Positions 1-64,000 of a DNA stretch of 64,000 nucleotides are shown piece after piece. The notes beneath the pieces were generated by a model that was given only the letters and a program-made list of their open reading frames with translations, was not told where the DNA came from and did not search any database. The translations under genes and the position numbers were made by a program. The stretch's first letter is position 1. Each line of letters opens with the position of its first letter. Source of the stretch: Acidobacteriota bacterium (lineage in GTDB: Bacteria; Acidobacteriota; Blastocatellia; RBC074); the NCBI GenBank assembly GCA_016196035.1, contig JACPYM010000066.1:62001-126000 (forward strand), given 5' to 3'.

Positions 1-2664
1 CCGCCCGTCAATAAAGGCGTCCCAGCCGCGATAATACATTTCGCTCAACACCAGAAAGCCCGGTTGCGCATGCTTCGTCTGCAATTCCAGGCGTTGCGGT
101 TCGTAGCGCGTGATTTTGACCTCCGCGCCTGCCGGATCGCCGGGCGCAGGGAGGTCGAGTTGCTCTTTGCCGTACAACTCTTTTTCAAACAGCGCCACCT
201 CGCGCGGATCGTAAGCCGCACCGTCGCCAAGTTTGCCGGTCTTGATCGCGCGCAGCACTTCGGCGGTGGTGGACATTTGCAAACGGCGCACGAACCAGGC
301 GCGCGGCAGAAAATGCTTGTTCTCAAACACCGTGACCGTGCCGAACTGTTGCAGCCGTTGCCAGCGCTCTTCGGGAATGTTCAGCACATCGAGCGCAAAG
401 GAATTGTTTGTCTCGCTGTCAAACACCGCCGCGCGCGTGATGGTGAGATCGGCTTCCGTGGGAAGGTACGTCAATTCGATTTGTTCAATCGTCACGCGGT
501 CGAATTTGAAACGCGCCAGATAGCGATGGCCTTGGTAACCGTCTTCGGGCCAGCTTTCGATGACTTTGGCGCGGTCGTGTTTGATGACGGCTTTGACATC
601 GGCGCGGTCATAGGCCCATTCGGCGGTGTCGCGCCCGGCTTGCATTTGTTGTTCGATGACGCGCCCGTCCGTGGTGAAAAGCTTGATGCCGACGACCGGC
701 GTGCCGGTGGTGAATTGCGGCGAACTGCCCATCGCCGAGACGAAGGCGAGTTCGTTGATCGTCGCGTGTTTTTTGAAGACCGTGCGCACGCCGGGCTTGA
801 GTTGCAGCGTGCTCGGCTCGCCGTTGAATTTGATGCCCTCGTAAGTGACGGTGTCTTTCGAGGCCTGTTCACAGAGCAGGTATTTGACGTTGAGCAGATC
901 GTAACCGCTGTGTTCGGGATTGAACGCGCTGAGGTCTTCGACCCAGCCTTCCAGCGTCATCTGCCCGGCGATGTCGGTCGTGCGCGTGAGGCGCAGCGGG
1001 TCGTAGCCATTCACGCTTTGCAGTCCGCGCACAATCGAGACGTTGGGGAAGTCCAGCATCTCGTAGCCGTCTTTGAAAGGCTGCGGCGACTGACTCAGGA
1101 TGCGAAAGGCATTCAAATCCTTTTCGCGTTCTTTGATGAATTTGACCGAAGGCGCATCGGCCAGCCGTTCGCGCATATTGAAACTGGGCAGCCGCCATTC
1201 ATACGAGAAGCCGTAAGACATCGCATCCAGCAGCACCAGCGCGACGATGGCGACGGAGATCAGCGCGTTTGGTTTACGCGCATACGCCGCCAGCGCCAGC
1301 ACGCCCAAGCCAAAGAACACCACCGGATAGTAAATGTCGGGATTGGCAAACGAACCGGCTTCGGGCGGCAACGGCAAGTCCATCACTAGCCGTTCGTCAA
1401 AGAAGCAATAAATCACGACCGCGACCGCGACGATGCCGCCAAGCACGGCGGAACTCAGGCCGACCAACCGCCAACGTGCGCGCGCTTCCAATTCTGTCAG
1501 CGTCGTGATGCCGAATCCGGCCAGCAACCCCAGCGCCAAATTAAATTCCAGCAAGTGCCGCCCCGGCGCGCGGAACAGGTTATAGACCGGCACGTTATGC
1601 AAAAAGTGATATAAGCCGAAAGGCAAATTGTCGCCTAGCGCCAAGCCCACTGCGACCACCGCCCACGCCAGCCAGAACCATTGCAACGCGGTTTTACGCC
1701 AGCGGCAAAGCGTGACCAGCGCCAACAGCCACGTCAGCATGCCCACATAACCCGCCGTCTCGGTCGGATTCCAGCGGCCCCAGTACGGCACTTTGTACGG
1801 GTCAAGTGCCGCGCCGCCGAAATAATACGGGAAGAAAAAGCCCAGGATTTGCCGGGGCGGCAGTGAGAACTGCGAGAAGTATTCGTATGTGATGGCCGCG
1901 CGTTCGCTGAAATGCAGCATCTCGCGTTCGGGCAAGAGCTGAATCATAGAGAGCAACGCACCGCACAAGCCCATCGCTGCCAACGCGCCCAGATAACGCC
2001 AGGGTTGTTCCTGTTGTTCACGCAAGAATAGGGTGAAAAGCGTATAGGCGCCCGCCACGATGATCGTGTAGCAGGTCATCTGTGGTTCGCCCGCAAAAAG
2101 CTGCAAGGCGATAAACAGCGCGCCCAACGTAACCCAACGCCAGCGCGCGCGTTGATGCAATTCTTCAAGCGCCAGCAAAATCCACGGCAGCCAGGCCGCC
2201 GCTGCGATGCGATTGGTGTGGCCCAGATGCGCGACCAGATAGCCGCCAAAGGCAAACGCCAGCCCCGCTACCAACGCGCCCAATCGCGTCTGGCCGATGC
2301 GCCGCGCGTAAAGATACGCGCCGAGCAAGGCCAGGTGATAGGTCGTGATGACCATCAGATTCATCGCGGCCTGCGGTGAAAAGACAGCGAAGACCCACGT
2401 CGGCGGATACAGCGCGCCCGGCTGAATGCTCGCCAGCAGCGGCATACCCGCGAAGATGTACGGGTTCCAGAGCGGCAGCATCCCTTGTTGCAACATCTGC
2501 CCGATCAAGACGCGGATGCCGAAAATCTGTGACCAGCCGTCACCGGGGGCGAGCGTGACTTGGCCCAGCACAGCCGGAAAAAAATAAAGCAGCGGCGCGA
2601 GGATGAACACGGTGGCGCTCAACCAGCGCGGCCAAGCGTCAGACGGTTTATTGACAGGTGTCAT
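1..2664 (-). CDS. YfhO-family multi-spanning membrane protein (3' end beyond window)
   Basis: An open frame of 888 codons runs leftward from ATG at 2664 without a stop to the window edge, so the C-terminus is missing. The first half is a chain of hydrophobic segments, with an early loop motif WNPYIFAGMPLLASIQ near residues 62-77 that is typical of YfhO-like proteins. The second half is a large, mostly soluble region with beta-rich stretches such as YLLCEQASKDTV. YfhO relatives have a GT-C-like polytopic architecture, and in Bacillus and Listeria YfhO takes part in glycosylating cell-wall polymers. The substrate here cannot be told from sequence. Long frames on the opposite strand (for example 64-1389) are shadows of this gene. 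Confidence in the family is high; the exact function is open. Confidence 0.88.
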   Translation of the reverse strand, partial: MTPVNKPSDAWPRWLSATVFILAPLLYFFPAVLGQVTLAPGDGWSQIFGIRVLIGQMLQQGMLPLWNPYIFAGMPLLASIQPGALYPPTWVFAVFSPQAAMNLMVITTYHLALLGAYLYARRIGQTRLGALVAGLAFAFGGYLVAHLGHTNRIAAAAWLPWILLALEELHQRARWRWVTLGALFIALQLFAGEPQMTCYTIIVAGAYTLFTLFLREQQEQPWRYLGALAAMGLCGALLSMIQLLPEREMLHFSERAAITYEYFSQFSLPPRQILGFFFPYYFGGAALDPYKVPYWGRWNPTETAGYVGMLTWLLALVTLCRWRKTALQWFWLAWAVVAVGLALGDNLPFGLYHFLHNVPVYNLFRAPGRHLLEFNLALGLLAGFGITTLTELEARARWRLVGLSSAVLGGIVAVAVVIYCFFDERLVMDLPLPPEAGSFANPDIYYPVVFFGLGVLALAAYARKPNALISVAIVALVLLDAMSYGFSYEWRLPSFNMRERLADAPSVKFIKEREKDLNAFRILSQSPQPFKDGYEMLDFPNVSIVRGLQSVNGYDPLRLTRTTDIAGQMTLEGWVEDLSAFNPEHSGYDLLNVKYLLCEQASKDTVTYEGIKFNGEPSTLQLKPGVRTVFKKHATINELAFVSAMGSSPQFTTGTPVVGIKLFTTDGRVIEQQMQAGRDTAEWAYDRADVKAVIKHDRAKVIESWPEDGYQGHRYLARFKFDRVTIEQIELTYLPTEADLTITRAAVFDSETNNSFALDVLNIPEERWQRLQQFGTVTVFENKHFLPRAWFVRRLQMSTTAEVLRAIKTGKLGDGAAYDPREVALFEKELYGKEQLDLPAPGDPAGAEVKITRYEPQRLELQTKHAQPGFLVLSEMYYRGWDAFIDGR

Positions 2665-2787
2665 AGCAACTCGACGAGGGGGAAGAGGTGCGGTCAGTAC
2701 ATGATTGTTGTTGATGAATGCGAGGGCGCGATTCTAAATCACAACAGCCAGGATTGGTACATTCAAGTTAATTTGCGTGCGTCGAAA

Positions 2788-2888
2788 TACGGTGTTCAGA
2801 GTTCCGCCTTCAGGCGGTGGCGCGCCGCAGGCGCGTATATTGGCGCTTCGCGCCGCCACCGCCTGAAGGCGGAACTCTGAACACCGTA
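2788..2888. repeat. Long imperfect palindrome between divergent genes
   Basis: The left arm starts TACGGTGTTCAGAGTTCCGC and is matched by its reverse complement ending at 2888. The centre (2821-2853) holds GC-rich sub-palindromes. It lies in the 447-bp gap between the yfhO-like gene and ppk1 and looks like a non-autonomous palindromic element. The rest of the gap (2665-2787, 2889-3111) must hold both promoters, but I see no clear consensus site. Confidence 0.75.
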
Positions 2889-3111
2889 GCACAGTGTTGC
2901 AGTTTCGGCCCGTGTGCCAATGTTGTGTGATTCGATTTAGTGGGCGGGGCGGGCGCTGTCCGCGCCCGCCCCAGCTAAAATCCGCGTAAACACGAGGCTT
3001 CGCCAAATTGACGCCCCGCCACAGTGCACATACAATCCCCAGCCGTGCGTGGATGAAGTCGTCCCCCGATTCCCAAACCTGCCCAAACCTGAAAGTTGAC
3101 TGAGGCATTTT

Positions 3112-5382
3112 ATGAGCACCAAAGTCCGAGGCGAAGCGCGTGAAACGATGATGTTGACGGTGGCCCACCTCTCGCCCGCCGCCCAACAAATGGCCAAAGC
3201 CGCCCCTGCTCCCGCCAATGGCCCCGCCGTTAGCAAAGACAGCGAGAGCAAAGAGGCCAACGGCAAAGCAGCGAATGGCGCGGCTGTCGCGATAGCTGCG
3301 GCGGTTGCACCAGCCGAACGCCGCGGCACGGGCAATCTGGCCGAGAGTCCGCTGCTCAACCGCGAATTGAGTTGGATCGAATTCAACAGCCGCGTGCTCG
3401 ACGAAGCGCTCGACCCGACGCAGCCATTGCTGGAACGCCTGAAATTCCTGGCGATTTTCTCGACCAACCTCGACGAATTTTTCATGGTGCGCGTCAGCGG
3501 CTTGCAGGAACAGAACGAAGCCAACCCGCATCTGACTTCGCCCGATGGGTTGAGCGCGGCGACGCAATTGCGGCTGATCTCAGAACGGCTGCGCCCGTTG
3601 CTGGATGTGCAGATGCGCTGTTTGCTGCGGCAGATTTTGCCGGGGCTGGAAAAATACGAGGTGCGCATCGTGCCGCACGATCAATTGAATCGTGACCAGC
3701 GCAAGGCGCTGCACGATTATTTTTACGAACGCATCTTCCCGATTTTGACGCCGCTCTCGGTTGATCCCAGCCATCCGTTCCCGTACATCTCGAACATCAG
3801 TTTGAACTTGGGCATTCTCGTCGTGCCCGAAACCAATGGCGAAGAGCCGCGTTTCGCGCGCGTCAAAGTGCCGCCCAACGTGCCGCGCCTGATTAAGGTC
3901 GAATCTAGCGGGGGCGCCGAACAGCATTACGTCATGCTCGAAGACGTCATCAGCGCCCACATCGAAGCCCTCTTCCCCGGCATGAAAGTGCAGGAATGCC
4001 AGCCCTTCCGCATCACGCGCGACGCCGACCTGGAAATCGAAGAGGACGAGGCGGGCGATTTGTTGAAGATGGTCGAACAGCAATTGCGCCAGCGCCGTTT
4101 CGGCTTCGGCGTGCGTTTGGAAGTGGCCGCCGGGATGTCGCCCGAAATGGTCAAGTTGTTGCGGCAGGCGCTGGATGTGAGCGAGCAGGATGTTTACACG
4201 GCGGACGGCCCGCTCAACATCCCCGACCTGATGACGCTCTGCAAACTCGATCTGCCCGCGCTGAAAGACGAACCGTTTACGCCGGTCACGCCCAAAGCCT
4301 TGTCCACGGGCGAAACGATTTTCGACGCGATTCGCCATCAGGACATACTGATGCATACGCCCTATGATTCTTTTGCGCCGGTGCTCGAATTCCTGCGCGC
4401 CGCCGCGCGTGATCCCAACGTGCTGGCGATCAAACAGACGCTCTATCGCGTCGGCAAAGATTCGCCCGTCGTCGAAGCCCTGATCGAAGCCGCCGAGAAC
4501 GGTAAACAGGTCGCCGTGCTGGTCGAATTGAAAGCGCGCTTTGACGAAGAGAACAACGTGCGTTGGGCGCGCCGGTTGGAGCAGGCGGGCGTGCACGTCG
4601 TTTACGGCCTGGTCGGCCTAAAGACGCACGCCAAAGTCGCGCTGGTCGTGCGGCAGGAGAAAGACGTGATTCGCCGTTACGTGCATCTGGGCACGGGCAA
4701 TTACAACCCGGCCACCGCGCGCATTTACACCGATCTGGGTTTGTTGACCGCCAATAAAGATTTCGGCGCGGACGTGACTGATCTGTTTAACTTCCTGACC
4801 GGTTATTCGCGGCAGGTGCGCTACCGCAAGCTGTTGGTCGCGCCGGTCAATTTACGGCAGAGCCTGAATGAACTAATCCGCCGCGAAGTCGAGCATCATC
4901 AGGCGGGCCGCCCGGCGGGCATTCTCGCCAAGTTCAACAGCATGACCGACACCGGCATGGCCGAAGAGTTATACGGCGCTTCGCGCGCAGGCGTGCCAAT
5001 TGATTTGCTGATTCGCGGTATTTGTTGTTTGCGCCCCGGCATCGAAGGCCGCAGCGAAACCATCCGCGTCGGCAGCGTCGTGGGCCGCTTCCTCGAACAT
5101 TCGCGCATTTACCGGTTTTTGAATGGCGGCGACGACGTGATCTATCTGGGCAGCGCCGACCTGATGAACCGCAACCTCGACCGCCGTGTCGAAGTGCTCT
5201 TTCCCATCGAAGACGCGCGCCTCAAAGAACGCATCAACCAGGAAATCCTCGCTGCCATGTGGCGCGACAACGTCAAGATGCGCTGGTTGCAACCGGATGG
5301 AACATACGCCCGCCCGCGTTTGGCTGATGACAAAGCGTTTTGCGCGCAGGTGAAGCTGTTGGAGCCGGCGTTGTTAGGGTAG
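3112..5382 (+). CDS. ppk1: Polyphosphate kinase 1
   Basis: Makes inorganic polyphosphate from ATP reversibly. The 756-residue protein has the PPK N-domain signature [10 protein letters not shown] at 83-92, [20 protein letters not shown] soon after, and the two C-terminal phospholipase-D-like domains. His506 in KTHAK matches the autophosphorylated His of E. coli PPK, and His663 in LEHSR matches the second catalytic His. The first 70 or so residues are an Ala-rich, low-complexity extension absent from E. coli PPK. GAGG about 8 nt before the ATG supports the start. It is monocistronic, convergent with the next gene, and followed by a hairpin at 5403-5474. Confidence 0.97.
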
Positions 5383-5402
5383 TTCTTGTGATCGTGACAG
5401 AT

Positions 5403-5474
5403 AGAGCAGGGAGTGTGGGCTTCAGCCTGTGTTCGTGACCTCCAACACAGACTGAGGCCTACACTCCCTGCTCT
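5403..5474. terminator. Hairpin between convergent ppk1 and oxidoreductase genes
   Basis: An inverted repeat of about 31 nt per arm (left arm begins AGAGCAGGGAGTGTG) has a short loop and a few mismatches. A TTTT follows on the plus strand. Its position between two convergent stops (5382 and 5483) fits a bidirectional terminator. The arms also resemble the other palindromic repeats of this genome. Confidence 0.6.
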
Positions 5475-5482
5475 TTTGCCCA

Positions 5483-6505
5483 CTATAACCTGACCACCTG
5501 TCCCGCATTCGCTGACGTATACAACGCTTCCACCACTTCCAACGACAGCCGTCCTTCGCGCCCATCAATCAGCGGCGCACGACCCTCCAGCACCGCCTGA
5601 GCCATATCTTCAATCTGCATGCGATGGCCTTCGTTCGAGATGGCCGCCGGATTGGCCGAGCCGTCGGTGAGTTGCGCGTCATTGCTGGGCGCGTCCGCTT
5701 CGCCATCAATGGCCCAGACGCTGATGGCATCGCCATCCAGGATGATTGTGCCGCGTTCGCCGCTGAGTTCGACGCGGCGCTTGAAGCCGGGCTTGACCGA
5801 CGTCGTCGCCTGAATCACGCCGAGCGCGCCGTTTTGAAAGCGCAAGCTCGACACCAACGTGTCTTCGCCTTCGATTTGCGGATAGCGCAGCGCGGCTTTC
5901 ATAGCGAACACTGTCTCGACCGGCCCCGCCAGCCAACGCAGCAAATCCACCGTGTGAATGGCCTGGTTGATCAGCGCGCCGCCGCCATCCAGCGCCTGTG
6001 TTCCGTGCCAGGACTCGGCGTAATACTCCGGCGCGCGATACCATTTCACGATGGCGTCGCAGAGCATCAACTTGCCCAGCCGGTTTTCCGCCAGCGCCTG
6101 TTTGATGCGCAACACGGCGGGCAAAAAACGCGATTGAAAGATCACGCCCAACTTGACGCCCGCTTCTTCGCACGCCGCGATCAACGCATCGGCTTTTGCC
6201 AAGGTCGTCTCAATCGGTTTTTCGGTCAGCACGTGCTTACCCGCGCGCGCGGCGGCGCTGCCTTCTTCGGCATGATTGCCGCTGGGCGTGCACAGATTGA
6301 CGACCTGCAAACCAGGGTGCGCCAGAAATTGCGCGTAATCGGTATAAGCCGTCGCGTTAAAGCGCGCGGCGAATTCAGTTGTCTTGGCTGTATTGCGCCC
6401 GCACACGGCGACCAGCCGCGCGTTGGGGATGGCCTGGATGGCTTCGGCATGCACCTTGCCGATCATACCGGGGCCGGCGATGCCGAAGCCGATTTCATTG
6501 CTCAT
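5483..6505 (-). CDS. Gfo/Idh/MocA family oxidoreductase
   Basis: A 340-residue NAD(P)-dependent dehydrogenase-like protein. The N-terminal Rossmann fold starts [19 protein letters not shown], and the catalytic-region motif is LTEKPIETT near residue 95. The second domain is the usual alpha/beta dehydrogenase C-terminal fold. It has no signal peptide, so it is probably cytoplasmic, unlike the Tat-type relative at 35351. GAGGA lies before the ATG. Divergent from the VOC gene starting at 6600, with 94 bp between them that must hold both promoters. The sugar or polyol substrate is unknown. Confidence 0.92.
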
Positions 6506-6599
6506 TGCTGATAATCCTCAGTTCATGGAATTTGTAATTTGAAATTTGAGATTGCACAATCGCCGCGCTCTTTCATCACTCGTCACAGGAGTTCAACCC

Positions 6600-6971
6600 A
6601 TGCCGATCAATATCGCAGGCTTTCATCACGCTGGCTTTTTAGTCACCGATGTCGAACGCGCCGCCGCATTTTACGAAAACATTCTGGGATTGGAACCGCT
6701 GCCGCGCCCCGATTTGGGCTTTCCCGGCATGTGGTACGACTTACGCAACGGCCATCAGTTGCATTTGATGAGCGTCACCGGCATGCCCGGTCACGCCGAT
6801 CCGCCGCGCCACGACCGCCACCTCGCGCTCAGCGTGCCGGACGTCAATGCCACCGAAGCGCAGTTGCAAGAACTCGGCATTCACATTGCCTATGGCAGTG
6901 GGCGTGCGGGCAACAAACAGTTGTTCATCCGCGACCCGGACGGCAACACGATTGAATTGCGCCCGGCATAG
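6600..6971 (+). CDS. VOC-superfamily (glyoxalase-like) protein
   Basis: A 123-residue single-module vicinal-oxygen-chelate protein. It begins [20 protein letters not shown] and ends with [15 protein letters not shown], the beta-alpha-beta edges that supply metal ligands (His near residue 10, Glu near 119). The open frame extends further upstream, but CAGGAG at about 6586 fixes the ATG at 6600. The family includes glyoxalase I, extradiol dioxygenases and resistance proteins; the substrate is not evident. The TAG stop at 6969-6971 abuts a palindromic repeat that begins at 6972. Confidence 0.9.
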
Positions 6972-7064
6972 CTGTCCGACAAGCTGCCAGCTTGTCGGAG
7001 TCTCGGCTGACGAGCCAATAGGTTTCATCGCGACGCCCCGACAAGCTGGCAGCTTGTCGGACAG
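6972..7064. repeat. Double-hairpin palindromic element, copy 1
   Basis: Each end carries a small near-perfect palindrome (CCGACAAGCTG, one base, CAGCTTGTCGG), and the ends are inverted relative to each other about 45 nt apart. It starts right after the VOC stop and supplies the last codons and the stop of the opposite-strand gene ending at 7025. Related copies are at 21959-22040 and, more divergent, 35237-35335. Confidence 0.8.
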
Positions 7065-7693
7065 GTTCGCTCGCGTTCTTCCTGCACATGCCAACGGCGG
7101 CGCATTTCCAAAACCTCATCCGCTAATGCAGCCAGCTTGGGTTTCAACCGTTCACCATCCAACTCGCCCGGATCAGGATACCGTTGCGGCAACACCAGCG
7201 GACGTTCCGCGTCGCGTTCAGCGGCGGGCACGCGGGTGAACATTTGATAGATGCGCCACTCGGCCACGCCGACTTCGCGTTTCAACCACTTCAACGTGCG
7301 CCCCAACTCCGGCTCGCACTCGCTGATGGCGTTGAGCAGTGCGCTGCACAAAAAGGTCGCGCAAAACAGCGTCTTACCGCTCACGCAGCCTTGCGGCTCG
7401 ATGATGCGGCAAGTGGGCGGACAACAGCCCGTGCCCTGCGCGTGACAGCGCCCGCAAATCTCGAACACGCCGCTCGCGGCAAAGAAGCGGTCGAGCTTGG
7501 CGATCAATTCGTCACGCGTCAGTCCGGCGAGTTCGCTTTCTTGTTCTCGCAACGTCGAGCGTTCTGCACGCGCGCAGGTCACGCAATACCAGCGCAGGCT
7601 TTCCTCGCTGGGCACGCCGGGCGTATGAAGCTGCAACTGTTGATAAAGCCGCGCTGGTGCGGTTCCGCATTGTTCGCAAGGTTGATCGGGCAT
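7025..7693 (-). CDS. Cysteine-rich protein of unknown function
   Basis: A 222-residue protein that I do not recognise. An N-terminal pair of CxxC motifs (PCEQC and CVTC, about residues 4-42) looks like a small zinc ribbon. A second cluster follows (ICGRCHAQGTGCCPPTC, about residues 80-96) with further Cys in GCVSGKTLFCATFLCSALL. It may bind zinc or an Fe-S cluster. The ATG at 7693 is preferred over an upstream GTG at 7762 because the upstream stretch overlaps a terminator. The C-terminal tail TCPTSCQLVGASR is encoded by the inserted palindromic element, so the original stop has probably been displaced. It lies downstream of the blaR1-like gene, beyond a terminator. Confidence 0.7.
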   Translation of the reverse strand: MPDQPCEQCGTAPARLYQQLQLHTPGVPSEESLRWYCVTCARAERSTLREQESELAGLTRDELIAKLDRFFAASGVFEICGRCHAQGTGCCPPTCRIIEPQGCVSGKTLFCATFLCSALLNAISECEPELGRTLKWLKREVGVAEWRIYQMFTRVPAAERDAERPLVLPQRYPDPGELDGERLKPKLAALADEVLEMRRRWHVQEERERTCPTSCQLVGASR

Positions 7694-7749
7694 CGGCGCA
7701 CACCTTAACAATCGCGTTGGGCCGCGCGCAATCCAGCCGCGCAAAAAGA

Positions 7750-7781
7750 AAGGCGGGGCCACGTCAAGCGTGCCCCGCCTT
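7750..7781 (-). terminator. Rho-independent terminator of the M56/TonB gene
   Basis: The stem AAGGCGGGGC pairs with GCCCCGCCTT around a 12-nt loop. On the minus strand it is followed by a T-rich run (TTTCTTTTT). It sits 26 nt beyond the stop of the gene at 7807. Confidence 0.8.
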
Positions 7782-7806
7782 GTTTGTTGTAAAGAGGGTG
7801 TTGTGG

Positions 7807-9975
7807 CTATTTCTTCTCTAACAGACTGAAGCCATATTCTAGATTAGCGCGCACGCTGACCGGCTGGCCGTCTTTTATGGCTGGGTCGAAGCGAATCTTT
7901 TGCGCCGCTGCAACAGCCTGTTCTGTCAGACCGTCCGGTAACCCGCGCACGACGCTGATGTCGGTCAGCTTGCCGTTGCGCCGGAAGATGACGCTCAAGA
8001 TGACAATGCCTTCGACTTTGTTGTCGCGCGCTTCTTTGGTGTAGCCCGCTTTTTCGCGGTAGGTGATGACGGGGCGCAAGTCGGCGCTGGCTTTATAAAC
8101 TTCTTCCTCGCCTTGCGCAGCCACTGTCGTTTGGTTGGCCGCCGTTGATTGATCTAGCTGTTGTCGCATTCTGCCAAGTTGCTCTATGAGCGCCTGCGTT
8201 TTTGACGCGCCCGCTGAATTTGGGATGTGCCCGGCGCCCGCCACCCAAAACGAACCATCTTCATATTCCACAATGGTTATGCGGGCAGTGAAATCTGTAG
8301 GGTTGAACGGCCCTGGGTTGAGCCGGTAATAGAGGGTGCGTTCGTTGCCTACTTCGATCATAGCCGTCGGTGGAATGGGTTTCTTGAACTCAGTTGTCAG
8401 ACGCACTGCCCTAATGCGTGGATGAGTGAACTCGCATTCAACGCTCTTGATGGCTAGGGACGCTTGATTGGTCAACGTCAATAGAAACTGCGAAATTAAG
8501 GTAGCTTGGTTGTCGCCCTGTTCCGCAGTGACAAAGGGTTGATAACTTTCTTCCAGCATTGTTTTCACGACGGCCTTATGAATCAGCAGTGGAGGAGCGC
8601 TGGCCGAATCAATACGAATCGGAAATTCCGGCGCTTGCGCAATGGCGTCCCAATGATTGAGTCTGTCCGCCGGTTTGACATCTTGCGGCTCGGCCACAAG
8701 CGAGCGCACAGCTTTGTTTCCATTTACACCGCCCGCGATGCCATTTGCTACTCCGCCTTTCACGTTAATAGCAATACCTTGCTTGATACCGTCGGCGACG
8801 CCATCTGCCACACCGCCTTTGATGCCGTCTTGCGGTCCGCCATCCTCGATCACATTGCCAGACACGGTCGGCGGCTTGTCTTGCGCCAATGCCTGATTGC
8901 GCAGCGGCAATGCAATGACGCAGGAAAACACCAGCAGCGCCGCGACGGTGAACCCGATCAAAAAACGTTGCGGCCACGCCAGCCGCGTCGGAAATTCGTT
9001 TTGTAACATCGCTTCGATTCTCCTTTTCAGATTTGAACCGCCCACGCGCGAAACGCCCGCCATATTTGTGGACGGCCAGCCCAGGCCGAATTGCGCGACT
9101 TTCCACAGGCTGGCGGCGTAAATCTGTGGCGCGCCTTGCCAGCGCAAGACTGCTTCGTCGCAAACCCATTCGCGCTCGGCTAACAAACGCCGATCCAGCC
9201 ACCAGACCAGCGGATGAAACCAGCACAGGCAACATACCCACATCTGCACCGTCGCCAGCAAATTGTCCCGATGCCGAATATGCAACAGTTCGTGCAACAA
9301 CACGGCTTCGAGTTCGGCGTCGCTCAAACGTTCGGCCATGCCTTCCGGCCATGCGATCACTGGCTGCCAAATACGCCAGACACCCGGCTCGGTTAGGCGC
9401 GGGGCGGGCAACAAAACAACATTGTGCTGGTAAGACAGGCGTGCGCGCAGCCGTTGCAGGCATTCGAACTCGCGTCCGGTGTTGAGGGGCTGGCTGTTGC
9501 GTAAAGCCTGCGCGAAACGTCTGCGCCGGGATAGCCAGCCGGTCAGCAACAGTCCCGCGCCCAGCAACCAAACGCCCGTGAGCAGGCAATAAAACTCGTT
9601 ATGCGAGGCCAGAGCCGCCCCCTTGCCCAGCTCAAGCGTGGCGAAAGGCGCGGCGAATTCGCCCAGCGGCTGCGCGTTCTCAAAGACGAGCGCAAAGCTG
9701 GCCGAAGGCAACTCTGCTGCGGGCAACAGTCGTGTGAGCCAGCCAATGCCGCCTTGCGCCAGCCAAAGCAGCAGCGCCGAGGGCAGCAGCAATTTGGCAA
9801 GAACGAGCAGCCAGGCAACGTAACGCACCCGCGCGGGCGCGCGCTTGAGCAAAGTCATGACAAGCCCCGCGAACAAGGCGATGAGCGTCGTTTGCCAAAG
9901 ATGGTTGGCGAAGGCGGGCCAAAACCATTGCGCCCACGCGGCGAGCCCTTGATGCCAAAAAAGATGAGAAAACAT
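7807..9975 (-). CDS. BlaR1-like M56 metallopeptidase fused to a TonB C-terminal domain
   Basis: A 722-residue membrane sensor-protease. Four N-terminal transmembrane segments surround the zinc protease motif HELLH (228-232) and the downstream Glu in EWVCDEAVL (about 274), as in BlaR1/MecR1. In place of a penicillin-binding sensor, the extracytoplasmic part has a Gly-rich low-complexity stretch (about residues 375-420) and a TonB C-terminal domain (about 640-722). In known BlaR1 systems the activated protease leads to inactivation of BlaI; by analogy this protein should control the BlaI-like repressor 23 nt upstream. AAGGAG precedes the ATG. The inducing signal is unknown; the TonB-like end may contact peptidoglycan or an outer-membrane protein. 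Confidence 0.93.
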   Translation of the reverse strand: MFSHLFWHQGLAAWAQWFWPAFANHLWQTTLIALFAGLVMTLLKRAPARVRYVAWLLVLAKLLLPSALLLWLAQGGIGWLTRLLPAAELPSASFALVFENAQPLGEFAAPFATLELGKGAALASHNEFYCLLTGVWLLGAGLLLTGWLSRRRRFAQALRNSQPLNTGREFECLQRLRARLSYQHNVVLLPAPRLTEPGVWRIWQPVIAWPEGMAERLSDAELEAVLLHELLHIRHRDNLLATVQMWVCCLCWFHPLVWWLDRRLLAEREWVCDEAVLRWQGAPQIYAASLWKVAQFGLGWPSTNMAGVSRVGGSNLKRRIEAMLQNEFPTRLAWPQRFLIGFTVAALLVFSCVIALPLRNQALAQDKPPTVSGNVIEDGGPQDGIKGGVADGVADGIKQGIAINVKGGVANGIAGGVNGNKAVRSLVAEPQDVKPADRLNHWDAIAQAPEFPIRIDSASAPPLLIHKAVVKTMLEESYQPFVTAEQGDNQATLISQFLLTLTNQASLAIKSVECEFTHPRIRAVRLTTEFKKPIPPTAMIEVGNERTLYYRLNPGPFNPTDFTARITIVEYEDGSFWVAGAGHIPNSAGASKTQALIEQLGRMRQQLDQSTAANQTTVAAQGEEEVYKASADLRPVITYREKAGYTKEARDNKVEGIVILSVIFRRNGKLTDISVVRGLPDGLTEQAVAAAQKIRFDPAIKDGQPVSVRANLEYGFSLLEKK

Positions 9976-9998
9976 CGGCGCGCTCCTTTGCGAAAGGG

Positions 9999-10436
9999 TT
10001 AATTGCGGCGTGCGGGTGTGCGTTTGCGCGGTTTCGGCGTTTCAGCGGGCGTGGCTGTTGGCGCCGGTTCCGCCAGCATGGTTTCCAGTGCGCGCACGTC
10101 TTCCAGGCTGAGCTTGCCGGCTTCGGCCAGATGCGCCATCAGCGGGCGCGCCGAACCGCCGAAGAGCATCAGCAGTTCGTCAATCAGGCGGCGATGCGCG
10201 GCCTGGCGCGTAAGCGTGGGTTCGAAGATATGTGCGTTGCCAATCTGTTTGACCTGGCGCACCGCGCCTTTTTGCTCCAAGCGGCGGATGATGGTTTGGA
10301 CGGTCGTGTAAGCGGGACGCTGCTTTTCCGGCAGCGCCTCGTGGATTTCGCGGATGGCGGCGCGCTGTAAATCCCAGAGCGCATCCATGATTTCCAGCTC
10401 GAATTTCGTTAATTTGATTTCCGGTTTGTGCGGCAT
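9999..10436 (-). CDS. BlaI/MecI-family transcriptional repressor
   Basis: A 145-residue winged-helix repressor. It begins KLTKFELEIMDALW, with the recognition-helix region YTTVQTIIRRLEQKG near residues 43-57 and a C-terminal dimerisation and cleavage region. A Pro/Thr/Arg-rich tail ends the protein. It is the first gene of a two-gene operon with the M56 sensor-protease. Upstream, at 10482-10496, is an inverted repeat of the BlaI operator type, so it is likely autoregulated and may also control the divergent gene at 10554. Confidence 0.95.
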   Translation of the reverse strand: MPHKPEIKLTKFELEIMDALWDLQRAAIREIHEALPEKQRPAYTTVQTIIRRLEQKGAVRQVKQIGNAHIFEPTLTRQAAHRRLIDELLMLFGGSARPLMAHLAEAGKLSLEDVRALETMLAEPAPTATPAETPKPRKRTPARRN

Positions 10437-10481
10437 GGTTAGCTACCTCTGTCGTTGTTCCTACTACAAAGTGAGCTGACT

Positions 10482-10496
10482 CTACGACAGTTGTAG
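10482..10496. promoter_or_regulatory. Probable BlaI operator
   Basis: CTACGACAGTTGTAG is a 15-bp near-palindrome that fits the TACA/TGTA-type dyad bound by BlaI/MecI proteins. A half-site-like CTACAAAGT lies at 10464-10472. Both sit in the 117-bp space between blaI (start 10436) and the rightward gene at 10554. Confidence 0.6.
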
Positions 10497-10553
10497 TTGA
10501 GCGTCAAGCGGGGCAAGCAAAAATTCATGCCACCATGCGGGCCGGAGGTGTTT

Positions 10554-11204
10554 ATGCAAATCGAAGTGCCGTGGGATGCGGCGGAACGCGCCAAGGCTGA
10601 AGTGACACTCTTTGTCGTGTTGCTGTTGAGTTACATCTGGGGTTGGCAAGGCGCGTTTCGCGGCGCGTTGTGGGTCGTGATCGGCGCGGGCGTCTTGTTC
10701 ATCATCGCAGCGAATGTGCGGCGCGGTTACGACGCGCATGCTCTGGGTTTGCGGCTGGACAATTTGCCGCGCTCCTTGCTGGAAGTTGGCCTGGCGACAT
10801 TGCTGGTGAGCGGCTTGGTGGCAGGTAGCGGCTGGCTGCTCGGTACGCTTTGGCCGCTGGAACGGCTGGCGGCGCGGGCGCTGTGGTGGCGTTTTTTCTG
10901 GGCCTTCGTGCAGCAATACGCTTTGCAGGCGTTTGTGTTTGTGCGAATGCGCGAGGTGTATACCAGGGATCATCACGCGGCACTGACGGCGGCGGGTGTC
11001 TTCGCGTTTCTGCATGTGCCGAATCCCTTGCTGACGGCCTGCACCTTTCTCAGCGGCTATTTGTGGTGCCGATTGTTTGCGCGCTGTCCCAATCTCTTCA
11101 CGCTGGCGTTGTCGCATACTATACTCGCGCTCGTGACGTCGCACAGTTTCCCGCGCGCCTGGATGCACGGTATGAAAGTCGGGCCGGGGTACTTCAACTT
11201 CTGA
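10554..11204 (+). CDS. CPBP-like intramembrane protein with altered catalytic motif
   Basis: A 216-residue polytopic protein with six or more hydrophobic segments that resembles CPBP (Abi/CAAX) intramembrane proteases. Motif 2 is present as FAFLHVP (His154) and motif 3 as LSHTILAL. Motif 1, normally EExxxR, reads QQYALQ at 120-125, so the usual Glu pair is absent and proteolytic activity is doubtful. GGAGG seven nt before the ATG at 10554 sets the start; an upstream TTG frame is rejected. It diverges from blaI across a BlaI-type operator and may be co-regulated with it. Confidence 0.75.
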   Translation: MQIEVPWDAAERAKAEVTLFVVLLLSYIWGWQGAFRGALWVVIGAGVLFIIAANVRRGYDAHALGLRLDNLPRSLLEVGLATLLVSGLVAGSGWLLGTLWPLERLAARALWWRFFWAFVQQYALQAFVFVRMREVYTRDHHAALTAAGVFAFLHVPNPLLTACTFLSGYLWCRLFARCPNLFTLALSHTILALVTSHSFPRAWMHGMKVGPGYFNF

Positions 11205-11225
11205 CACTAAATCGAAGCACGCAAC

Positions 11226-11305
11226 CTTGGGACAGTACCGCGCGCGTCAGCAAGCGGCACTTGGCGCGAGTGGCCGCTTGCTGACGCGCGCGGTACTGTC
11301 CCAAG
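11226..11305. repeat. Palindromic repeat, AGTACCGCGCGCGT family, copy 1
   Basis: A nearly perfect hairpin of about 32 nt per arm that contains CAGTACCGCGCGCGT followed by GCAAGCGG and the reverse order on the other side. It lies between the CPBP-like gene and the GMC gene. Other copies are at 13333-13424, 45939-46036 and 53741-53836. Confidence 0.85.
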
Positions 11306-11398
11306 TACCAATCCTGTGTGCTTTGATTTGGCTTTCCCACACAATCAAATCACAACGGTGCTGCGCGCGCGCGCGGCGCTCGCCACAGGAGGAATGGA

Positions 11399-13102
11399 AT
11401 GGCACAGCGCAATCTGAAAGTTTATGACGCCATCGTCGTCGGTTCCGGCGCGACGGGCGGTTGGGCCGCCAAGGTGCTGGCGGAAAAAGGCCTGACCGTG
11501 CTCGTGCTCGAAGCCGGACGCCAGCTTGATCCGGCCAAGGATTTCCGCGAACACACCGAACCGTTTGAATTGAAATATCGCGGCTTGGTCGGTGGCGAAA
11601 AATATGCGCCGCGCCAGCCGATTCAATCGAAATGCTATGCGGCCAATGAATACGGGCATCATCTGTTCGTGGATGACATTGATAACCCCTACACGACGCC
11701 GGATGACAAGCCGTTCTGGTGGATTCGCGGGCGGCAGGTCGGCGGGCGTTCGCTCACCTGGGGGCGGCAGTCGTACCGGCTGAGCGATTTCGATTTCAAG
11801 GCTGCCAGCCGCGATGGCTATGGCGAAGACTGGCCGTTCAGCTATGCCGAGCTAGAGCCGTATTACAAACAGGTCGAACGCTTCGTCGGCATTAGCGGCT
11901 CGTATGAAAACCTGCCGCAGTTGCCGGATTCGGAATTCCAACCGGCGATGGCGATGACGTGTGGCGAGCGGCTGTTGAAGAAAGGCATCGAGAGCAAGTG
12001 GAAGGATCGCAAGCTGATCATCGGGCGCGCGGCGATTTTGACCAAGTCGTTGCCGGGCCGTCCGGCTTGTCACTATTGCGGCCATTGCGACCGTGGTTGC
12101 GAGACCAATTCGTATTACAGCAGCCCCGGTTCGACCTTACCCGCCGCAGCCAAGACCGGGCGGATGACGCTGCGGCCCAATTCGGTCGTGCGCGAAATCC
12201 TGGTGGACGCCAAGACGGGCAAGGCCAGGGGCGTGCGCGTGATTGATCAAAACACGAAGCAGGATTACGAGTATTTGGGCAAGACGGTGGTGCTGTGCGC
12301 CTCGACGCTCGAATCCACGCGCATCCTGATGCTGTCGAAATCGCGCCAGCACCCTGAAGGCCTTGGCGCTGCGTCGGGCGCGTTGGGGCATTACCTGATG
12401 GATCACATGTATCAGATCAGCGCGGGCGGCATTGTGCCGATGCTCAAAGGACAGGCCTATGACTATTCGGACGGGCGCGCCAATGGCGTCTATGTGCCGC
12501 GCTTCCGCAACATCAACGACAAGCAAAAAGATTTCATTCGCGGTTACGGCATGCAGGGCGGCGCGAAGATGGGCTACACCTTCAGCCACGGCAAACGGAC
12601 GCCGGGCTTCGGTTCCGAGTTGAAGAAACTCATTCGCGAAGCGCCGAATGAAATCTCTTGGGGCTTGGGCGCTTGGTGCGAGATGTTGCCGCGCCACGAC
12701 AATCGCGTGACGCTCAACGCCGCCAAACCGGATGCGTATGGCATTCCCACGCTGCACATCGAATGCACGCACGGCGACAACGAACGCGCGCTGGCCAAAG
12801 ACGCGCTCGTTACGATGCAGGAAATGGGCGCAGCCGCCGGTTTCACGATTACCTTTGCCAGCAACAACCCCGCGCCCCCAGGTTTCTGCATTCACGAAGT
12901 CGGCACCGCGCGCATGGGCGCTGATCCGAAAAAGTCTGTGCTGAACAAATACAATCAGGTTTGGGAAATGCCGAACGTGTTCGTGACCGATGGCGCGTGT
13001 TTCGTGTCGCAAGGCTGCCAGAATCCGACGTTGACGATGATGGCGATTACGGCGCGGGCGTGCGATTACTTGGCGGGGGAATACAAACGCGGCAAGCTGT
13101 AA
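11399..13102 (+). CDS. GMC-family FAD-dependent oxidoreductase with a four-Cys cluster
   Basis: A 567-residue glucose-methanol-choline family flavoprotein. The FAD dinucleotide motif is [19 protein letters not shown] near residues 12-30; [10 protein letters not shown] follows; the C-terminal active-site region holds HEVGTARMG and [12 protein letters not shown]. Cys224, Cys227, Cys230 and Cys234 form CxxCxxCxxxC, the arrangement seen in Fe-S-containing sugar dehydrogenase relatives, so electrons may leave through an Fe-S cluster rather than to oxygen. No small subunit or cytochrome partner is adjacent, and no signal peptide is seen. AGGAGG precedes the ATG. Confidence 0.92.
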
Positions 13103-13121
13103 GTAATACGCTAGATGTCTG

Positions 13122-13205
13122 GCCACAGAGGCACGGAGTCACAGAGGAAAGGCCTGAACTACCGGAAACCATCCATCTTTCTCTGTGACTCCGTGCCTCT
13201 GTGGC
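13122..13205. repeat. GCCACAGAGGCACGGAGTC hairpin repeat, copy 1
   Basis: Arms GCCACAGAGGCACGGAGTC... and its reverse complement flank a central loop of about 34 nt. A second, expanded copy is at 42632-42747. Repeats of this sequence type are common in environmental bacterial genomes. Confidence 0.85.
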
Positions 13206-13332
13206 AGAGGTTCTGGCTTTTGCGTAAGCTCCACTCTGGTTATGTACTGAGCCGCACGTCGTGCGAGGCGTGTGGCTCAAACTTTTTCTTCCTGTAAATA
13301 ATTCGGGGGCCGGGCCATGGAAAAGCAAACGA

Positions 13333-13424
13333 GACAGTACCGCGCGCGTGCGCAAGCGGCGGCTGGAATGTTGCTCTCTTGCGCCAAACCTGTGGTACCG
13401 CTTGCGCCCGTGCGCGGTACTGTC
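13333..13424. repeat. Palindromic repeat, AGTACCGCGCGCGT family, copy 2
   Basis: GACAGTACCGCGCGCGTGCG at the left end is answered by GTACTGTC at the right. The interior is less well paired than in the other copies, with an extra inner segment. It lies in the 699-bp gap between the GMC gene and the gene at 13802. Positions 13206-13332 hold nothing I recognise. Confidence 0.75.
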
Positions 13425-13524
13425 CCCGTGCGCCGCGCTTGGTCTGAGTTGCCCTGGCACGCCATCAGGTAAGGGCGGCAACAGCCCCGAAGGATTTACG
13501 GAAAGAACTTTTTTGGGCAACTTC

Positions 13525-13755
13525 CGAAATAATTTCAAGCTCAGGTATTTTCTGCTTCTACCCGCCACACTCACCAATTGACTAACGCAGCTTCTCACTC
13601 TCCTGACAATTACGCTGCGTTATTCCCCGAAACAACCTGTCTGTTCGCTTTCACACAGGCGAGTAAGACCAAGCTTGCTAACTCAATTTATCACCGCACG
13701 CCCAGGCAGCGCCGGGTGTTAGGCATTCGTGTGCGCTTTTCTGCCCCGAAAGCAC
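13525..13755 (+). ncRNA. Candidate structured 5' leader A (paired with leader B)
   Basis: This region aligns over some 220 nt with 15405-15640 upstream of another secreted-protein gene. Three stems can be drawn in both: P1 13583-13590/13615-13622, P2 13636-13640/13655-13659, and P3 13698-13703/13714-13719. Several pairs in P1 and P3 differ in sequence between A and B yet stay paired. A conserved linear segment follows P3 (GTTAGGYATTCG then TGTGCGCTTTT, from 13718), then CTGCCCCG. The gene start is 46 nt further on. It matches no riboswitch class I can recall. Whether it is a riboswitch, a protein-binding leader or another element is unknown. Confidence 0.55.
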
Positions 13756-13801
13756 ATCGCTCAAAACCACTTTAAGAGTAACCACGCAAGGAGAATCAAT
13801 A

Positions 13802-15301
13802 ATGAATTCGCAGCTACGAAAATCCGCTTGGGGGCAGTCGCCCGTTTTGACGTTCGCATTGGCTTGTCTGGTCTGTTTGGTTGGCGCCGCCAATGTTGTG
13901 CAAGCCCAGACCGCTACCATTTCCGGCAATCTGTTCAGTTTCGATGTGGTCAATGAAACCGGGCAAGTCGCGCACGGCTTCGAGATTCAACTTGAAGGCG
14001 CGGCCCAAAACGATCTGTATTACACCGGTTTCGGCCAACGTTATGGCGCGGGGAGCGTGTCAGCGTATACCGGCGGGGTCAACATTCGCTGGGCCAGTCC
14101 GTATGTCGGGGGCGCATACACCAAGACGACGCCGATGCACACGCCGGGCGCGCCGTACAACTGGAATGATTGTTATATCGGCGGCAGCACTTACGCCACC
14201 GCCGGTTGCGAAGCGTTGGGGCAAGGCTTGCGCACGACCGCGAATATCGTGCGCGCGACGGGGTACTGGCTGATTGACGACGCGGCAAGTCCGGGCAATT
14301 TGATTCGCGCCACACCGAACGTCGCCATTCCTTTCCCGACCTGGAGCATTGCGCCGGTGGTGGTCGTCAGTGCGCCGCCCGTCGTCGTGGCCGAAGTCGA
14401 AGCGCCGGAACCGCCCGAAACGCCTGAGAAATATGGCGACGCGCAATGGATCAAGATTTTCAAAACCCAACTCTCGCGCGAAGTGACGGCGGAGGATTTG
14501 ACCAGCTTCAATCCCATCGTGCCGACGACCGCCGCCCAAATCGAAGTCGCGTGGGACATTTTGCAAGCCTCGCCGGTCAGCGGCGGCAATGGCAATCAGA
14601 CGCGCAACCGCCGCCAAAATCAGGGCGGCATTGATGCTGACACGCGCGCGGTGATTCGCCGCTACGAGATGTACAAATACACCGGCAGTTACGACCCGAT
14701 CACACACAAAATCGCGTGCGCTGATTTGACCTGTACGGCGCCTTCGACGGGCGAATTGGGCGATTTGATCTCGGCCCAAAATTCCGCGACGAATATCGTT
14801 CCTGATGTGTTGATTGTCAGCCGCAGCGGCGCGGGCGCCGTCAACTCGGCGGATGGCAAGCTCAAATGCGGCAATACCTGCGCGGAATTCGCGGTCAAGA
14901 ACACCGCGCTGGGGTTGAGCGAAAATCCGGGCGGGCTGGTCTTCACCGGTTGGGCGGGCGCTTGCACAGGCACACAAGTCAATTGCACTGTCGCGGTGAA
15001 CGGGGTGACGCTCGTGGGCGCGAACTTCCTGCCGCAATTCACGCTGTCAGTCGGGCGCAGCAATTCAGGCACCATCACTGCCACCCCGAACGGCAATGAC
15101 CGCGCGTTGAATTGCGGCGGCAACTGCTCGGCGAAATTCACCAGCGGCACGACAGTCACGCTGACCGCCACGCCGCCCGCCGGCAAGAGCTTCGTCAACT
15201 GGTCGGGCAGCGGCGCGGGCGCGTGCAACCTGAGCACCGCGACAACCTGCACACTGACGATCACCAACAATCTTTCGGTGCAAGCGAATTTCAGCAAGTA
15301 A
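13802..15301 (+). CDS. Secreted protein with C-terminal InlB-type B-repeats
   Basis: A 499-residue protein with a signal peptide (about residues 1-36, ending VVQAQ). A beta-rich N-terminal domain of unknown type (37-180) is followed by a Pro/Val/Glu-rich linker (about 185-210), a helical segment with a short Asn/Arg-rich low-complexity run (NQTRNRRQNQGG), and two or three C-terminal modules of the divergent InlB B-repeat type (for example FTGWAGACTG and FVNWSGSGAGAC, about 370-499), which usually sit in cell-surface or secreted proteins. AAGGAGA precedes the ATG. It is preceded by structured leader A and followed by a strong terminator. The function is unknown; it is probably extracellular. 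Confidence 0.8.
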   Translation: MNSQLRKSAWGQSPVLTFALACLVCLVGAANVVQAQTATISGNLFSFDVVNETGQVAHGFEIQLEGAAQNDLYYTGFGQRYGAGSVSAYTGGVNIRWASPYVGGAYTKTTPMHTPGAPYNWNDCYIGGSTYATAGCEALGQGLRTTANIVRATGYWLIDDAASPGNLIRATPNVAIPFPTWSIAPVVVVSAPPVVVAEVEAPEPPETPEKYGDAQWIKIFKTQLSREVTAEDLTSFNPIVPTTAAQIEVAWDILQASPVSGGNGNQTRNRRQNQGGIDADTRAVIRRYEMYKYTGSYDPITHKIACADLTCTAPSTGELGDLISAQNSATNIVPDVLIVSRSGAGAVNSADGKLKCGNTCAEFAVKNTALGLSENPGGLVFTGWAGACTGTQVNCTVAVNGVTLVGANFLPQFTLSVGRSNSGTITATPNGNDRALNCGGNCSAKFTSGTTVTLTATPPAGKSFVNWSGSGAGACNLSTATTCTLTITNNLSVQANFSK

Positions 15302-15322
15302 GCGCGGGGCCGAATCAGCAAA

Positions 15323-15367
15323 GCAAAAGAGGGGCGCAACGGCCTGGCAGTTGCGCCCCTCTTTTGC
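15323..15367 (+). terminator. Rho-independent terminator
   Basis: The stem GCAAAAGAGGGGCGCAAC pairs with GTTGCGCCCCTCTTTTGC around a 9-nt loop, 21 nt after the stop of the 13802 gene. The A/T-rich ends of the stem serve as T-tracts in either direction. Confidence 0.9.
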
Positions 15368-15404
15368 TTGCCATTGCTTGAACGCCACAGCTACAGGCGT
15401 TCGC

Positions 15405-15640
15405 AGCATTCAAATAAAACTTCAATCTCATGTATTTTACAGGCGGTGCGGCCACACTCACTAAATGATTAAGTGCGGTTCTCTCCTATCCTGGCAATAC
15501 GCCTGCGCTTACTTGATGACCTGTCTCTTCGCCGTCACGCAGGCGATCACGACCTAGTTCACGCATTCAATTCGCCGCCGCGCGTCCGCCCAAACGCGGA
15601 TGTTAGGTATTCGTGTGCGCTTTTTACTGCCCCGTGAGCG
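15405..15640 (+). ncRNA. Candidate structured 5' leader B (paired with leader A)
   Basis: Homologous to 13525-13755. Stems are P1 15470-15477/15504-15511, P2 15520-15524/15539-15543, and P3 15582-15589/15596-15603. Relative to leader A, P1 has C-G replaced by G-C and A-T replaced by C-G, and P2 and P3 keep pairing with G-U substitutions. The conserved GTTAGGTATTCG segment starts at 15602. The leader begins beyond the upstream terminator, so it would be transcribed with the gene at 15684 only. Confidence 0.55.
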
Positions 15641-15683
15641 TGCGTTCCCAATCCCTGACGGAATTACCAAGTTGAGAGGAATT

Positions 15684-18188
15684 ATGAACAGGCTAAAAAC
15701 CCTAACGCTCGCCAGCACACTGATCCTTTGCGCGGGCTTAGTTTGGATTACGCAAACGCATGCCAGCGCCAACAGCTTTTCCAGGCTCGTGGCATTGTTG
15801 GTCAACTGGACGGCGGGGCCGAGTTTGCCTGCCGCGCGTAGCGGCGCCGCGTCAGTCCTTTTGCCGGACGGTCGCATTGTGACGGTGGGCGGTACGGCGG
15901 CGAATCCGTTGTCCGTTGTTGCGTTGACGCCTGGCGCGGCAGCTTGGGCAGCGGCTCCAGCCCTGCAAAATGCGCGGTTCGCGCCCGGGGCGGCGGCGGA
16001 CGCGGCGGGGCGCATCACCATCATCGGCGGACGCGGCAGCAATAACCGCGCGATGAAAGAAGTCATCAGCTACGATCCCAACACGGGCAATTCGCAAGGG
16101 CTGCGCAGCCTGACGGCGGCGCGCTATCAGTTTGCTTATACGACCGCCTCGCTGGGCACTTACGCCATTGGCGGACGCGACGACGCAGGGCCGCTGGCTT
16201 CGGTTGAACGGCTGGGCGCGGATGGCCGCTGGGTCACGCTCGCGCCGTTGCCAGAGGCGCGTTACGGCTTCGCCGCTGCCTCGGATGGCGGCGATCACGT
16301 CTACACCTTTGGCGGTATCACGGCGGCGGCGACGGCGACGGCGACGGTCAATCGTTACACGGTCAGCACCAATACCTGGGACACGGTCTCGCCTATGCTG
16401 GCGGCGACGCAAAACAGCGCGGCGGTGCTGGGTGCGAACGGGTTTATTTATGTTGTGGGCGGCTCCAATGGCGCTACGGCCCAAGCGACCGTGCAGATTT
16501 ACAACCTCGCCACCGACACCTGGACGTTTGGCCCGGCCTTGCCCGCGCCGGTCAGTTCCGCGAACGTCGTTATAAACGTGCCCAATCAGTTCGGGCAGTT
16601 GGTGGTCATCGGCGGCGTGGATGCGGCGAATAACAACACCGCAGCGGTTTCGCTGAGTCCGCAAGTGGATGCGCCGCCAGCCTCGATCTTCTTTAATGGC
16701 AGCACGCTTGCCACGGCTGGCGTGGCTTATAGCGCTTCTGTTTTCACCACTGGTGGCAATCCCTTGCCCAACTACTTATTGGTTAGCGCGCCGGTGGGCA
16801 TGACGATTGACGGGAATACCAGTGCGATTTCGTGGACGCCCGCGCTGGACCAGATCGGTACGCAAACTGGCACGGTGCGCGCTTTCAACACGTCGGGCAG
16901 CCTGGATCAAAGCTTCACGATTAACGTTGCGCCACCCGCTCCGACGGGCTTGACTATCTCGAACATCACGGCCAACAGCGCCACGGTGAGTTGGAACCCG
17001 TTGCCAGCGGAGATCGGTGTGACGAGCTACACCTTGGTGGAACGTTTTTGCAGCGGCCGTGGCGGTTGTAGTTTCCCTCCGGTCACTGGCCCGCTGAGTG
17101 ACACGACCGTCACCATCTCTGGCCTGGTTGCTGGCGGCGGTCATACCTATGCCGTGCGGGCGACGGTCAACGGAGTCACGTCGGGCCTGTCCGCGACCGC
17201 CTCGTTTGTGACTTTGCAACCCGCGCCGCCGACCAATGTCGTGGTCGCCGGGCTGACGCAAAACACCATCACCTTGGCGTGGACGCCGCCAGCAAACAGC
17301 GCCGTGCCGGTGGTGGGTTATCGCATCTTCGAATTCATCGCTGGGGTTGGACAGATCGTGACGCTCGATAACATCACGGGCACCTCTGGCACGGTGGGGG
17401 GCTTTTTGACGAATTCGACGCACCTGCTTTATGTGGCTTCCTTCGATGCCAACGGGAATCAGTCGCAGATCACGGGGCCGTTTTCCGTCACGACCTTGTC
17501 GCCGCCCGTGGTCTTCCATAACCCGGCGTTTCCGAAACCGGTCGGCGGCGGCTTTTACGCCGAATCCGTGGCGGCAGTGCTGGACGGCCAGTTGACGCTG
17601 GTTTCGGCAGAGGCGCATTCGACCGCGCCCGTGAATTTTGTCATCGGCGGTTCTGGGTTGCCCGCGCCGACCTTCTCGCTCGTGGGAGCGCCCGCCGGGA
17701 TGGCGATTGATGCTGTGACCGGTGTCGTGACGTGGAATCCGGTGGCGGGCGTAACGCCCGGCACGTATACCGCCACGGCGCGCGGCACGAATAGCGAAGG
17801 CTTCAGCGATTTGACCTTTAGTTACACGGTCTATCCGTCCGGGTCGGATGTGTTGTCACCGGTGGCCGTGCAAAACTTCGCCGCGACAGTGACGAACATC
17901 ACGCGCACGAGTGCGACCATCACGTGGCCCGCCACGACCGACAATGTCGGCGTCACCGGGTATCGCGTCTATCTGGTCACGCCCATCATTGTTTGCCCGC
18001 GCACCGGCTGTCCGCCGCTGCCGGTGGTAGCGCCCGTCGCCACGGTCAATGGTGTGACCACCAGCGTCAACTTGACCACCCTGCTCCGCAACACCGGCTA
18101 TAGTTTCTGGATCGAAGCGTTCGATGCGGCGGGCAACACCTCGGCGATCCTGCCGGGCATACAGCGCAGCTTTACGACGTTAAACTAA
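15684..18188 (+). CDS. Secreted Kelch-repeat and fibronectin type III protein
   Basis: An 834-residue exported protein. After a signal peptide (about 1-28) come Kelch-type repeats to about residue 330 (for example GFIYVVGGSNG with TDTWTFGPALP), which predict a beta-propeller. A putative Ig domain with the SAPVGMTID motif, two fibronectin type III domains, a second SAPVGM-like Ig domain, and a final fibronectin type III domain follow. No C-terminal anchor is seen. GAGAGGAA before ATG 15684 fixes the start; the frame is open to 15600, but that part belongs to leader B. A terminator lies at 18212-18266. Probably an adhesive or polysaccharide-binding extracellular protein; the ligand is unknown. 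Confidence 0.85.
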   Translation: MNRLKTLTLASTLILCAGLVWITQTHASANSFSRLVALLVNWTAGPSLPAARSGAASVLLPDGRIVTVGGTAANPLSVVALTPGAAAWAAAPALQNARFAPGAAADAAGRITIIGGRGSNNRAMKEVISYDPNTGNSQGLRSLTAARYQFAYTTASLGTYAIGGRDDAGPLASVERLGADGRWVTLAPLPEARYGFAAASDGGDHVYTFGGITAAATATATVNRYTVSTNTWDTVSPMLAATQNSAAVLGANGFIYVVGGSNGATAQATVQIYNLATDTWTFGPALPAPVSSANVVINVPNQFGQLVVIGGVDAANNNTAAVSLSPQVDAPPASIFFNGSTLATAGVAYSASVFTTGGNPLPNYLLVSAPVGMTIDGNTSAISWTPALDQIGTQTGTVRAFNTSGSLDQSFTINVAPPAPTGLTISNITANSATVSWNPLPAEIGVTSYTLVERFCSGRGGCSFPPVTGPLSDTTVTISGLVAGGGHTYAVRATVNGVTSGLSATASFVTLQPAPPTNVVVAGLTQNTITLAWTPPANSAVPVVGYRIFEFIAGVGQIVTLDNITGTSGTVGGFLTNSTHLLYVASFDANGNQSQITGPFSVTTLSPPVVFHNPAFPKPVGGGFYAESVAAVLDGQLTLVSAEAHSTAPVNFVIGGSGLPAPTFSLVGAPAGMAIDAVTGVVTWNPVAGVTPGTYTATARGTNSEGFSDLTFSYTVYPSGSDVLSPVAVQNFAATVTNITRTSATITWPATTDNVGVTGYRVYLVTPIIVCPRTGCPPLPVVAPVATVNGVTTSVNLTTLLRNTGYSFWIEAFDAAGNTSAILPGIQRSFTTLN

Positions 18189-18211
18189 CCAACACCGACA
18201 CAAGCCTTGGC

Positions 18212-18266
18212 GGGGCGGAGCAGGCAGCGCATTCGGCGTAATCCGAAGCGTTGCTTGCTCCGCCCC
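18212..18266 (+). terminator. Rho-independent terminator of the Kelch/FN3 gene
   Basis: GGGGCGGAGCAGGCAGCGC pairs with GCGTTGCTTGCTCCGCCCC, and TTGTTTT follows. It lies 24 nt beyond the stop at 18188. Confidence 0.85.
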
Positions 18267-18411
18267 ATTGTTTTGGCGCTGGCCTCAGCCGCGCGCGCCA
18301 ATTGCCGTGCCTGCGATCTCGTGTACAATGCCGCCCGTCGCCAACGTACAGACAAGCGACACGCAAATAACCTCGCTCCGCAGAGCCTTAACCGTCCACT
18401 CGTAGTACCGC

Positions 18412-18855
18412 ATGAAAACCTATTCCCTGATTCTCGTTTTGGTCCTCGTCGCCGGCTGTGCACTGGTGAAAAGCTACGCCGTACTGGCGCGTCAGCCCGC
18501 CGCCAACGAAACTGTCGTGCGCAAGTTCGAGGCCGCCTTTAACAAACACGATGTCGTCGCGCTGGCCGCGCTGGTCACCGACGACGCGCAATGGCTCAGC
18601 ATAGACGGCGACAAACTCAGCGTCGAAACCGGCGGCAAGGCGGCGCTCGAAACCTGGCTGACCGGCTATTTCAAAAGCTGCCCGTCCTGCCACTCGGAAT
18701 TTGAAGCGGTCATGGCCGCAGACCGTTTCGTGACCGTACACGAGAGAGCCATGTGGGAAAGCAAAAGTGGGCCGAAAGCGCAGCGCCGCCTCAGCGTCTA
18801 TGAACTGCGCGACGGGCTGATTCGGCGGGTTTGGTATTACCCGGCAGAGAAATGA
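18412..18855 (+). CDS. NTF2/SnoaL-like lipoprotein
   Basis: A 147-residue protein with a lipoprotein-type signal (LVLVAGC, Cys near residue 16) and an NTF2-like fold of the DUF4440/SnoaL kind: VRKFEAAFNKHDVVALAALVTDD followed by a beta-sheet half ending GLIRRVWYYP. Such domains bind small hydrophobic ligands or act as enzymes; here the site residues are not diagnostic. No clear Shine-Dalgarno site precedes the ATG, so the start rests on the signal sequence. It stands alone between a terminator and a palindromic repeat. Confidence 0.75.
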   Translation: MKTYSLILVLVLVAGCALVKSYAVLARQPAANETVVRKFEAAFNKHDVVALAALVTDDAQWLSIDGDKLSVETGGKAALETWLTGYFKSCPSCHSEFEAVMAADRFVTVHERAMWESKSGPKAQRRLSVYELRDGLIRRVWYYPAEK

Positions 18856-18866
18856 CCTTGCCGGTG

Positions 18867-18970
18867 CAGTACAGGGAGCGTGAGCGACCTGAGCCTTGGC
18901 AATGGAAGCATTGAGGGAGCGCCAAGCTGCCTGCTTTCAAGGCTCAGGTCGCGCACGCTCCCCGTACTGT
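18867..18970. repeat. Long inverted repeat upstream of the restriction-modification gene
   Basis: Arms of about 32 nt (left begins CAGTACAGGGAGCGTGAGCG) face each other across about 38 nt. The ends resemble the AGTAC ends of the other palindromic families, but the interior differs. It separates the NTF2-like gene from the gene starting at 19016. Confidence 0.8.
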
Positions 18971-19015
18971 ATCATCTGCTTCGCCCACAAAATCACTGCA
19001 TCCAAGGAAACAGCC

Positions 19016-19744
19016 TTGACCGACACGCGCCAAACATTGACCGCCGACTTCATCCAACGCTGGGCCGCTTCCGGCGCAGCCGAGCGCGCCAATTACCAAC
19101 TCTTTCTCGCCGAACTGTGCGACGTACTCGAAGTCCCGCGCCCGCAACCCACGCAACCCGATGACGCGCGCAATGCTTACGTTTTCGAGCGTGCCATCAG
19201 CTTTCAGAATCCTGACGGCACGACTTCGCCGGGGCGGATTGATTTGTATAAGCGCGGCTGCTTCGTGCTGGAAGCCAAGCAGGGAAGTGAAAACGCGAGA
19301 GTGCAAACTCACTCTTTGACGATGCGCCGAAACCAACGCGCAAAGGTACGGCAGTGCGCGGCACGACAGGTTGGGACGTCGCCATGCTCAAGGCGCGCGG
19401 CCAAGCCGAGCAATACGCCAAAGCCCTGCCGACGAGCGAAGGCTGGCCTGTCTTTCTCGTCGTCGTGGACATCGGGCATTCGTTTGAGTTGCTGGCCGAT
19501 TTCACGCGGGCGGGCAAGACGTATTTGCCGTTCCCCGATGCCGCTTCGTATCGCCTCAAGCTGGCTGATCTTGCCAAAGAGGAAATCCGCGCGCGGTTGC
19601 GCGCGGTCTGGACTGATCCGCTGGCGCTCGACCCGGCACGGCGCAGCGCCCGTATTACGCGTGAAGTCGCCACCAAATTGGCCGCGCTCGCTAAATCGTT
19701 TGAAGAGTCGGGCCAAGCGCCCGAAGTCGTTTCTGCTTTCCTGA
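19016..19744 (+). pseudogene. N-terminal nuclease part of a frameshifted MmeI-like type IIL enzyme
   Basis: From a TTG start with AAGGA upstream, this frame encodes an MmeI-like N-terminus up to about residue 90 (nt ~19290). It contains the PD-(D/E)xK nuclease signature with the MmeI spacing, D-x9-E-x-K, in [15 protein letters not shown]. Beyond that point the frame reads as Arg/Ser-rich nonsense to a stop at 19744, while the homologous protein continues in the -1 frame ([18 protein letters not shown], then the frame of the next entry). No slippery heptamer lies in the zero frame, so a one-base loss or a sequencing error is likelier than programmed frameshifting. Confidence 0.7.
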
Positions 19745-22545
19745 TGCGCTGCCTGTTTACGATGTTTGCCGAAGATGTGCAGCTTATCCCTTCCAACAAG
19801 TTCACCGAATTGCTCGAAAGCCGCCGCGACAAGTTGCACACCTTTCAACCGATGCTCGAAGCGTTGTGGGCGACGATGAATACGGGCGGCTTTTCAACGA
19901 TTCTCGAAGAGCATGTGTTGCGCTTTAACGGCGGCTTGTTTGAGAGCAGCGGGGCCTTGCCCGTCAAGCGCGCCCAACTCGAATTGCTGATCGAAGCCAG
20001 CCGCAGCGATTGGCGCGAGGTCGAACCGGCGATTTTCGGCACGCTGCTCGAACGCGCGCTTGATCCGGTCGAACGCCACAAGCTGGGCGCGCATTACACG
20101 CCGCGCGCCTATGTCGAACGCCTCGTGCTGCCCACCGTCATCGAACCGTTGCGCGAACAATGGAAAGACGTGCAAACCGCCGCCGTGACGCTGGCGCAGG
20201 AAGGAAAGCTGGAAGCCGCCGCCGCGCTGGTCAAAGACTTTCACCGCGCGTTGTGCGAAGTGCGCGTGCTCGATCCGGCTTGTGGCAGCGGCAATTTTCT
20301 TTACGTCACGCTCGAACACCTGAAACGGCTGGAAGGCGAAGTCATCAACGCGCTCAACGATTTTGACGCGCGCCAGGCCGCCTTTGAGATCGAAGGTTTT
20401 ACCGTAGACCCGCATCAATTGCTCGGCCTCGAACTCAATCCGCGCGCGGCGGCGATTGCCGATCTGGTGTTGTGGATCGGCTATTTGCAATGGCATTTCC
20501 GCACGCGCGGCGACGCCCGCCCCAGCGAACCCGTCTTGCGCAAGTTCCGCAACATCGAATGCCGCGACGCCGTGCTCGCTTATGACCGCCGCGAAATCGT
20601 CACCGACGAAGACGGCCAACCCGTCACGCGCTGGGACGGGCGCACGCTCAAAACCCATCCCGTCACCGGCGAAGCCGTGCCCGACGACACCGCCCGCGTG
20701 CCGCTTTACGCTTACGTCAACGCCCGCAAAGCTGAATGGCCTGCGGCGGATTATGTGGTCGGCAATCCGCCGTTCATCGGCAACAAGCGGATGCGTATCA
20801 CGCTTGGGGATGGTTATGTTGAGACGCTAAGAACGATTCAGACTGACGTTCCTGACAATGTTGATTATGTGATGTATTGGTGGAATCACGCGGCTGAACT
20901 CGTTTGCCAAGGCAAATTGCGGCAATTTGGTTTTGTATCAACAAACAGCATCACCCAGCCTTTCAACCGGCGCATACTCCAACGCCACCTTGATAACAAA
21001 GATGGGGTATCACTGACTTTTGCAATTCCTGACCATCCTTGGGTGGATACGGAAGATGGCGCAGCGGTAAGAATCTCAATGACATTGGGCAAACAAGGCC
21101 ATCATTGGGGGGCTTTAGCAAAGGTGATCGCCGAGGAAGTTAGCGATGGTGATGGAACTAAAGTTACACTTTCAGCCGCTCAAGGAAAGATAAATTCGAA
21201 CCTAAGTATTGGTGCTGATGTAGCAAGCGCAACCCGCCTTACTTCAAACATCGGCCTCTCATTTATGGGCGTGACTTTAGTTGGCGATGGCTTTCGTCTT
21301 ACATCCGATGAGATACAGCAACTTGGTTATCAACTTGAAAAGCTGCCGCCTGTAATCAAGCCCTACGTTAGTGGTCGTGAAATTGCTCAACAGCGATTGA
21401 TGCGTTACGTGATAGATCTTTTTTCGCTCTCACGCGATGGCGTGTTGCAAAACTATCCGCCGCTTTATCAATGGCTGTTGGATAGAGTTAAACCATTCAG
21501 AGACCAAAACAAAAGACAGTCTTACAAAGATCGTTGGTGGATTTTTGGAGAGCCACGATCAGCGATGCGAGAGGCGTTGAAATCACTCGACCGCTATATC
21601 GCAACGCTCGAAACATCAAAGCATCGTTTTTTTGTTTTCCTAAGTTCCGACGTTGTTCCTGATCACTCGCTATTTGTTGTCGCTTTGAATGATGCCTACA
21701 CTTTGGGAGTTTTGAGTTCAAAGGTGCATCTGACCTGGGCATTGGCTGCTGGCTCAACATTGGAAGACAGACCACGCTGGCGCAATGTTACGTGCTTTGA
21801 ACCCTTCCCATTCCCAGACTGCACCGCCGTCCAACAAGCCCGCATTCGCGCCTTGGGCGAGCAATTGGACGCGCACCGCAAACGGCAGCAAGCCTTGCAT
21901 CCCGACCTGACGCTGACCGAGATGTATAACGTGCTGGAAAAAGAGCGGGGCTTACAGGTTGGACAAGCTGCTAGCTTGTCCACTGGTCTCGGCCAGTCGC
22001 CCACACCGCCAAGGCCTGGACAAGCTGGCAGCTTGTCCAACGCGCCGCCGCCGCTGACCGACAAAGAACGCGCAACGCACGAACGTGGCCTCATCGCCGT
22101 GCTGCGCCAATTGCACGACGAACTGGATGCGGCGGTCGCGGCGGCTTACGGCTGGCCTGCCGATTTGCCTGATGAAGAAATCCTCGCCCGTCTTGTCGCC
22201 CTCAACAATATCCGCGCCCGCGAAGAGCAAGCCGGTCACGTCCGCTGGCTGCGGCCCGAATACCAAAAACCGGCGGGCGTCCAAACCGCGCTCGACACGG
22301 GCGAAACGGATTTCGACACGCCGGTCGTCGCGGTCAAAACCGCCAAACTCCCCTGGCCCAAAAACCTGCCCGAACAAGCCGCCGCCTTGCGCGCCGCGCT
22401 CGCCGCCCAAACCGGCGTCGTCAACGCCGACGAATTGGCCAAAGCGTTCAAGGGCGCCCGCGCCGCGACAATTGCGAATTTGCTGCAAACGCTCGTTTCG
22501 TTGGGACTGGCGCGTGAAGTAGAGGCAGGGAAGTTTGCGGCGTGA
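19354..22545 (+). CDS. MmeI-like DNA methyltransferase/specificity part (type IIL RM, separated from its nuclease)
   Basis: The 1063-residue remainder of an MmeI-family restriction-modification enzyme. It carries the linker/helical region, the adenine methyltransferase motif [14 protein letters not shown] (nt ~20272), motif [13 protein letters not shown] (nt ~20761), and a target-recognition and C-terminal region. In intact family members one chain cuts and methylates; here the D-x9-ExK nuclease lies in another frame upstream. A GTG at 19354 with AAAGG seven nt before it could start translation, which would give a solitary methyltransferase. The TRD portion (about 20780-21830) is less GC-rich than its flanks, as expected for exchanged specificity modules. 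Nt 21959-22040 is an in-frame palindromic insertion. Confidence 0.85.
21959..22040. repeat. Double-hairpin palindromic element, copy 2, inside a coding sequence
   Basis: TTGGACAAGCTG, two bases, AGCTTGTCC at the left end and GGACAAGCTGGCAGCTTGTCC at the right (21 nt) flank about 38 nt. It has the same architecture as 6972-7064. It is read through in frame as GQAASLS ... PGQAGSLSN without breaking the methyltransferase frame. Confidence 0.85.
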
Positions 22546-22548
22546 TTG

Positions 22549-22747
22549 AGCCCCAACGGGGCGAGATCTAGCAGCCCAGGGCAACGCCCTGGGCGTAATG
22601 GCAATGTTACAAAGCCCTGAAAGGGCGAAATAATCTCCAGGTTGGGTTGCTCCCTACGGTTATTCCGCCCTTTCAGGGCTTGTTTTCTACTGCTGCGCTG
22701 TTACCCAGGGCGATGCCCTGGGCTTTCATATTGTGCCCCGTTGGGGC
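22549..22747. repeat. Composite array of short palindromes, copy 1
   Basis: Nested pairs occur in mirror order: GCCCCAACGGGGC, then CCCAGGGCAACGCCCTGGGC, then GCCCTGAAAGGGC on the left, with the complementary set on the right. The whole 200-bp block is thus itself an inverted repeat. The same three modules recur at 52323-52507. It lies just beyond the methyltransferase stop. Confidence 0.85.
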
Positions 22748-22769
22748 GGGTATTGGCTTCCAAAATAGC

Positions 22770-22807
22770 GAAAAGGGCAAAGCCCAATATCTGGCTTTGC
22801 CCTTTTC
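22770..22807. terminator. Bidirectional terminator between convergent genes
   Basis: GAAAAGGGCAAAGCC pairs perfectly with GGCTTTGCCCTTTTC across an 8-nt loop. A and T runs at the stem ends serve both strands. It lies between the stops at 22545 (plus) and 22836 (minus). Confidence 0.85.
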
Positions 22808-22835
22808 CATTTGCTGCCGGTTTGTCTGGTGTCGG

Positions 22836-23864
22836 TTACTTCCCAATCGTCAACGGCATTTGCACCAGATACGGGCTGCCGCGTTTGACGGCAATGGTGA
22901 AGACGGTTTGCGGCAGCGGGTCAGCTTGGTTGAGTTCTTTGCTATTGCCGGTCAGCGCGTTTTGTTCGCTGCGGGTGCGGGCGCGGCCACGACCGGTATC
23001 GAGTTCGGCTTTGCTGAGCACATTGTTCTGCCCCCATTTGTTTTCCCACTCTGTCACGAGCGCGGCGGGCAGGCGGATGAGGCCGTCAGCGCCGGGTTCG
23101 GGAATGTTCTCGAGCGGGCGCGGACTCACCAGAAAACTCAGCACCTCGCCCGCCAGCGTCTTGTTTTCCAGATCGGACATCAGCTTGACCTCGAATACAT
23201 AATCCTTGCTGTCCGGCAATTCGATGATGCGTCCGGCCTTGACCAGATGTTCGGCGCTCCTGGGGTTGGAGGGGAAAATCAGGATCGGATCGCCGACGGT
23301 TTTATCGGTGTATTTCTCGCGGTCAATGACATAGAGATAACCGTCTTGCGGCACTTCGACACTGAGGCGCAGCAATTGCCCGACCTTGAGCGGCGTATTG
23401 GCTTCGATGCGTTCCGGCACCATCTCTTCGGTGCGCTCGCTGTTGCCGATTTTTTTCTTCACCAGCACGCGCGCGATCTCATCTTTATTTTCCTGTGCGG
23501 ACTTTTTCGGTTGATTGGAACGGCTTTCGGATGGTTGCGCCGCCTGTTTGATTTCGCTGGGCGAACGCAGCAGCCAGAGCGTGACGCCCAGCCCGGTTGA
23601 TTCCGTGTCGGGTTTGGTAATGGTGCTGGGGGGCCGCGAAATGTTGGCCGGTTTATAGGTGCCTTGCCGCGGTTTGGCGCCCGTTGGCGCGGCGGGCCGG
23701 AATTCGGGCGGCCAGAAGCGGCGCGAATTCTCTTCTTCCTGAGGTTGCTGTTTTGGCTGGGATTGCCGTTTTGGTTGGGCCAGCGCGGCGAAACCGCCGG
23801 CCAGCAAAGTCGCACTGATGAACAGGCCCACGCCGAATTTCTTGGTCTGAATTGTTGGCAACAT
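22836..23864 (-). CDS. Secreted DUF4384-domain protein
   Basis: A 342-residue exported protein. The signal peptide (about 1-29) is followed by a Gln/Pro/Arg-rich disordered stretch to about residue 75, then an N-terminal segment (TGLGVTLWLLRS) and a DUF4384 domain with LRLSVEVPQDGYLYVIDRE and ILIFPSN. DUF4384 is a beta-rich domain found beside caspase-like and kinase proteins; its function is not established. AGGAG precedes the ATG at 23864. The start is 158 nt from the stop of the TPR-CHAT gene on the same strand, and the kinase at 29177-30940 carries the same domain outside the membrane, which suggests the three act together. Confidence 0.85.
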   Translation of the reverse strand: MLPTIQTKKFGVGLFISATLLAGGFAALAQPKRQSQPKQQPQEEENSRRFWPPEFRPAAPTGAKPRQGTYKPANISRPPSTITKPDTESTGLGVTLWLLRSPSEIKQAAQPSESRSNQPKKSAQENKDEIARVLVKKKIGNSERTEEMVPERIEANTPLKVGQLLRLSVEVPQDGYLYVIDREKYTDKTVGDPILIFPSNPRSAEHLVKAGRIIELPDSKDYVFEVKLMSDLENKTLAGEVLSFLVSPRPLENIPEPGADGLIRLPAALVTEWENKWGQNNVLSKAELDTGRGRARTRSEQNALTGNSKELNQADPLPQTVFTIAVKRGSPYLVQMPLTIGK

Positions 23865-24022
23865 CGTTTCTCCTATTTTGCGCTCCGCTCGGAATTGCCT
23901 CGCGTGAAGCGGCGCTTCGATTCGTTTTTCCCGTCGCGGGTTGGTACCGCCCTCTCTTAAAACTGCGGCCTGATTATACGCGGCAGGTCGCGGTGCGCTG
24001 TTATCTTTGTCACAGCAGCGAA

Positions 24023-27000
24023 TCAACGCCATTCGCCTTGGAGCGTAAAGGCTGCCCAGTAATATGGCGACTGCCGCTGTTTTTGCCGCCAGAGAGTGAG
24101 TTGCGCCGCGCGCAAGGCCGCTGCCGGTCGCAGCCCTTGGGTGAGCATGCCTTGATAAAACGCTTTCATCAATTCAGCCGTGGCTTGGTCGCTGACGCTC
24201 CACAGGCTGGCGACCACGCGCGGCGCGCCGGCATACATCAGGCCGCGCGTTAAACCGGTCAGGCCTTCGCCGCGTATCTCTTTGCCCAATCCGGTTTGGC
24301 AAGCGCTCAGGACGACCAGTTCCGTCGCATCCAGTTTCAAGTTGTACAAATCCGGCGCGAGCAGATAGCCATTCTGCGGCGCGCCCTGTTCGTTGATCAG
24401 GGAGAGCACCAGACCGGATAGCTCCGGGTTCAGGCTGTTCAAAAAACCGTGCGTCGCCAAGTGAATCAGGCGCGTTTGCCCGAGGGCCGGGCCGGTGATG
24501 GCGGCACGGTTGGCCTTGAAATCGAAGCTGGTTTGACGTTGCTCAGCCGGGACCAGCGCGAGAATGGCCTCGGCCTCCTGGCGCGTATAAGGCAAACGCG
24601 GGATGCTGAATCCGGCGTTCTCTCCGCCCGTTTCTTTCACCACTTTTTTCAACAACAGGGCGCGCACCGCGCTTTCACCGGCGGCAACAACCGGCGCGTC
24701 GGCTTTGTTTTGTTCTGGCTTAGCGAGCTTGAGGTTAAGGGTTTGGACACGCTCGTCCTGAGCTTCAAACACAGGGTCGGCCAGCACCAGCAATTGTTGC
24801 AGGGCCGGTTGGCGGTCTTTGGTTTCGGCACGCAAGACGGCGAGCGTGGAGGCCGAGGGCAGCGTGACGATTTCGTGTTTGACGAGCAGCGGCGCAGCGG
24901 CAGCGAAGTTGAGTGCCGCAAAGGGCACGTATTGCAGCGCGCCATCCGCCACAATCAGCAAACGTTTTGCGCCGAGTTGCGCGGCGACCGGGGCGAGAAT
25001 CAACTTGCTCAAGGCCGCGCCAGCCTTGTGTATTTCGCGTTCCGCCGCCGCGAGGCGCGCTTGCCGCTGCTCCGGGTTCTCGCCTGTGGACGCTTGATTG
25101 CGCGCCGTCAGGCTGCGATAGAAACGGCGGGCGGCTTCCTCAAGCGTGCCGCGTTTGGGCAGCGTGTAACTGTGCAGCGTTGTCTTGCTCAGCGCCCACA
25201 CATAGCTGCGCTCTTCGCCCAGCGCGTATTCCAGCAACAGCGTGTCAGGCGTGAGCAGTTGCCGTTGGATTTCCTGGGTCTTCAGCGGTTGCGGTTGGGT
25301 GAGCGCGGCATAGCGCGGGCTGCGCGTGCGAATGTCGCTTTGCACGGTGCGCAATTCGCCATTGAGCCGCTCCAATTCCTGCGTGAGCGGGGCGAGTTGC
25401 GCGGCGGCGGCGCCGCTCGTGACCAGTGCCAGTTGTTCGGCGGCTTTGGCGCTGACTTGCTCCTGCAACTCGCGTTCGCGGTCGAGCAGCGTGGTGTCCA
25501 CGCCCGCGCGAATCTCCGCGCCGCTTTCGGTCAGCAGTTCCAGCAAGCCGCGGGCGCGCGCCTGTTCGCTGGCGTGCAAGGCCTGGGCGGCGAAACCGCG
25601 TTTGGGCAGCTTGCGGTGCAGGCGCATCAACACGTCAATGTACAGGTCGTAATACTGTTGCACCGACGCGCGGTAATCGGCGCGCAATTCGGGGCTGGTC
25701 AGTTTTTCGCGCTGCGTTTCGACCAGTTTGAGCGTCTTTTCCATTTGCTTGCGCGCTGCGTCCAAACGATTGCCGGTGCTTTCGAGCCGCGCCAGGCCGT
25801 AACGCGCTTTGGCTTCGCGGCGGGGTTCGTTGAGCTTGGCGGCGAGTTCGACGGCCTGTTGTTGCTGGTCGCGCGCTTTGGCGGGTTCGCCGAGCGCTTC
25901 ATAAACAAAGCCCAGGTTGTTGAGCGCGGCGGCTTCGCCCGTTTTGAATTTGAGTTCGCGCGCGATGGGCAGCGCCTGTTGATAGGCCGCGAGCGCCTGC
26001 CGCTGGTTTCCTTGTGAAGCGTAAACACGCCCGAAGTTATTGAGGATGGCCGCCTCGAATTGGCGCGCTTTCAATTCACGCGCCAGTGGCAGCGCTTGTT
26101 CAAACACCGCGAGGGCCTGCGGGTAATCGTCCGCCGCCCAATGGGCCAGCCCTTGCAAATTGAGCGCGTCGAGTTCGCTGAGTTGGTCTTTGGCGGCCCG
26201 CAAGAGCGGGAGCGCGGCGGCCAATTGTTGCAAGGCTTCCTGCGGCGCGCCGAGCAGGTAATAAACGCGCCCCAATTGGCTGAGCGTCACACCGCGCCCG
26301 CGCGGGTCACGGCGCAAGGGCAGCGCTTGATTCAACACATCGAGCGCCTTTTGCGGTTCGCCCAGATCGGTGTAAATCAACCCCATGTTCGTCAGCGTGA
26401 CGGCTTCGCCATCGCGGTCTTGGGCGGCGCGGCGTTGTGCGAGCGCGTCCTGCTGAAACTTGAGCGCCTTGCGCCGTTCGCCCAGATTCCGGTAAACAAG
26501 GCCCAAGGCGGATAACACCAGAGCACGGCTGCGCGCATCGCGGCGCAAGGGCAAGGCTTGTTCAAAGAGCGCGCGGGCTTGCTGTTGCTGGCCCAGACCC
26601 GCGTAAAGCTGGCCGAGATTGACCAGCATCACGGCCTGATTCTGGCGGTCTTCGAGCGCGCGGTACAGCTCCAAGGCTTGTTGGTATTCGGCAATGGCTT
26701 GTTCTTTCTGATTGGCAATGTTGTGCAGGGCGGCCAGGTTGGAGAGCGTCGAAGCCTCTTCGTCTTGATCGCCGAGATCGTGCCAGCGCGCGCGGGCCTG
26801 GTTGAAATAATCGAGCGCTTGGGTGGTTTCGTTGAGCGCCCGCAGGTTTTCGCCCAGGGCGGAAAGCGCCCCGGCCGTCAGCAAACGTTCGTCGAGCGCC
26901 CGCCAGAGTTGCAGAGCTTGCTCGAATTGCGGTTGGGCCTGGCGGCGCGTTTCGGGTTTCTTTTCATCGGCAAGCGCCGTGGCCGAGATGAAGGCCGCCT

Positions 27001-27436
27001 GGGCGGTGAGGAATTGCCGGTCGCGTTCGGTGGCGGCGCGCAATTCAAGCAGCGTGACACGGTAGTTGCCGCGCGGCGCGGTCTTTTCGGGGCTGGCGAT
27101 TTCCAGCCGGAACGTCCCCGCTGCCGGGGCAATCCAAACCAGGGTTTCGGGGCGGCCTTCGAGAAAGAAATCAAGTTCGACCAGCGCTGGCTCGCCCGCG
27201 CCAAAGAGCGCCAGGGCGACGTCTGCGTCAAGCTGTTCGACCGTCAGCCGCAGGCATTGCCCGGCTGCCGCATTGATGCGGTAACTGTGCGTCTGCCCGC
27301 CTGCAATTTCTTTTTCGACCGGTTTGCCGGGTTCGAGCGGCTGGGGCGAGGGTGTTTGGCTGTGGGCCGGCAGCGCGCACAGGAAAAGCAGCCACAGCGG
27401 GAAGAGCGAGGGCGGGAAGCGCATAAAGCGGGGCAT
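24023..27436 (-). CDS. Exported TPR-CHAT protease-like protein
   Basis: A 1137-residue protein. The signal peptide (about 1-26, ending LPAHSQ) is followed by a beta-sandwich resembling a pre-peptidase C-terminal domain (about 35-130), some ten TPRs (about 165-600), a helical linker, and a C-terminal CHAT (caspase-like) domain. The His/Cys dyad is present: His996 in HLATHGF and Cys1046 in SACQTGLG. CHAT proteins include separase-like proteases and Craspase. This one is predicted extracytoplasmic, as are many acidobacterial and cyanobacterial relatives with no known substrate. ATG 27436 (GAGG nine nt upstream) is preferred over a longer open frame to 27511 that overlaps a terminator. Confidence 0.9.
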   Translation of the reverse strand: MPRFMRFPPSLFPLWLLFLCALPAHSQTPSPQPLEPGKPVEKEIAGGQTHSYRINAAAGQCLRLTVEQLDADVALALFGAGEPALVELDFFLEGRPETLVWIAPAAGTFRLEIASPEKTAPRGNYRVTLLELRAATERDRQFLTAQAAFISATALADEKKPETRRQAQPQFEQALQLWRALDERLLTAGALSALGENLRALNETTQALDYFNQARARWHDLGDQDEEASTLSNLAALHNIANQKEQAIAEYQQALELYRALEDRQNQAVMLVNLGQLYAGLGQQQQARALFEQALPLRRDARSRALVLSALGLVYRNLGERRKALKFQQDALAQRRAAQDRDGEAVTLTNMGLIYTDLGEPQKALDVLNQALPLRRDPRGRGVTLSQLGRVYYLLGAPQEALQQLAAALPLLRAAKDQLSELDALNLQGLAHWAADDYPQALAVFEQALPLARELKARQFEAAILNNFGRVYASQGNQRQALAAYQQALPIARELKFKTGEAAALNNLGFVYEALGEPAKARDQQQQAVELAAKLNEPRREAKARYGLARLESTGNRLDAARKQMEKTLKLVETQREKLTSPELRADYRASVQQYYDLYIDVLMRLHRKLPKRGFAAQALHASEQARARGLLELLTESGAEIRAGVDTTLLDRERELQEQVSAKAAEQLALVTSGAAAAQLAPLTQELERLNGELRTVQSDIRTRSPRYAALTQPQPLKTQEIQRQLLTPDTLLLEYALGEERSYVWALSKTTLHSYTLPKRGTLEEAARRFYRSLTARNQASTGENPEQRQARLAAAEREIHKAGAALSKLILAPVAAQLGAKRLLIVADGALQYVPFAALNFAAAAPLLVKHEIVTLPSASTLAVLRAETKDRQPALQQLLVLADPVFEAQDERVQTLNLKLAKPEQNKADAPVVAAGESAVRALLLKKVVKETGGENAGFSIPRLPYTRQEAEAILALVPAEQRQTSFDFKANRAAITGPALGQTRLIHLATHGFLNSLNPELSGLVLSLINEQGAPQNGYLLAPDLYNLKLDATELVVLSACQTGLGKEIRGEGLTGLTRGLMYAGAPRVVASLWSVSDQATAELMKAFYQGMLTQGLRPAAALRAAQLTLWRQKQRQSPYYWAAFTLQGEWR

Positions 27437-27500
27437 GATGGATACCTCAAGGGGGCGCGGCGAGGACAGCGCCCTTGAGACCGGTCGCTTTGTCCTCGCC

Positions 27501-27558
27501 ATAAAAAACACAACACGCGGGAAAGCGCCATTTCACCGGTCTCCCCCGCGTGTTGTGT
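27501..27558 (-). terminator. Rho-independent terminator of the DUF11 gene
   Basis: ACACAACACGCGGG (27508-27521) pairs with CCCGCGTGTTGTGT (27545-27558), and on the minus strand T6 follows. It separates the DUF11 gene from the TPR-CHAT gene, so the latter needs its own promoter between 27437 and 27500. Confidence 0.85.
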
Positions 27559-27586
27559 AATGAACGCTGCCGCGCCTTCGCTGCCG

Positions 27587-29041
27587 CTAACAAGCGGGCG
27601 GGAAGACGGGCACAGTCACGACGACCGTATCGGTCAGCCGTAAAATATGCAGCCGGTGTCCGCCGTCAAAGGCGTTGGCGGCTGAATCCACATTGACATT
27701 GTTATTGAGCATCAAGCCGGTGATGCCGATGTCGGCGCCGCCGTAAAGCTTCAACCAGCCGCTGCGCCCCGCCGGAATGATTTGCTCGAAGCGCGGTGTC
27801 GTGCGAATCAGGCTGCCCGACAGCGTGCCCCGGAAGACGCAACCCGCGTTGACCGAGAAACTGAACGGAGATTCGGCATCGTCATAAAGCACGCCGAACA
27901 GTGTGCCGATGGTGGCGGCGCCCGTCGCCAGATTACCGCCGATGCGCTGCACCGCGATAAAGGTGCTGTTGCCATCGGCGCGGCTCGGAATGTTGCTGGC
28001 CGCCAAGACACGCGGGAGCATGTTGTACCCATTCGGCTGGCCGTTGAATCGCAACTCAACCGCCGGACTGGATGGATTGCAGCCCGGTACCGGGCTGCCG
28101 AATTCAGCGGCAATGGCTTCGGCGGCTACTTCGGCCTCGACGCGCGTGCGTTTGAGCGGGGCGTTGCCGATGCTGCTGCCGACGGGCTGTTTGATACTGG
28201 CGTGCCCGATCAGGTAATTGAAACTGATCGGACAGCCGGTGTTCGTCCCATCGCCGATCCCCGGCGGGCCATCCGAAGCCACGGCGAAAACCGAACCCGT
28301 CGTGCCCGGATCAATGTCCGACATCAGAAACGCGGCGGTCTGGTTGGGCGACAGGCAGATGAACGAATCGGCCACCGAGCACGTCGCGCCATCAATGAAA
28401 AACAGATGCACCGCCACGCCCAGGGTCGGATGGATGTTGGTAAAGGAGATGCGCGTATTGTTGTCCAATCCATTGCCCGTTGCCGACGAGGCGTAAAACG
28501 GAAATGACAAAATCGAACCCGGTTTCACATCGCTGGGCGCCCCTGCGGGTGGAATGCAAGCGCCCGCTCCCAGGCTGGGTTGTATTACCGCAGTGGTCAC
28601 GCTGGCGGTGTTGTTGGTCGTATCCTGATCGCCGCTGACGACCGCGACGTTCGTCCCGGTCGGCGGTTGGCAAATCCCCGGAATATGCGCGCGCAACGTG
28701 ACCGTGGCGGACTGGCCCGGCGCCAGCGCGCCGAGTTGGCAGCTTATGCTATTGCCCGTGCCGCCGCAGCTTCCTTGCGTGGTGGTCACGTTAATGACCG
28801 ACCAACCCGCCGGCATTGTGTCGGCCAGGATGGCTTGAAAAGTAACGCCTCCGGCGGGCGGCTCATTGCGCACGACAATCGTGTAGGTGATGTCGCTGCC
28901 TGCCGCCGCCGTGGGCGGCCCGGTTTTGGTAATGGTCAGATCGGAAATCTGTCCGGGGTCAGCGGCGCGCGCCGTGAGCGTAAGCAACGCCAGCGCCAGC
29001 GCTAAAAAGCAATGTCGTGTGTGTGTGTGTGTAAGACACAT
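27587..29041 (-). CDS. Secreted DUF11-domain protein
   Basis: A 484-residue exported protein. The signal peptide is followed by a DUF11 beta-sandwich (about residues 33-135; ITKTGPPTAAAGSDITYTIV, then GQSATVTLRAHIPG), a repeat-type domain found in bacterial surface proteins. The remaining 340 residues form a beta-rich region I do not recognise, with several Cys (GACIPP, GATCSV, GCVFRG) that could form disulphides. Codons 4-8 (Thr-His repeats) are encoded by an eight-unit CA dinucleotide run. AGGAG lies about ten nt before the ATG. It is upstream of TPR-CHAT but ends in a terminator. Confidence 0.8.
   Translation of the reverse strand: MCLTHTHTRHCFLALALALLTLTARAADPGQISDLTITKTGPPTAAAGSDITYTIVVRNEPPAGGVTFQAILADTMPAGWSVINVTTTQGSCGGTGNSISCQLGALAPGQSATVTLRAHIPGICQPPTGTNVAVVSGDQDTTNNTASVTTAVIQPSLGAGACIPPAGAPSDVKPGSILSFPFYASSATGNGLDNNTRISFTNIHPTLGVAVHLFFIDGATCSVADSFICLSPNQTAAFLMSDIDPGTTGSVFAVASDGPPGIGDGTNTGCPISFNYLIGHASIKQPVGSSIGNAPLKRTRVEAEVAAEAIAAEFGSPVPGCNPSSPAVELRFNGQPNGYNMLPRVLAASNIPSRADGNSTFIAVQRIGGNLATGAATIGTLFGVLYDDAESPFSFSVNAGCVFRGTLSGSLIRTTPRFEQIIPAGRSGWLKLYGGADIGITGLMLNNNVNVDSAANAFDGGHRLHILRLTDTVVVTVPVFPPAC
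29017..29032. repeat. (GT)8 microsatellite inside a signal peptide
   Basis: Eight GT units on the plus strand fall within codons 4-9 of the DUF11 gene. Gain or loss of one unit would shift the frame of the whole protein. Confidence 0.9.
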
Positions 29042-29176
29042 CGTGATTGTGCTCCTGTGTCTGAAATTTTTTGCCTAGTATCAGTTCGTGTTCGGGCTAG
29101 AGAGTGAAGCGTTTACCGCAGGCGCAGTGTAGGCGCTGCGGTTGGCAAGGTCAATGAGTTGCGGGCCGCCGCCGAT

Positions 29177-30940
29177 TTATTGCCGGTCGAGTTCCAAGAG
29201 ATAAAGCAGCAGCTTGCCGGGCTTGCCTTTCAAATAGGTTTGCGTGTCGCCCAATTCCGCCACGGCTTTGGCGGCTTCATTGCGTTTGAGAAATTCCTGC
29301 ACCAGTTTGGCTTCGGCGGCCTCTTTCACTTCGACCGATTTGCGCGCACCGAGGGCGCGGCGCAATTGCTCGAACTCTTCCACGGCTGTCGGCGACCAGA
29401 TCAACCAGAGCTTTTCGGTGCCCTGGGCCGCGTCGGCGACGCTGTAAGTGTTTGCGCCAGGCAACGCGAGCGTTTGGCCCGCTGCCAATTGGGCATTGGG
29501 GCGATCGGGCGGCATGGGCGCAAGCAGGTTGTAAACCGGCAGTCCGTTCTGCAATTTCGGGTCTTCGTTGAAAAGATAGAAATAGCCCGTGCGGTCGCTC
29601 GCGAAGTTGAGCCGCAAACCGGAACCGGGCGGAAAGATGATCGCTTGTTTGTGTTCTTTGGCGGCGATGGCGCAACTGCCGTCCTGTTTGACACGCGAAC
29701 AGGAACTGATCGAATAACTCAGGATGCGTTCGGGTAAGACAACTGTGTTACCGGAATTTTCAGGCAGATGTGAGGGCGGCGTATTGCGCAGTTTGAAGTA
29801 ACTGAAAATCCCGACGGCCCCCGCCAGCAAAACGACGATTAACGCGAAATACGGCAGCGGCGATTTGCCCGGCGCCGGGCGCGGTGCGGCCACGACGGGC
29901 GGCAACGAGCCAGAGCCTAATTCCGTGGGCGAAGACGGCGACGTGAGTTGCTGCCCCGACATGGAATTGGTGTGTACCGTGCGCGGAATCTGGTGAAGCA
30001 AGGCTTCGGCGAGGCTGTCGCCGAAATCGCGGGCGCGGCCAAAACGCTCTTCGGGCGCAAAGGCTATCGCTCGGAGCACGACCTGTTCAGCCGCAGGCGA
30101 CAACTCAACGCGCAATTCGCGCGGCGGCGGTTGCGCGCCTTTCTTTTGCTGTTCGTGCAACTGTACCAGCGTTTCGGCATTGAAGGGCAGGTGACCGGTC
30201 AGCAGCTCATAAGTCATCACGCCGAGTGACCAGGTGTCGCTGGCGGACTGCGGTTCGCCGCGCAATTGTTCGGGCGCCATGTAAGGCAAGGCCCCGGCGA
30301 CTTTGGTTTTGCCGGAATCGGTGTTGTTGCTTTGCGAATCCTTGACGGTGGCGATGCCGAAATCAATCAGCTTGACGACCTCTTCGCCTTCGGTGGCCCG
30401 CTGCACCATGACGTTTTCGGGTTTGAGGTCGCGGTGGATGATGCCCTTTTCGTGGGCGGCGGTCAGCGCCTGGCCGATTTGCCGGACGATGTGGGCGATG
30501 CGTGCCAAATCCATTTTGCCCGCTTGCATTTCCTGCTGCATCAGGCTGCGCAGGTTGACGCCCTCGACAAATTGCATCACGAAAAAGGGTTTGCCGTCGG
30601 GCATCGCGCCGACATCGAGCACGCCCACGACGCCGGGGTGATCAATGCGCACGAGGGCTTCGATTTCCTGGTCGAATTTTTTGCGGAACCAGGGCGTGTG
30701 CAACGATTGTTCGGAGGATTCGAGCAGCACTTTGATGACGACGCGCCGCTGGTGCAATTGGGTATCGCGCGCCAGATACACCACGCCGATGCCGCCACGC
30801 CCCAATTCGCCTTCGATCATGTAACGGTCTTTGAGCAGCACGCCGCTGTAATTGGTTTGTTTGAGTGCGGGCGTGATGTTGGGGGCGGTGCCGAAAGACG
30901 CCATCGGCTTGGTTTGTTCGGATTGTCGTTTGGTTTCCAT
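29177..30940 (-). CDS. Membrane Ser/Thr protein kinase with DUF4384 ectodomain
   Basis: A 587-residue Pkn/STPK. The Gly-rich loop GRGGIG (48-53), Lys70, HRDLKPEN with Asp171, DFG (193-195) and APEQ make an active Hanks-type kinase. A Pro/Ser linker leads to one transmembrane helix (about 363-383). Outside are about 200 residues with a DUF4384-like domain (LRLNFASDRTGYFYLFNED) and a helical tail. It would sense something outside and phosphorylate cytoplasmic targets. The ectodomain matches the free DUF4384 protein at 22836, and the TPR-CHAT gene lies in between; a common pathway is inferred. The 5' side carries a perfect 15-bp hairpin (31015-31047). Confidence 0.93.
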   Translation of the reverse strand: METKRQSEQTKPMASFGTAPNITPALKQTNYSGVLLKDRYMIEGELGRGGIGVVYLARDTQLHQRRVVIKVLLESSEQSLHTPWFRKKFDQEIEALVRIDHPGVVGVLDVGAMPDGKPFFVMQFVEGVNLRSLMQQEMQAGKMDLARIAHIVRQIGQALTAAHEKGIIHRDLKPENVMVQRATEGEEVVKLIDFGIATVKDSQSNNTDSGKTKVAGALPYMAPEQLRGEPQSASDTWSLGVMTYELLTGHLPFNAETLVQLHEQQKKGAQPPPRELRVELSPAAEQVVLRAIAFAPEERFGRARDFGDSLAEALLHQIPRTVHTNSMSGQQLTSPSSPTELGSGSLPPVVAAPRPAPGKSPLPYFALIVVLLAGAVGIFSYFKLRNTPPSHLPENSGNTVVLPERILSYSISSCSRVKQDGSCAIAAKEHKQAIIFPPGSGLRLNFASDRTGYFYLFNEDPKLQNGLPVYNLLAPMPPDRPNAQLAAGQTLALPGANTYSVADAAQGTEKLWLIWSPTAVEEFEQLRRALGARKSVEVKEAAEAKLVQEFLKRNEAAKAVAELGDTQTYLKGKPGKLLLYLLELDRQ

Positions 30941-31014
30941 TGCGATGCTGTTCCGCTGATTTGTGTTTGAAATCCGGAGCGCATCTTAGCATTGGCTGGG
31001 CAGCCGGTACAGTA

Positions 31015-31047
31015 GCGGAGGGCGCTTCTGGGAGAAGCGCCCTCCGC
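31015..31047. repeat. Perfect 15-bp hairpin upstream of the kinase
   Basis: GCGGAGGGCGCTTCT and its exact reverse complement are separated by GGG. No T-tract follows on either strand, so it is not a clear terminator. It lies 75 nt upstream of the kinase start. Confidence 0.75.
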
Positions 31048-31074
31048 GCGCACCTTCTGAGGGTGACTTAGGCT

Positions 31075-31240
31075 GTGTTCAAAAATAAGTTGTTCATTGT
31101 TCATTTGTCATTGTTCATTTGTCATTACGGAATGCGCTGCCGGGCAATGACAAATGACAAATCAACAATGACAAATGAACAATGCGCCCCAGTCCCCGAA
31201 GCGCTGTCTGGCTCAAACGATCAAGTTATTTTTGAACAAT
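31075..31240. repeat. 166-bp inverted repeat of TTCATTGT/TTGTCATT modules
   Basis: The outer arms TGTTCAAAAATAA and TTATTTTTGAACA enclose tandem units of CATTGTTCATTTGT and their complements (31096-31127 and 31146-31184). It is AT-rich in a GC-rich genome. It fills the gap between the kinase 5' end and the haloperoxidase 3' end. Confidence 0.8.
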
Positions 31241-31249
31241 GCCCTAGCA

Positions 31250-32956
31250 TCAGCGAATGACCCGTGTGGGCTGATTGGCGCGCCCGCTCAGGCGGATGGT
31301 CACGCCATCGAATTTGGTCAGCGTGAAACCTTCAAAGGTCTCGTTGAAACAGGCGTTGAAATCGCTCAGCACGCTGATGGCCACCGCTTCGCCGAGTTTC
31401 AAGCCTTCGATTTCATCGCTGCGCCAATGCATGCCGGCGGTGTCGCGGCCATACGCCACATTCGACGCCAGCTTGTTCAATTCGCTGCCGATGGTCAGCG
31501 TGCCGTTGTACTCGCGCAAGGTCGCGCCGTCATCGCTGGGCACGACCGGACTCGGCACGACAAAGCTTTCGTCAAAGTACGCCTTGAGCACCGTCACGCA
31601 AGCGCCCGCCACCGTGGCGTGCCCGCCGGGGAAGGCCGGATGCACGGGGCAACCTTCGGGAAAGGCCATCGGCAATAGATAGCCGCCATATTTGCTGAAC
31701 ACATTCATGATCGCCCCGGAATTGAGCAGCTTGGCGTTAATCGTATAGTTAGCCGCATTGGTCAGTTTATTGTGCACGCGCCCGGCGAATTCTTCGGGGC
31801 GGATGCGGCGATGCACATACCATTTCTGGAACCAGGCGGCCTTGAGCGCCAGCGCCGCGATGCGCCCGATCAAATCCACCAGATGCGGGCCGCCGAAGGT
31901 CGCAAAGCCTGCCTGCCGGGTCGCGCGTTTGTAAGGATTGGCATCGTCGAGCGCCGCCGCGCCAAAGCTTTGCAGGATCAATGAGGCTAGCAAGAAGGCC
32001 TGATACGAAAAATCAATGTGCACATATTCGCCCAGGTCGCGGCCATTGCGGATGTAGCGATTGGCTGTGTCAAACGAGAGGCGCCGCGTGGGCGCCACGC
32101 CATTTTGAATGGCGAGCCACTCCTGATAGGCGACCATGAAATCTTCACCCGCCACGGGCAGCCGGTATTTCTGGTCAAACGGCGTCGCGCCCAGGCTGAA
32201 GGGTTTGAGCAGAAATTGCGAAACGTAATAGCCCTGCGCATCGCCGGGCATCGGCGTGCGGAACAGGCTTTGAGTATCCACACCCGTGTAATTGTCGAAG
32301 CGCCGCAGATCGGCCACGGCCGCATTCGTCAGCGGATGGCTGTCGTATTGCGAAAACGGAATGTCGCGGGTCAACGCGCGCCAATACAATTCGGCCATTT
32401 CGCCCGCGATGGCTTCGCTGTCGAAACGCGGCGGCACGGCAGTTTCAAAACTGTGAATGTCAGCGCCTTCCAAATCGAAGCACAACCCGGATTGCGGATC
32501 GACGAGTTTGCCCGCGCCGCCCGCCGGAATCTTCTCGAAATCCTCGGACTTGCCGCTGCGCAGAGCGTTCAAGTATGCCGCGTAGGCGTTCAAATCTGCC
32601 TCGCCCAGATTATTGTGCGGCAGCGTCTTGCTGAAGCTGGCGAGTTTACTGGCGTATGTTTCGTCATCGCCGTTGGTCAGATGCAACGGCAGCGGGCGGT
32701 TCGATTGATAGAGCGCAGCGGTCTGCCGCCGTAGCGTGGCCTGCCGGGCGCGCTGCACCGCGTCCAACGGGCCGAGGGCGTCCGTCTCAGCCAGCGCGAC
32801 CGAACCGCCCAACAGCGGCGCTGCGCTCAGCCCGGCGGCGGCGGCCACGGTTGCCGTGGATTGTTTGAGAAATTGGCGGCGGCCCTGGGACGCCGCTTTG
32901 GATGAAAGTTGACCCGCAACGCCGACGTGGGGTTCGGGATTGTTCTTCTGTCTCAT
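31250..32956 (-). CDS. Vanadium-dependent haloperoxidase (Tat-exported)
   Basis: A 568-residue PAP2/haloperoxidase-fold protein. The N-terminus has a twin-arginine signal, RRQFLKQSTATVAAAAG (about residues 26-42). The vanadate-binding segments are RIRPEEFAGRVHNK, PVHPAFPGGHATVAGA and GRDTAGMHWRSDE, which correspond to the Lys/Arg, Ser-Gly-His and Arg/His segments of vanadium chloroperoxidase; here Gly replaces the usual Ser before Gly-His. Such enzymes oxidise halides with hydrogen peroxide, or in some bacteria act as phosphatases. ATG 32956 with GGAGAAG upstream is preferred to a longer frame beginning at 33064. No halogenated-product genes are near. Confidence 0.9.
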   Translation of the reverse strand: MRQKNNPEPHVGVAGQLSSKAASQGRRQFLKQSTATVAAAAGLSAAPLLGGSVALAETDALGPLDAVQRARQATLRRQTAALYQSNRPLPLHLTNGDDETYASKLASFSKTLPHNNLGEADLNAYAAYLNALRSGKSEDFEKIPAGGAGKLVDPQSGLCFDLEGADIHSFETAVPPRFDSEAIAGEMAELYWRALTRDIPFSQYDSHPLTNAAVADLRRFDNYTGVDTQSLFRTPMPGDAQGYYVSQFLLKPFSLGATPFDQKYRLPVAGEDFMVAYQEWLAIQNGVAPTRRLSFDTANRYIRNGRDLGEYVHIDFSYQAFLLASLILQSFGAAALDDANPYKRATRQAGFATFGGPHLVDLIGRIAALALKAAWFQKWYVHRRIRPEEFAGRVHNKLTNAANYTINAKLLNSGAIMNVFSKYGGYLLPMAFPEGCPVHPAFPGGHATVAGACVTVLKAYFDESFVVPSPVVPSDDGATLREYNGTLTIGSELNKLASNVAYGRDTAGMHWRSDEIEGLKLGEAVAISVLSDFNACFNETFEGFTLTKFDGVTIRLSGRANQPTRVIR

Positions 32957-33457
32957 AATACTTCTCCGATTGTGGGTAAAAGGGCAGTCAGAAGGCAGGT
33001 AAAGGGTGGCGGCGTTGTATCCAACACCGCTGCCTGACACACCGGGCAACTGCACCGACAGCAAACTTCGACGCCAACGGCGTCAAAGGAAAGCGGCACC
33101 TATAAGGCTAGCTGGAAAATAGCGCACTCGGGGGATGATGAATAACGGGGATACTCCGGTTGGTAGTTGGAAGGTTCGTAATAAACCGCGCGTATGGTAG
33201 GCAGCATACCCGGCAGCGTCAAGCAAAATCTCCGGCGTTGGCGGACGCTGCGCCAGCCCCGGAGGCGGGCCGTACTAGATCAGATTGCAATTGGGTAGAC
33301 GGGCTACTGACACCGTACACGCAATTGCAAACCGCTCTAACGCGCGCGAAGAGTGCGGAAGCAGTACAGCAGGACTGATCCGCTGGTTGTACATCGCGCG
33401 CGCGCGGTAGTAGCATTCGCGCGCATTTAATTCATACAACAACCGAGACCATTCATC
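32957..33457. other. Gene-free gap with a degenerate repeat
   Basis: No coding sequence is convincing. Around 33308-33343 is a segment (CCGTACACGCAATTGCAAAC followed by CGCTCTAAC) that reappears in altered form at 43585-43613. A CG-alternating run lies at 33394-33405. The promoters of the haloperoxidase and of the gene at 33458 should be here; I cannot place them. Confidence 0.5.
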
Positions 33458-34771
33458 ATGCTGAACTTCTTAACCACTCGGCTACGGCTGAGTTTCGTAA
33501 TGCGTGCGGGCCGCGCCGCCTGGTTGCTGACTGTGTTGCTCAGCGCCACTGCTTGCAAAGAGCAAGCCCAGCCTGCGGCTACGGCCAATCCACTCGGCAC
33601 CTGGCGCGGCACGGTCAAAACCAACGCCGGTGAAGACGTGGCGTTTACCCTGGAAGTCAAAAGCGCCGGCCAATCGGCGGCGGGCCTCACGCAAGTGACG
33701 GGTACGCTTATCAACGGTGATGATCGGCTGGCTTCGACCGAAGGCGTCTTTGAAGGGCAGTCGCTCAAACTGCGCTACGATTTTTATGATGGTGTATTAC
33801 TAGCGCGACTCAAGGGCGATGAAATGCAGGGTACCTTTGTGCGCCAGTGGCAAAAACAAACGCTCACGCGCGAATTGCAAGCCACCCGCAGCGCGACCGC
33901 TCCGGCAGTGGTTGGTGCGACGGCTGATCTGACCGGCGCTTGGGTGCTGAAAGTCGGCGAAGGCGAGCAACAGCGTTTGTGGCGGGCGGCGTTCAAAACC
34001 GCGAATGGACAGGCCACCGGCACGATCATTCCCGTCAGCGGCGATTGGGGGCAATTGTCCGGCACGTTCACGACGGACAATACGCTGACGCTCAATCGCT
34101 TTGACGGCATCAACGCGCGCATCTTCAAAGCCGTGTTGCAACCTGACGGCACGCTCGTTGGCTATCTGGATTTGGGCCTGTTCGACCCCGAGCGCAAGGT
34201 CGTGGCCGAGCGCATCAATGACAAGAATAAAAAACTGGTCGCCAGTTTGCCCGACCCGAACACCTACACGCGGATGAGCAATGCCAGCGAGCCGTTCCTC
34301 TTCAATTTCCCGGACCTCAACGGCAAAGTCGTCGCCTGGGATGACGCACGCTTCAAAAACAAAGTCGTCGTTGTTTCGATCACCGGCAGTTGGTGCCCGA
34401 ACTGTCACGAAGAGACGCCGTATTTGCAGGAGCTTTACGCGCGCTATCAAAAGCAGGGTTTGGAAGTCGTCGCGTTGGCGTTTGAATACACCGGCGAAGT
34501 CTCGCGCGATTTGGAACAGGTGCGCATCTTCGCCCAGCGGCACGGCGTGCAATACCCGATGCTGCTGGCCGGTTCGACCGAAGACGCGCCCAAGAAGCTG
34601 CCGCAACTGATCAACTTCGGCGCCTATCCCACCACGCTTTTCATCGGGCGTGGCGGCCTGGTCAAACGCATCCATGCCGGTTTTGAAGGCAGCGCGACGG
34701 GCGAACGCTTCACCAAGCTGAAAAGTGAAATCGAAGCGCTGGTCAAGGAATTGCTGGCCGCGAAGGAGTGA
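33458..34771 (+). CDS. TlpA-like thiol-disulfide oxidoreductase lipoprotein
   Basis: A 437-residue exported protein with a lipoprotein-like signal (LLSATACKE, Cys near residue 33). A long beta-rich N-terminal region (about 40-270) of unknown fold precedes a thioredoxin-like domain (about 275-437) with the redox motif WCPNC (Cys313, Cys316) and the cis-Pro loop YPTTLFIG. TlpA/ResA proteins reduce or transfer disulphides in the periplasm, for example in cytochrome c maturation. First of a plus-strand series; the next gene starts 23 nt after the stop. The Shine-Dalgarno site is weak, and ATG 33500 is an alternative start. Confidence 0.9.
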
Positions 34772-34794
34772 TTCCACCATTGGAGGAGTGAACG

Positions 34795-35214
34795 ATGAAT
34801 CGCAAGCAAGAACTGAAACGCGACTATCAGCAAAGTCAGCGCCCGATGGGGGTCTACCAGATTCACTGCCTCTCCAACGAAAAGATTTTGGTCGGCAGTT
34901 CGCTCAACTTGCCCGGCATCTTCAACCGGGAAAAGTTTGCCTTGCAACAGGGCGGCCACAAGAACAAGGCCCTGCAAGCGGACTGGAACGCTTTCGGCGA
35001 GGCTGGCTTTGCGTTTGAAATCCTGGATGAGCTGTCGCCGCGCCCGGACCCGGCTTATGATTACCGCGAAGACTTGACCGTGCTCGAAGATGTCTGGCTT
35101 GAACAACTGCAACCGTATGGCGAGCGTGGTTACAACGAACCCAAGAAAAACCGCGAACAGCGGCTACAGATGATTGCGGCAAAGCAACGGCCCACAACCT
35201 TGGATGATGATTAG
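34795..35214 (+). CDS. GIY-YIG nuclease-family protein
   Basis: A 139-residue small protein with the GIY-YIG hallmark in the forms GVY and LVG ([18 protein letters not shown], about residues 19-36). Arg, Glu and Asn/Lys-rich helices follow ([29 protein letters not shown]). Stand-alone members of this size occur widely; some are nucleases and most are uncharacterised. GGAGGAG precedes the ATG. It is the second gene of the run beginning at 33458. The C-terminal end lies close to a palindromic element at 35237. Confidence 0.85.
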
Positions 35215-35236
35215 TAGGTTGCCTGGTGCGCGCGAA

Positions 35237-35335
35237 GTACAGCAGGCTGCCAGCATGCTGGTGATTGACGGGAGTGCAGTCATTACTGCCAATCCGTCTT
35301 TGATGCAGTACCAGCAGGCTGGCAGCCTGCGGTAC
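35237..35335. repeat. Double-hairpin palindromic element, copy 3 (divergent)
   Basis: GTACAGCAGGCTGCCAGCAT at the left and CAGGCTGGCAGCCTG with GGTAC at the right surround about 55 nt. The architecture is that of 6972-7064 with different core bases. It sits directly upstream of the ribosome-binding site of the gene at 35351. Confidence 0.7.
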
Positions 35336-35350
35336 ATTTTTGGAGCTTCT

Positions 35351-36703
35351 ATGACCAACCAAATCAATCGCCGCGAATTCATCAAACGCAGTGCCGCCAC
35401 AGGTGCAGGCGCAACTTTGACGCTGGGCGCCGCCAAACGCACTGACGCTGCTTTCGATCCGCAAAACAGCCCCAATGGCCGCCTGACGCTCGGTTACATC
35501 GGCGTCGGTGCGCGCGCGCAAGAGGTGCTGAGCACCGTCGTGCGCATGCCCGGCATTGAGGTCGTCGGCGTGTGCGATGCTTACAAAGGCCGGCTTGAAC
35601 GCGCGGTTGAGCGCACGGGCGGGCGCGCGAAAATTTATCAGAACGCCGCTGAATTGCTGGCCGCGCCGGGGATTGACGCGGTTTACATCGGCACGCCCGA
35701 CCACTGGCACAAAGACCACGCCATCGCCGCACTCAATGCGGGCAAAGACGTTTACATCGAAAAGCCGCTGACTTACACGATTGACGAAGGACTGGAAATT
35801 GCCGCCGCCGTCAAAAAGACCGGGCGCATCCTGCAAGTCGGCAGCCAGGGCGTCAGCACGCCCATCCAGCAAAAAGCGCGTGAGATCGTGCAATCGGGCC
35901 GTCTGGGCCAGATCACGATGGTGCGCATCTCGGTCAACCGCAACACGGCGGGTGGCGCGTGGATTTATCCGATTCCGCCGGATGCCAACGAGCAGACTGT
36001 CAACTGGGAAATGTTTCAAGGCTCCGCGCCCAAACACCCGTTCAGCCTGGAACGCTTCTGCCGCTGGCGTTGTTATCAGGATTATTCGGGCGGGATGGCG
36101 ACCGATCTGTTTGTACATGCGATGACGACGCTGCATTTCGTGACGGGCGCGCAGGCTCCCGAAATGGCGCTGGCCGCCGGTTCGCTCTATCGCTGGAAAG
36201 GCAGCCGTGACGTGCCCGACACGCTCGACGCGATTTTGCAGTACTCCGAAGGCTTCCACGTCAATCTAAGCGGCACGTTTAACAACCAATCCGCCGGAGA
36301 TCGCGGCATTCAAATCCTGGGCACGCAGGGCACGCTGACCATCGCCCGCGATGTTGTCTTCGCGCCCGAACGCCCGATTGACAACAACGATTGGATCGTG
36401 GCCGCCTGGCCGAGCGCGCTGGAACGCGCCTATTACAAAGACCCGCAGATCATCAAAGCCGAACGCCCGAATCAGTGGGAACCACAGATTGTCTCAGGCG
36501 AAGAACATTGGAGCGGCCTCGGCCCCAACGCCAATCAACTGCACTTCGAGCAATTCCAACAGGCCATCCGCACCCGCCAGCAACCGGTCGAAGACGTCTG
36601 GGCCGGCCATCGCGCGGCGGCGGTCGCGCATATGATCAACCTGTCGGCGCGGCGCAAACAGCCGGTTTATTGGGATCGTGAGCGTGACAAGCTGCGGGCT
36701 TAA
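35351..36703 (+). CDS. Tat-exported Gfo/Idh/MocA oxidoreductase
   Basis: A 450-residue protein. The N-terminus INRREFIKRSAATGAGATL is a Tat signal, so it is folded in the cytoplasm with cofactor and then exported. The Rossmann domain has GYIGVGARAQEVL, GTPDHWHKDHAIAAL and the catalytic-region EKPLTY motif; the C-terminal half is the Gfo/Idh/MocA sheet domain. Exported members with DHWH motifs are abundant in Acidobacteriota and Planctomycetota and are usually linked to sugar metabolism. GGAG before ATG 35351 fixes the start; the frame is open upstream through the palindromic element, but that part is not coding. Confidence 0.92.
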   Translation: MTNQINRREFIKRSAATGAGATLTLGAAKRTDAAFDPQNSPNGRLTLGYIGVGARAQEVLSTVVRMPGIEVVGVCDAYKGRLERAVERTGGRAKIYQNAAELLAAPGIDAVYIGTPDHWHKDHAIAALNAGKDVYIEKPLTYTIDEGLEIAAAVKKTGRILQVGSQGVSTPIQQKAREIVQSGRLGQITMVRISVNRNTAGGAWIYPIPPDANEQTVNWEMFQGSAPKHPFSLERFCRWRCYQDYSGGMATDLFVHAMTTLHFVTGAQAPEMALAAGSLYRWKGSRDVPDTLDAILQYSEGFHVNLSGTFNNQSAGDRGIQILGTQGTLTIARDVVFAPERPIDNNDWIVAAWPSALERAYYKDPQIIKAERPNQWEPQIVSGEEHWSGLGPNANQLHFEQFQQAIRTRQQPVEDVWAGHRAAAVAHMINLSARRKQPVYWDRERDKLRA

Positions 36704-36784
36704 GCGGTAAGCTTGCGTGGCGCTTGGCTGATGGGCAGTCACGCGCGGTCGAACAATCAAACGATAGAAAGGAAGTAAGAAGCC

Positions 36785-37096
36785 ATGACTGAAGACCTCA
36801 ATACCAAAGACTTGAGTGACCGCGAGTTGCTGGAACTGATGCAGCGTGACTACAGTTTAATGCATCGGGAAATGATCGAGATGCGCCAGGAATTCAACAC
36901 ACGCCTGGAAAAACTGGAAGTTCGCACCAATCCCTTGCCGCCGAACTACGACGCGCGCTTTACCGCCTTGGAACGCGATGTCAAAGACATCAAGCGTGAG
37001 ATGCGTCAATTGCGCGATCACGATTGGCAGCGTGAGGGCCAATTGGTGGAAGTGCGAGAACGCTTAGAAGCGCTCGAAACCACGGCGGCGAATTAA
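36785..37096 (+). CDS. Small coiled-coil protein of unknown function
   Basis: A 103-residue, highly charged protein with heptad-like helices (ELLELMQRDYSLMHREMIEM and KDIKREMRQLRDHDW) broken by a Pro-rich turn (TNPLPPNYD, about residues 48-56). No signal peptide, membrane segment or recognisable domain is present. AAGGAAG lies upstream of the ATG. It sits between the Gfo/Idh and amidohydrolase genes, only 29 nt before the latter, so it is probably co-transcribed. It may be an oligomerising adaptor. Confidence 0.7.
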   Translation: MTEDLNTKDLSDRELLELMQRDYSLMHREMIEMRQEFNTRLEKLEVRTNPLPPNYDARFTALERDVKDIKREMRQLRDHDWQREGQLVEVRERLEALETTAAN

Positions 37097-37125
37097 CCCT
37101 GCCGCAATCACCCCGGAGACTTGCC

Positions 37126-38706
37126 ATGAAACGATTCACCCCAATCCTGCTGACCATTGCCTTGTTACTGAACAGCGCGCCCGCGTTGGCCCAAGAAGCC
37201 AAAACCCTCGACGACCTCAAACGCCAGGCCGTCGCCGAAGTGGACAAATTGCAAATCTTCACCCAGCAGATGGTGGATCAGATTTTCAGCTTCGCCGAGT
37301 TGGGCTTTCACGAATACGAAACGTCGAAGTATCTGACCGGCGTGCTCGAAAAGAGCGGCTTCAAGGTTGAAAAAGGCGTGGCCGGAATGCCGACGGCGTT
37401 CGTGGCAAGCTGGGGCAGCGGCAAGCCGGTGATCGCGTTTATTACGGACATTGATTGCATCCCGCGCGCCTCGCAAAAGCCGGGCGTGGCCTGGCACGAG
37501 CCGATGATCGAAGGCGCGCCAGGACATGGTGAAGGCCATAATTCCGGCATGGCTGTGAATGTGACGGCGGCGCTGGTGCTCAAGCAGTTGATGGAAAAGA
37601 ACAAGCTCGGCGGCACGCTCAAAATTCTGCCGGGCGTAGCTGAAGAATTGGTGGGCGCGAAGGCGTTCTTCATTCGCGCGGGTCTTTTCAAAGACGTAGA
37701 CATCGTGCTCGGTTCGCATGTGGATAGCGATTTCGCCACCAACTGGGGGCAGCCCGAACGCAACAGCGGCTTGGTTTCGGTGCAATACTCGTTTCACGGC
37801 AAAGCGGCGCACGCGGCTGGCGCGCCCTGGTCGGGGCGCTCGGCGCTAGATGCGGTCGAGTTGATGAACATCGGCTGGAATTTCCGGCGCGAGCATCTGC
37901 GCTTGCAACAGCGCTCGCATTACGTCGTCGTCAATGGCGGCGATCAGCCCAACGTCGTGCCGTCCGAAGCGAGCGTCTGGTATTACTTTCGCGAGTTGGA
38001 TTACCCGAAGATCAAAGAGCTTTACGAACTGGGCAACAAGATGGCGCAGGCGGCCACGCTCATGACCGACACGACCGTGACACAGCGCGTGGTCGGTTCC
38101 GCCTGGCCGAATCATTTCAACAAGGTCGTCGCCGAAACGCAGGCCAAAAACATCGAGACCGTGGGCCTGCCGCAATGGAGCGAAGCCGATCAGACGCTCG
38201 CCAAAGCCTTGCAGAAAGAAATCGGCGCCAAGGTGGATGGTTTGAAGACCAAGTCGAAAGGCTTGGAAGGGCCGAAAGAACAGGTATTGGGCGGCGGTTC
38301 GGATGATGTGGGCGACATTTCGTGGAATGTGCCGATGGTGTATTTGCGCTTCCCGGCCAACATTCCGAACCTGCCCGGGCACAGTTGGGAAAACGCGATT
38401 GCGATGGCGACGCCGATTGCCCACAAGGGTTCGACGGCGGGCGCGAAGGTGCAGGCGTTGACGGCGCTCGATTTTCTGACGCAGCCCGACTTGGTCAAAC
38501 AGGCCTGGGACTATTTCAACAATGTCCAAACCAAAGAGGTCAAATATCAGCCGCTCATCAATCCGGGCGATCAGCCGGCGCTCGATCTGAACAAAGAGAA
38601 GATGGAGAAATTCGCGCCGGAGTTGAAGAAGTTCTATTACGACCCGGCGAAGTACAAAACTTATCTTGAGCAATTGGGGATTCAGTATCCGACCGTCAAA
38701 AAATAA
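37126..38706 (+). CDS. Exported M20-family amidohydrolase (AbgB-like)
   Basis: A 526-residue protein with a cleavable signal peptide (ending APALAQ, about residue 23). It is of the M20D amidohydrolase type, with metal-site segments GAPGHGEGHNSG (about 128-139), LPGVAEELVGAKAF and HGKAAHAAGAPW, and a dimerisation lid. It is nearest to p-aminobenzoyl-glutamate hydrolase subunit B and related N-acyl amino acid hydrolases; the substrate is not determined here. GGAG precedes the ATG. Last gene of the plus-strand run; no clear terminator follows. Confidence 0.9.
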   Translation: MKRFTPILLTIALLLNSAPALAQEAKTLDDLKRQAVAEVDKLQIFTQQMVDQIFSFAELGFHEYETSKYLTGVLEKSGFKVEKGVAGMPTAFVASWGSGKPVIAFITDIDCIPRASQKPGVAWHEPMIEGAPGHGEGHNSGMAVNVTAALVLKQLMEKNKLGGTLKILPGVAEELVGAKAFFIRAGLFKDVDIVLGSHVDSDFATNWGQPERNSGLVSVQYSFHGKAAHAAGAPWSGRSALDAVELMNIGWNFRREHLRLQQRSHYVVVNGGDQPNVVPSEASVWYYFRELDYPKIKELYELGNKMAQAATLMTDTTVTQRVVGSAWPNHFNKVVAETQAKNIETVGLPQWSEADQTLAKALQKEIGAKVDGLKTKSKGLEGPKEQVLGGGSDDVGDISWNVPMVYLRFPANIPNLPGHSWENAIAMATPIAHKGSTAGAKVQALTALDFLTQPDLVKQAWDYFNNVQTKEVKYQPLINPGDQPALDLNKEKMEKFAPELKKFYYDPAKYKTYLEQLGIQYPTVKK

Positions 38707-38950
38707 GCCGATTTTGGCGGTGGCTCGGAAAATCACGTAACAATACGTATAGGCAACGCGCGGGCGGGGCTGTATCTTCAGGTTGTTCGCGCTTGCTGTG
38801 TGTGCGACAGGGGACGGTCAAGCGCATGGCAAAGTGAATTCAACCTAGTGGTCGGCTCTGCCTTGCAGCAGGCTGACTATCTCAACGAGGGTGGCGTTTC
38901 TTGTGGGGAGAATCGCTGCCCTCGGTGTTTTTTCAGGACTGAAAAGCCCC

Positions 38951-39012
38951 CTTGTAGTGACGAATTTATTCGTCAGGCTTTGGCGCTGGACGAATAAATT
39001 CGTCACTACAAG
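38951..39012. repeat. TAGTGACGAATTTATTCGTC hairpin
   Basis: Arms of 24 nt, from CTTGTAGTGACGAATTT to its exact complement, surround a 14-nt loop. It ends 6 nt before the kinase stop codon (39018), so it may also serve as that gene's 3' hairpin. The 311-bp gap 38707-39017 holds nothing else that I can support. Confidence 0.85.
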
Positions 39013-39017
39013 AGCGG

Positions 39018-41543
39018 TTACAAGCCAATCCGCCGCAGCATCTGGGTAAAACGCGGATCATTGCGCAATGGTTTCAAGCGCGGATCAACGCCGAGATAGG
39101 CCAGCCGGTCGGCGCGCTCATCATAGGCTTTTTGCAGCATGGCAAAGGCCTGATCTTTATCTCTCAAACCCGCATAAATAACCGCCAGATGATAAGGCGA
39201 AATCGCATTCGCGCCGGTCAGCGCCGACAATTCGGCGACGATTTGGCGGGCCTCGGCTTGCCTGCCCGCCACGGCGTAAACCTGCGCCAGTTCGGCTTTG
39301 ACCAGCGCGCTGCCGCCCGAAAGCGATACCGATTGAGTCAATTCGGCAATGGCCTGCGTGAATTTTCCTTGCTCGGCATAGACCTGGCCCAGATAGCGGC
39401 GCGCCGGAAAGAAGCCGGGGTCGAGCGCCAGCGTCTTTTGCAATTGGGTGACGGCTTCGTCGTATTGCCCGGTGAAATAGAGTGTGCGGCCCAGGTGCGC
39501 ATTGATAATCAGCGAGAGCGGATCAAGGGCCTGCGTGCGGCGTGCTTCGGCGACGGCCTCTTCGTTGCGGCCCAGCATGAAGAGCAGCGTGGCGTACCAC
39601 TGATGCGCCGAGGCGTAAGTCGGATTGAGCGCCAGGGCGCGTTTGAATTCCTGCTCCGCCGTCAGCCAATCCCAATCGTAAAGATACGCCGCCATGCCCA
39701 ACGCCGCGTGCGCTTCGGCCAGCGTGCCGTCCTGTTCCAGCGCGCGCAAGGCGGCAGCTTTGGCTTTGGGAAACGCCTGGCGCGATGGCAAGGCGTTATA
39801 GATCGCCAGCAGGTTGTAACAATCGGCCTCGCCCGCCAGCGCCTGCGCGTAATCAGGATCGCGCGCCAGCGCCTGCTGAAACAGATCGAGCGCTTTTTTT
39901 AAGCCGTCGGCAGTGCGTTGATTCCAGTAATAGCGCGCCTGTTGCGAAAGCTGCTGGGCTGCCAAATGCTGTTGATCGTGGGCGCGCCGGGTGAGCGCCA
40001 CGCGCAGCCGCTCGGCGACATCGCGCGTGATTTCCTGTTCGGCCAACAGCAACTCGGCAAACTTGTGTTGGTACTGCTCGCCCCAGATGGTGGTGTTGTC
40101 GCGCGCCCTGACCAATTCGATATTGATCACGAAATCGCCGCCGCGTTTGGCGATACGGCCCGTCAGGATGGCTTGGGCCTCCAATTCGCTGCCGATGCGG
40201 CGCATATCCGGCGCGGCGTTTTTGTAGCGCGAAACGACGCTGAGCGATTTGACCTTCAGATTGGGCAGTTGTGAAAGCTGATTGATCAGGCGCGCGGTCA
40301 GATTGTCGCCCAACGTTTCAAGGTCAGGATCGTTGGTCGCGTTGATGAAGGGCAGCACCGCCAGCGATTCCAGCGGCTTTTCGCGCCACGCCCACCAACT
40401 CAGGCCCGCCAGTCCCACCAGCAACACGAACATGAACGTCAGCAACCCGCGCCGCCGCCGTTTGATTTCCATGATCAGATATTCGGCGCTGGAGGTGTTG
40501 CTGACTGTATTGCTGACCGTGGGGGCATTGATGTCCGTGCGAAAGGGATCGTGCGGCAGCGGCGGCGCCACCGTCTGGCTGTTGCTCGTGGCTGGCAACT
40601 CCGCCGTCAATTGATCGGTCAAGCTGGCCGTGCGGTCGTTGCCCGCGGCGGCTTGGGCGGCGCGGCCCAGTTCGACTTCAAATTCCAACCGTTGTTTGAC
40701 CCGCCGCAAATCGCTAAAGAGGCTCTTGCTGTTTTGGTAACGCTCCTCGCGATCTTTCGCCAACAGCCGGATGAGAATCCAGTTGACCTCGGCAGGGAGA
40801 TTGCCGCTGCGCATTTCCAGCGGCGGTGGTTCGTGATGCAACACGGCGGCCAGCACGTCAGACGGCGTTTGTCCGATGAAAGGCAGGCGGCCGCCGATCA
40901 TTTCATACAGCACCACGCCCAGCGAAAACAGGTCGCTGCGCGCATCCACTTCCAACCCGCGCGCCTGCTCGGGCGACATATAGCTGACCGTGCCCATGAC
41001 TTTGCCCGGATCGGTTTTGAGCGCCAGCGTCGGCGCTTCGGGATCGGAAGCAGGCCGCTGTCGCTCGACCAGTTTCGCCAAGCCGAAATCGAGGACTTTG
41101 ACGTACCCGTCGCGCCGGATCATCACGTTTTCGGGTTTGATGTCGCGGTGCACGATGCCGGCTTCGTGCGCGGCGGCCAGCGCGCTGACGATCTGTTGCG
41201 CGATGTTGACGGCGTCGGCCACGCTCAGGCGCGTCTGGGCCATGCGCTGGCGCAAGGTTTCGCCTTCGATGAATTCGGTGGCGATGAAATGGACGGCGTC
41301 GGCTTCGCCGACTTCGTAAATCGTGATGATGTTGGGATGATTGAGCGCGCTGGCGGCCTTGGCTTCGAGCACGAACCGGCGCAAACGTTCGGCATCGGCG
41401 GTGAATTGCGCTGGCAAGAGCTTGAGCGCCACGCGCCGCCCCAGCCGCATATCTTGCGCCAGATAGATTTCCCCCATCCCGCCCGCGCCGAGCGGAGCCG
41501 CGATTTCATAGTGTCCCAGGCGTGCGCCTTTGCCGATTGTCAT
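39018..41543 (-). CDS. Ser/Thr protein kinase with TolB/FlgO-like and TPR domains
   Basis: An 841-residue membrane kinase. The kinase domain (about 12-280) has GAGGMG (19-24), Lys41, HRDIKPEN with Asp134 and DFG (152-154). A linker leads to a transmembrane helix near residue 370. Outside, an adenylate-cyclase/TolB-like module (SLAVLPFINATNDPDLETLG, about 395-520) is followed by about seven TPRs (about 540-830). This architecture is frequent in Acidobacteriota and may sense periplasmic protein partners. It is transcribed alone, ending at a hairpin shared with the convergent amidohydrolase side. Confidence 0.93.
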   Translation of the reverse strand: MTIGKGARLGHYEIAAPLGAGGMGEIYLAQDMRLGRRVALKLLPAQFTADAERLRRFVLEAKAASALNHPNIITIYEVGEADAVHFIATEFIEGETLRQRMAQTRLSVADAVNIAQQIVSALAAAHEAGIVHRDIKPENVMIRRDGYVKVLDFGLAKLVERQRPASDPEAPTLALKTDPGKVMGTVSYMSPEQARGLEVDARSDLFSLGVVLYEMIGGRLPFIGQTPSDVLAAVLHHEPPPLEMRSGNLPAEVNWILIRLLAKDREERYQNSKSLFSDLRRVKQRLEFEVELGRAAQAAAGNDRTASLTDQLTAELPATSNSQTVAPPLPHDPFRTDINAPTVSNTVSNTSSAEYLIMEIKRRRRGLLTFMFVLLVGLAGLSWWAWREKPLESLAVLPFINATNDPDLETLGDNLTARLINQLSQLPNLKVKSLSVVSRYKNAAPDMRRIGSELEAQAILTGRIAKRGGDFVINIELVRARDNTTIWGEQYQHKFAELLLAEQEITRDVAERLRVALTRRAHDQQHLAAQQLSQQARYYWNQRTADGLKKALDLFQQALARDPDYAQALAGEADCYNLLAIYNALPSRQAFPKAKAAALRALEQDGTLAEAHAALGMAAYLYDWDWLTAEQEFKRALALNPTYASAHQWYATLLFMLGRNEEAVAEARRTQALDPLSLIINAHLGRTLYFTGQYDEAVTQLQKTLALDPGFFPARRYLGQVYAEQGKFTQAIAELTQSVSLSGGSALVKAELAQVYAVAGRQAEARQIVAELSALTGANAISPYHLAVIYAGLRDKDQAFAMLQKAYDERADRLAYLGVDPRLKPLRNDPRFTQMLRRIGL

Positions 41544-41685
41544 GGCGGGAAAAGCTTGTCTACTCTTGGTAAAAGGGAAGTGCGTTTGCTGGCAGGATTA
41601 AAACCAGAGTGGGCGGGTAGCTGTCAAGCTTGGCGAAAAAACGTAGCGGCAAACTTGCACATAAGTCTGCCGCTATGTTGAAAGC

Positions 41686-42603
41686 TTAAAGTTGGGTGCG
41701 GCCCGGCTTCAACCCCTCGATAATCTCGCGGTCTTGCGTGCCCTCATGGCACACGATGCACGATTGCTGCCCACGTCCGGCCAGGTCTGAAACGAGGGCA
41801 TAGGTCAAGCCGCGATCCGCCCAGGTGATGACTTTCCAGCCGTTGAGCATGTCGTAATGGAAGCGCAACCCTTTGGAGACGACCTGTTCGCCGCCCGAGG
41901 GCATGGCGACGCCATTCGCGGTCACGACCAGCGTGATCGGATGTTTGTCCATGTCATAAGCCACGAGCGCCGCGTAATCGTTGCGGAAGCCGACCAGCCG
42001 CGCGCCTTCCAAATTGTAAAGCCGCACCTGCCCCGAAGCTTCCTGATAGTTGGGCAGCTTCAAACTGAACGAGACCTTGCCCGCAAACCAGTTGGAGATT
42101 TCGGCGGGTGAAGCGCTGGCGATTTCCAGCGGCAGTTGGCCGCGCACCCGGCGCACGTGCGTATCCACGGCCATTTGCGCGAATTCGGAGGGCGCGGGCA
42201 GTGTCGTGGCGTTGCGATGTAAGACCAGCGCCCAGAAGCTCGCGAACACGGCGAAACACAAGACCGCCGCCAGGGCGAACAAACGCGCGGGGCGGAAGCC
42301 GAAGGCAGGCGGTTTGGCAGGACGCAACATTTGTTGCAGCCGTTGGCGCAGCGGTGCGGGCGCGACGAATGGTGCGGGTGTTTCAGCGAGTAACGTTGTC
42401 AGACGCGCGCGCAATTCCGGCGGCGCGGTGTAAAGCGGTTGCGCCGCGCGAATGGCTTCGATTTCCCGGCGCTCCCGTTCGTGCCACTGGCGGCACGCGG
42501 CGCAGCCTTGCAAATGCGCCTCGAAATCGTCGCGCTCGCCGTTGTGTAATTCATCGTCCAGGTACAAGGCCAACCGGACGTGGATGTTTTCGCACTGCAT
42601 CAT
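41686..42603 (-). CDS. Anti-sigma factor with periplasmic CxxCH motif
   Basis: A 305-residue protein. The N-terminal zinc-binding anti-sigma domain has Cys3, then HLQGCAACRQW (H-x3-C-x2-C, about residues 29-39). A transmembrane helix (LFALAAVLCFAVFASFWALVL) lies near 110-130. The remaining 170 residues are extracytoplasmic and carry CIVCHEG near the C-terminus, a perfect CxxCH haem c attachment motif. The sigma gene lies upstream on the same strand, separated by a repeat. A redox or haem-dependent release of the sigma factor is inferred, fitting the divergent katG. Two adjacent ATGs (42603, 42600) follow GAGAAAG. Confidence 0.85.
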   Translation of the reverse strand: MMQCENIHVRLALYLDDELHNGERDDFEAHLQGCAACRQWHERERREIEAIRAAQPLYTAPPELRARLTTLLAETPAPFVAPAPLRQRLQQMLRPAKPPAFGFRPARLFALAAVLCFAVFASFWALVLHRNATTLPAPSEFAQMAVDTHVRRVRGQLPLEIASASPAEISNWFAGKVSFSLKLPNYQEASGQVRLYNLEGARLVGFRNDYAALVAYDMDKHPITLVVTANGVAMPSGGEQVVSKGLRFHYDMLNGWKVITWADRGLTYALVSDLAGRGQQSCIVCHEGTQDREIIEGLKPGRTQL

Positions 42604-42631
42604 AGCTTTCTCGTTTGCTGATTCTTGCTGC

Positions 42632-42747
42632 ATTAGCCACAGAGGCACGGAGTCACGGAGTCACGGAGGAAGAGCATGAGCCGCGATCATCTATCTGAAT
42701 TGCTCTGTGTCTCTGTGTCTCTGTGTCTCTGTGCCTCTGTGGCTAAT
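42632..42747. repeat. GCCACAGAGGCACGGAGTC hairpin repeat, copy 2
   Basis: ATTAGCCACAGAGGCACGG is answered by its complement ending GTGGCTAAT. Inner units are expanded: AGTCACGG is doubled on one side, and TCTGTGTC occurs three times on the other. It lies between the sigma and anti-sigma genes and could lower read-through from the sigma gene. Confidence 0.85.
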
Positions 42748-42769
42748 GCTCGTCTTTTCAACTCCGTTG

Positions 42770-43324
42770 CTAGCGAATCGCCGCTGTGCCGACGCGCCAT
42801 TCGCTCAACAACGTGCGCAACTGTTCGCGCGCGCGGCCTAGCCGCGACATCACCGTCCCGGCGGGACACGCCAGGATCGTTGCAATCTGCTGATAACTGA
42901 ACCCTTCGAAATCGCGCAACACAACCACCTCGCGGTAAGGCACGGGCAAGCGTTCGATGGCGGCGCGAATTTGTTCACGCTGGATTTTTTGCAACAGCAC
43001 GAAATGCGGATCGTGCGTTTCGTGCGCGGGCCATTGCCAATGGTCTTCAGCTTCGGCATCCAATTCAACCGCGTGGCCCGCCAGCTTGGCGTGGCGGACG
43101 TGGTTGAGCCAGATGTTGCGCATGATCGCAAAGAGCCAGCTTTTCAAATTACTGTCGGGCAGCAAGCGCCCAAAGGCCCGCGCAGCGCGCAGATACGTCT
43201 CTTGCACCAGGTCTTCGGCTTCGGTGCGATTGCGCGTCAGCACCATGGCAAAACCATAGAGCGCATCCAGATACTCCAGAGCCGCCGCCGCAAAGTCCGG
43301 TTGTTGAGTGTTCGTTCGATTCAT
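42770..43324 (-). CDS. ECF-family RNA polymerase sigma factor
   Basis: A 184-residue sigma-70 of the ECF type. Region 2 includes YGFAMVLTRNRTEAEDLVQETYLRAA (about residues 23-48) and LKSWLFAIMRNIWLNHVR. Region 4 includes LPVPYREVVVLRDFEGFSYQQIA (about 125-147), the helix-turn-helix that reads the -35 element. It is paired with the anti-sigma gene downstream and divergent from katG. The promoter at 43350-43375 has the same two boxes as the one facing katG, so it probably controls itself and katG. Confidence 0.95.
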   Translation of the reverse strand: MNRTNTQQPDFAAAALEYLDALYGFAMVLTRNRTEAEDLVQETYLRAARAFGRLLPDSNLKSWLFAIMRNIWLNHVRHAKLAGHAVELDAEAEDHWQWPAHETHDPHFVLLQKIQREQIRAAIERLPVPYREVVVLRDFEGFSYQQIATILACPAGTVMSRLGRAREQLRTLLSEWRVGTAAIR

Positions 43325-43349
43325 GTTTCAGCGCCGTTGCTGAGCGGAA

Positions 43350-43375
43350 TAACACGCCCGGCGCGGAATTATTCC
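43350..43375 (-). promoter_or_regulatory. ECF-type promoter reading into the sigma gene
   Basis: On the minus strand: GGAATAA (43375-43369), 12 nt, CGTGTTA (43356-43350). This places the start of transcription roughly 20 nt before the sigma ATG. The boxes overlap a GC-rich hairpin (43357-43384). An identical box pair with identical spacing is found on the other strand at 43402-43427. Confidence 0.65.
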
Positions 43376-43401
43376 CGCGCCGGGATTTTTTGGCGAAGGC
43401 T

Positions 43402-43427
43402 GGAATAAAGCAACCGATGGCGTGTTA
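43402..43427 (+). promoter_or_regulatory. ECF-type promoter reading toward katG
   Basis: GGAATAA (43402-43408), 12 nt, CGTGTTA (43421-43427). Both boxes and the spacing match the leftward site exactly. The katG start codon is 256 nt downstream, leaving a long leader (about 43435-43682) with a degenerate repeat at 43585-43613. Confidence 0.6.
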
Positions 43428-43640
43428 TGTCAGGCAGCAAGTTGCAAATTTCCGGATTTAACCACGAAACAAGTTGAGTATTGGGAGCCTGTGCGTCAGC
43501 CAGGGCTTGATTGGCAATAGGGAAACTGCGCTTGCGCGCGGGTGATCAGTAGCGCCGGTACGGTACCGCTGCGTGGTTTTTGCCGTACACCGAACTGCAA
43601 CCCGCTCTAACCGGGCTGTGACTATGAAAACACTATCTGA

Positions 43641-45908
<2,268 letters not shown>

Positions 45909-45938
45909 GTGTGGCGATGAAGCAGGGAAGGCACTGAC

Positions 45939-46036
45939 AAAAGCAGTACCGCGCGCGTGAGCAAGCGGAGCAATCAACTGTTACCCAATGTTCGACAGAT
46001 GACGGCTCCGCTTGCTCACGCGCGCGGTACTGTTTT
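45939..46036. repeat. Palindromic repeat, AGTACCGCGCGCGT family, copy 3
   Basis: Arms of about 32 nt contain AGTACCGCGCGCGT followed by GAGCAAGCGGAG and the exact complement. It fills most of the space between the convergent katG and TonB-receptor stops and overlaps the last codon of the latter, so it may terminate both. Confidence 0.85.
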
Positions 46037-48413
46037 AGTCCTTTGCCCCCAACCGGAACGTCAACCCCACGCTAAACGTGCGCGGGTAACCCGGCGTCGC
46101 GTGGATGCGTTCGACCTCATCCGCGTTCGGCGAGACGCGCGAGGCAAAATAATTCTGCGTCTCGAAGTAACGTTTGTCAGTTAGATTGTCTATTGCCAGA
46201 TTGAATTCCAGCCGCCGATTCAGCCGCTTGTTCAGACCAAAATCCACTACGTCCAACCCCGCCGCGCGCAGGCCGGGATCAACCGGATCGAGCCGGTAAT
46301 TGCTGGTGTGCCGATAGCGCAGCGAGCCGCTGAACCCGCGCCAGCCTGTCAACGTCAACGCCGCATTGGCGACCAGGCGCGGCGCGCTGTCCACGTACTT
46401 ACGCTGGCCCGGTGCGGGGTCGTCTTCGGCAAAAAAGTAGTCGCGATAAAACACATTCGCCACGCTGGTCACACCCGCGTTGAAGCTGACGAAGCGCGTC
46501 AGCTTCAACGCTGTTTTGACCTCGAACCCATACGCGCGCGTCGGCCCTTTGAATTCAAAGCTGCCGTCATCGGGGATGTAGACCTGTTCATTCGAGCGAT
46601 CCAGCCAAAACAAATCGGTGCTGAGCGAGAAGCGGTTGACCCCGTGAAAATCAAAATGATGCGCCGTGCCGACTTGGTAAAAGTCAGTTGTTGAAAGCTT
46701 CGGGCGGTCGGGCCGCTCGACCACACCGCGCGCGTCCTGGCTGGCGATGCCGCGCCCGTAGTTGAAATAGAGCGTTAGCGGCAGGCGGTCGCTGGGCGTC
46801 ACCGACAGATTGAATTTTGGCTGCAAGCGTGCCGCAGACTGCACACCCGAAGCCGCCGGATCAATCTGATCGTTCACGCGAAAGCGGAAGTAGTCGTAAC
46901 GCAAGCCGCCTTCGACGTGCACGTGCCCGTGAAAGAGATCAAGCCCTTGCTGGACGTAACCCGCCGTATTGGTGACGCGGGCGAGCGCGCTGGTCTGTAG
47001 GATTTCGCCATTCGCGCGATTGTCCGCCGTAATGAACTTACGATTCGGCGCGCGGCCGATGGATGGATACAAGCCGACATTGATTTGATTGTCGTGGTAA
47101 TTCGCGCCCGCAATCAGCAGGGCGTGCTGGCCGAACACGGTGTAAGGCCGCAGATACTGTGCATTCGCCCCTTCCTGCAAGCGCGAATCGTGCTGTTGAA
47201 TCTCATCGCCATGCTGCGGATCAACTTGATAGAAGGTGAAGTTGGAATACAGATCAAAGAGCGAGCGCGAGACAAATCCATCCACTTTGAAGACCGCGCC
47301 CTGACTATCTTCTTGCCGGTAATACACACTGCCAACGCCCGTATGCACGCGCCCGCCGTTGTCCGGGTCAATAAAGCCGAAGCGATCCAGCGCGCCCGTG
47401 TTGACCAGATCGAGCGGAAGCTGGCCCGAGGAATAAAAGTCATTGCGGCCCAGATTGAATTTGAAGCCCAGCTTGTGCGTCTCGCCCAGGTTGCGAATGT
47501 AATTGCCCGTCACGTTGTCGCGTTTGTAACGCAACGGATTTTTGAACGGCCCATCCGAACGCGACAACTCATACGCCAGCAACGCCGCGCCCGTTTTCAG
47601 CTTCGGGCTGTAGCCCAGAAACGAGCGGACTGTGTCGAACGAGCCGCCAGACAAGCGCGCAATCAATTGATCATCGAGCGCTTCTTTCAGCCGAATATGC
47701 ACGACGCCCAAGCCTGAAAAATCGCCGTATTCGGCGCTGAACGGCCCATTGACGATCTCCACGTCCTGCACCAACTCCGGCGTCAGCGCTTTCAACTGGC
47801 CCAAGTAACCCTGCCCGTGGCCTTGCGTGCCCTGGTTTTGCTGGACGTTGTCCACCAGCACTTTCAGCCCGCCATTGACGCCCCCGTGATCCAGGTTGAA
47901 ACCGAAGCGGCGGATTTCGAGCGACTTGCCTCCGCCTTCGTGCTGCCCGGCGTTGATGCCTGCGTCCAGCGTATGAAAGACCTGATCGTCGCGGCTAAAC
48001 AGCGTATCGCGGTAAATAGTTTCGTTGCGCCGGTCAACCGTTGGATCGAGTTGCGCCGCCGTGATGACCAGACTGTCGTGGATTTGCGGGATGACGTATT
48101 CGATCTCCAAGCGCAGCCTGTCTTCGCTGGCGTTGACGGTGGTTTCGTTGGCGGCGATGTTTTTGCCGCTGACGCGCACGATCAGGTTTTCGCGCGGCAC
48201 GGTCAGACTGAAATTGCCTGCGTCATCAGTGACGGCGGTTTTGTCGCCTGCGGAAGTCGTGATGGTGACGGTGACGCCGCGCACGATTTCATTGCGGGCG
48301 TTGACGACGGCGCCGATGAGCACGCGGCCCGCCGTGTTGGCGGTTTGCGCCGCAATGCTCGCAGTGCAATCCAGCAAAAGGCAAAGGGCCGCGATGATCG
48401 TCGAGGTGCGCAT
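46035..48413 (-). CDS. TonB-dependent outer-membrane receptor
   Basis: A 792-residue receptor. A signal peptide (about 1-22) is followed by a carboxypeptidase regulatory-like beta-sandwich (about 30-105; VRGVTVTITTSAGDKTAVTD), a plug domain (about 110-260, with VEIVNGPFSAEYGD) and a 22-strand-type barrel ending in YPRTFSVGLTFRLG. Such receptors import large solutes (siderophores, glycans, peptides); no substrate genes lie beside it. The sequence AGGAGAAG lies upstream of the ATG. Oriented away from the gene at 48912, with about 500 bp between them. Confidence 0.93.
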   Translation of the reverse strand: MRTSTIIAALCLLLDCTASIAAQTANTAGRVLIGAVVNARNEIVRGVTVTITTSAGDKTAVTDDAGNFSLTVPRENLIVRVSGKNIAANETTVNASEDRLRLEIEYVIPQIHDSLVITAAQLDPTVDRRNETIYRDTLFSRDDQVFHTLDAGINAGQHEGGGKSLEIRRFGFNLDHGGVNGGLKVLVDNVQQNQGTQGHGQGYLGQLKALTPELVQDVEIVNGPFSAEYGDFSGLGVVHIRLKEALDDQLIARLSGGSFDTVRSFLGYSPKLKTGAALLAYELSRSDGPFKNPLRYKRDNVTGNYIRNLGETHKLGFKFNLGRNDFYSSGQLPLDLVNTGALDRFGFIDPDNGGRVHTGVGSVYYRQEDSQGAVFKVDGFVSRSLFDLYSNFTFYQVDPQHGDEIQQHDSRLQEGANAQYLRPYTVFGQHALLIAGANYHDNQINVGLYPSIGRAPNRKFITADNRANGEILQTSALARVTNTAGYVQQGLDLFHGHVHVEGGLRYDYFRFRVNDQIDPAASGVQSAARLQPKFNLSVTPSDRLPLTLYFNYGRGIASQDARGVVERPDRPKLSTTDFYQVGTAHHFDFHGVNRFSLSTDLFWLDRSNEQVYIPDDGSFEFKGPTRAYGFEVKTALKLTRFVSFNAGVTSVANVFYRDYFFAEDDPAPGQRKYVDSAPRLVANAALTLTGWRGFSGSLRYRHTSNYRLDPVDPGLRAAGLDVVDFGLNKRLNRRLEFNLAIDNLTDKRYFETQNYFASRVSPNADEVERIHATPGYPRTFSVGLTFRLGAKD

Positions 48414-48911
48414 ACGATGTTCTTCTCCTGACTTGTTTGGTTGGCGGCAAGCGCCATCCTGTAGAAGTACGGTATGCGGAGGCGAGTGGATTGGTGCAAT
48501 TGATTGAAAACTGGCTTACTGACTTGCCAGCACACATGACCCAGCCTAGACTGCGCATATCTTTCAGCAAACGAGTCAACAAACGAGTCAGCAAACGAGT
48601 TTGTCCTACAACTTCGATTCAGGTGCAGCAGCGAGGGCGTCGTATGCTCAATGCACGCAAGCGCACACTATGCCACCCAGGCACAAAGAAGCTCCACGAA
48701 CAAGGTGGAAACCAATTGCGCTGTGGGCGCGCTCATCCAACAATCAATAGCGTTAACGGCCCACGACGGTTAAACGAATTGCCGAGAAAACCGTTGGGCT
48801 GCTGCAACAGTCTCTTTGCGCACTGCCTGCGCTTCGACAGAGTATGGATTCGACGAATCAGGCTCGCTCATTTGCGGCAATTGTGTGGGCGCGCTAAACA
48901 GGAGGTCGGAA
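48414..48911. other. Gene-free gap with a short tandem repeat
   Basis: The only structure I see is three tandem 12-bp units (CAGCAAACGAGT, with CAACAAACGAGT in the middle) at 48565-48600. A frame open across 48437-48994 has no convincing protein character. The divergent promoters of the TonB receptor and the 48912 gene should be here. Confidence 0.6.
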
Positions 48912-50342
48912 ATGATCAAGCACTTCGGTCGCTGGGTAATCGTCTTGCTAATCGCCTTAACGGCCGGCGGTTGGTATTTGGAGCGCACCCTTGACCACGC
49001 AATAATTACCCAGGCTCTCTGGGTGATTTACGTCGCGGCGCCGGTGGTTAGCTTGCTGGCTATGGAGCGCCAGCGTGGCGCGCGACCCGGCGTCCTCAGC
49101 ATCCTGGCGACATTGGGGGCCGCTTTGGTTATTGCCTGGATTCTGCTTGGGCTGGACGCACGATGGTGGATCAAGGGACTGCTATTCATTGTGCTGAGCA
49201 CTCCTCTCACCTCCATCGCGAACGCCAGATTCCGGGCAGACGTCATGCGGGCGCAGCAACGCCGGGACGCGCACGCTACGCAACTCGCTGAGGCTGCCTT
49301 GGCTGGCGCGCCGGTTGAACGGTTCGCCTTGTACCTGCGTCCGTTCGTCAGCACCGACCGGTTGATAGCACAACCGTTGCCCTCAGATACCGAAGTGCCG
49401 GTTCATCTCGATGTTGAAACCGTGCTCGCGCGCGGTTTTCGCACAACGGTTCCGATCATCGCGCTGGGTACCACTGGCGATACGATGGAGGGGGCCGCGC
49501 GCGTGATGGTCAGCGATGACCACTGGCGCGAGATGGTCGAAGCGCTGGCGCGGCGTGCCGAGTTCATCGTGATGGTGCCGCTCTCGCGACCAGGTACGAT
49601 GTGGGAGTTGGAATGGCTGAAGCAAAGCGACTTGCTCAAAAAGGTTCTTTTCATTATGCCTGAGACTCTCTATGAAACACCCGGCGGAGTGGTTTCGACA
49701 CAGGAGCAAAGTGATCGCGTCTTCGAAGCAGGCGTGCAATTTTACGAGGCCTCAGTTCACATGCTCGATTTGCCGAAGGAATGGTTCGAAGCGGTGCGCG
49801 CCGCGAGAAATTTCGGTCTCGAATTTCCGCCGCTGGCCGCAGTCGGTGCTCTTTTCACGATGAATCCGGCGACCGGAAAGGTGAAAGACATTCTCCCGTT
49901 GGCATTGTCTATGGTGACCCGGCGCGTTCATTACTTGCGCACGAGCGTGGCGCGGCTGGGATTGTTGCCGGTGTCAAAGGCGCCGGGCGATTTCTCCAAG
50001 GAGTTTGTAAAGGCGATGATTTGGGGCGGGCGGACGCTCGAATTTGCCTTCATGCGCGCCGGGGACGGGTACGCCGCGTGGGGCGACACCGACACCGCAA
50101 TCAGCCTGATGCAGCGCGCGGTCGAAGCCGGACAGCCACGCCCGAAATTCTCAACTGAGTACATCCACGCACTGCCTGCGCTGATGGAGGAACGCGTGCA
50201 GGTGGGCGACACCCGCGCTGCTGCAAACTATGCTGCATTCACACGCCGGGTGTGTGCCGACGCCGGGCTGGCGGCGCTGACCACAGATGAGACGCTGCGC
50301 CAGATAGACAGTCTGTGCCGGATGGAAGCAAACCCTCAGTGA
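48912..50342 (+). CDS. Membrane-anchored protein with a TIR-like segment
   Basis: A 476-residue protein of unknown function. Four transmembrane helices (about 5-23, 31-50, 58-80, 86-104) precede a cytoplasmic region. Residues 135-250 alternate beta and alpha (FALYLRPFVSTDRL; DDHWREMVEALARRAEFIVMV; SRPGTMWELEWLKQSDLLKK; VLFIMP). The pattern AxxIVxxPSxxxGTxWELxxL resembles the part of TIR domains that carries the catalytic Glu (here Glu232 or Glu234). The last 200 residues are helical, possibly TPR-like. AGGAGG sets the start. It may be an effector or sensor; that is inference only. Confidence 0.6.
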   Translation: MIKHFGRWVIVLLIALTAGGWYLERTLDHAIITQALWVIYVAAPVVSLLAMERQRGARPGVLSILATLGAALVIAWILLGLDARWWIKGLLFIVLSTPLTSIANARFRADVMRAQQRRDAHATQLAEAALAGAPVERFALYLRPFVSTDRLIAQPLPSDTEVPVHLDVETVLARGFRTTVPIIALGTTGDTMEGAARVMVSDDHWREMVEALARRAEFIVMVPLSRPGTMWELEWLKQSDLLKKVLFIMPETLYETPGGVVSTQEQSDRVFEAGVQFYEASVHMLDLPKEWFEAVRAARNFGLEFPPLAAVGALFTMNPATGKVKDILPLALSMVTRRVHYLRTSVARLGLLPVSKAPGDFSKEFVKAMIWGGRTLEFAFMRAGDGYAAWGDTDTAISLMQRAVEAGQPRPKFSTEYIHALPALMEERVQVGDTRAAANYAAFTRRVCADAGLAALTTDETLRQIDSLCRMEANPQ

Positions 50343-50409
50343 TTTGGAAACGGCCTTGTCTGCGTTCAAACGCACTGCTCTGCCATTGAACAAGGGATGC
50401 TTCGCCATT

Positions 50410-50541
50410 ATGTCGCAACTGATTGTTGACCAAATCTGCGAACTCAGGCAGGAAGTCGAAGAATACATCGGTATGACGGACGCTATCCAAATCTGGCAGG
50501 TGCGTGAACGTGTTGCTGCCGAGGCCGGAATCCAAAGCTGA
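50410..50541 (+). CDS. Possible 43-residue small protein
   Basis: A short frame encoding MSQLIVDQICELRQEVEEYI and a further charged helix, with no Pro and a plausible amphipathic pattern. The nearest purine-rich stretch (AAGGGA) is about 13 nt upstream, which is too far to be persuasive. It lies between the TIR-like membrane protein and the M1 peptidase. It may be spurious. Confidence 0.25.
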   Translation: MSQLIVDQICELRQEVEEYIGMTDAIQIWQVRERVAAEAGIQS

Positions 50542-50663
50542 CTTGACCAACCGCCGGATGTCAGGCCGTATACCGAATATGCCGCCGCCTGAGTACGCTT
50601 GCCTTCTCACGCCTTCGCTCGCATCATCCTCGCCATCAAATCCACCTCCAAAGGAAAACACCA

Positions 50664-52298
50664 ATGCGCATATTTCGTTTCACCTGGCTCTCTTTGCTCG
50701 TCCTGGTCAGCTTGACCGCGGCCCAAAACCCCGCGCCCAGAACGCCGTCCCGCGCCGACCTCCTGCGCGGTGAATACAGCGCGTGGCGGGCGAATAACGA
50801 TCTGCTTTCCTACGACCTCGACATTCGCGTAGACCCCGACAAGAAATTCATCAGCGGCAAGAATACGATTCGCTTCCGCATGCTCAAGCCGGACACGCGC
50901 ATCCAGCTCGACCTGTTCGCCAATCTCAACGTAGACAAAATTCTGCACGGCGCGACCGAATTGAAATACACACGCGAGTTGGGCACGGTCTGGGTGGATT
51001 TCCCCGCGCCGCCCAAACAAGGCTCGGTGCAAGCCATCGAGTTTTACTATTCGGGCAATCCGCAAGAGACGGGGCGTTTCGGCGGCATCAGCTTTCGCAA
51101 AGACCCGGCGGGGCGTCCGTGGATCACGACCGCGTGCGAGGGCATCGGCGCAAGCATCTGGTGGCCGAACAAAGATCAGCAACAAGACGAAGTCGAAAGC
51201 ATGCAAATGCACATCGCCGTGCCCAACGCGTTAACCGATGTGTCGAACGGGCGCTTCGTTGGCAAAAAAGATTTGGGCGATGGTTACACGCGCTGGGATT
51301 GGAACGTCAGCTATCCGATCAACAATTACAACGTCTCGCTCAACATCGGCCAGTACGAACATTTCAGCGACAAGCTGGGCGGCCTGACGCTGGATTTTTA
51401 CTGCCTGCCCGAAAACCTGGAAAAAGCCCAGCGCCAGTTCGCCCAGGCCAAACCGATGATCGTGGCGTTTGAAAAGTATTTCGGCCCGTATCCCTTCAAA
51501 CGCGACGGCTACAAATTGATCGAAGTGCCGTACTCCGGCATGGAGCATCAGAGCGCCGTGACGTATGGCAACCGCTTCGCCAACGGCTATCTCGAACGCG
51601 ACTGGACGGGCGTGGGCGTCAGCCTGAAGTTCGATTTCATCATCATTCACGAGAGCGCGCACGAGTGGTTCGGCAACAGCATCACCGCCGCCGATGTTTC
51701 CGACCAATGGATTCACGAAGGCTGGGCGACTTACGCCGAATGCGTTTATGTAGAGGCCCTGTTCGGCAAAGAGGATGCGCTGAAATACACGAACGGCTAT
51801 AAAACGAAGGTGCGCAATCAACAACCGATCATTCCGCCGCACGGCATCAACGCGACACCGGGGCAGGATCAGTATTTCAAGGGCGCGCTATTTTTGAATA
51901 CGTTGCGCTCGGTCATCATTGATAAAGATGGTGACGATGCGCGTTGGTGGAAGGCCTTGCGCGCGTATTGCGAGCGGTTCAAATACCGCAACATCATGAC
52001 CGAAGACCTCGTGCGGTTTTTCAACGCGCAGACGGGCCAGAACCTGACGCCGATTTTTGACCAGTACTTGCGGCAGGCGGCCTTGCCTGTGTTGGAACTG
52101 CGCTTTGCGCTGGGCAGCGTGGATTATCGCTGGAAGGCGGAGACGAAGGGTTTCGCCATGCCGATCAAAGTGGGACGGCGCGGGCAGTGGCAAACGATCA
52201 AACCAACAGCGGAATGGCAGACGATGAAGACGGATTTGGGGAAGGATGCGTTTGGGGTGGCGACGGATTTGTATTACGTCGAGGTCAGCAAGAGTTGA
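50664..52298 (+). CDS. Exported M1-family aminopeptidase-like metallopeptidase
   Basis: A 544-residue protein with a signal peptide (about 1-20). The N-terminal beta domain is followed by a thermolysin-like catalytic domain with the zinc motif HESAH (329-333, catalytic Glu330), third ligand Glu352 in WIHEGWATYAE, and the exopeptidase motif GxMEN in the form GMEHQ (about 294-298; His for Asn). It is shorter than classical M1 enzymes because the helical C-terminal domain is reduced. It probably trims peptides in the periplasm. AAAGGAAA precedes the ATG. It converges on the selenoprotein gene. Confidence 0.93.
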   Translation: MRIFRFTWLSLLVLVSLTAAQNPAPRTPSRADLLRGEYSAWRANNDLLSYDLDIRVDPDKKFISGKNTIRFRMLKPDTRIQLDLFANLNVDKILHGATELKYTRELGTVWVDFPAPPKQGSVQAIEFYYSGNPQETGRFGGISFRKDPAGRPWITTACEGIGASIWWPNKDQQQDEVESMQMHIAVPNALTDVSNGRFVGKKDLGDGYTRWDWNVSYPINNYNVSLNIGQYEHFSDKLGGLTLDFYCLPENLEKAQRQFAQAKPMIVAFEKYFGPYPFKRDGYKLIEVPYSGMEHQSAVTYGNRFANGYLERDWTGVGVSLKFDFIIIHESAHEWFGNSITAADVSDQWIHEGWATYAECVYVEALFGKEDALKYTNGYKTKVRNQQPIIPPHGINATPGQDQYFKGALFLNTLRSVIIDKDGDDARWWKALRAYCERFKYRNIMTEDLVRFFNAQTGQNLTPIFDQYLRQAALPVLELRFALGSVDYRWKAETKGFAMPIKVGRRGQWQTIKPTAEWQTMKTDLGKDAFGVATDLYYVEVSKS

Positions 52299-52322
52299 AC
52301 AGTTGATGGGGTTGAACAAAAC

Positions 52323-52507
52323 CAAAAGCCCTGAAAGGGCGACATTCAATAGCCAGGGGCAGCGTCCCTAGCGGCGGACGGGAAAAGTAAGAAGCCCTGA
52401 AAGGGCGAAATACGGTGCGGGTATTTCGCCCTTTCAGGGCTTTTGGTTTTACTGCGTTCTGACCCAGGGCGTTGCCCTGGGCTTCCATCTTGCGCCCCGT
52501 TGGGGCT
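52323..52507. repeat. Composite array of short palindromes, copy 2
   Basis: Built from the same modules as 22549-22747: GCCCTGAAAGGGC (three times), CCCAGGGCGTTGCCCTGGGC and GCCCCGTTGGGGC. The left half is partly decayed (AGCCAGGGGCAGCGTCCCT). It lies between the convergent M1 and selenoprotein genes. Confidence 0.85.
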
Positions 52508-52550
52508 TTCAGCAGAAGAGCCGAATCAGTGTCGCAGCACTGCTTCAATC

Positions 52551-53714
52551 TTACTGCTTGCCCTCTTTCTTCAACTTGCGCGGCGCGTAATAGGGCTTGC
52601 CGTTCAGCTTCTGCACTTCTTTCATAAAGCTGGTGCCGTACTCGCGCTCGGCATCTGACAGCGCCCAGGCCTGGCGTTTGTAATTCCAACTGTCGGGATT
52701 GAGTCGTTGCGCCTCTTTGTAATGCCGGATCGAAGCCGGGCCTTGGCCGTTGTGATAGAGGTATTCGCCCAAGGCAAACTCAGCAGCGGCCAGCGCCCAT
52801 TCGGGCTTTTGCGGTGTGAGGCGTTCGCGGATTTCCACTTCACTCAGTGCAAACTGGCTCTGGTCGCCCTTGGCCGCCCAATCGCGGATAGCGGCGAGAT
52901 ATTCGGCGGCGTCCAAGCGGTGCATGCCCTTGTAACGGTCGTCCACATACGCGGCTTCGTTCGGACGCACGATGCGGCCTTGTTCGTTGATCCAGACGGC
53001 GGTCGGCACGTTGACCATGTCATAGAGCCGCGTGACCAGATGTTGGGTGTCAACCAAGACCGTGTATTCAGGTTTGGCCGCGTCAATCCAGGGTTTGGCG
53101 TCTTTGACGCCGCCGGTATCTTGGGCGACCGAGACGATCTCGAAGTTTTTGTCTTTCAATTCGGCGTAGAGCTTCTGCCAGCCTGGCAGGTCAAAGCGGC
53201 AGCCTCACCACGAAGCCCAGGTGATCAACAACACCTTCTTGCCGCGCAAGTCATGCAACGCGTGCGGCTTGCCATTCACATCGGGCAGCGTGAAATCGGG
53301 CGCGGTCAGCGAGCCTACAAAAGCATTTTGCACTTCCGGGCGCTCGCCGAAATACCAGGTCTCGGCTTCACGTGCGACAGGCTGATGCAACAGGCGCGCA
53401 AACTCGCTCAGGTTGAACCAGTTGGTCTTGCCTTGCGGACGCAAAAACGCGGTCTTGCGGTTTTTCGGCAGCGGGAAACAGAGTTCGTCGCGGCAAACGC
53501 CTTGCGGTTTCAAAGCGAATCTAGTCGCGCGTGTCAGGTCAGCCAGCGTCACCCACAGATCGCCGCTTGCGTTCATTGCAGCGGGCGGTGTGGCGACAGC
53601 CGTGGCGACTTCGTCGTAAATGACCGTTTGTTTGCCGGGGTCGGCAGCGCGAGTTGTCATAGTTGCGAGTACGCAAAAGAGAAGTGCGCGGATGAGTCGG
53701 TTGATGGTTTTCAT
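52551..53714 (-). CDS. Probable TlpA/ResA-like selenoprotein with in-frame UGA (Sec170)
   Basis: A 387-residue frame interrupted only by TGA at 53207-53205. The N-terminus has a signal peptide (MKTINRLIRALLFCVLATM) and a region of unknown fold. A thioredoxin-like domain then begins FTLPDVNGKPHALHDLRGKK, reaches LLITWASW, then the TGA, then GCRFDLPGWQKLY, and continues to the cis-Pro loop NVPTAVWI and a C-terminal TPR-like stretch. The UGA stands where redoxins have their nucleophilic Cys, giving W-U-G-C. A hairpin with a bacterial SECIS layout follows at 53171-53197. The product would be a periplasmic redox enzyme. No Shine-Dalgarno site is clear, so the start is uncertain. A pseudogene is the alternative. 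Confidence 0.8.
53171..53197 (-). promoter_or_regulatory. Candidate bacterial SECIS hairpin
   Basis: Immediately 3' of the UGA in the mRNA: upper stem CTGCC/GGCAG (53189-53185 with 53179-53175), five-nt apical loop AGGCU with G at its second position, lower stem GCUU/AAGC with a 5' bulge of four nt. The loop starts 20 nt after the UGA, inside the range known for bacterial SECIS elements. Confidence 0.65.
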
Positions 53715-53740
53715 GGTTTGTTTTGCAAATCGGAACACGA

Positions 53741-53836
53741 GTACGGTATGGCGCGCGTGCGCAAGCGGAGCCGTCGCACGATGTTCATTGGCGATGAGTT
53801 GCCAAACGCCGCTTGCGCACGCGCGCGGTGCCGTAC
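53741..53836. repeat. Palindromic repeat, AGTACCGCGCGCGT family, copy 4
   Basis: GTACGGTATGGCGCGCGTGC with GCAAGCGG at the left and its near-complement at the right. It overlaps the stop codon of the HupE/UreJ gene and lies in the 121-bp space before the selenoprotein start, so it may separate the two transcription units. Confidence 0.8.
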
Positions 53837-54942
53837 TAAAGCAGCGTCCGTTGAATCAGCCAATACGCGCCCGCCAACGCCACCAGCACCGAGCAAACAG
53901 GCACGTAACGCTTCATAAAGATCGGCGATTTATGGAAATGCCAGATCAGCGGCAACACCAGAATCGCAATCGAGATCTGGCCGATCTCCACACCCAGATT
54001 GAAGGAGAACAGCGGCAGCGCCACGCCGCCGCCATTCACGCCAATGCCCAGTTCACGCAACACCGACGCGAAACCGAAGCCGTGAATCAACCCGAAGCAC
54101 CACGTCAGCAACCAGCGTTTTTCGTAATTGTGCCGCACCAGGTTTTCAATCCCGACATACACAATCGAAGCCGCGATCAGCGGTTCGACAACCTTGGACG
54201 GCAAACTGACCCAGCCCAGCGTGGCGACGGCCAGGGTCAGCGAATGCGCCAGTGTGAACGAAGTGATGATCTTGGCCGCTTCTTTGAAGCTGCCGCCGAC
54301 GATGAGCAGCGCGAACAGGAACAGCAGGTGATCGTAGCCGGTGAAAATGTGCTCGATGCCTAGCTTGACGAATTCGCTGAAGGAAAAAGCGGCGGCCTGG
54401 TTGGCGCTGGCGCTGGTCGCATTGGCGCTGCTGTCAAAGGTGTCGTGGGCAACGTCCAGAATTTGCTCGTTAATCGTTTGCCCCTGTTCGCCGCGCAACG
54501 AGATGACGTGGCGGTGGCCGCGCGCGAGTTTCGGCAACAGCAACGATTTCGCTTTGATGGGCAGCGCGGCGTCGCCCAGAAAGGTGATGTAAAAGAGCAC
54601 ATCGTTAAAGTCGTCGAGTTCGGCTTTGCTGCTCAACACCGACAAGCGTTGGCCGTTGGCGGTGACTTCCAGCATCGTGTTCGCCAGAGCTTCCAGTTTG
54701 GGGCGCGCGGCGGCGAATTCTTCGGCTGAATACTTGCCATCGCCATTGCTGTCTATCGTCACCAACGGCGCAATTTCAGCGCGATTAAACGCCAGGAAGG
54801 CGATCAATTGTCCGCCCGCCAACCGCAATTCGATATTGCTCAAACCGGGATCGTGCGCCCAAGCGGGTTGCACCAGCATTGCGCACAGCAGCAATTGCCA
54901 CAGCGCGCGCATCAGCCTGGCGGGTTGATTTTGTTGCTTCAT
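53836..54942 (-). CDS. HupE/UreJ-family membrane protein with EF-hand-like loop
   Basis: A 368-residue protein. The signal peptide (ending QPAWA) is followed by an extracytoplasmic domain with a calcium-type loop DSNGDGKYSAEEF (about residues 64-76), then six or so transmembrane helices with the family His motifs GIEHIFTGYDHLLF, TLAHSLTL and LIHGFGFA. HupE/UreJ proteins are linked to nickel or other metal transport, but this longer subgroup with an N-terminal domain is uncharacterised and no hydrogenase or urease genes are near. Located 121 bp upstream of the selenoprotein on the same strand. Confidence 0.9.
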   Translation of the reverse strand: MKQQNQPARLMRALWQLLLCAMLVQPAWAHDPGLSNIELRLAGGQLIAFLAFNRAEIAPLVTIDSNGDGKYSAEEFAAARPKLEALANTMLEVTANGQRLSVLSSKAELDDFNDVLFYITFLGDAALPIKAKSLLLPKLARGHRHVISLRGEQGQTINEQILDVAHDTFDSSANATSASANQAAAFSFSEFVKLGIEHIFTGYDHLLFLFALLIVGGSFKEAAKIITSFTLAHSLTLAVATLGWVSLPSKVVEPLIAASIVYVGIENLVRHNYEKRWLLTWCFGLIHGFGFASVLRELGIGVNGGGVALPLFSFNLGVEIGQISIAILVLPLIWHFHKSPIFMKRYVPVCSVLVALAGAYWLIQRTLL

Positions 54943-55631
54943 AAATGTTTGCGTTAAAGAAAAGAGCGTCGCGCCATCAAACCATGTCTAGCCGCCGGAA
55001 AACAACCAGACGTTGACCAAGCGCAAGAATTTTCTTTGGGTAGCGTTTGAACGCCTCGTATAGAGTGCTGCTGCAAGCCGCAGCTTTTTGGTTGTGCCCG
55101 GCAGTTTTCGACTCCTCTCGGCCCATCGCAGGCAAATGAAAAGCTGCAATGTGCCGCGACATTTCATACTGTTTGCAGTCGTTAGCGTCAGTTTTTTCAT
55201 CGGAACGGGAATTTTTTGTGACATTTTGGGACAGTCGCTTGCGTTCAATCTCTAAGAAATGTATTTAGCTAACGACAAAGCACTGCGACTCTCATTTATG
55301 CTTTGTTACGGAAGGGTTCAGTAATCGGATTGGAACACGCACTAAGATTAGAGTACGGAAGGGCGAGATAGTGCGGGCCTTGTTCATTTCCTTTACAGCT
55401 AACATTCCCGGCTTACGAAGTCAGCGTTCCCACGCGCTGGCTTGATTAATCTTCTACTCGTGGGATAGTTGTCTTGTTCGGCGAGTAACCTTAGACAAGC
55501 GACCTAACACCTTTAGCAAAACTTCCTTTTGTCTGTCGCCCCGGACATCTGCCAAGTGTCTGCATGGCTTTGCCCAGGCGTATTTGCGCGCTCTTCACGC
55601 AGGGTATCACTACCCGTTTCAGGAGATTCCC
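54943..55631. other. Long leader/intergenic region before the giant gene
   Basis: 689 bp without a convincing gene. The last 230 bp show a hairpin TTGTCT/AGACAA (55469-55474 with 55493-55498) followed by GCGACC, and a segment AGGCGTATTTGCGCGCTCTT (55576-55595) that resembles the conserved tail of leaders A and B. This hints at a distant third copy of that leader, but the match is weak. Confidence 0.4.
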
Positions 55632-58600
55632 ATGACACCTCAAGCTTCTTCAGCACGCAGCTTCACCAGCAAAATTCAGCAACTGCGTAATCTGCGCCGC
55701 ACGCTTGCCGCCCTGTGCGCGACAGCGGCGCTCGTCACAGGCATCTTGTATGCGCCCGCCGGTAAAGCCGCCGTCAACCAAATGTTGCATCGCGCCTGGC
55801 CGAGCATGAGGGCGACCAAAGCCGCCCCCGCGCCCCGCGCCGCCAAAACCGCCAAAGCGGCAGCCACACGAAATCTGGCCGCTGCGCCTGCTGGCAACCT
55901 GAATATCGCGCGCCAGGGCCACGCCGCCATGCGCCTGAGCGATGGCAAAATCCTGGTCGTCGGTGGCGAGAACGCCAACGGTCTGATCCGCGAATCGGAA
56001 ATCTTCAACCCGGCCACGCACAGTTTCATCACCGCCGCCAGCCTGGACACGGCGCGCACCGAACACACGCTGACGCGCCTCGCCGACGGCCGCATCCTGG
56101 TCATTGGCGGACGCGGCCAAGCCCAGCCGCTGCGCACCACTGAAATTTATAACTACAGCGGGAACGTCTTCACGCCCGGCCCGGCTCTGAATCGCCCGCG
56201 CGCCGGTCACACCGCGACCACGCTGGCCGACGGCCGCATCCTGATCGCGGGCGGCAGCGCCGATGGCAGCGCCGAAATTTACAACCCCGCGACCCAGAGT
56301 TTCACGGTCGTGACGGGACGCCTGGATACGGCGCGCTCCTTCCATGGCGCCGCGCTGCTCAACACCGGCAAAGTCCTGCTGGCGGGCGGCAAGCTGACGA
56401 ACGGTAGCGCCTTGAATTCGGCGGAACTCTTCAACCCCGCGACGCAAACGTTTGCCGCGATTGCCAAGCCGATGCGCGGCGCGCGCGTCAACCCGGTGCT
56501 CAACAAGCTGCGCGACGGCAAAATCCAAGTCATCGGCGGCGGCGAAGCGACGATGGAGATGTTCAATGCGGGCGGCGAATACTTCACCGCCTACGCCCAT
56601 TTACCCAACAACGCGGTGACGATGAAAACGCCGGGACGTGCGGCGCTCTTTTATCGCAAGAACCGTCGGTCAGCGGCAGAGACTGGGGACACGACGGGAA
56701 ATCTGAACGCATTGGTGGCCGCGCCGGATAGCAGTGACCCGACGGATCGTGATGGTTACACGATGACCGACTCTGGCAGTACGGCGCTGATCGCGGGCGG
56801 TACGGATAGCAATGGGGCGACGCTAAATTCAGCAGAGGAAACGCCTGCTTCAGCCGCGGCTGTGACGACGGATAAGACAGATTACGCTCCAGGTGAAGTC
56901 GCAACCATCACAGGCACAGGCTTCTTGCCAAATCAAAGCGTCAGCTTGTTACTCGAACGAGATCCGCCTACACCCGCGACAACGACTTGGACGGCGCAGG
57001 CAGATGCGACAGGCAATTTCACGACGGCCTATAACGTCGTGGAGACCGATCTCAACGTGTCGTTTATTCTTACGGCTTCTGGCCAGCCGGATAATTATCC
57101 TGTCGCACAAACAACCTTCACGGATGGCGCCGTTAGCGGCGCAACTGTCACGATCAAGAACGCTACTTGCACAACAAATCAGAACACCTTCAATGTCAGC
57201 GACACGGTGTGCAGCAGCGCGGTGGTAACTGTAGGTGGTTCTGGCAACGGTGATTTCCGTTATCAGTGGTACAACAGCACGACAATTAGCACCGCTACTT
57301 TGGTACGCGATACGGCACAATCGGGTCTGACTGGAACTTACACAGATACCTACTCCCCCACCACGGCTGGGACGTGGACTGTAATGATTTGTAAGACAGC
57401 CAATGCCGGGGCTTGCACAAGCCCCGGCAATCAGTCCGGCAGCGCTACTTTCATTGTAAATGGTGCTGCGCCGACCACACTTACCGTTTCCTCCGCCACT
57501 GGCACCTACGGCGGCACGATCAATCTTTCGGCCACGCTGAAAAAGACTTCGGATAATTCGGCAGTGAGCGGCAAGACGATTACCTTCACGCTGAACGGCA
57601 ACAGCTTCGCCGGCAATACCGCGACGACCAATGCCAGCGGTGTGGCGACATTATCAAACGTCAGTTTGAGCGGCATCAACGCTAGCACCTATAACACGGG
57701 CGTGGGGGCGAGCTTCGCGAGCGATTCCAGCTTTGGCGCAAGCAGCGGCAGTAATACACTGACCGTGAACAAGGCCACGCCGACGATCACCTGGAACAAT
57801 CCGGCGGACATCACCTATGGCACGGCGTTGAGCGCGACGCAACTTAATGCGACAGCGAGTGTGGCCGGCACGTTCAATTATTCACCCGCCTCCGGCGCCG
57901 TGTTGAGTGCGAGTAACGGGCAGACGTTGTCCGTGAGCTTCACGCCGACGGATACGGCCAATTACAACACGGCTTCGGCCAGCGCGACGATTAACGTGTT
58001 GAAGAAGACGCTGACGCCAACTGTCACTGTTAATAACAAAGTTTATGACCGCACAACCACAGCCACGATTGCCACGCGGTCACTCGCCGGAATCGTCGGT
58101 TCTGACGATGTGGCTTTGACCGGCGGTACCGCCACGTTCGATACGAAGAACGTCGGCACAGGCAAGACGGTGACGGTGGCCGGGCTGACTTTGAGCGGCG
58201 CCACGGCAAGTAACTACCAACTTTCTTCGACGACAGTGGCAACAACGGCGAACATCACGGCGCTGGCGCTTACCGGCACGATCACGGCCAATAGCAAGGT
58301 TTACGACGGCAATGCGACCGCGACGATTCTCACACGCGCGCTGAGCGGCGTGATTGCGCCCGATGTAGTCAACTACACCGGCGGCACGGCCAGCTTCGCC
58401 GACAAGAACGCGGGCACGGGCAAAACGGTAACGGCGACCGGGCTGACATTGAGCGGGGCCGATGCGGGCAACTACACGGTCAATGGCACCGCAACGACGA
58501 CAGCGGACATCACGGCGCGCGCGCTGACGGTCAGCGCGACGGGCGTCAACAAGGTTTATGACGGCGCTGTGACAGCCACGGTGACGTTGTCGGATGACCG

Positions 58601-61600
58601 CGTAGCCGGCGATGCGCTGACGACCAGCTACACGAGCGCGAGTTTTGCCAACAAGCACGTGGGCACGGGCAAGACTGTGAGTGTCAGCGGCATCGCGCTT
58701 AGCGGCGCGGACGCGGGCAATTACACGTTCAATACGACGGCCACGACGACCGCCAACATCACGGCGCTGGCAATTACTGTGACAGCCGTGGCGAGCACTA
58801 AGAGTTATGACGGCACGACGAGTTCGTCCGGGTTGCCAAGCATTGCGCCCGCGTTAGTCGGTGGCGACACGTCGGGCTTCACGCAAAGTTACGACACGAA
58901 GCATGTGGGGACGGGCAAGACGCTCACGCCGTCCGGCTCGGTCAGCGACGGCAACAGCGGCAATAACTACAACGTGACGTTCGTCAACAATACGAGCGGC
59001 GTGATTACGGCGCGCGCCATCACCGTGACGGCGGCGACGAATACGAAGAGCTATGACGGCACGACTAGCGCGGCGGCCACGCCGACAATCACCGGGGGCA
59101 GTCTGGCCGCAGGCGACACGGCCAGCTTCAGCGAGAGTTACAACACCAGGCACGTTGGGACGGGCAAGACCTTGACGCCGAGCGGGACGGTCAACGACGG
59201 CAACGGCGGCAACAACTACGCGGTGACGTTTGCCAACGACATGACCGGCGTGATCAGCGCGCGCGCCATCACCGTCACGGCGGCGAGCGACAGCAAGGTT
59301 TATGACGGGACGGCTGTTTCTGGCGGCACGCCGACGATCACGGCGGGCAGCTTGGCCAGTGGCGACACGGCGACTTTCACGCAAGCGTTCGACAGCAAGA
59401 ACGCGGGGCCGCGCACGCTCACGCCGTCCGGCGCCGTGAGCGATGGCAATGGCGGCGGCAATTACGCGGTGACGTATGCAACGGCCAGCGGCAGCATTTC
59501 CACGCGGGCGTTGGCGGTCACCGCGACCGGCGTCAACAGGGTTTATGACGGCACGACGGCGGCGAGTGTGATCTTGTCGGACAATCGCATCGGGAGCGAC
59601 CTGTTCACTGCCAGCTACGCCAGCGCCACGTTTGCCGATAAGAACGTGGGCACGGGCAAGCCGGTCAGCGTCAGCGGCATCTCGATCAGCGGGACGGACA
59701 CGGGCAATTACACCTTCAACACGACGGCTGCGACGACTGCCAACATTACGCCACGCGCGTTGACGGTGAGCGCGAGCGGCGTCAACAAGGTTTACAACGG
59801 CAATACCACTGCCACGGTGAATCTGTCGGACGACCACGTGTCGGGTGACAACATTACGACCAGCTACACGAGCGCCACGTTCAATAACAAGAGCGTGGGC
59901 ACGGCGAAGCCGGTCAGCGTGACAGGCATCGCGATTGGCGGGACGGATGTAGGTAACTACACCTTCAACACCACCGCCGCGACGACGGCAGACATCACAG
60001 CGCGCGCGTTGACGGTGAGCGCGACGGGCATCAATAAGATTTACGACGGCAATATCAGCGCCACCGTGAACCTCTCGGACGACCACGTATCGGGTGACAA
60101 CCTCACGACCAGCTACGCGAGCGCCACGTTCAACAACAAGAATGTGGGCACGGCAAAGCCGGTCAGCGTGACGGGCATTACGCTTGGTGGGACAGATGCG
60201 GGCAACTACACCTTTAACACCACCGCCGCGACGACGGCGAACATCACGGCCAAGCCAATCACGGTGAACGCCGTGGCGGATAGCAAGGTTTATGACGGCA
60301 CGACGACTTCGGGGGGCACGCCGACCATTACGCCGGGCTTAGCCAGCGGCGACACGCCAGGCTTCACGCAAGCGTTCGACAGCAAGAATGTCGGGCCGCG
60401 CACCTTGAACGCTTCCGGTGCTGTGAGCGATGGCTATAGCGGGAACAACTACACGCTCACCTTCGTGCCCGCCAGCGGCAGTATTTCGGCGCGGGCGTTG
60501 ACGGTGAGTGCGAGCGGCGTCAACAAGGTTTACGACGGGAACACCACGGCAACCGTGACCTTGGCGGACAATCGTGTGAGCGGCGACGTCTTCACCGACA
60601 GTTACACCAGCGCCGCGTTTGCCGATAAGAACGTGGGCACAGGCAAGCCGGTCAGCGTCAGCGGCATCTCAATCAGCGGGATGGATGCGGGCAATTACAC
60701 CTTCAACAGCACCGCCGCGACGACTGCCAATATTACAGCACGCGGTTTGACGGTGACGGCGACGGCCAGCAACAAGGTTTACGACGGCAACACCACGGCC
60801 AGCGTGGCGTTGGCGGATAACCGGGTGAGCGGCGATACCTTCACGATCAACATTGGCTCGGCCACGTTCGACACCAAAAACGTCGGCATAGGCAAGACCG
60901 TCACAGTCAGCGGCATCACGCTCAGCGGGGCGGATGCCGGCAATTACAGTGCAAACACCTCGACCACGACCACCGCCAACATCACACCGTTAGCACTCAC
61001 GGGCAGCATTACGGCGGACAACAAGGTCTACGACGGCACGACGGCGGCGACCATTGCGACGCGCACGTTAAGCGGTGTGGTGGGCAGCGATGCCGTCAGT
61101 TATGTCGGCGGCACGGCGACGTTTGCTGATAAGCATGCCGGCAACGGCAAGACGGTGACGGCGACAGGCCTGAGCCTGAGTGGAGGCGATGTGGGCAACT
61201 ACACCGTCAATAGCACCGCTGCGACAACGGCCAACATTACGAAGCGCGGCCTGACCATTACCGCTCTGACCAACACGAAGATCTACGACGGCACGATCAG
61301 CGCCGCCGCCATCCCGACCTATAGCGGCTTGCAAACCGGGGACAGCGTGACCGGCTTGAGCGAAACCTATGACACCAAACACGTCGGCACAGGCAAGACC
61401 TTGTCGGTAGCCAGTTACTCAATCAGTGACGGCAATGGTGGGAACAACTACGCCGTCAGCACTCAGACGAACACGACCGGCGCAATTACCAGGGCCGGGT
61501 TGACGATCACGGCGATTGCCAACACGAAAGTTTACGACGGCACGACCAGCGCGGCGGCCACGCCCACGGTCAGCGGCTTGCAAACCGGCGACAGTGTGAG

Positions 61601-63737
61601 CGGCGCGAGCGAGAGCTACGACAACAGGAATGCCGGGACAGGCAAGACGTTGTCGGTGGTTGGCTACACGGTCAACGACGGCAACAGCGGCGGCAACTAC
61701 ACCATTGCCACCGTGCCCAACACCAATGGCGTGATCACAGCGCTGGCGCTCACCGGCAGCGTCACGGCGGCGAACAAGGTTTACGACGGCAATGTGTCAG
61801 CGACGATCTTGACGCGCACACTGACGGGCGTGCTTGGCAGTGACAGCGTCAGTTACACAGGTGGTACGGCGACCTTTGCCAGCAAGACCGTCGCCACGGG
61901 CAAGGTGGTGACGGCGACGGGCCTGAGCCTGAGCGGCACGGACGCGGGCAATTACTCCGTCAACACGACGGCGACCACGACCGCCGACATCACGGCGCTG
62001 GCGATTACCGGCAGCATCACGGCGGACAACAAGGTCTACGACGGCACAACGGCGGCGACCATTGCGACGCGCACGTTGGCCGGCGTGGTCATTGGGGACA
62101 GCGTTAGTTACATCGGCGGCACGGCGACGTTCAACAACAAGAATGTCGGCACGGGCAAGACTGTCACGGCGACGGGCCTGAGTCTGAGCGGGACGGATGC
62201 GGGCAACTACACCGTCAACACAACGGCGACGACGACGGCCACCATCACGGCGCGCGCCTTGATGGTGACGGCGACAGCCAGCAACAAGTACTACGACGGC
62301 GCGACCACCGCCAGCGTCACGTTGGCTGACAACCGTGTGTCGGGTGATGTGCTGACCATCAGCATTGCGGCGGCCAACTTCGATAACGCGAATGTGGGCA
62401 CGGGCAAGACGGTGACGGTGACCGGCATCGCAATCAGCGGGACGGATGCGGGTAACTACGCCGTCAACACAACAACGACGACGACGGCCAACATCCTGGC
62501 GCGTCCGACCGTCATTCATTACACGGGGGCGTTGACTTCAACGTATGGCAATTGCACGGTGGCAATCTCCGCGACGTTGAAGGACGGGTTGACCAACGCG
62601 CTCGTCACCCAGCAAGAGACGATTACAATCTCGATTGCCGGTCAAACACCCGTAACCCTGACCAGCAGCACGGGCGTCTTCACGGGTACGGCGACCATTA
62701 CCAGCGCCCTGAATGTGGGTTCGTACAACATCGTCTCGACCTTCAATGGCAATACCAACCCGGGTCAGGGCTACGCCGCCAGTTCGGAAACCCTGAGCGG
62801 GGCGAGCGGCTTCCAGATCACGCCGGCCTTTGTCGGCCCCTACAACGGCGGGGCGATTTACACCGGGCTGAATTTCTTCTGGACGACGGGGCCGTCGAGC
62901 AGCACGGCGACGTTGACCTTGAGCGCCACACTTAAGGACATCACGACGCCTTGCCAAGGTGACATTCGGACGGCGCGTGTAACCTTTGCCACGCGCAATG
63001 CGGACGGCAGTTACTCGCCCATATCCAATGCGCAGAACCTGCCGGTCGGTTTGGTCAATCCGGCTGATCTGACGGTGGGGACGGCGCAGGCGGTCTCGCA
63101 ATACAACCTGGGCAACCAGAATTTTGCGAGCATCCAGATCGCGGTCATCATCACCGGCAACTACAAACGCGACCAATCAGCGGATGACACCATCGTCGGC
63201 ATTGCGAAACCCGGCGTCGCCAACCAAATGATTGGCGTCGGCAAGTTGAATAATCTGGCTGGGCCATTCGCGTCGAACGGTTTCCTGGGCAACGCGCCGG
63301 CCACGGGCGCGAATTACTACACGTCCATTGCGTCCAACGTGAGTTACAACAAGAGCTTCACCAATCCGCAAGGCAAGGTGAACATCATCGTGAAGAGTCT
63401 CAACCGCAGCAACGGCACAGTGGGCACGGCGGTGCATACGTACTCGATCACCAGCAACTCAATCACAACGTTTACTTCGGCGGTGGTCAACGGCCAGCAG
63501 GTCGTCACCTTCGGGGCCAAGTGCAATGTGGTGGAGATCACCAACCCGGCCACGCCGATCGCGCTCGAAGGCGGCGCGCAAATGCAAATCGTCATGTCGC
63601 CGCCGGCCGGCAGCAGTGGTCAGACAGCGTCCATCACGGTTCAAAAGAACGGCGGCGGGATGTGGTATTCCAGCGCTTGGGATGGTACCAAGACCGTTGC
63701 CAAACCGTTGTCCAGCGGCATGATCAGCGTAAACTAG
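55632..63737 (+). CDS. Giant secreted Kelch/Ig/YDG-repeat protein
   Basis: A 2701-residue exported protein. The N-terminus has a long signal-like segment (hydrophobic stretch about 27-46). Kelch-type repeats follow (about 87-395; ILVIGGRGQ, RILIAGGSADG). Then come an Ig-like region, a Big_3-type domain (about 615-715), an MBG-like module (about 715-796) and 18 YDG units (about 797-2293), each marked by K-[VIS]-Y-[DN]-G or a close variant. A terminal Ig-like region and a beta domain (about 2295-2701) end the chain without a recognised anchor. Many YDG units repeat at 240 bp with high nucleotide identity, a sign of recent duplication. CAGGAG sets the start. Probably a fibrous adhesin or matrix protein. 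Confidence 0.88.
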   Translation: MTPQASSARSFTSKIQQLRNLRRTLAALCATAALVTGILYAPAGKAAVNQMLHRAWPSMRATKAAPAPRAAKTAKAAATRNLAAAPAGNLNIARQGHAAMRLSDGKILVVGGENANGLIRESEIFNPATHSFITAASLDTARTEHTLTRLADGRILVIGGRGQAQPLRTTEIYNYSGNVFTPGPALNRPRAGHTATTLADGRILIAGGSADGSAEIYNPATQSFTVVTGRLDTARSFHGAALLNTGKVLLAGGKLTNGSALNSAELFNPATQTFAAIAKPMRGARVNPVLNKLRDGKIQVIGGGEATMEMFNAGGEYFTAYAHLPNNAVTMKTPGRAALFYRKNRRSAAETGDTTGNLNALVAAPDSSDPTDRDGYTMTDSGSTALIAGGTDSNGATLNSAEETPASAAAVTTDKTDYAPGEVATITGTGFLPNQSVSLLLERDPPTPATTTWTAQADATGNFTTAYNVVETDLNVSFILTASGQPDNYPVAQTTFTDGAVSGATVTIKNATCTTNQNTFNVSDTVCSSAVVTVGGSGNGDFRYQWYNSTTISTATLVRDTAQSGLTGTYTDTYSPTTAGTWTVMICKTANAGACTSPGNQSGSATFIVNGAAPTTLTVSSATGTYGGTINLSATLKKTSDNSAVSGKTITFTLNGNSFAGNTATTNASGVATLSNVSLSGINASTYNTGVGASFASDSSFGASSGSNTLTVNKATPTITWNNPADITYGTALSATQLNATASVAGTFNYSPASGAVLSASNGQTLSVSFTPTDTANYNTASASATINVLKKTLTPTVTVNNKVYDRTTTATIATRSLAGIVGSDDVALTGGTATFDTKNVGTGKTVTVAGLTLSGATASNYQLSSTTVATTANITALALTGTITANSKVYDGNATATILTRALSGVIAPDVVNYTGGTASFADKNAGTGKTVTATGLTLSGADAGNYTVNGTATTTADITARALTVSATGVNKVYDGAVTATVTLSDDRVAGDALTTSYTSASFANKHVGTGKTVSVSGIALSGADAGNYTFNTTATTTANITALAITVTAVASTKSYDGTTSSSGLPSIAPALVGGDTSGFTQSYDTKHVGTGKTLTPSGSVSDGNSGNNYNVTFVNNTSGVITARAITVTAATNTKSYDGTTSAAATPTITGGSLAAGDTASFSESYNTRHVGTGKTLTPSGTVNDGNGGNNYAVTFANDMTGVISARAITVTAASDSKVYDGTAVSGGTPTITAGSLASGDTATFTQAFDSKNAGPRTLTPSGAVSDGNGGGNYAVTYATASGSISTRALAVTATGVNRVYDGTTAASVILSDNRIGSDLFTASYASATFADKNVGTGKPVSVSGISISGTDTGNYTFNTTAATTANITPRALTVSASGVNKVYNGNTTATVNLSDDHVSGDNITTSYTSATFNNKSVGTAKPVSVTGIAIGGTDVGNYTFNTTAATTADITARALTVSATGINKIYDGNISATVNLSDDHVSGDNLTTSYASATFNNKNVGTAKPVSVTGITLGGTDAGNYTFNTTAATTANITAKPITVNAVADSKVYDGTTTSGGTPTITPGLASGDTPGFTQAFDSKNVGPRTLNASGAVSDGYSGNNYTLTFVPASGSISARALTVSASGVNKVYDGNTTATVTLADNRVSGDVFTDSYTSAAFADKNVGTGKPVSVSGISISGMDAGNYTFNSTAATTANITARGLTVTATASNKVYDGNTTASVALADNRVSGDTFTINIGSATFDTKNVGIGKTVTVSGITLSGADAGNYSANTSTTTTANITPLALTGSITADNKVYDGTTAATIATRTLSGVVGSDAVSYVGGTATFADKHAGNGKTVTATGLSLSGGDVGNYTVNSTAATTANITKRGLTITALTNTKIYDGTISAAAIPTYSGLQTGDSVTGLSETYDTKHVGTGKTLSVASYSISDGNGGNNYAVSTQTNTTGAITRAGLTITAIANTKVYDGTTSAAATPTVSGLQTGDSVSGASESYDNRNAGTGKTLSVVGYTVNDGNSGGNYTIATVPNTNGVITALALTGSVTAANKVYDGNVSATILTRTLTGVLGSDSVSYTGGTATFASKTVATGKVVTATGLSLSGTDAGNYSVNTTATTTADITALAITGSITADNKVYDGTTAATIATRTLAGVVIGDSVSYIGGTATFNNKNVGTGKTVTATGLSLSGTDAGNYTVNTTATTTATITARALMVTATASNKYYDGATTASVTLADNRVSGDVLTISIAAANFDNANVGTGKTVTVTGIAISGTDAGNYAVNTTTTTTANILARPTVIHYTGALTSTYGNCTVAISATLKDGLTNALVTQQETITISIAGQTPVTLTSSTGVFTGTATITSALNVGSYNIVSTFNGNTNPGQGYAASSETLSGASGFQITPAFVGPYNGGAIYTGLNFFWTTGPSSSTATLTLSATLKDITTPCQGDIRTARVTFATRNADGSYSPISNAQNLPVGLVNPADLTVGTAQAVSQYNLGNQNFASIQIAVIITGNYKRDQSADDTIVGIAKPGVANQMIGVGKLNNLAGPFASNGFLGNAPATGANYYTSIASNVSYNKSFTNPQGKVNIIVKSLNRSNGTVGTAVHTYSITSNSITTFTSAVVNGQQVVTFGAKCNVVEITNPATPIALEGGAQMQIVMSPPAGSSGQTASITVQKNGGGMWYSSAWDGTKTVAKPLSSGMISVN
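59860..60250 (+). repeat. Near-identical 240-bp YDG-coding repeats
   Basis: Segment 59862-59990 recurs at 60102-60230 with few changes; looser copies occur before and after (about 58510-58760, 59510-59760, 60490-60740). The 240-bp period equals 80 codons and keeps the frame. Confidence 0.8.
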
Positions 63738-63778
63738 GCAATAGCCACGGCTGGTTAGCATGCACTTTTGCCAAGCGA

Positions 63779-63817
63779 AAGCCGTGTGCAGGTGAGAACC
63801 TGCACACGGCTTTTTTT
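63779..63817 (+). terminator. Rho-independent terminator of the giant gene
   Basis: AAGCCGTGTGCAGGT pairs with ACCTGCACACGGCTT around GAGA, followed by a run of T. It lies 41 nt after the stop codon. Confidence 0.92.
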
Positions 63818-63874
63818 CGCGATAAATTGTTGCCTGTGCGCGCATTCGCTCGAACGTATTTCGACCAATTCGCC

Positions 63875-64000
63875 TTACAACCGCCGCGCGCACACCAGCA
63901 CGTGCGGGCCGTTTTCCGGCGCGATGTAATTCACGCCGTCCACCAGGCCCGGCACGAAATGCGCCTCGCCAATCAGCCCTTGAATCGTGGGGCCGAACTC
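63875..64000 (-). CDS. C-terminal fragment of an unidentified protein
   Basis: The last 41 codons of a leftward gene whose body lies beyond the window. They read from GAG at the edge to TAA at 63877-63875, including GLIGEAHFVPGLVDGVNYIA and ending HVLVCARRL. No family can be assigned from this piece. Codon use is like that of the neighbours, and the opposite frames are not coding. Confidence 0.65.
   Translation of the reverse strand, partial: EFGPTIQGLIGEAHFVPGLVDGVNYIAPENGPHVLVCARRL

Follow-up and report, generated by a model that had tools for sequence, protein, structure and literature searches.

SigH-RshA and SigR-RsrA are actinobacterial oxidative-stress ECF systems with zinc anti-sigma factors; RshA and RsrA are thiol-redox anti-sigma factors, small and soluble, and the regulon spans at least 25 genes. 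Promoters mapped for SigH follow the pattern GGAAYR-N17-18-GTT (PMC4803200). Autoregulated ECF sigma factors with an anti-sigma factor also drive katG or a periplasmic peroxidase in RpoE/ChrR-type systems, as with PSPTO_1043, which controls katG (PMC5507510), and RpoE2, which drives a periplasmic glutathione peroxidase (PMC4336711); these systems use TGATC..CGTA promoters and a ChrR-type anti-sigma factor, control a wider regulon and respond to singlet oxygen or organic peroxide signals. In Bradyrhizobium, EcfF-OsrA is an H2O2-inducible, autoregulated ECF system in which the anti-sigma cysteines are essential; its promoter is GTAAC-N14-15-CG, and the accessible portion of that report mentions no CxxCH haem motif (PMC3420878).

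Here we describe an ECF locus in a 64,000-nucleotide stretch of the genome of an Acidobacteriota bacterium (Blastocatellia; contig JACPYM010000066.1), which we refer to as the window. It resembles SigH-RshA and SigR-RsrA in that SigH is the nearest solved sigma factor, the promoter boxes are of the GGAA..GTT type (GGAATA-N16-GTT here, with boxes that match the SigH consensus and a spacer one base shorter) and the anti-sigma factor carries a zinc HxxxCxxC domain. However, this anti-sigma factor has a membrane helix and a putative extracytoplasmic CxxCH domain, and the regulon apparently consists of one operon and one enzyme. The locus shares with RpoE/ChrR-type systems a predicted autoregulated ECF and anti-sigma pair that drives a peroxide-consuming enzyme, while differing from them in promoter, anti-sigma type, apparent regulon size and proposed signal. 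Its likeness to EcfF-OsrA lies in predicted autoregulation and in an anti-sigma factor whose cysteines would matter, with a different promoter. With PerR-controlled katG genes, it has in common the same secreted katG family and peroxide defence.

Results

The sigma and anti-sigma genes

The sigma gene (42770-43324, minus strand) encodes a 184-aa protein that scored above the cut-offs of Sigma70_r2 and Sigma70_r4_2 (PF04542 and PF08281), which makes it a member of the ECF (group 4) family, and reached 108 bits against TIGR02937 (cut-off 42.9). Its nearest solved relatives were SigH chains (E 4e-28 or better). Against TIGR02947, the SigH/SigR subfamily profile, it scored 134.9 bits, below the cut-off of 251.55; judged by these scores, it is a SigH-like protein outside the curated SigH/SigR subfamily.

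The gene at 41686-42603 (minus strand) encodes the likely partner of this sigma factor, an anti-sigma factor with a zf-HC2 zinc domain, one membrane helix and a putative extracytoplasmic domain. Alignment indicates that its start is likely at 42603 (MMQCENIH) rather than at the upstream GTG at 42648. The zinc domain scored 35.6 bits against PF13490 (cut-off 22.2), placing the protein among the ZAS factors, and H45, C49 and C52 of its HxxxCxxC motif were invariant in an alignment of 16 orthologs. A structure model put the helix at residues 121-147 in the numbering of the longer ORF, and the basic N-terminal side of this helix suggests that the segment following it is exported.

A long hairpin (42630-42749), with 39-nt arms that are 87% complementary (fold z -6.4), fills the space that separates the sigma gene from the anti-sigma gene. 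With up to one mismatch, its arm TTAGCCACAGAGGCAC matched the genome 119 times, often as inverted pairs, compared to 0 matches for the reversed control. By these counts the hairpin is a dispersed palindromic repeat, and it may shift the sigma to anti-sigma ratio.

Toward its C-terminus, beyond the predicted membrane helix and so within the putatively exported segment, the anti-sigma factor has the candidate haem-c attachment motif SCIVCH (41746-41763, minus strand; residues 296-301 in the ORF that starts at 42648). The SCxVCH residues (S296, C297, V299, C300 and H301) were invariant in 16 of 16 orthologs, and the genome encodes ResB-type haem-c maturation. We take the CxxCH of the extracytoplasmic domain to carry covalent haem c, and regard the anti-sigma factor as the probable sensor.

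The same promoters and targets could instead be governed by a thiol-disulfide switch in the CxxC pair or the zinc domain, comparable to RsrA and RshA, with haem c absent. This alternative fits a SigH-like sigma factor, given that RsrA and RshA are the thiol-redox partners in those systems, and a zinc domain that scores against the RsrA profile (TIGR03988), although at 37.2 bits that score is below the cut-off of 62.5 and the protein does not qualify as RsrA-type. The cysteine upstream of HxxxCxxC is present in the window's anti-sigma factor but is substituted in 6 of the 16 orthologs, whereas the whole of SCxVCH is invariant, including a histidine for which a plain disulfide switch would have no use, and the enzymes linked to the sigma factor are mostly haem-c proteins. 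We therefore judge a thiol switch to be unlikely, if still a genuine contender, and favor a haem-c sensor based on the invariance of SCxVCH, the ResB-type maturation gene and several di-haem peroxidases encoded in this genome, and the absence of the RsrA-type cysteine in those 6 orthologs.

The tail of the anti-sigma factor was modelled without haem and at low confidence. Fold searches with the extracytoplasmic domain returned weak matches to 1vr8 and to the periplasmic regulators RseB/MucB, none of them below E 0.001; RseB/MucB ranked among the top with a TM of about 0.3, and kinship with these regulators is not established. A search of the PDB for sequence relatives of the domain found none. 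Our search of the open literature, apart from the main ECF classification (PMC7826278), turned up no account of an anti-sigma factor with haem c; the family may already be a named group in that classification.

A motif pair between the sigma gene and katG

The first-pass annotation proposed that the gap between the ECF sigma gene and katG holds one copy of GGAATAA-N12-CGTGTTA on each strand, with the same boxes and the same spacing, and our measurements bore out both the pair and the 358-bp gap, which extends from the sigma ATG (43324) to the katG ATG (43683). The predicted sigma-operon promoter is an exact match on the minus strand at 43350-43375 (GGAATAATTCCGCGCCGGGCGTGTTA; -35 GGAATAA at 43369-43375, -10 CGTGTTA at 43350-43356). 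It conforms to the class-wide consensus, its -10 box is extended by TTC as among relatives, and its -35 box begins 51 bp ahead of the sigma ATG. The predicted katG-side promoter is an exact match on the plus strand at 43402-43427 (GGAATAAAGCAACCGATGGCGTGTTA; -35 GGAATAA at 43402-43408, N12, -10 CGTGTTA at 43421-43427); its -35 box begins 281 bp ahead of the katG ATG, and its start is predicted at about 43434(+). The two -35 boxes stand back to back with 26 bp between them.

When up to two mismatches were allowed, the window held no matches beyond these two, while dinucleotide shuffles of the window gave a mean of 0.12 matches and 0 shuffles reached 2. In the 9.59-Mb genome, the only two exact matches were the pair in the sigma/katG gap. 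Taken together, these counts indicate that the pair did not arise by chance. The single 1-mismatch match in the genome was intragenic, and the 16 matches with two mismatches are background, all matches numbering 10+9 compared to 13+13 for the reversed control; a wider regulon in this genome was rejected on these grounds. The genome has seven CCP_MauG matches, but exact motif copies were confined to the sigma/katG locus. Thus, the genome-wide search envisaged in the first-pass annotation set the pair apart from chance but led to a single locus rather than a broad oxidative-stress regulon, and, on the distribution of the motif, the regulon here appears to be a dedicated one that comprises the sigma/anti-sigma operon and katG.

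A 28-bp palindrome with perfect arms, followed by a T-run on the plus strand (43357-43391, plus strand), lies over the -35 box and spacer of the sigma promoter and is, by its sequence, terminator-like, pointing toward katG. With the sigma-side -35 box inside this palindrome and GGAATAATTCC itself palindromic, the motif pair could be viewed as the operator of a dimeric repressor rather than as two promoters. We consider this very improbable: the long palindrome is limited to the window and to one relative, G004, in which the equivalent position holds an imperfect palindrome unlike it in sequence, and the boxes and spacing are like those of SigH-type promoters. Furthermore, the distance between the two copies differs among genomes, as would be expected more of two separate promoters than of a single operator.

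Comparative footprinting

We found 18 close anti-sigma orthologs within the class and read their surroundings. Each adjoined an orthologous sigma gene (46-71% identical), and many Blastocatellia relatives carried GGAATAA-N12-CGTGTTATTC upstream of the orthologous sigma/anti-sigma operon, with unconserved spacers and often with the motif on the divergent strand too. The 16 sites that we collected had nearly invariant boxes, a TTC extension downstream and a variable spacer; the invariance of the boxes is partly by construction, since the sites were gathered with the box pattern. A matrix derived from these 16 sites also found second-strand promoters in L053, L057, L074, L075, L078 and L090, and its sites outside the building set, which include the sigma side of L053, L057 and L075, scored above the maximum of 40 shuffles per region.

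Exact GGAATA-N13-CGTGTTA matched 11 times in 13 genomes, with 9 of the matches at this locus and 0 for the reversed control, and the extended motif matched 10 times in 162 class genomes, with 8 at this locus and 1 for the reversed control. An extra exact match in G004 (C128) lay inside an elongation-factor-like ORF and was taken as chance. The first-pass annotation had named a motif no more frequent than chance as the outcome that would undo its proposal; instead, the motif exceeded these reversed-pattern controls and tracked the sigma gene across genomes. That the pair is a chance resemblance, for which we found nothing in support, is contradicted by the shuffles, the reversed-pattern controls and the conservation across families, and has a vanishingly small probability.

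The arrangement extends, with the operon whole or partial, to genomes labelled Pyrinomonadaceae, Vicinamibacteria, Tectomicrobia and Binatia/Deltaproteobacteria. In several of these genomes the promoter boxes were different or unrecognised, and some orthologs (f5/f7, Binatia-like) had altered -10 boxes or no recognisable pair.

Divergent targets in relatives

katG was the divergent gene solely here and in G004, which has the katG-side promoter motif at the equivalent place and a KatG that is 83-84% identical. In most relatives, the divergent gene belongs to a di-haem cytochrome c peroxidase/MauG-type (CCP_MauG) operon, in which the MauG-type gene is followed by a Tat metallophosphoesterase gene and then by a SoxA/TsdA-type cytochrome c gene; the metallophosphoesterase (e.g. 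L053:7678-8817) is a conserved member of these operons. An alternative divergent gene encodes a second di-haem family, which has a pair of CxxCH motifs and resembles MauG weakly. G031 carries another exact motif copy, located 366 bp ahead of a vanadium bromoperoxidase-like gene (L162:903-3089), whose 606-aa product has a twin-arginine-like N-terminus and matches vanadium bromoperoxidase at E 1e-82; a transposase-like ORF lies beyond this gene. The neighbors at L050 (an esterase), at the L060 type (a subtilase) and at L067 are not peroxidases. Apart from L050 and the L060 type, the genes next to the motif (di-haem peroxidases, KatG and the bromoperoxidase) suggest that the linked enzymes are exported peroxide users. 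Thus, comparative footprinting agrees with the earlier proposal that the sigma factor acts on its own operon and on a divergent target, although KatG is not the usual target in relatives.

In one genus (L060, L063, L064 and L065), the subtilase gene is upstream of the sigma gene and co-directional with it. The promoter-like site in these four is GGAATAA-..-TTGTGTTCTC, with the boxes drifting alongside the different neighbor.

The content of the usual operon bears on the nature of the signal, which could be the state of extracytoplasmic cytochrome c (haem supply, maturation or electron overflow) rather than peroxide, with KatG or the MauG-type enzyme induced alongside. The Tat metallophosphoesterase and the SoxA/TsdA-type cytochrome c go beyond peroxide removal, and MauG-type enzymes can modify proteins too. 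However, KatG taking the place of the usual operon, and the motif copy at the bromoperoxidase gene in G031, suggest that peroxide is the common substrate, and we regard a cytochrome c-state signal as distinctly unlikely.

katG and its leader

katG (43683-45908, plus strand) encodes a 741-aa catalase-peroxidase (TIGR00198, 1117 bits; cut-off 770) that is probably exported, based on an N-terminal signal peptide read from its sequence. Secreted KatG orthologs that are 77-91% identical occur in genomes of the same family without a close anti-sigma relative. We looked for the motif upstream of katG in five genomes without a close ortholog of the anti-sigma factor (G002, G003, G005, G006 and G008), and it was absent from all of them; in G003, G006 and G008, a Fur-family (perR) gene and a rubrerythrin gene lie upstream of katG. 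PerR-like inverted repeats were found upstream of katG in L103, L109 and L111, and near-perfect PerR-like boxes (TTAGAATTATTCTAA) in L116, L117, L119, L124 and L130, from several genomes within the class. Some relatives without the ECF pair thus have PerR-like boxes or a perR-rbr-katG order, whereas the window katG, upstream of which a search for a PerR-like box found none, has neither; this comparison includes L102 and L103, which are close to contig ends, and G001, a genome that is 73% complete.

The katG-proximal leader CTGAACGGGTCTTCCGTTCGATCAAGGAGGAGTCA (43645-43682, plus strand) is common to katG genes in relatives without the ECF pair, the window katG and the G008 katG having the last ~38 bases ahead of the start codon in common, and it marks an approximate junction. 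On this sequence comparison, the simplest reading is that katG and its ribosome-binding region joined a pre-existing ECF promoter, leaving PerR-type control. At about 250 nt, the full katG leader is long, and a second promoter may lie closer to the gene. Tested for RNA structure, the leader scored z 0.30, no stronger than its shuffles, and was rejected as a structured element.

Discussion

We propose, with somewhat better than even confidence, that this locus is an autoregulated, dedicated ECF switch, in which a haem-c-type anti-sigma factor senses an oxidant and turns on an extracytoplasmic H2O2-consuming enzyme. The predicted promoters and their targets are well supported by comparison among genomes; we infer transcription by this sigma factor, haem attachment and the nature of the signal. 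While the cells are at rest, the anti-sigma factor, anchored in the membrane, would hold the sigma factor through its cytoplasmic HxxxCxxC zinc domain. Oxidation of haem c, by H2O2 or via an extracytoplasmic electron-transfer pool, would change the extracytoplasmic domain and release the sigma factor, which would then transcribe its own operon from the minus-strand promoter, as autoregulation, together with one extracytoplasmic peroxide-consuming enzyme. Here, this enzyme would be the secreted KatG, from the plus-strand promoter, and in most relatives it would be encoded by the di-haem peroxidase/MauG-type operon. As peroxide drops, inhibition by the anti-sigma factor would be restored.

An autoregulated ECF promoter paired with a divergent target is commonplace, and katG or periplasmic peroxidases are already known to be driven by ECF systems. 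Two features are unusual: a putative sensor that takes the form of a cytochrome-c-like anti-sigma factor, and a promoter that appears to have been kept as the enzyme downstream was exchanged among unrelated peroxidases. In a broader proposal, which we hold to be evenly poised between right and wrong, a family of transmembrane anti-sigma factors with a covalent haem c sensor would directly couple haem redox state or peroxide beyond the cytoplasmic membrane to an ECF sigma factor; the enzyme under the conserved divergent promoter would have been swapped among unrelated peroxidases (di-haem, catalase-peroxidase and possibly vanadium), with katG captured from PerR-type control. If true, the locus would offer a compact one-operon, one-target system for the study of extracytoplasmic oxidant sensing, as well as a case in which katG, within a set of close relatives, has exchanged PerR-type control for ECF control.
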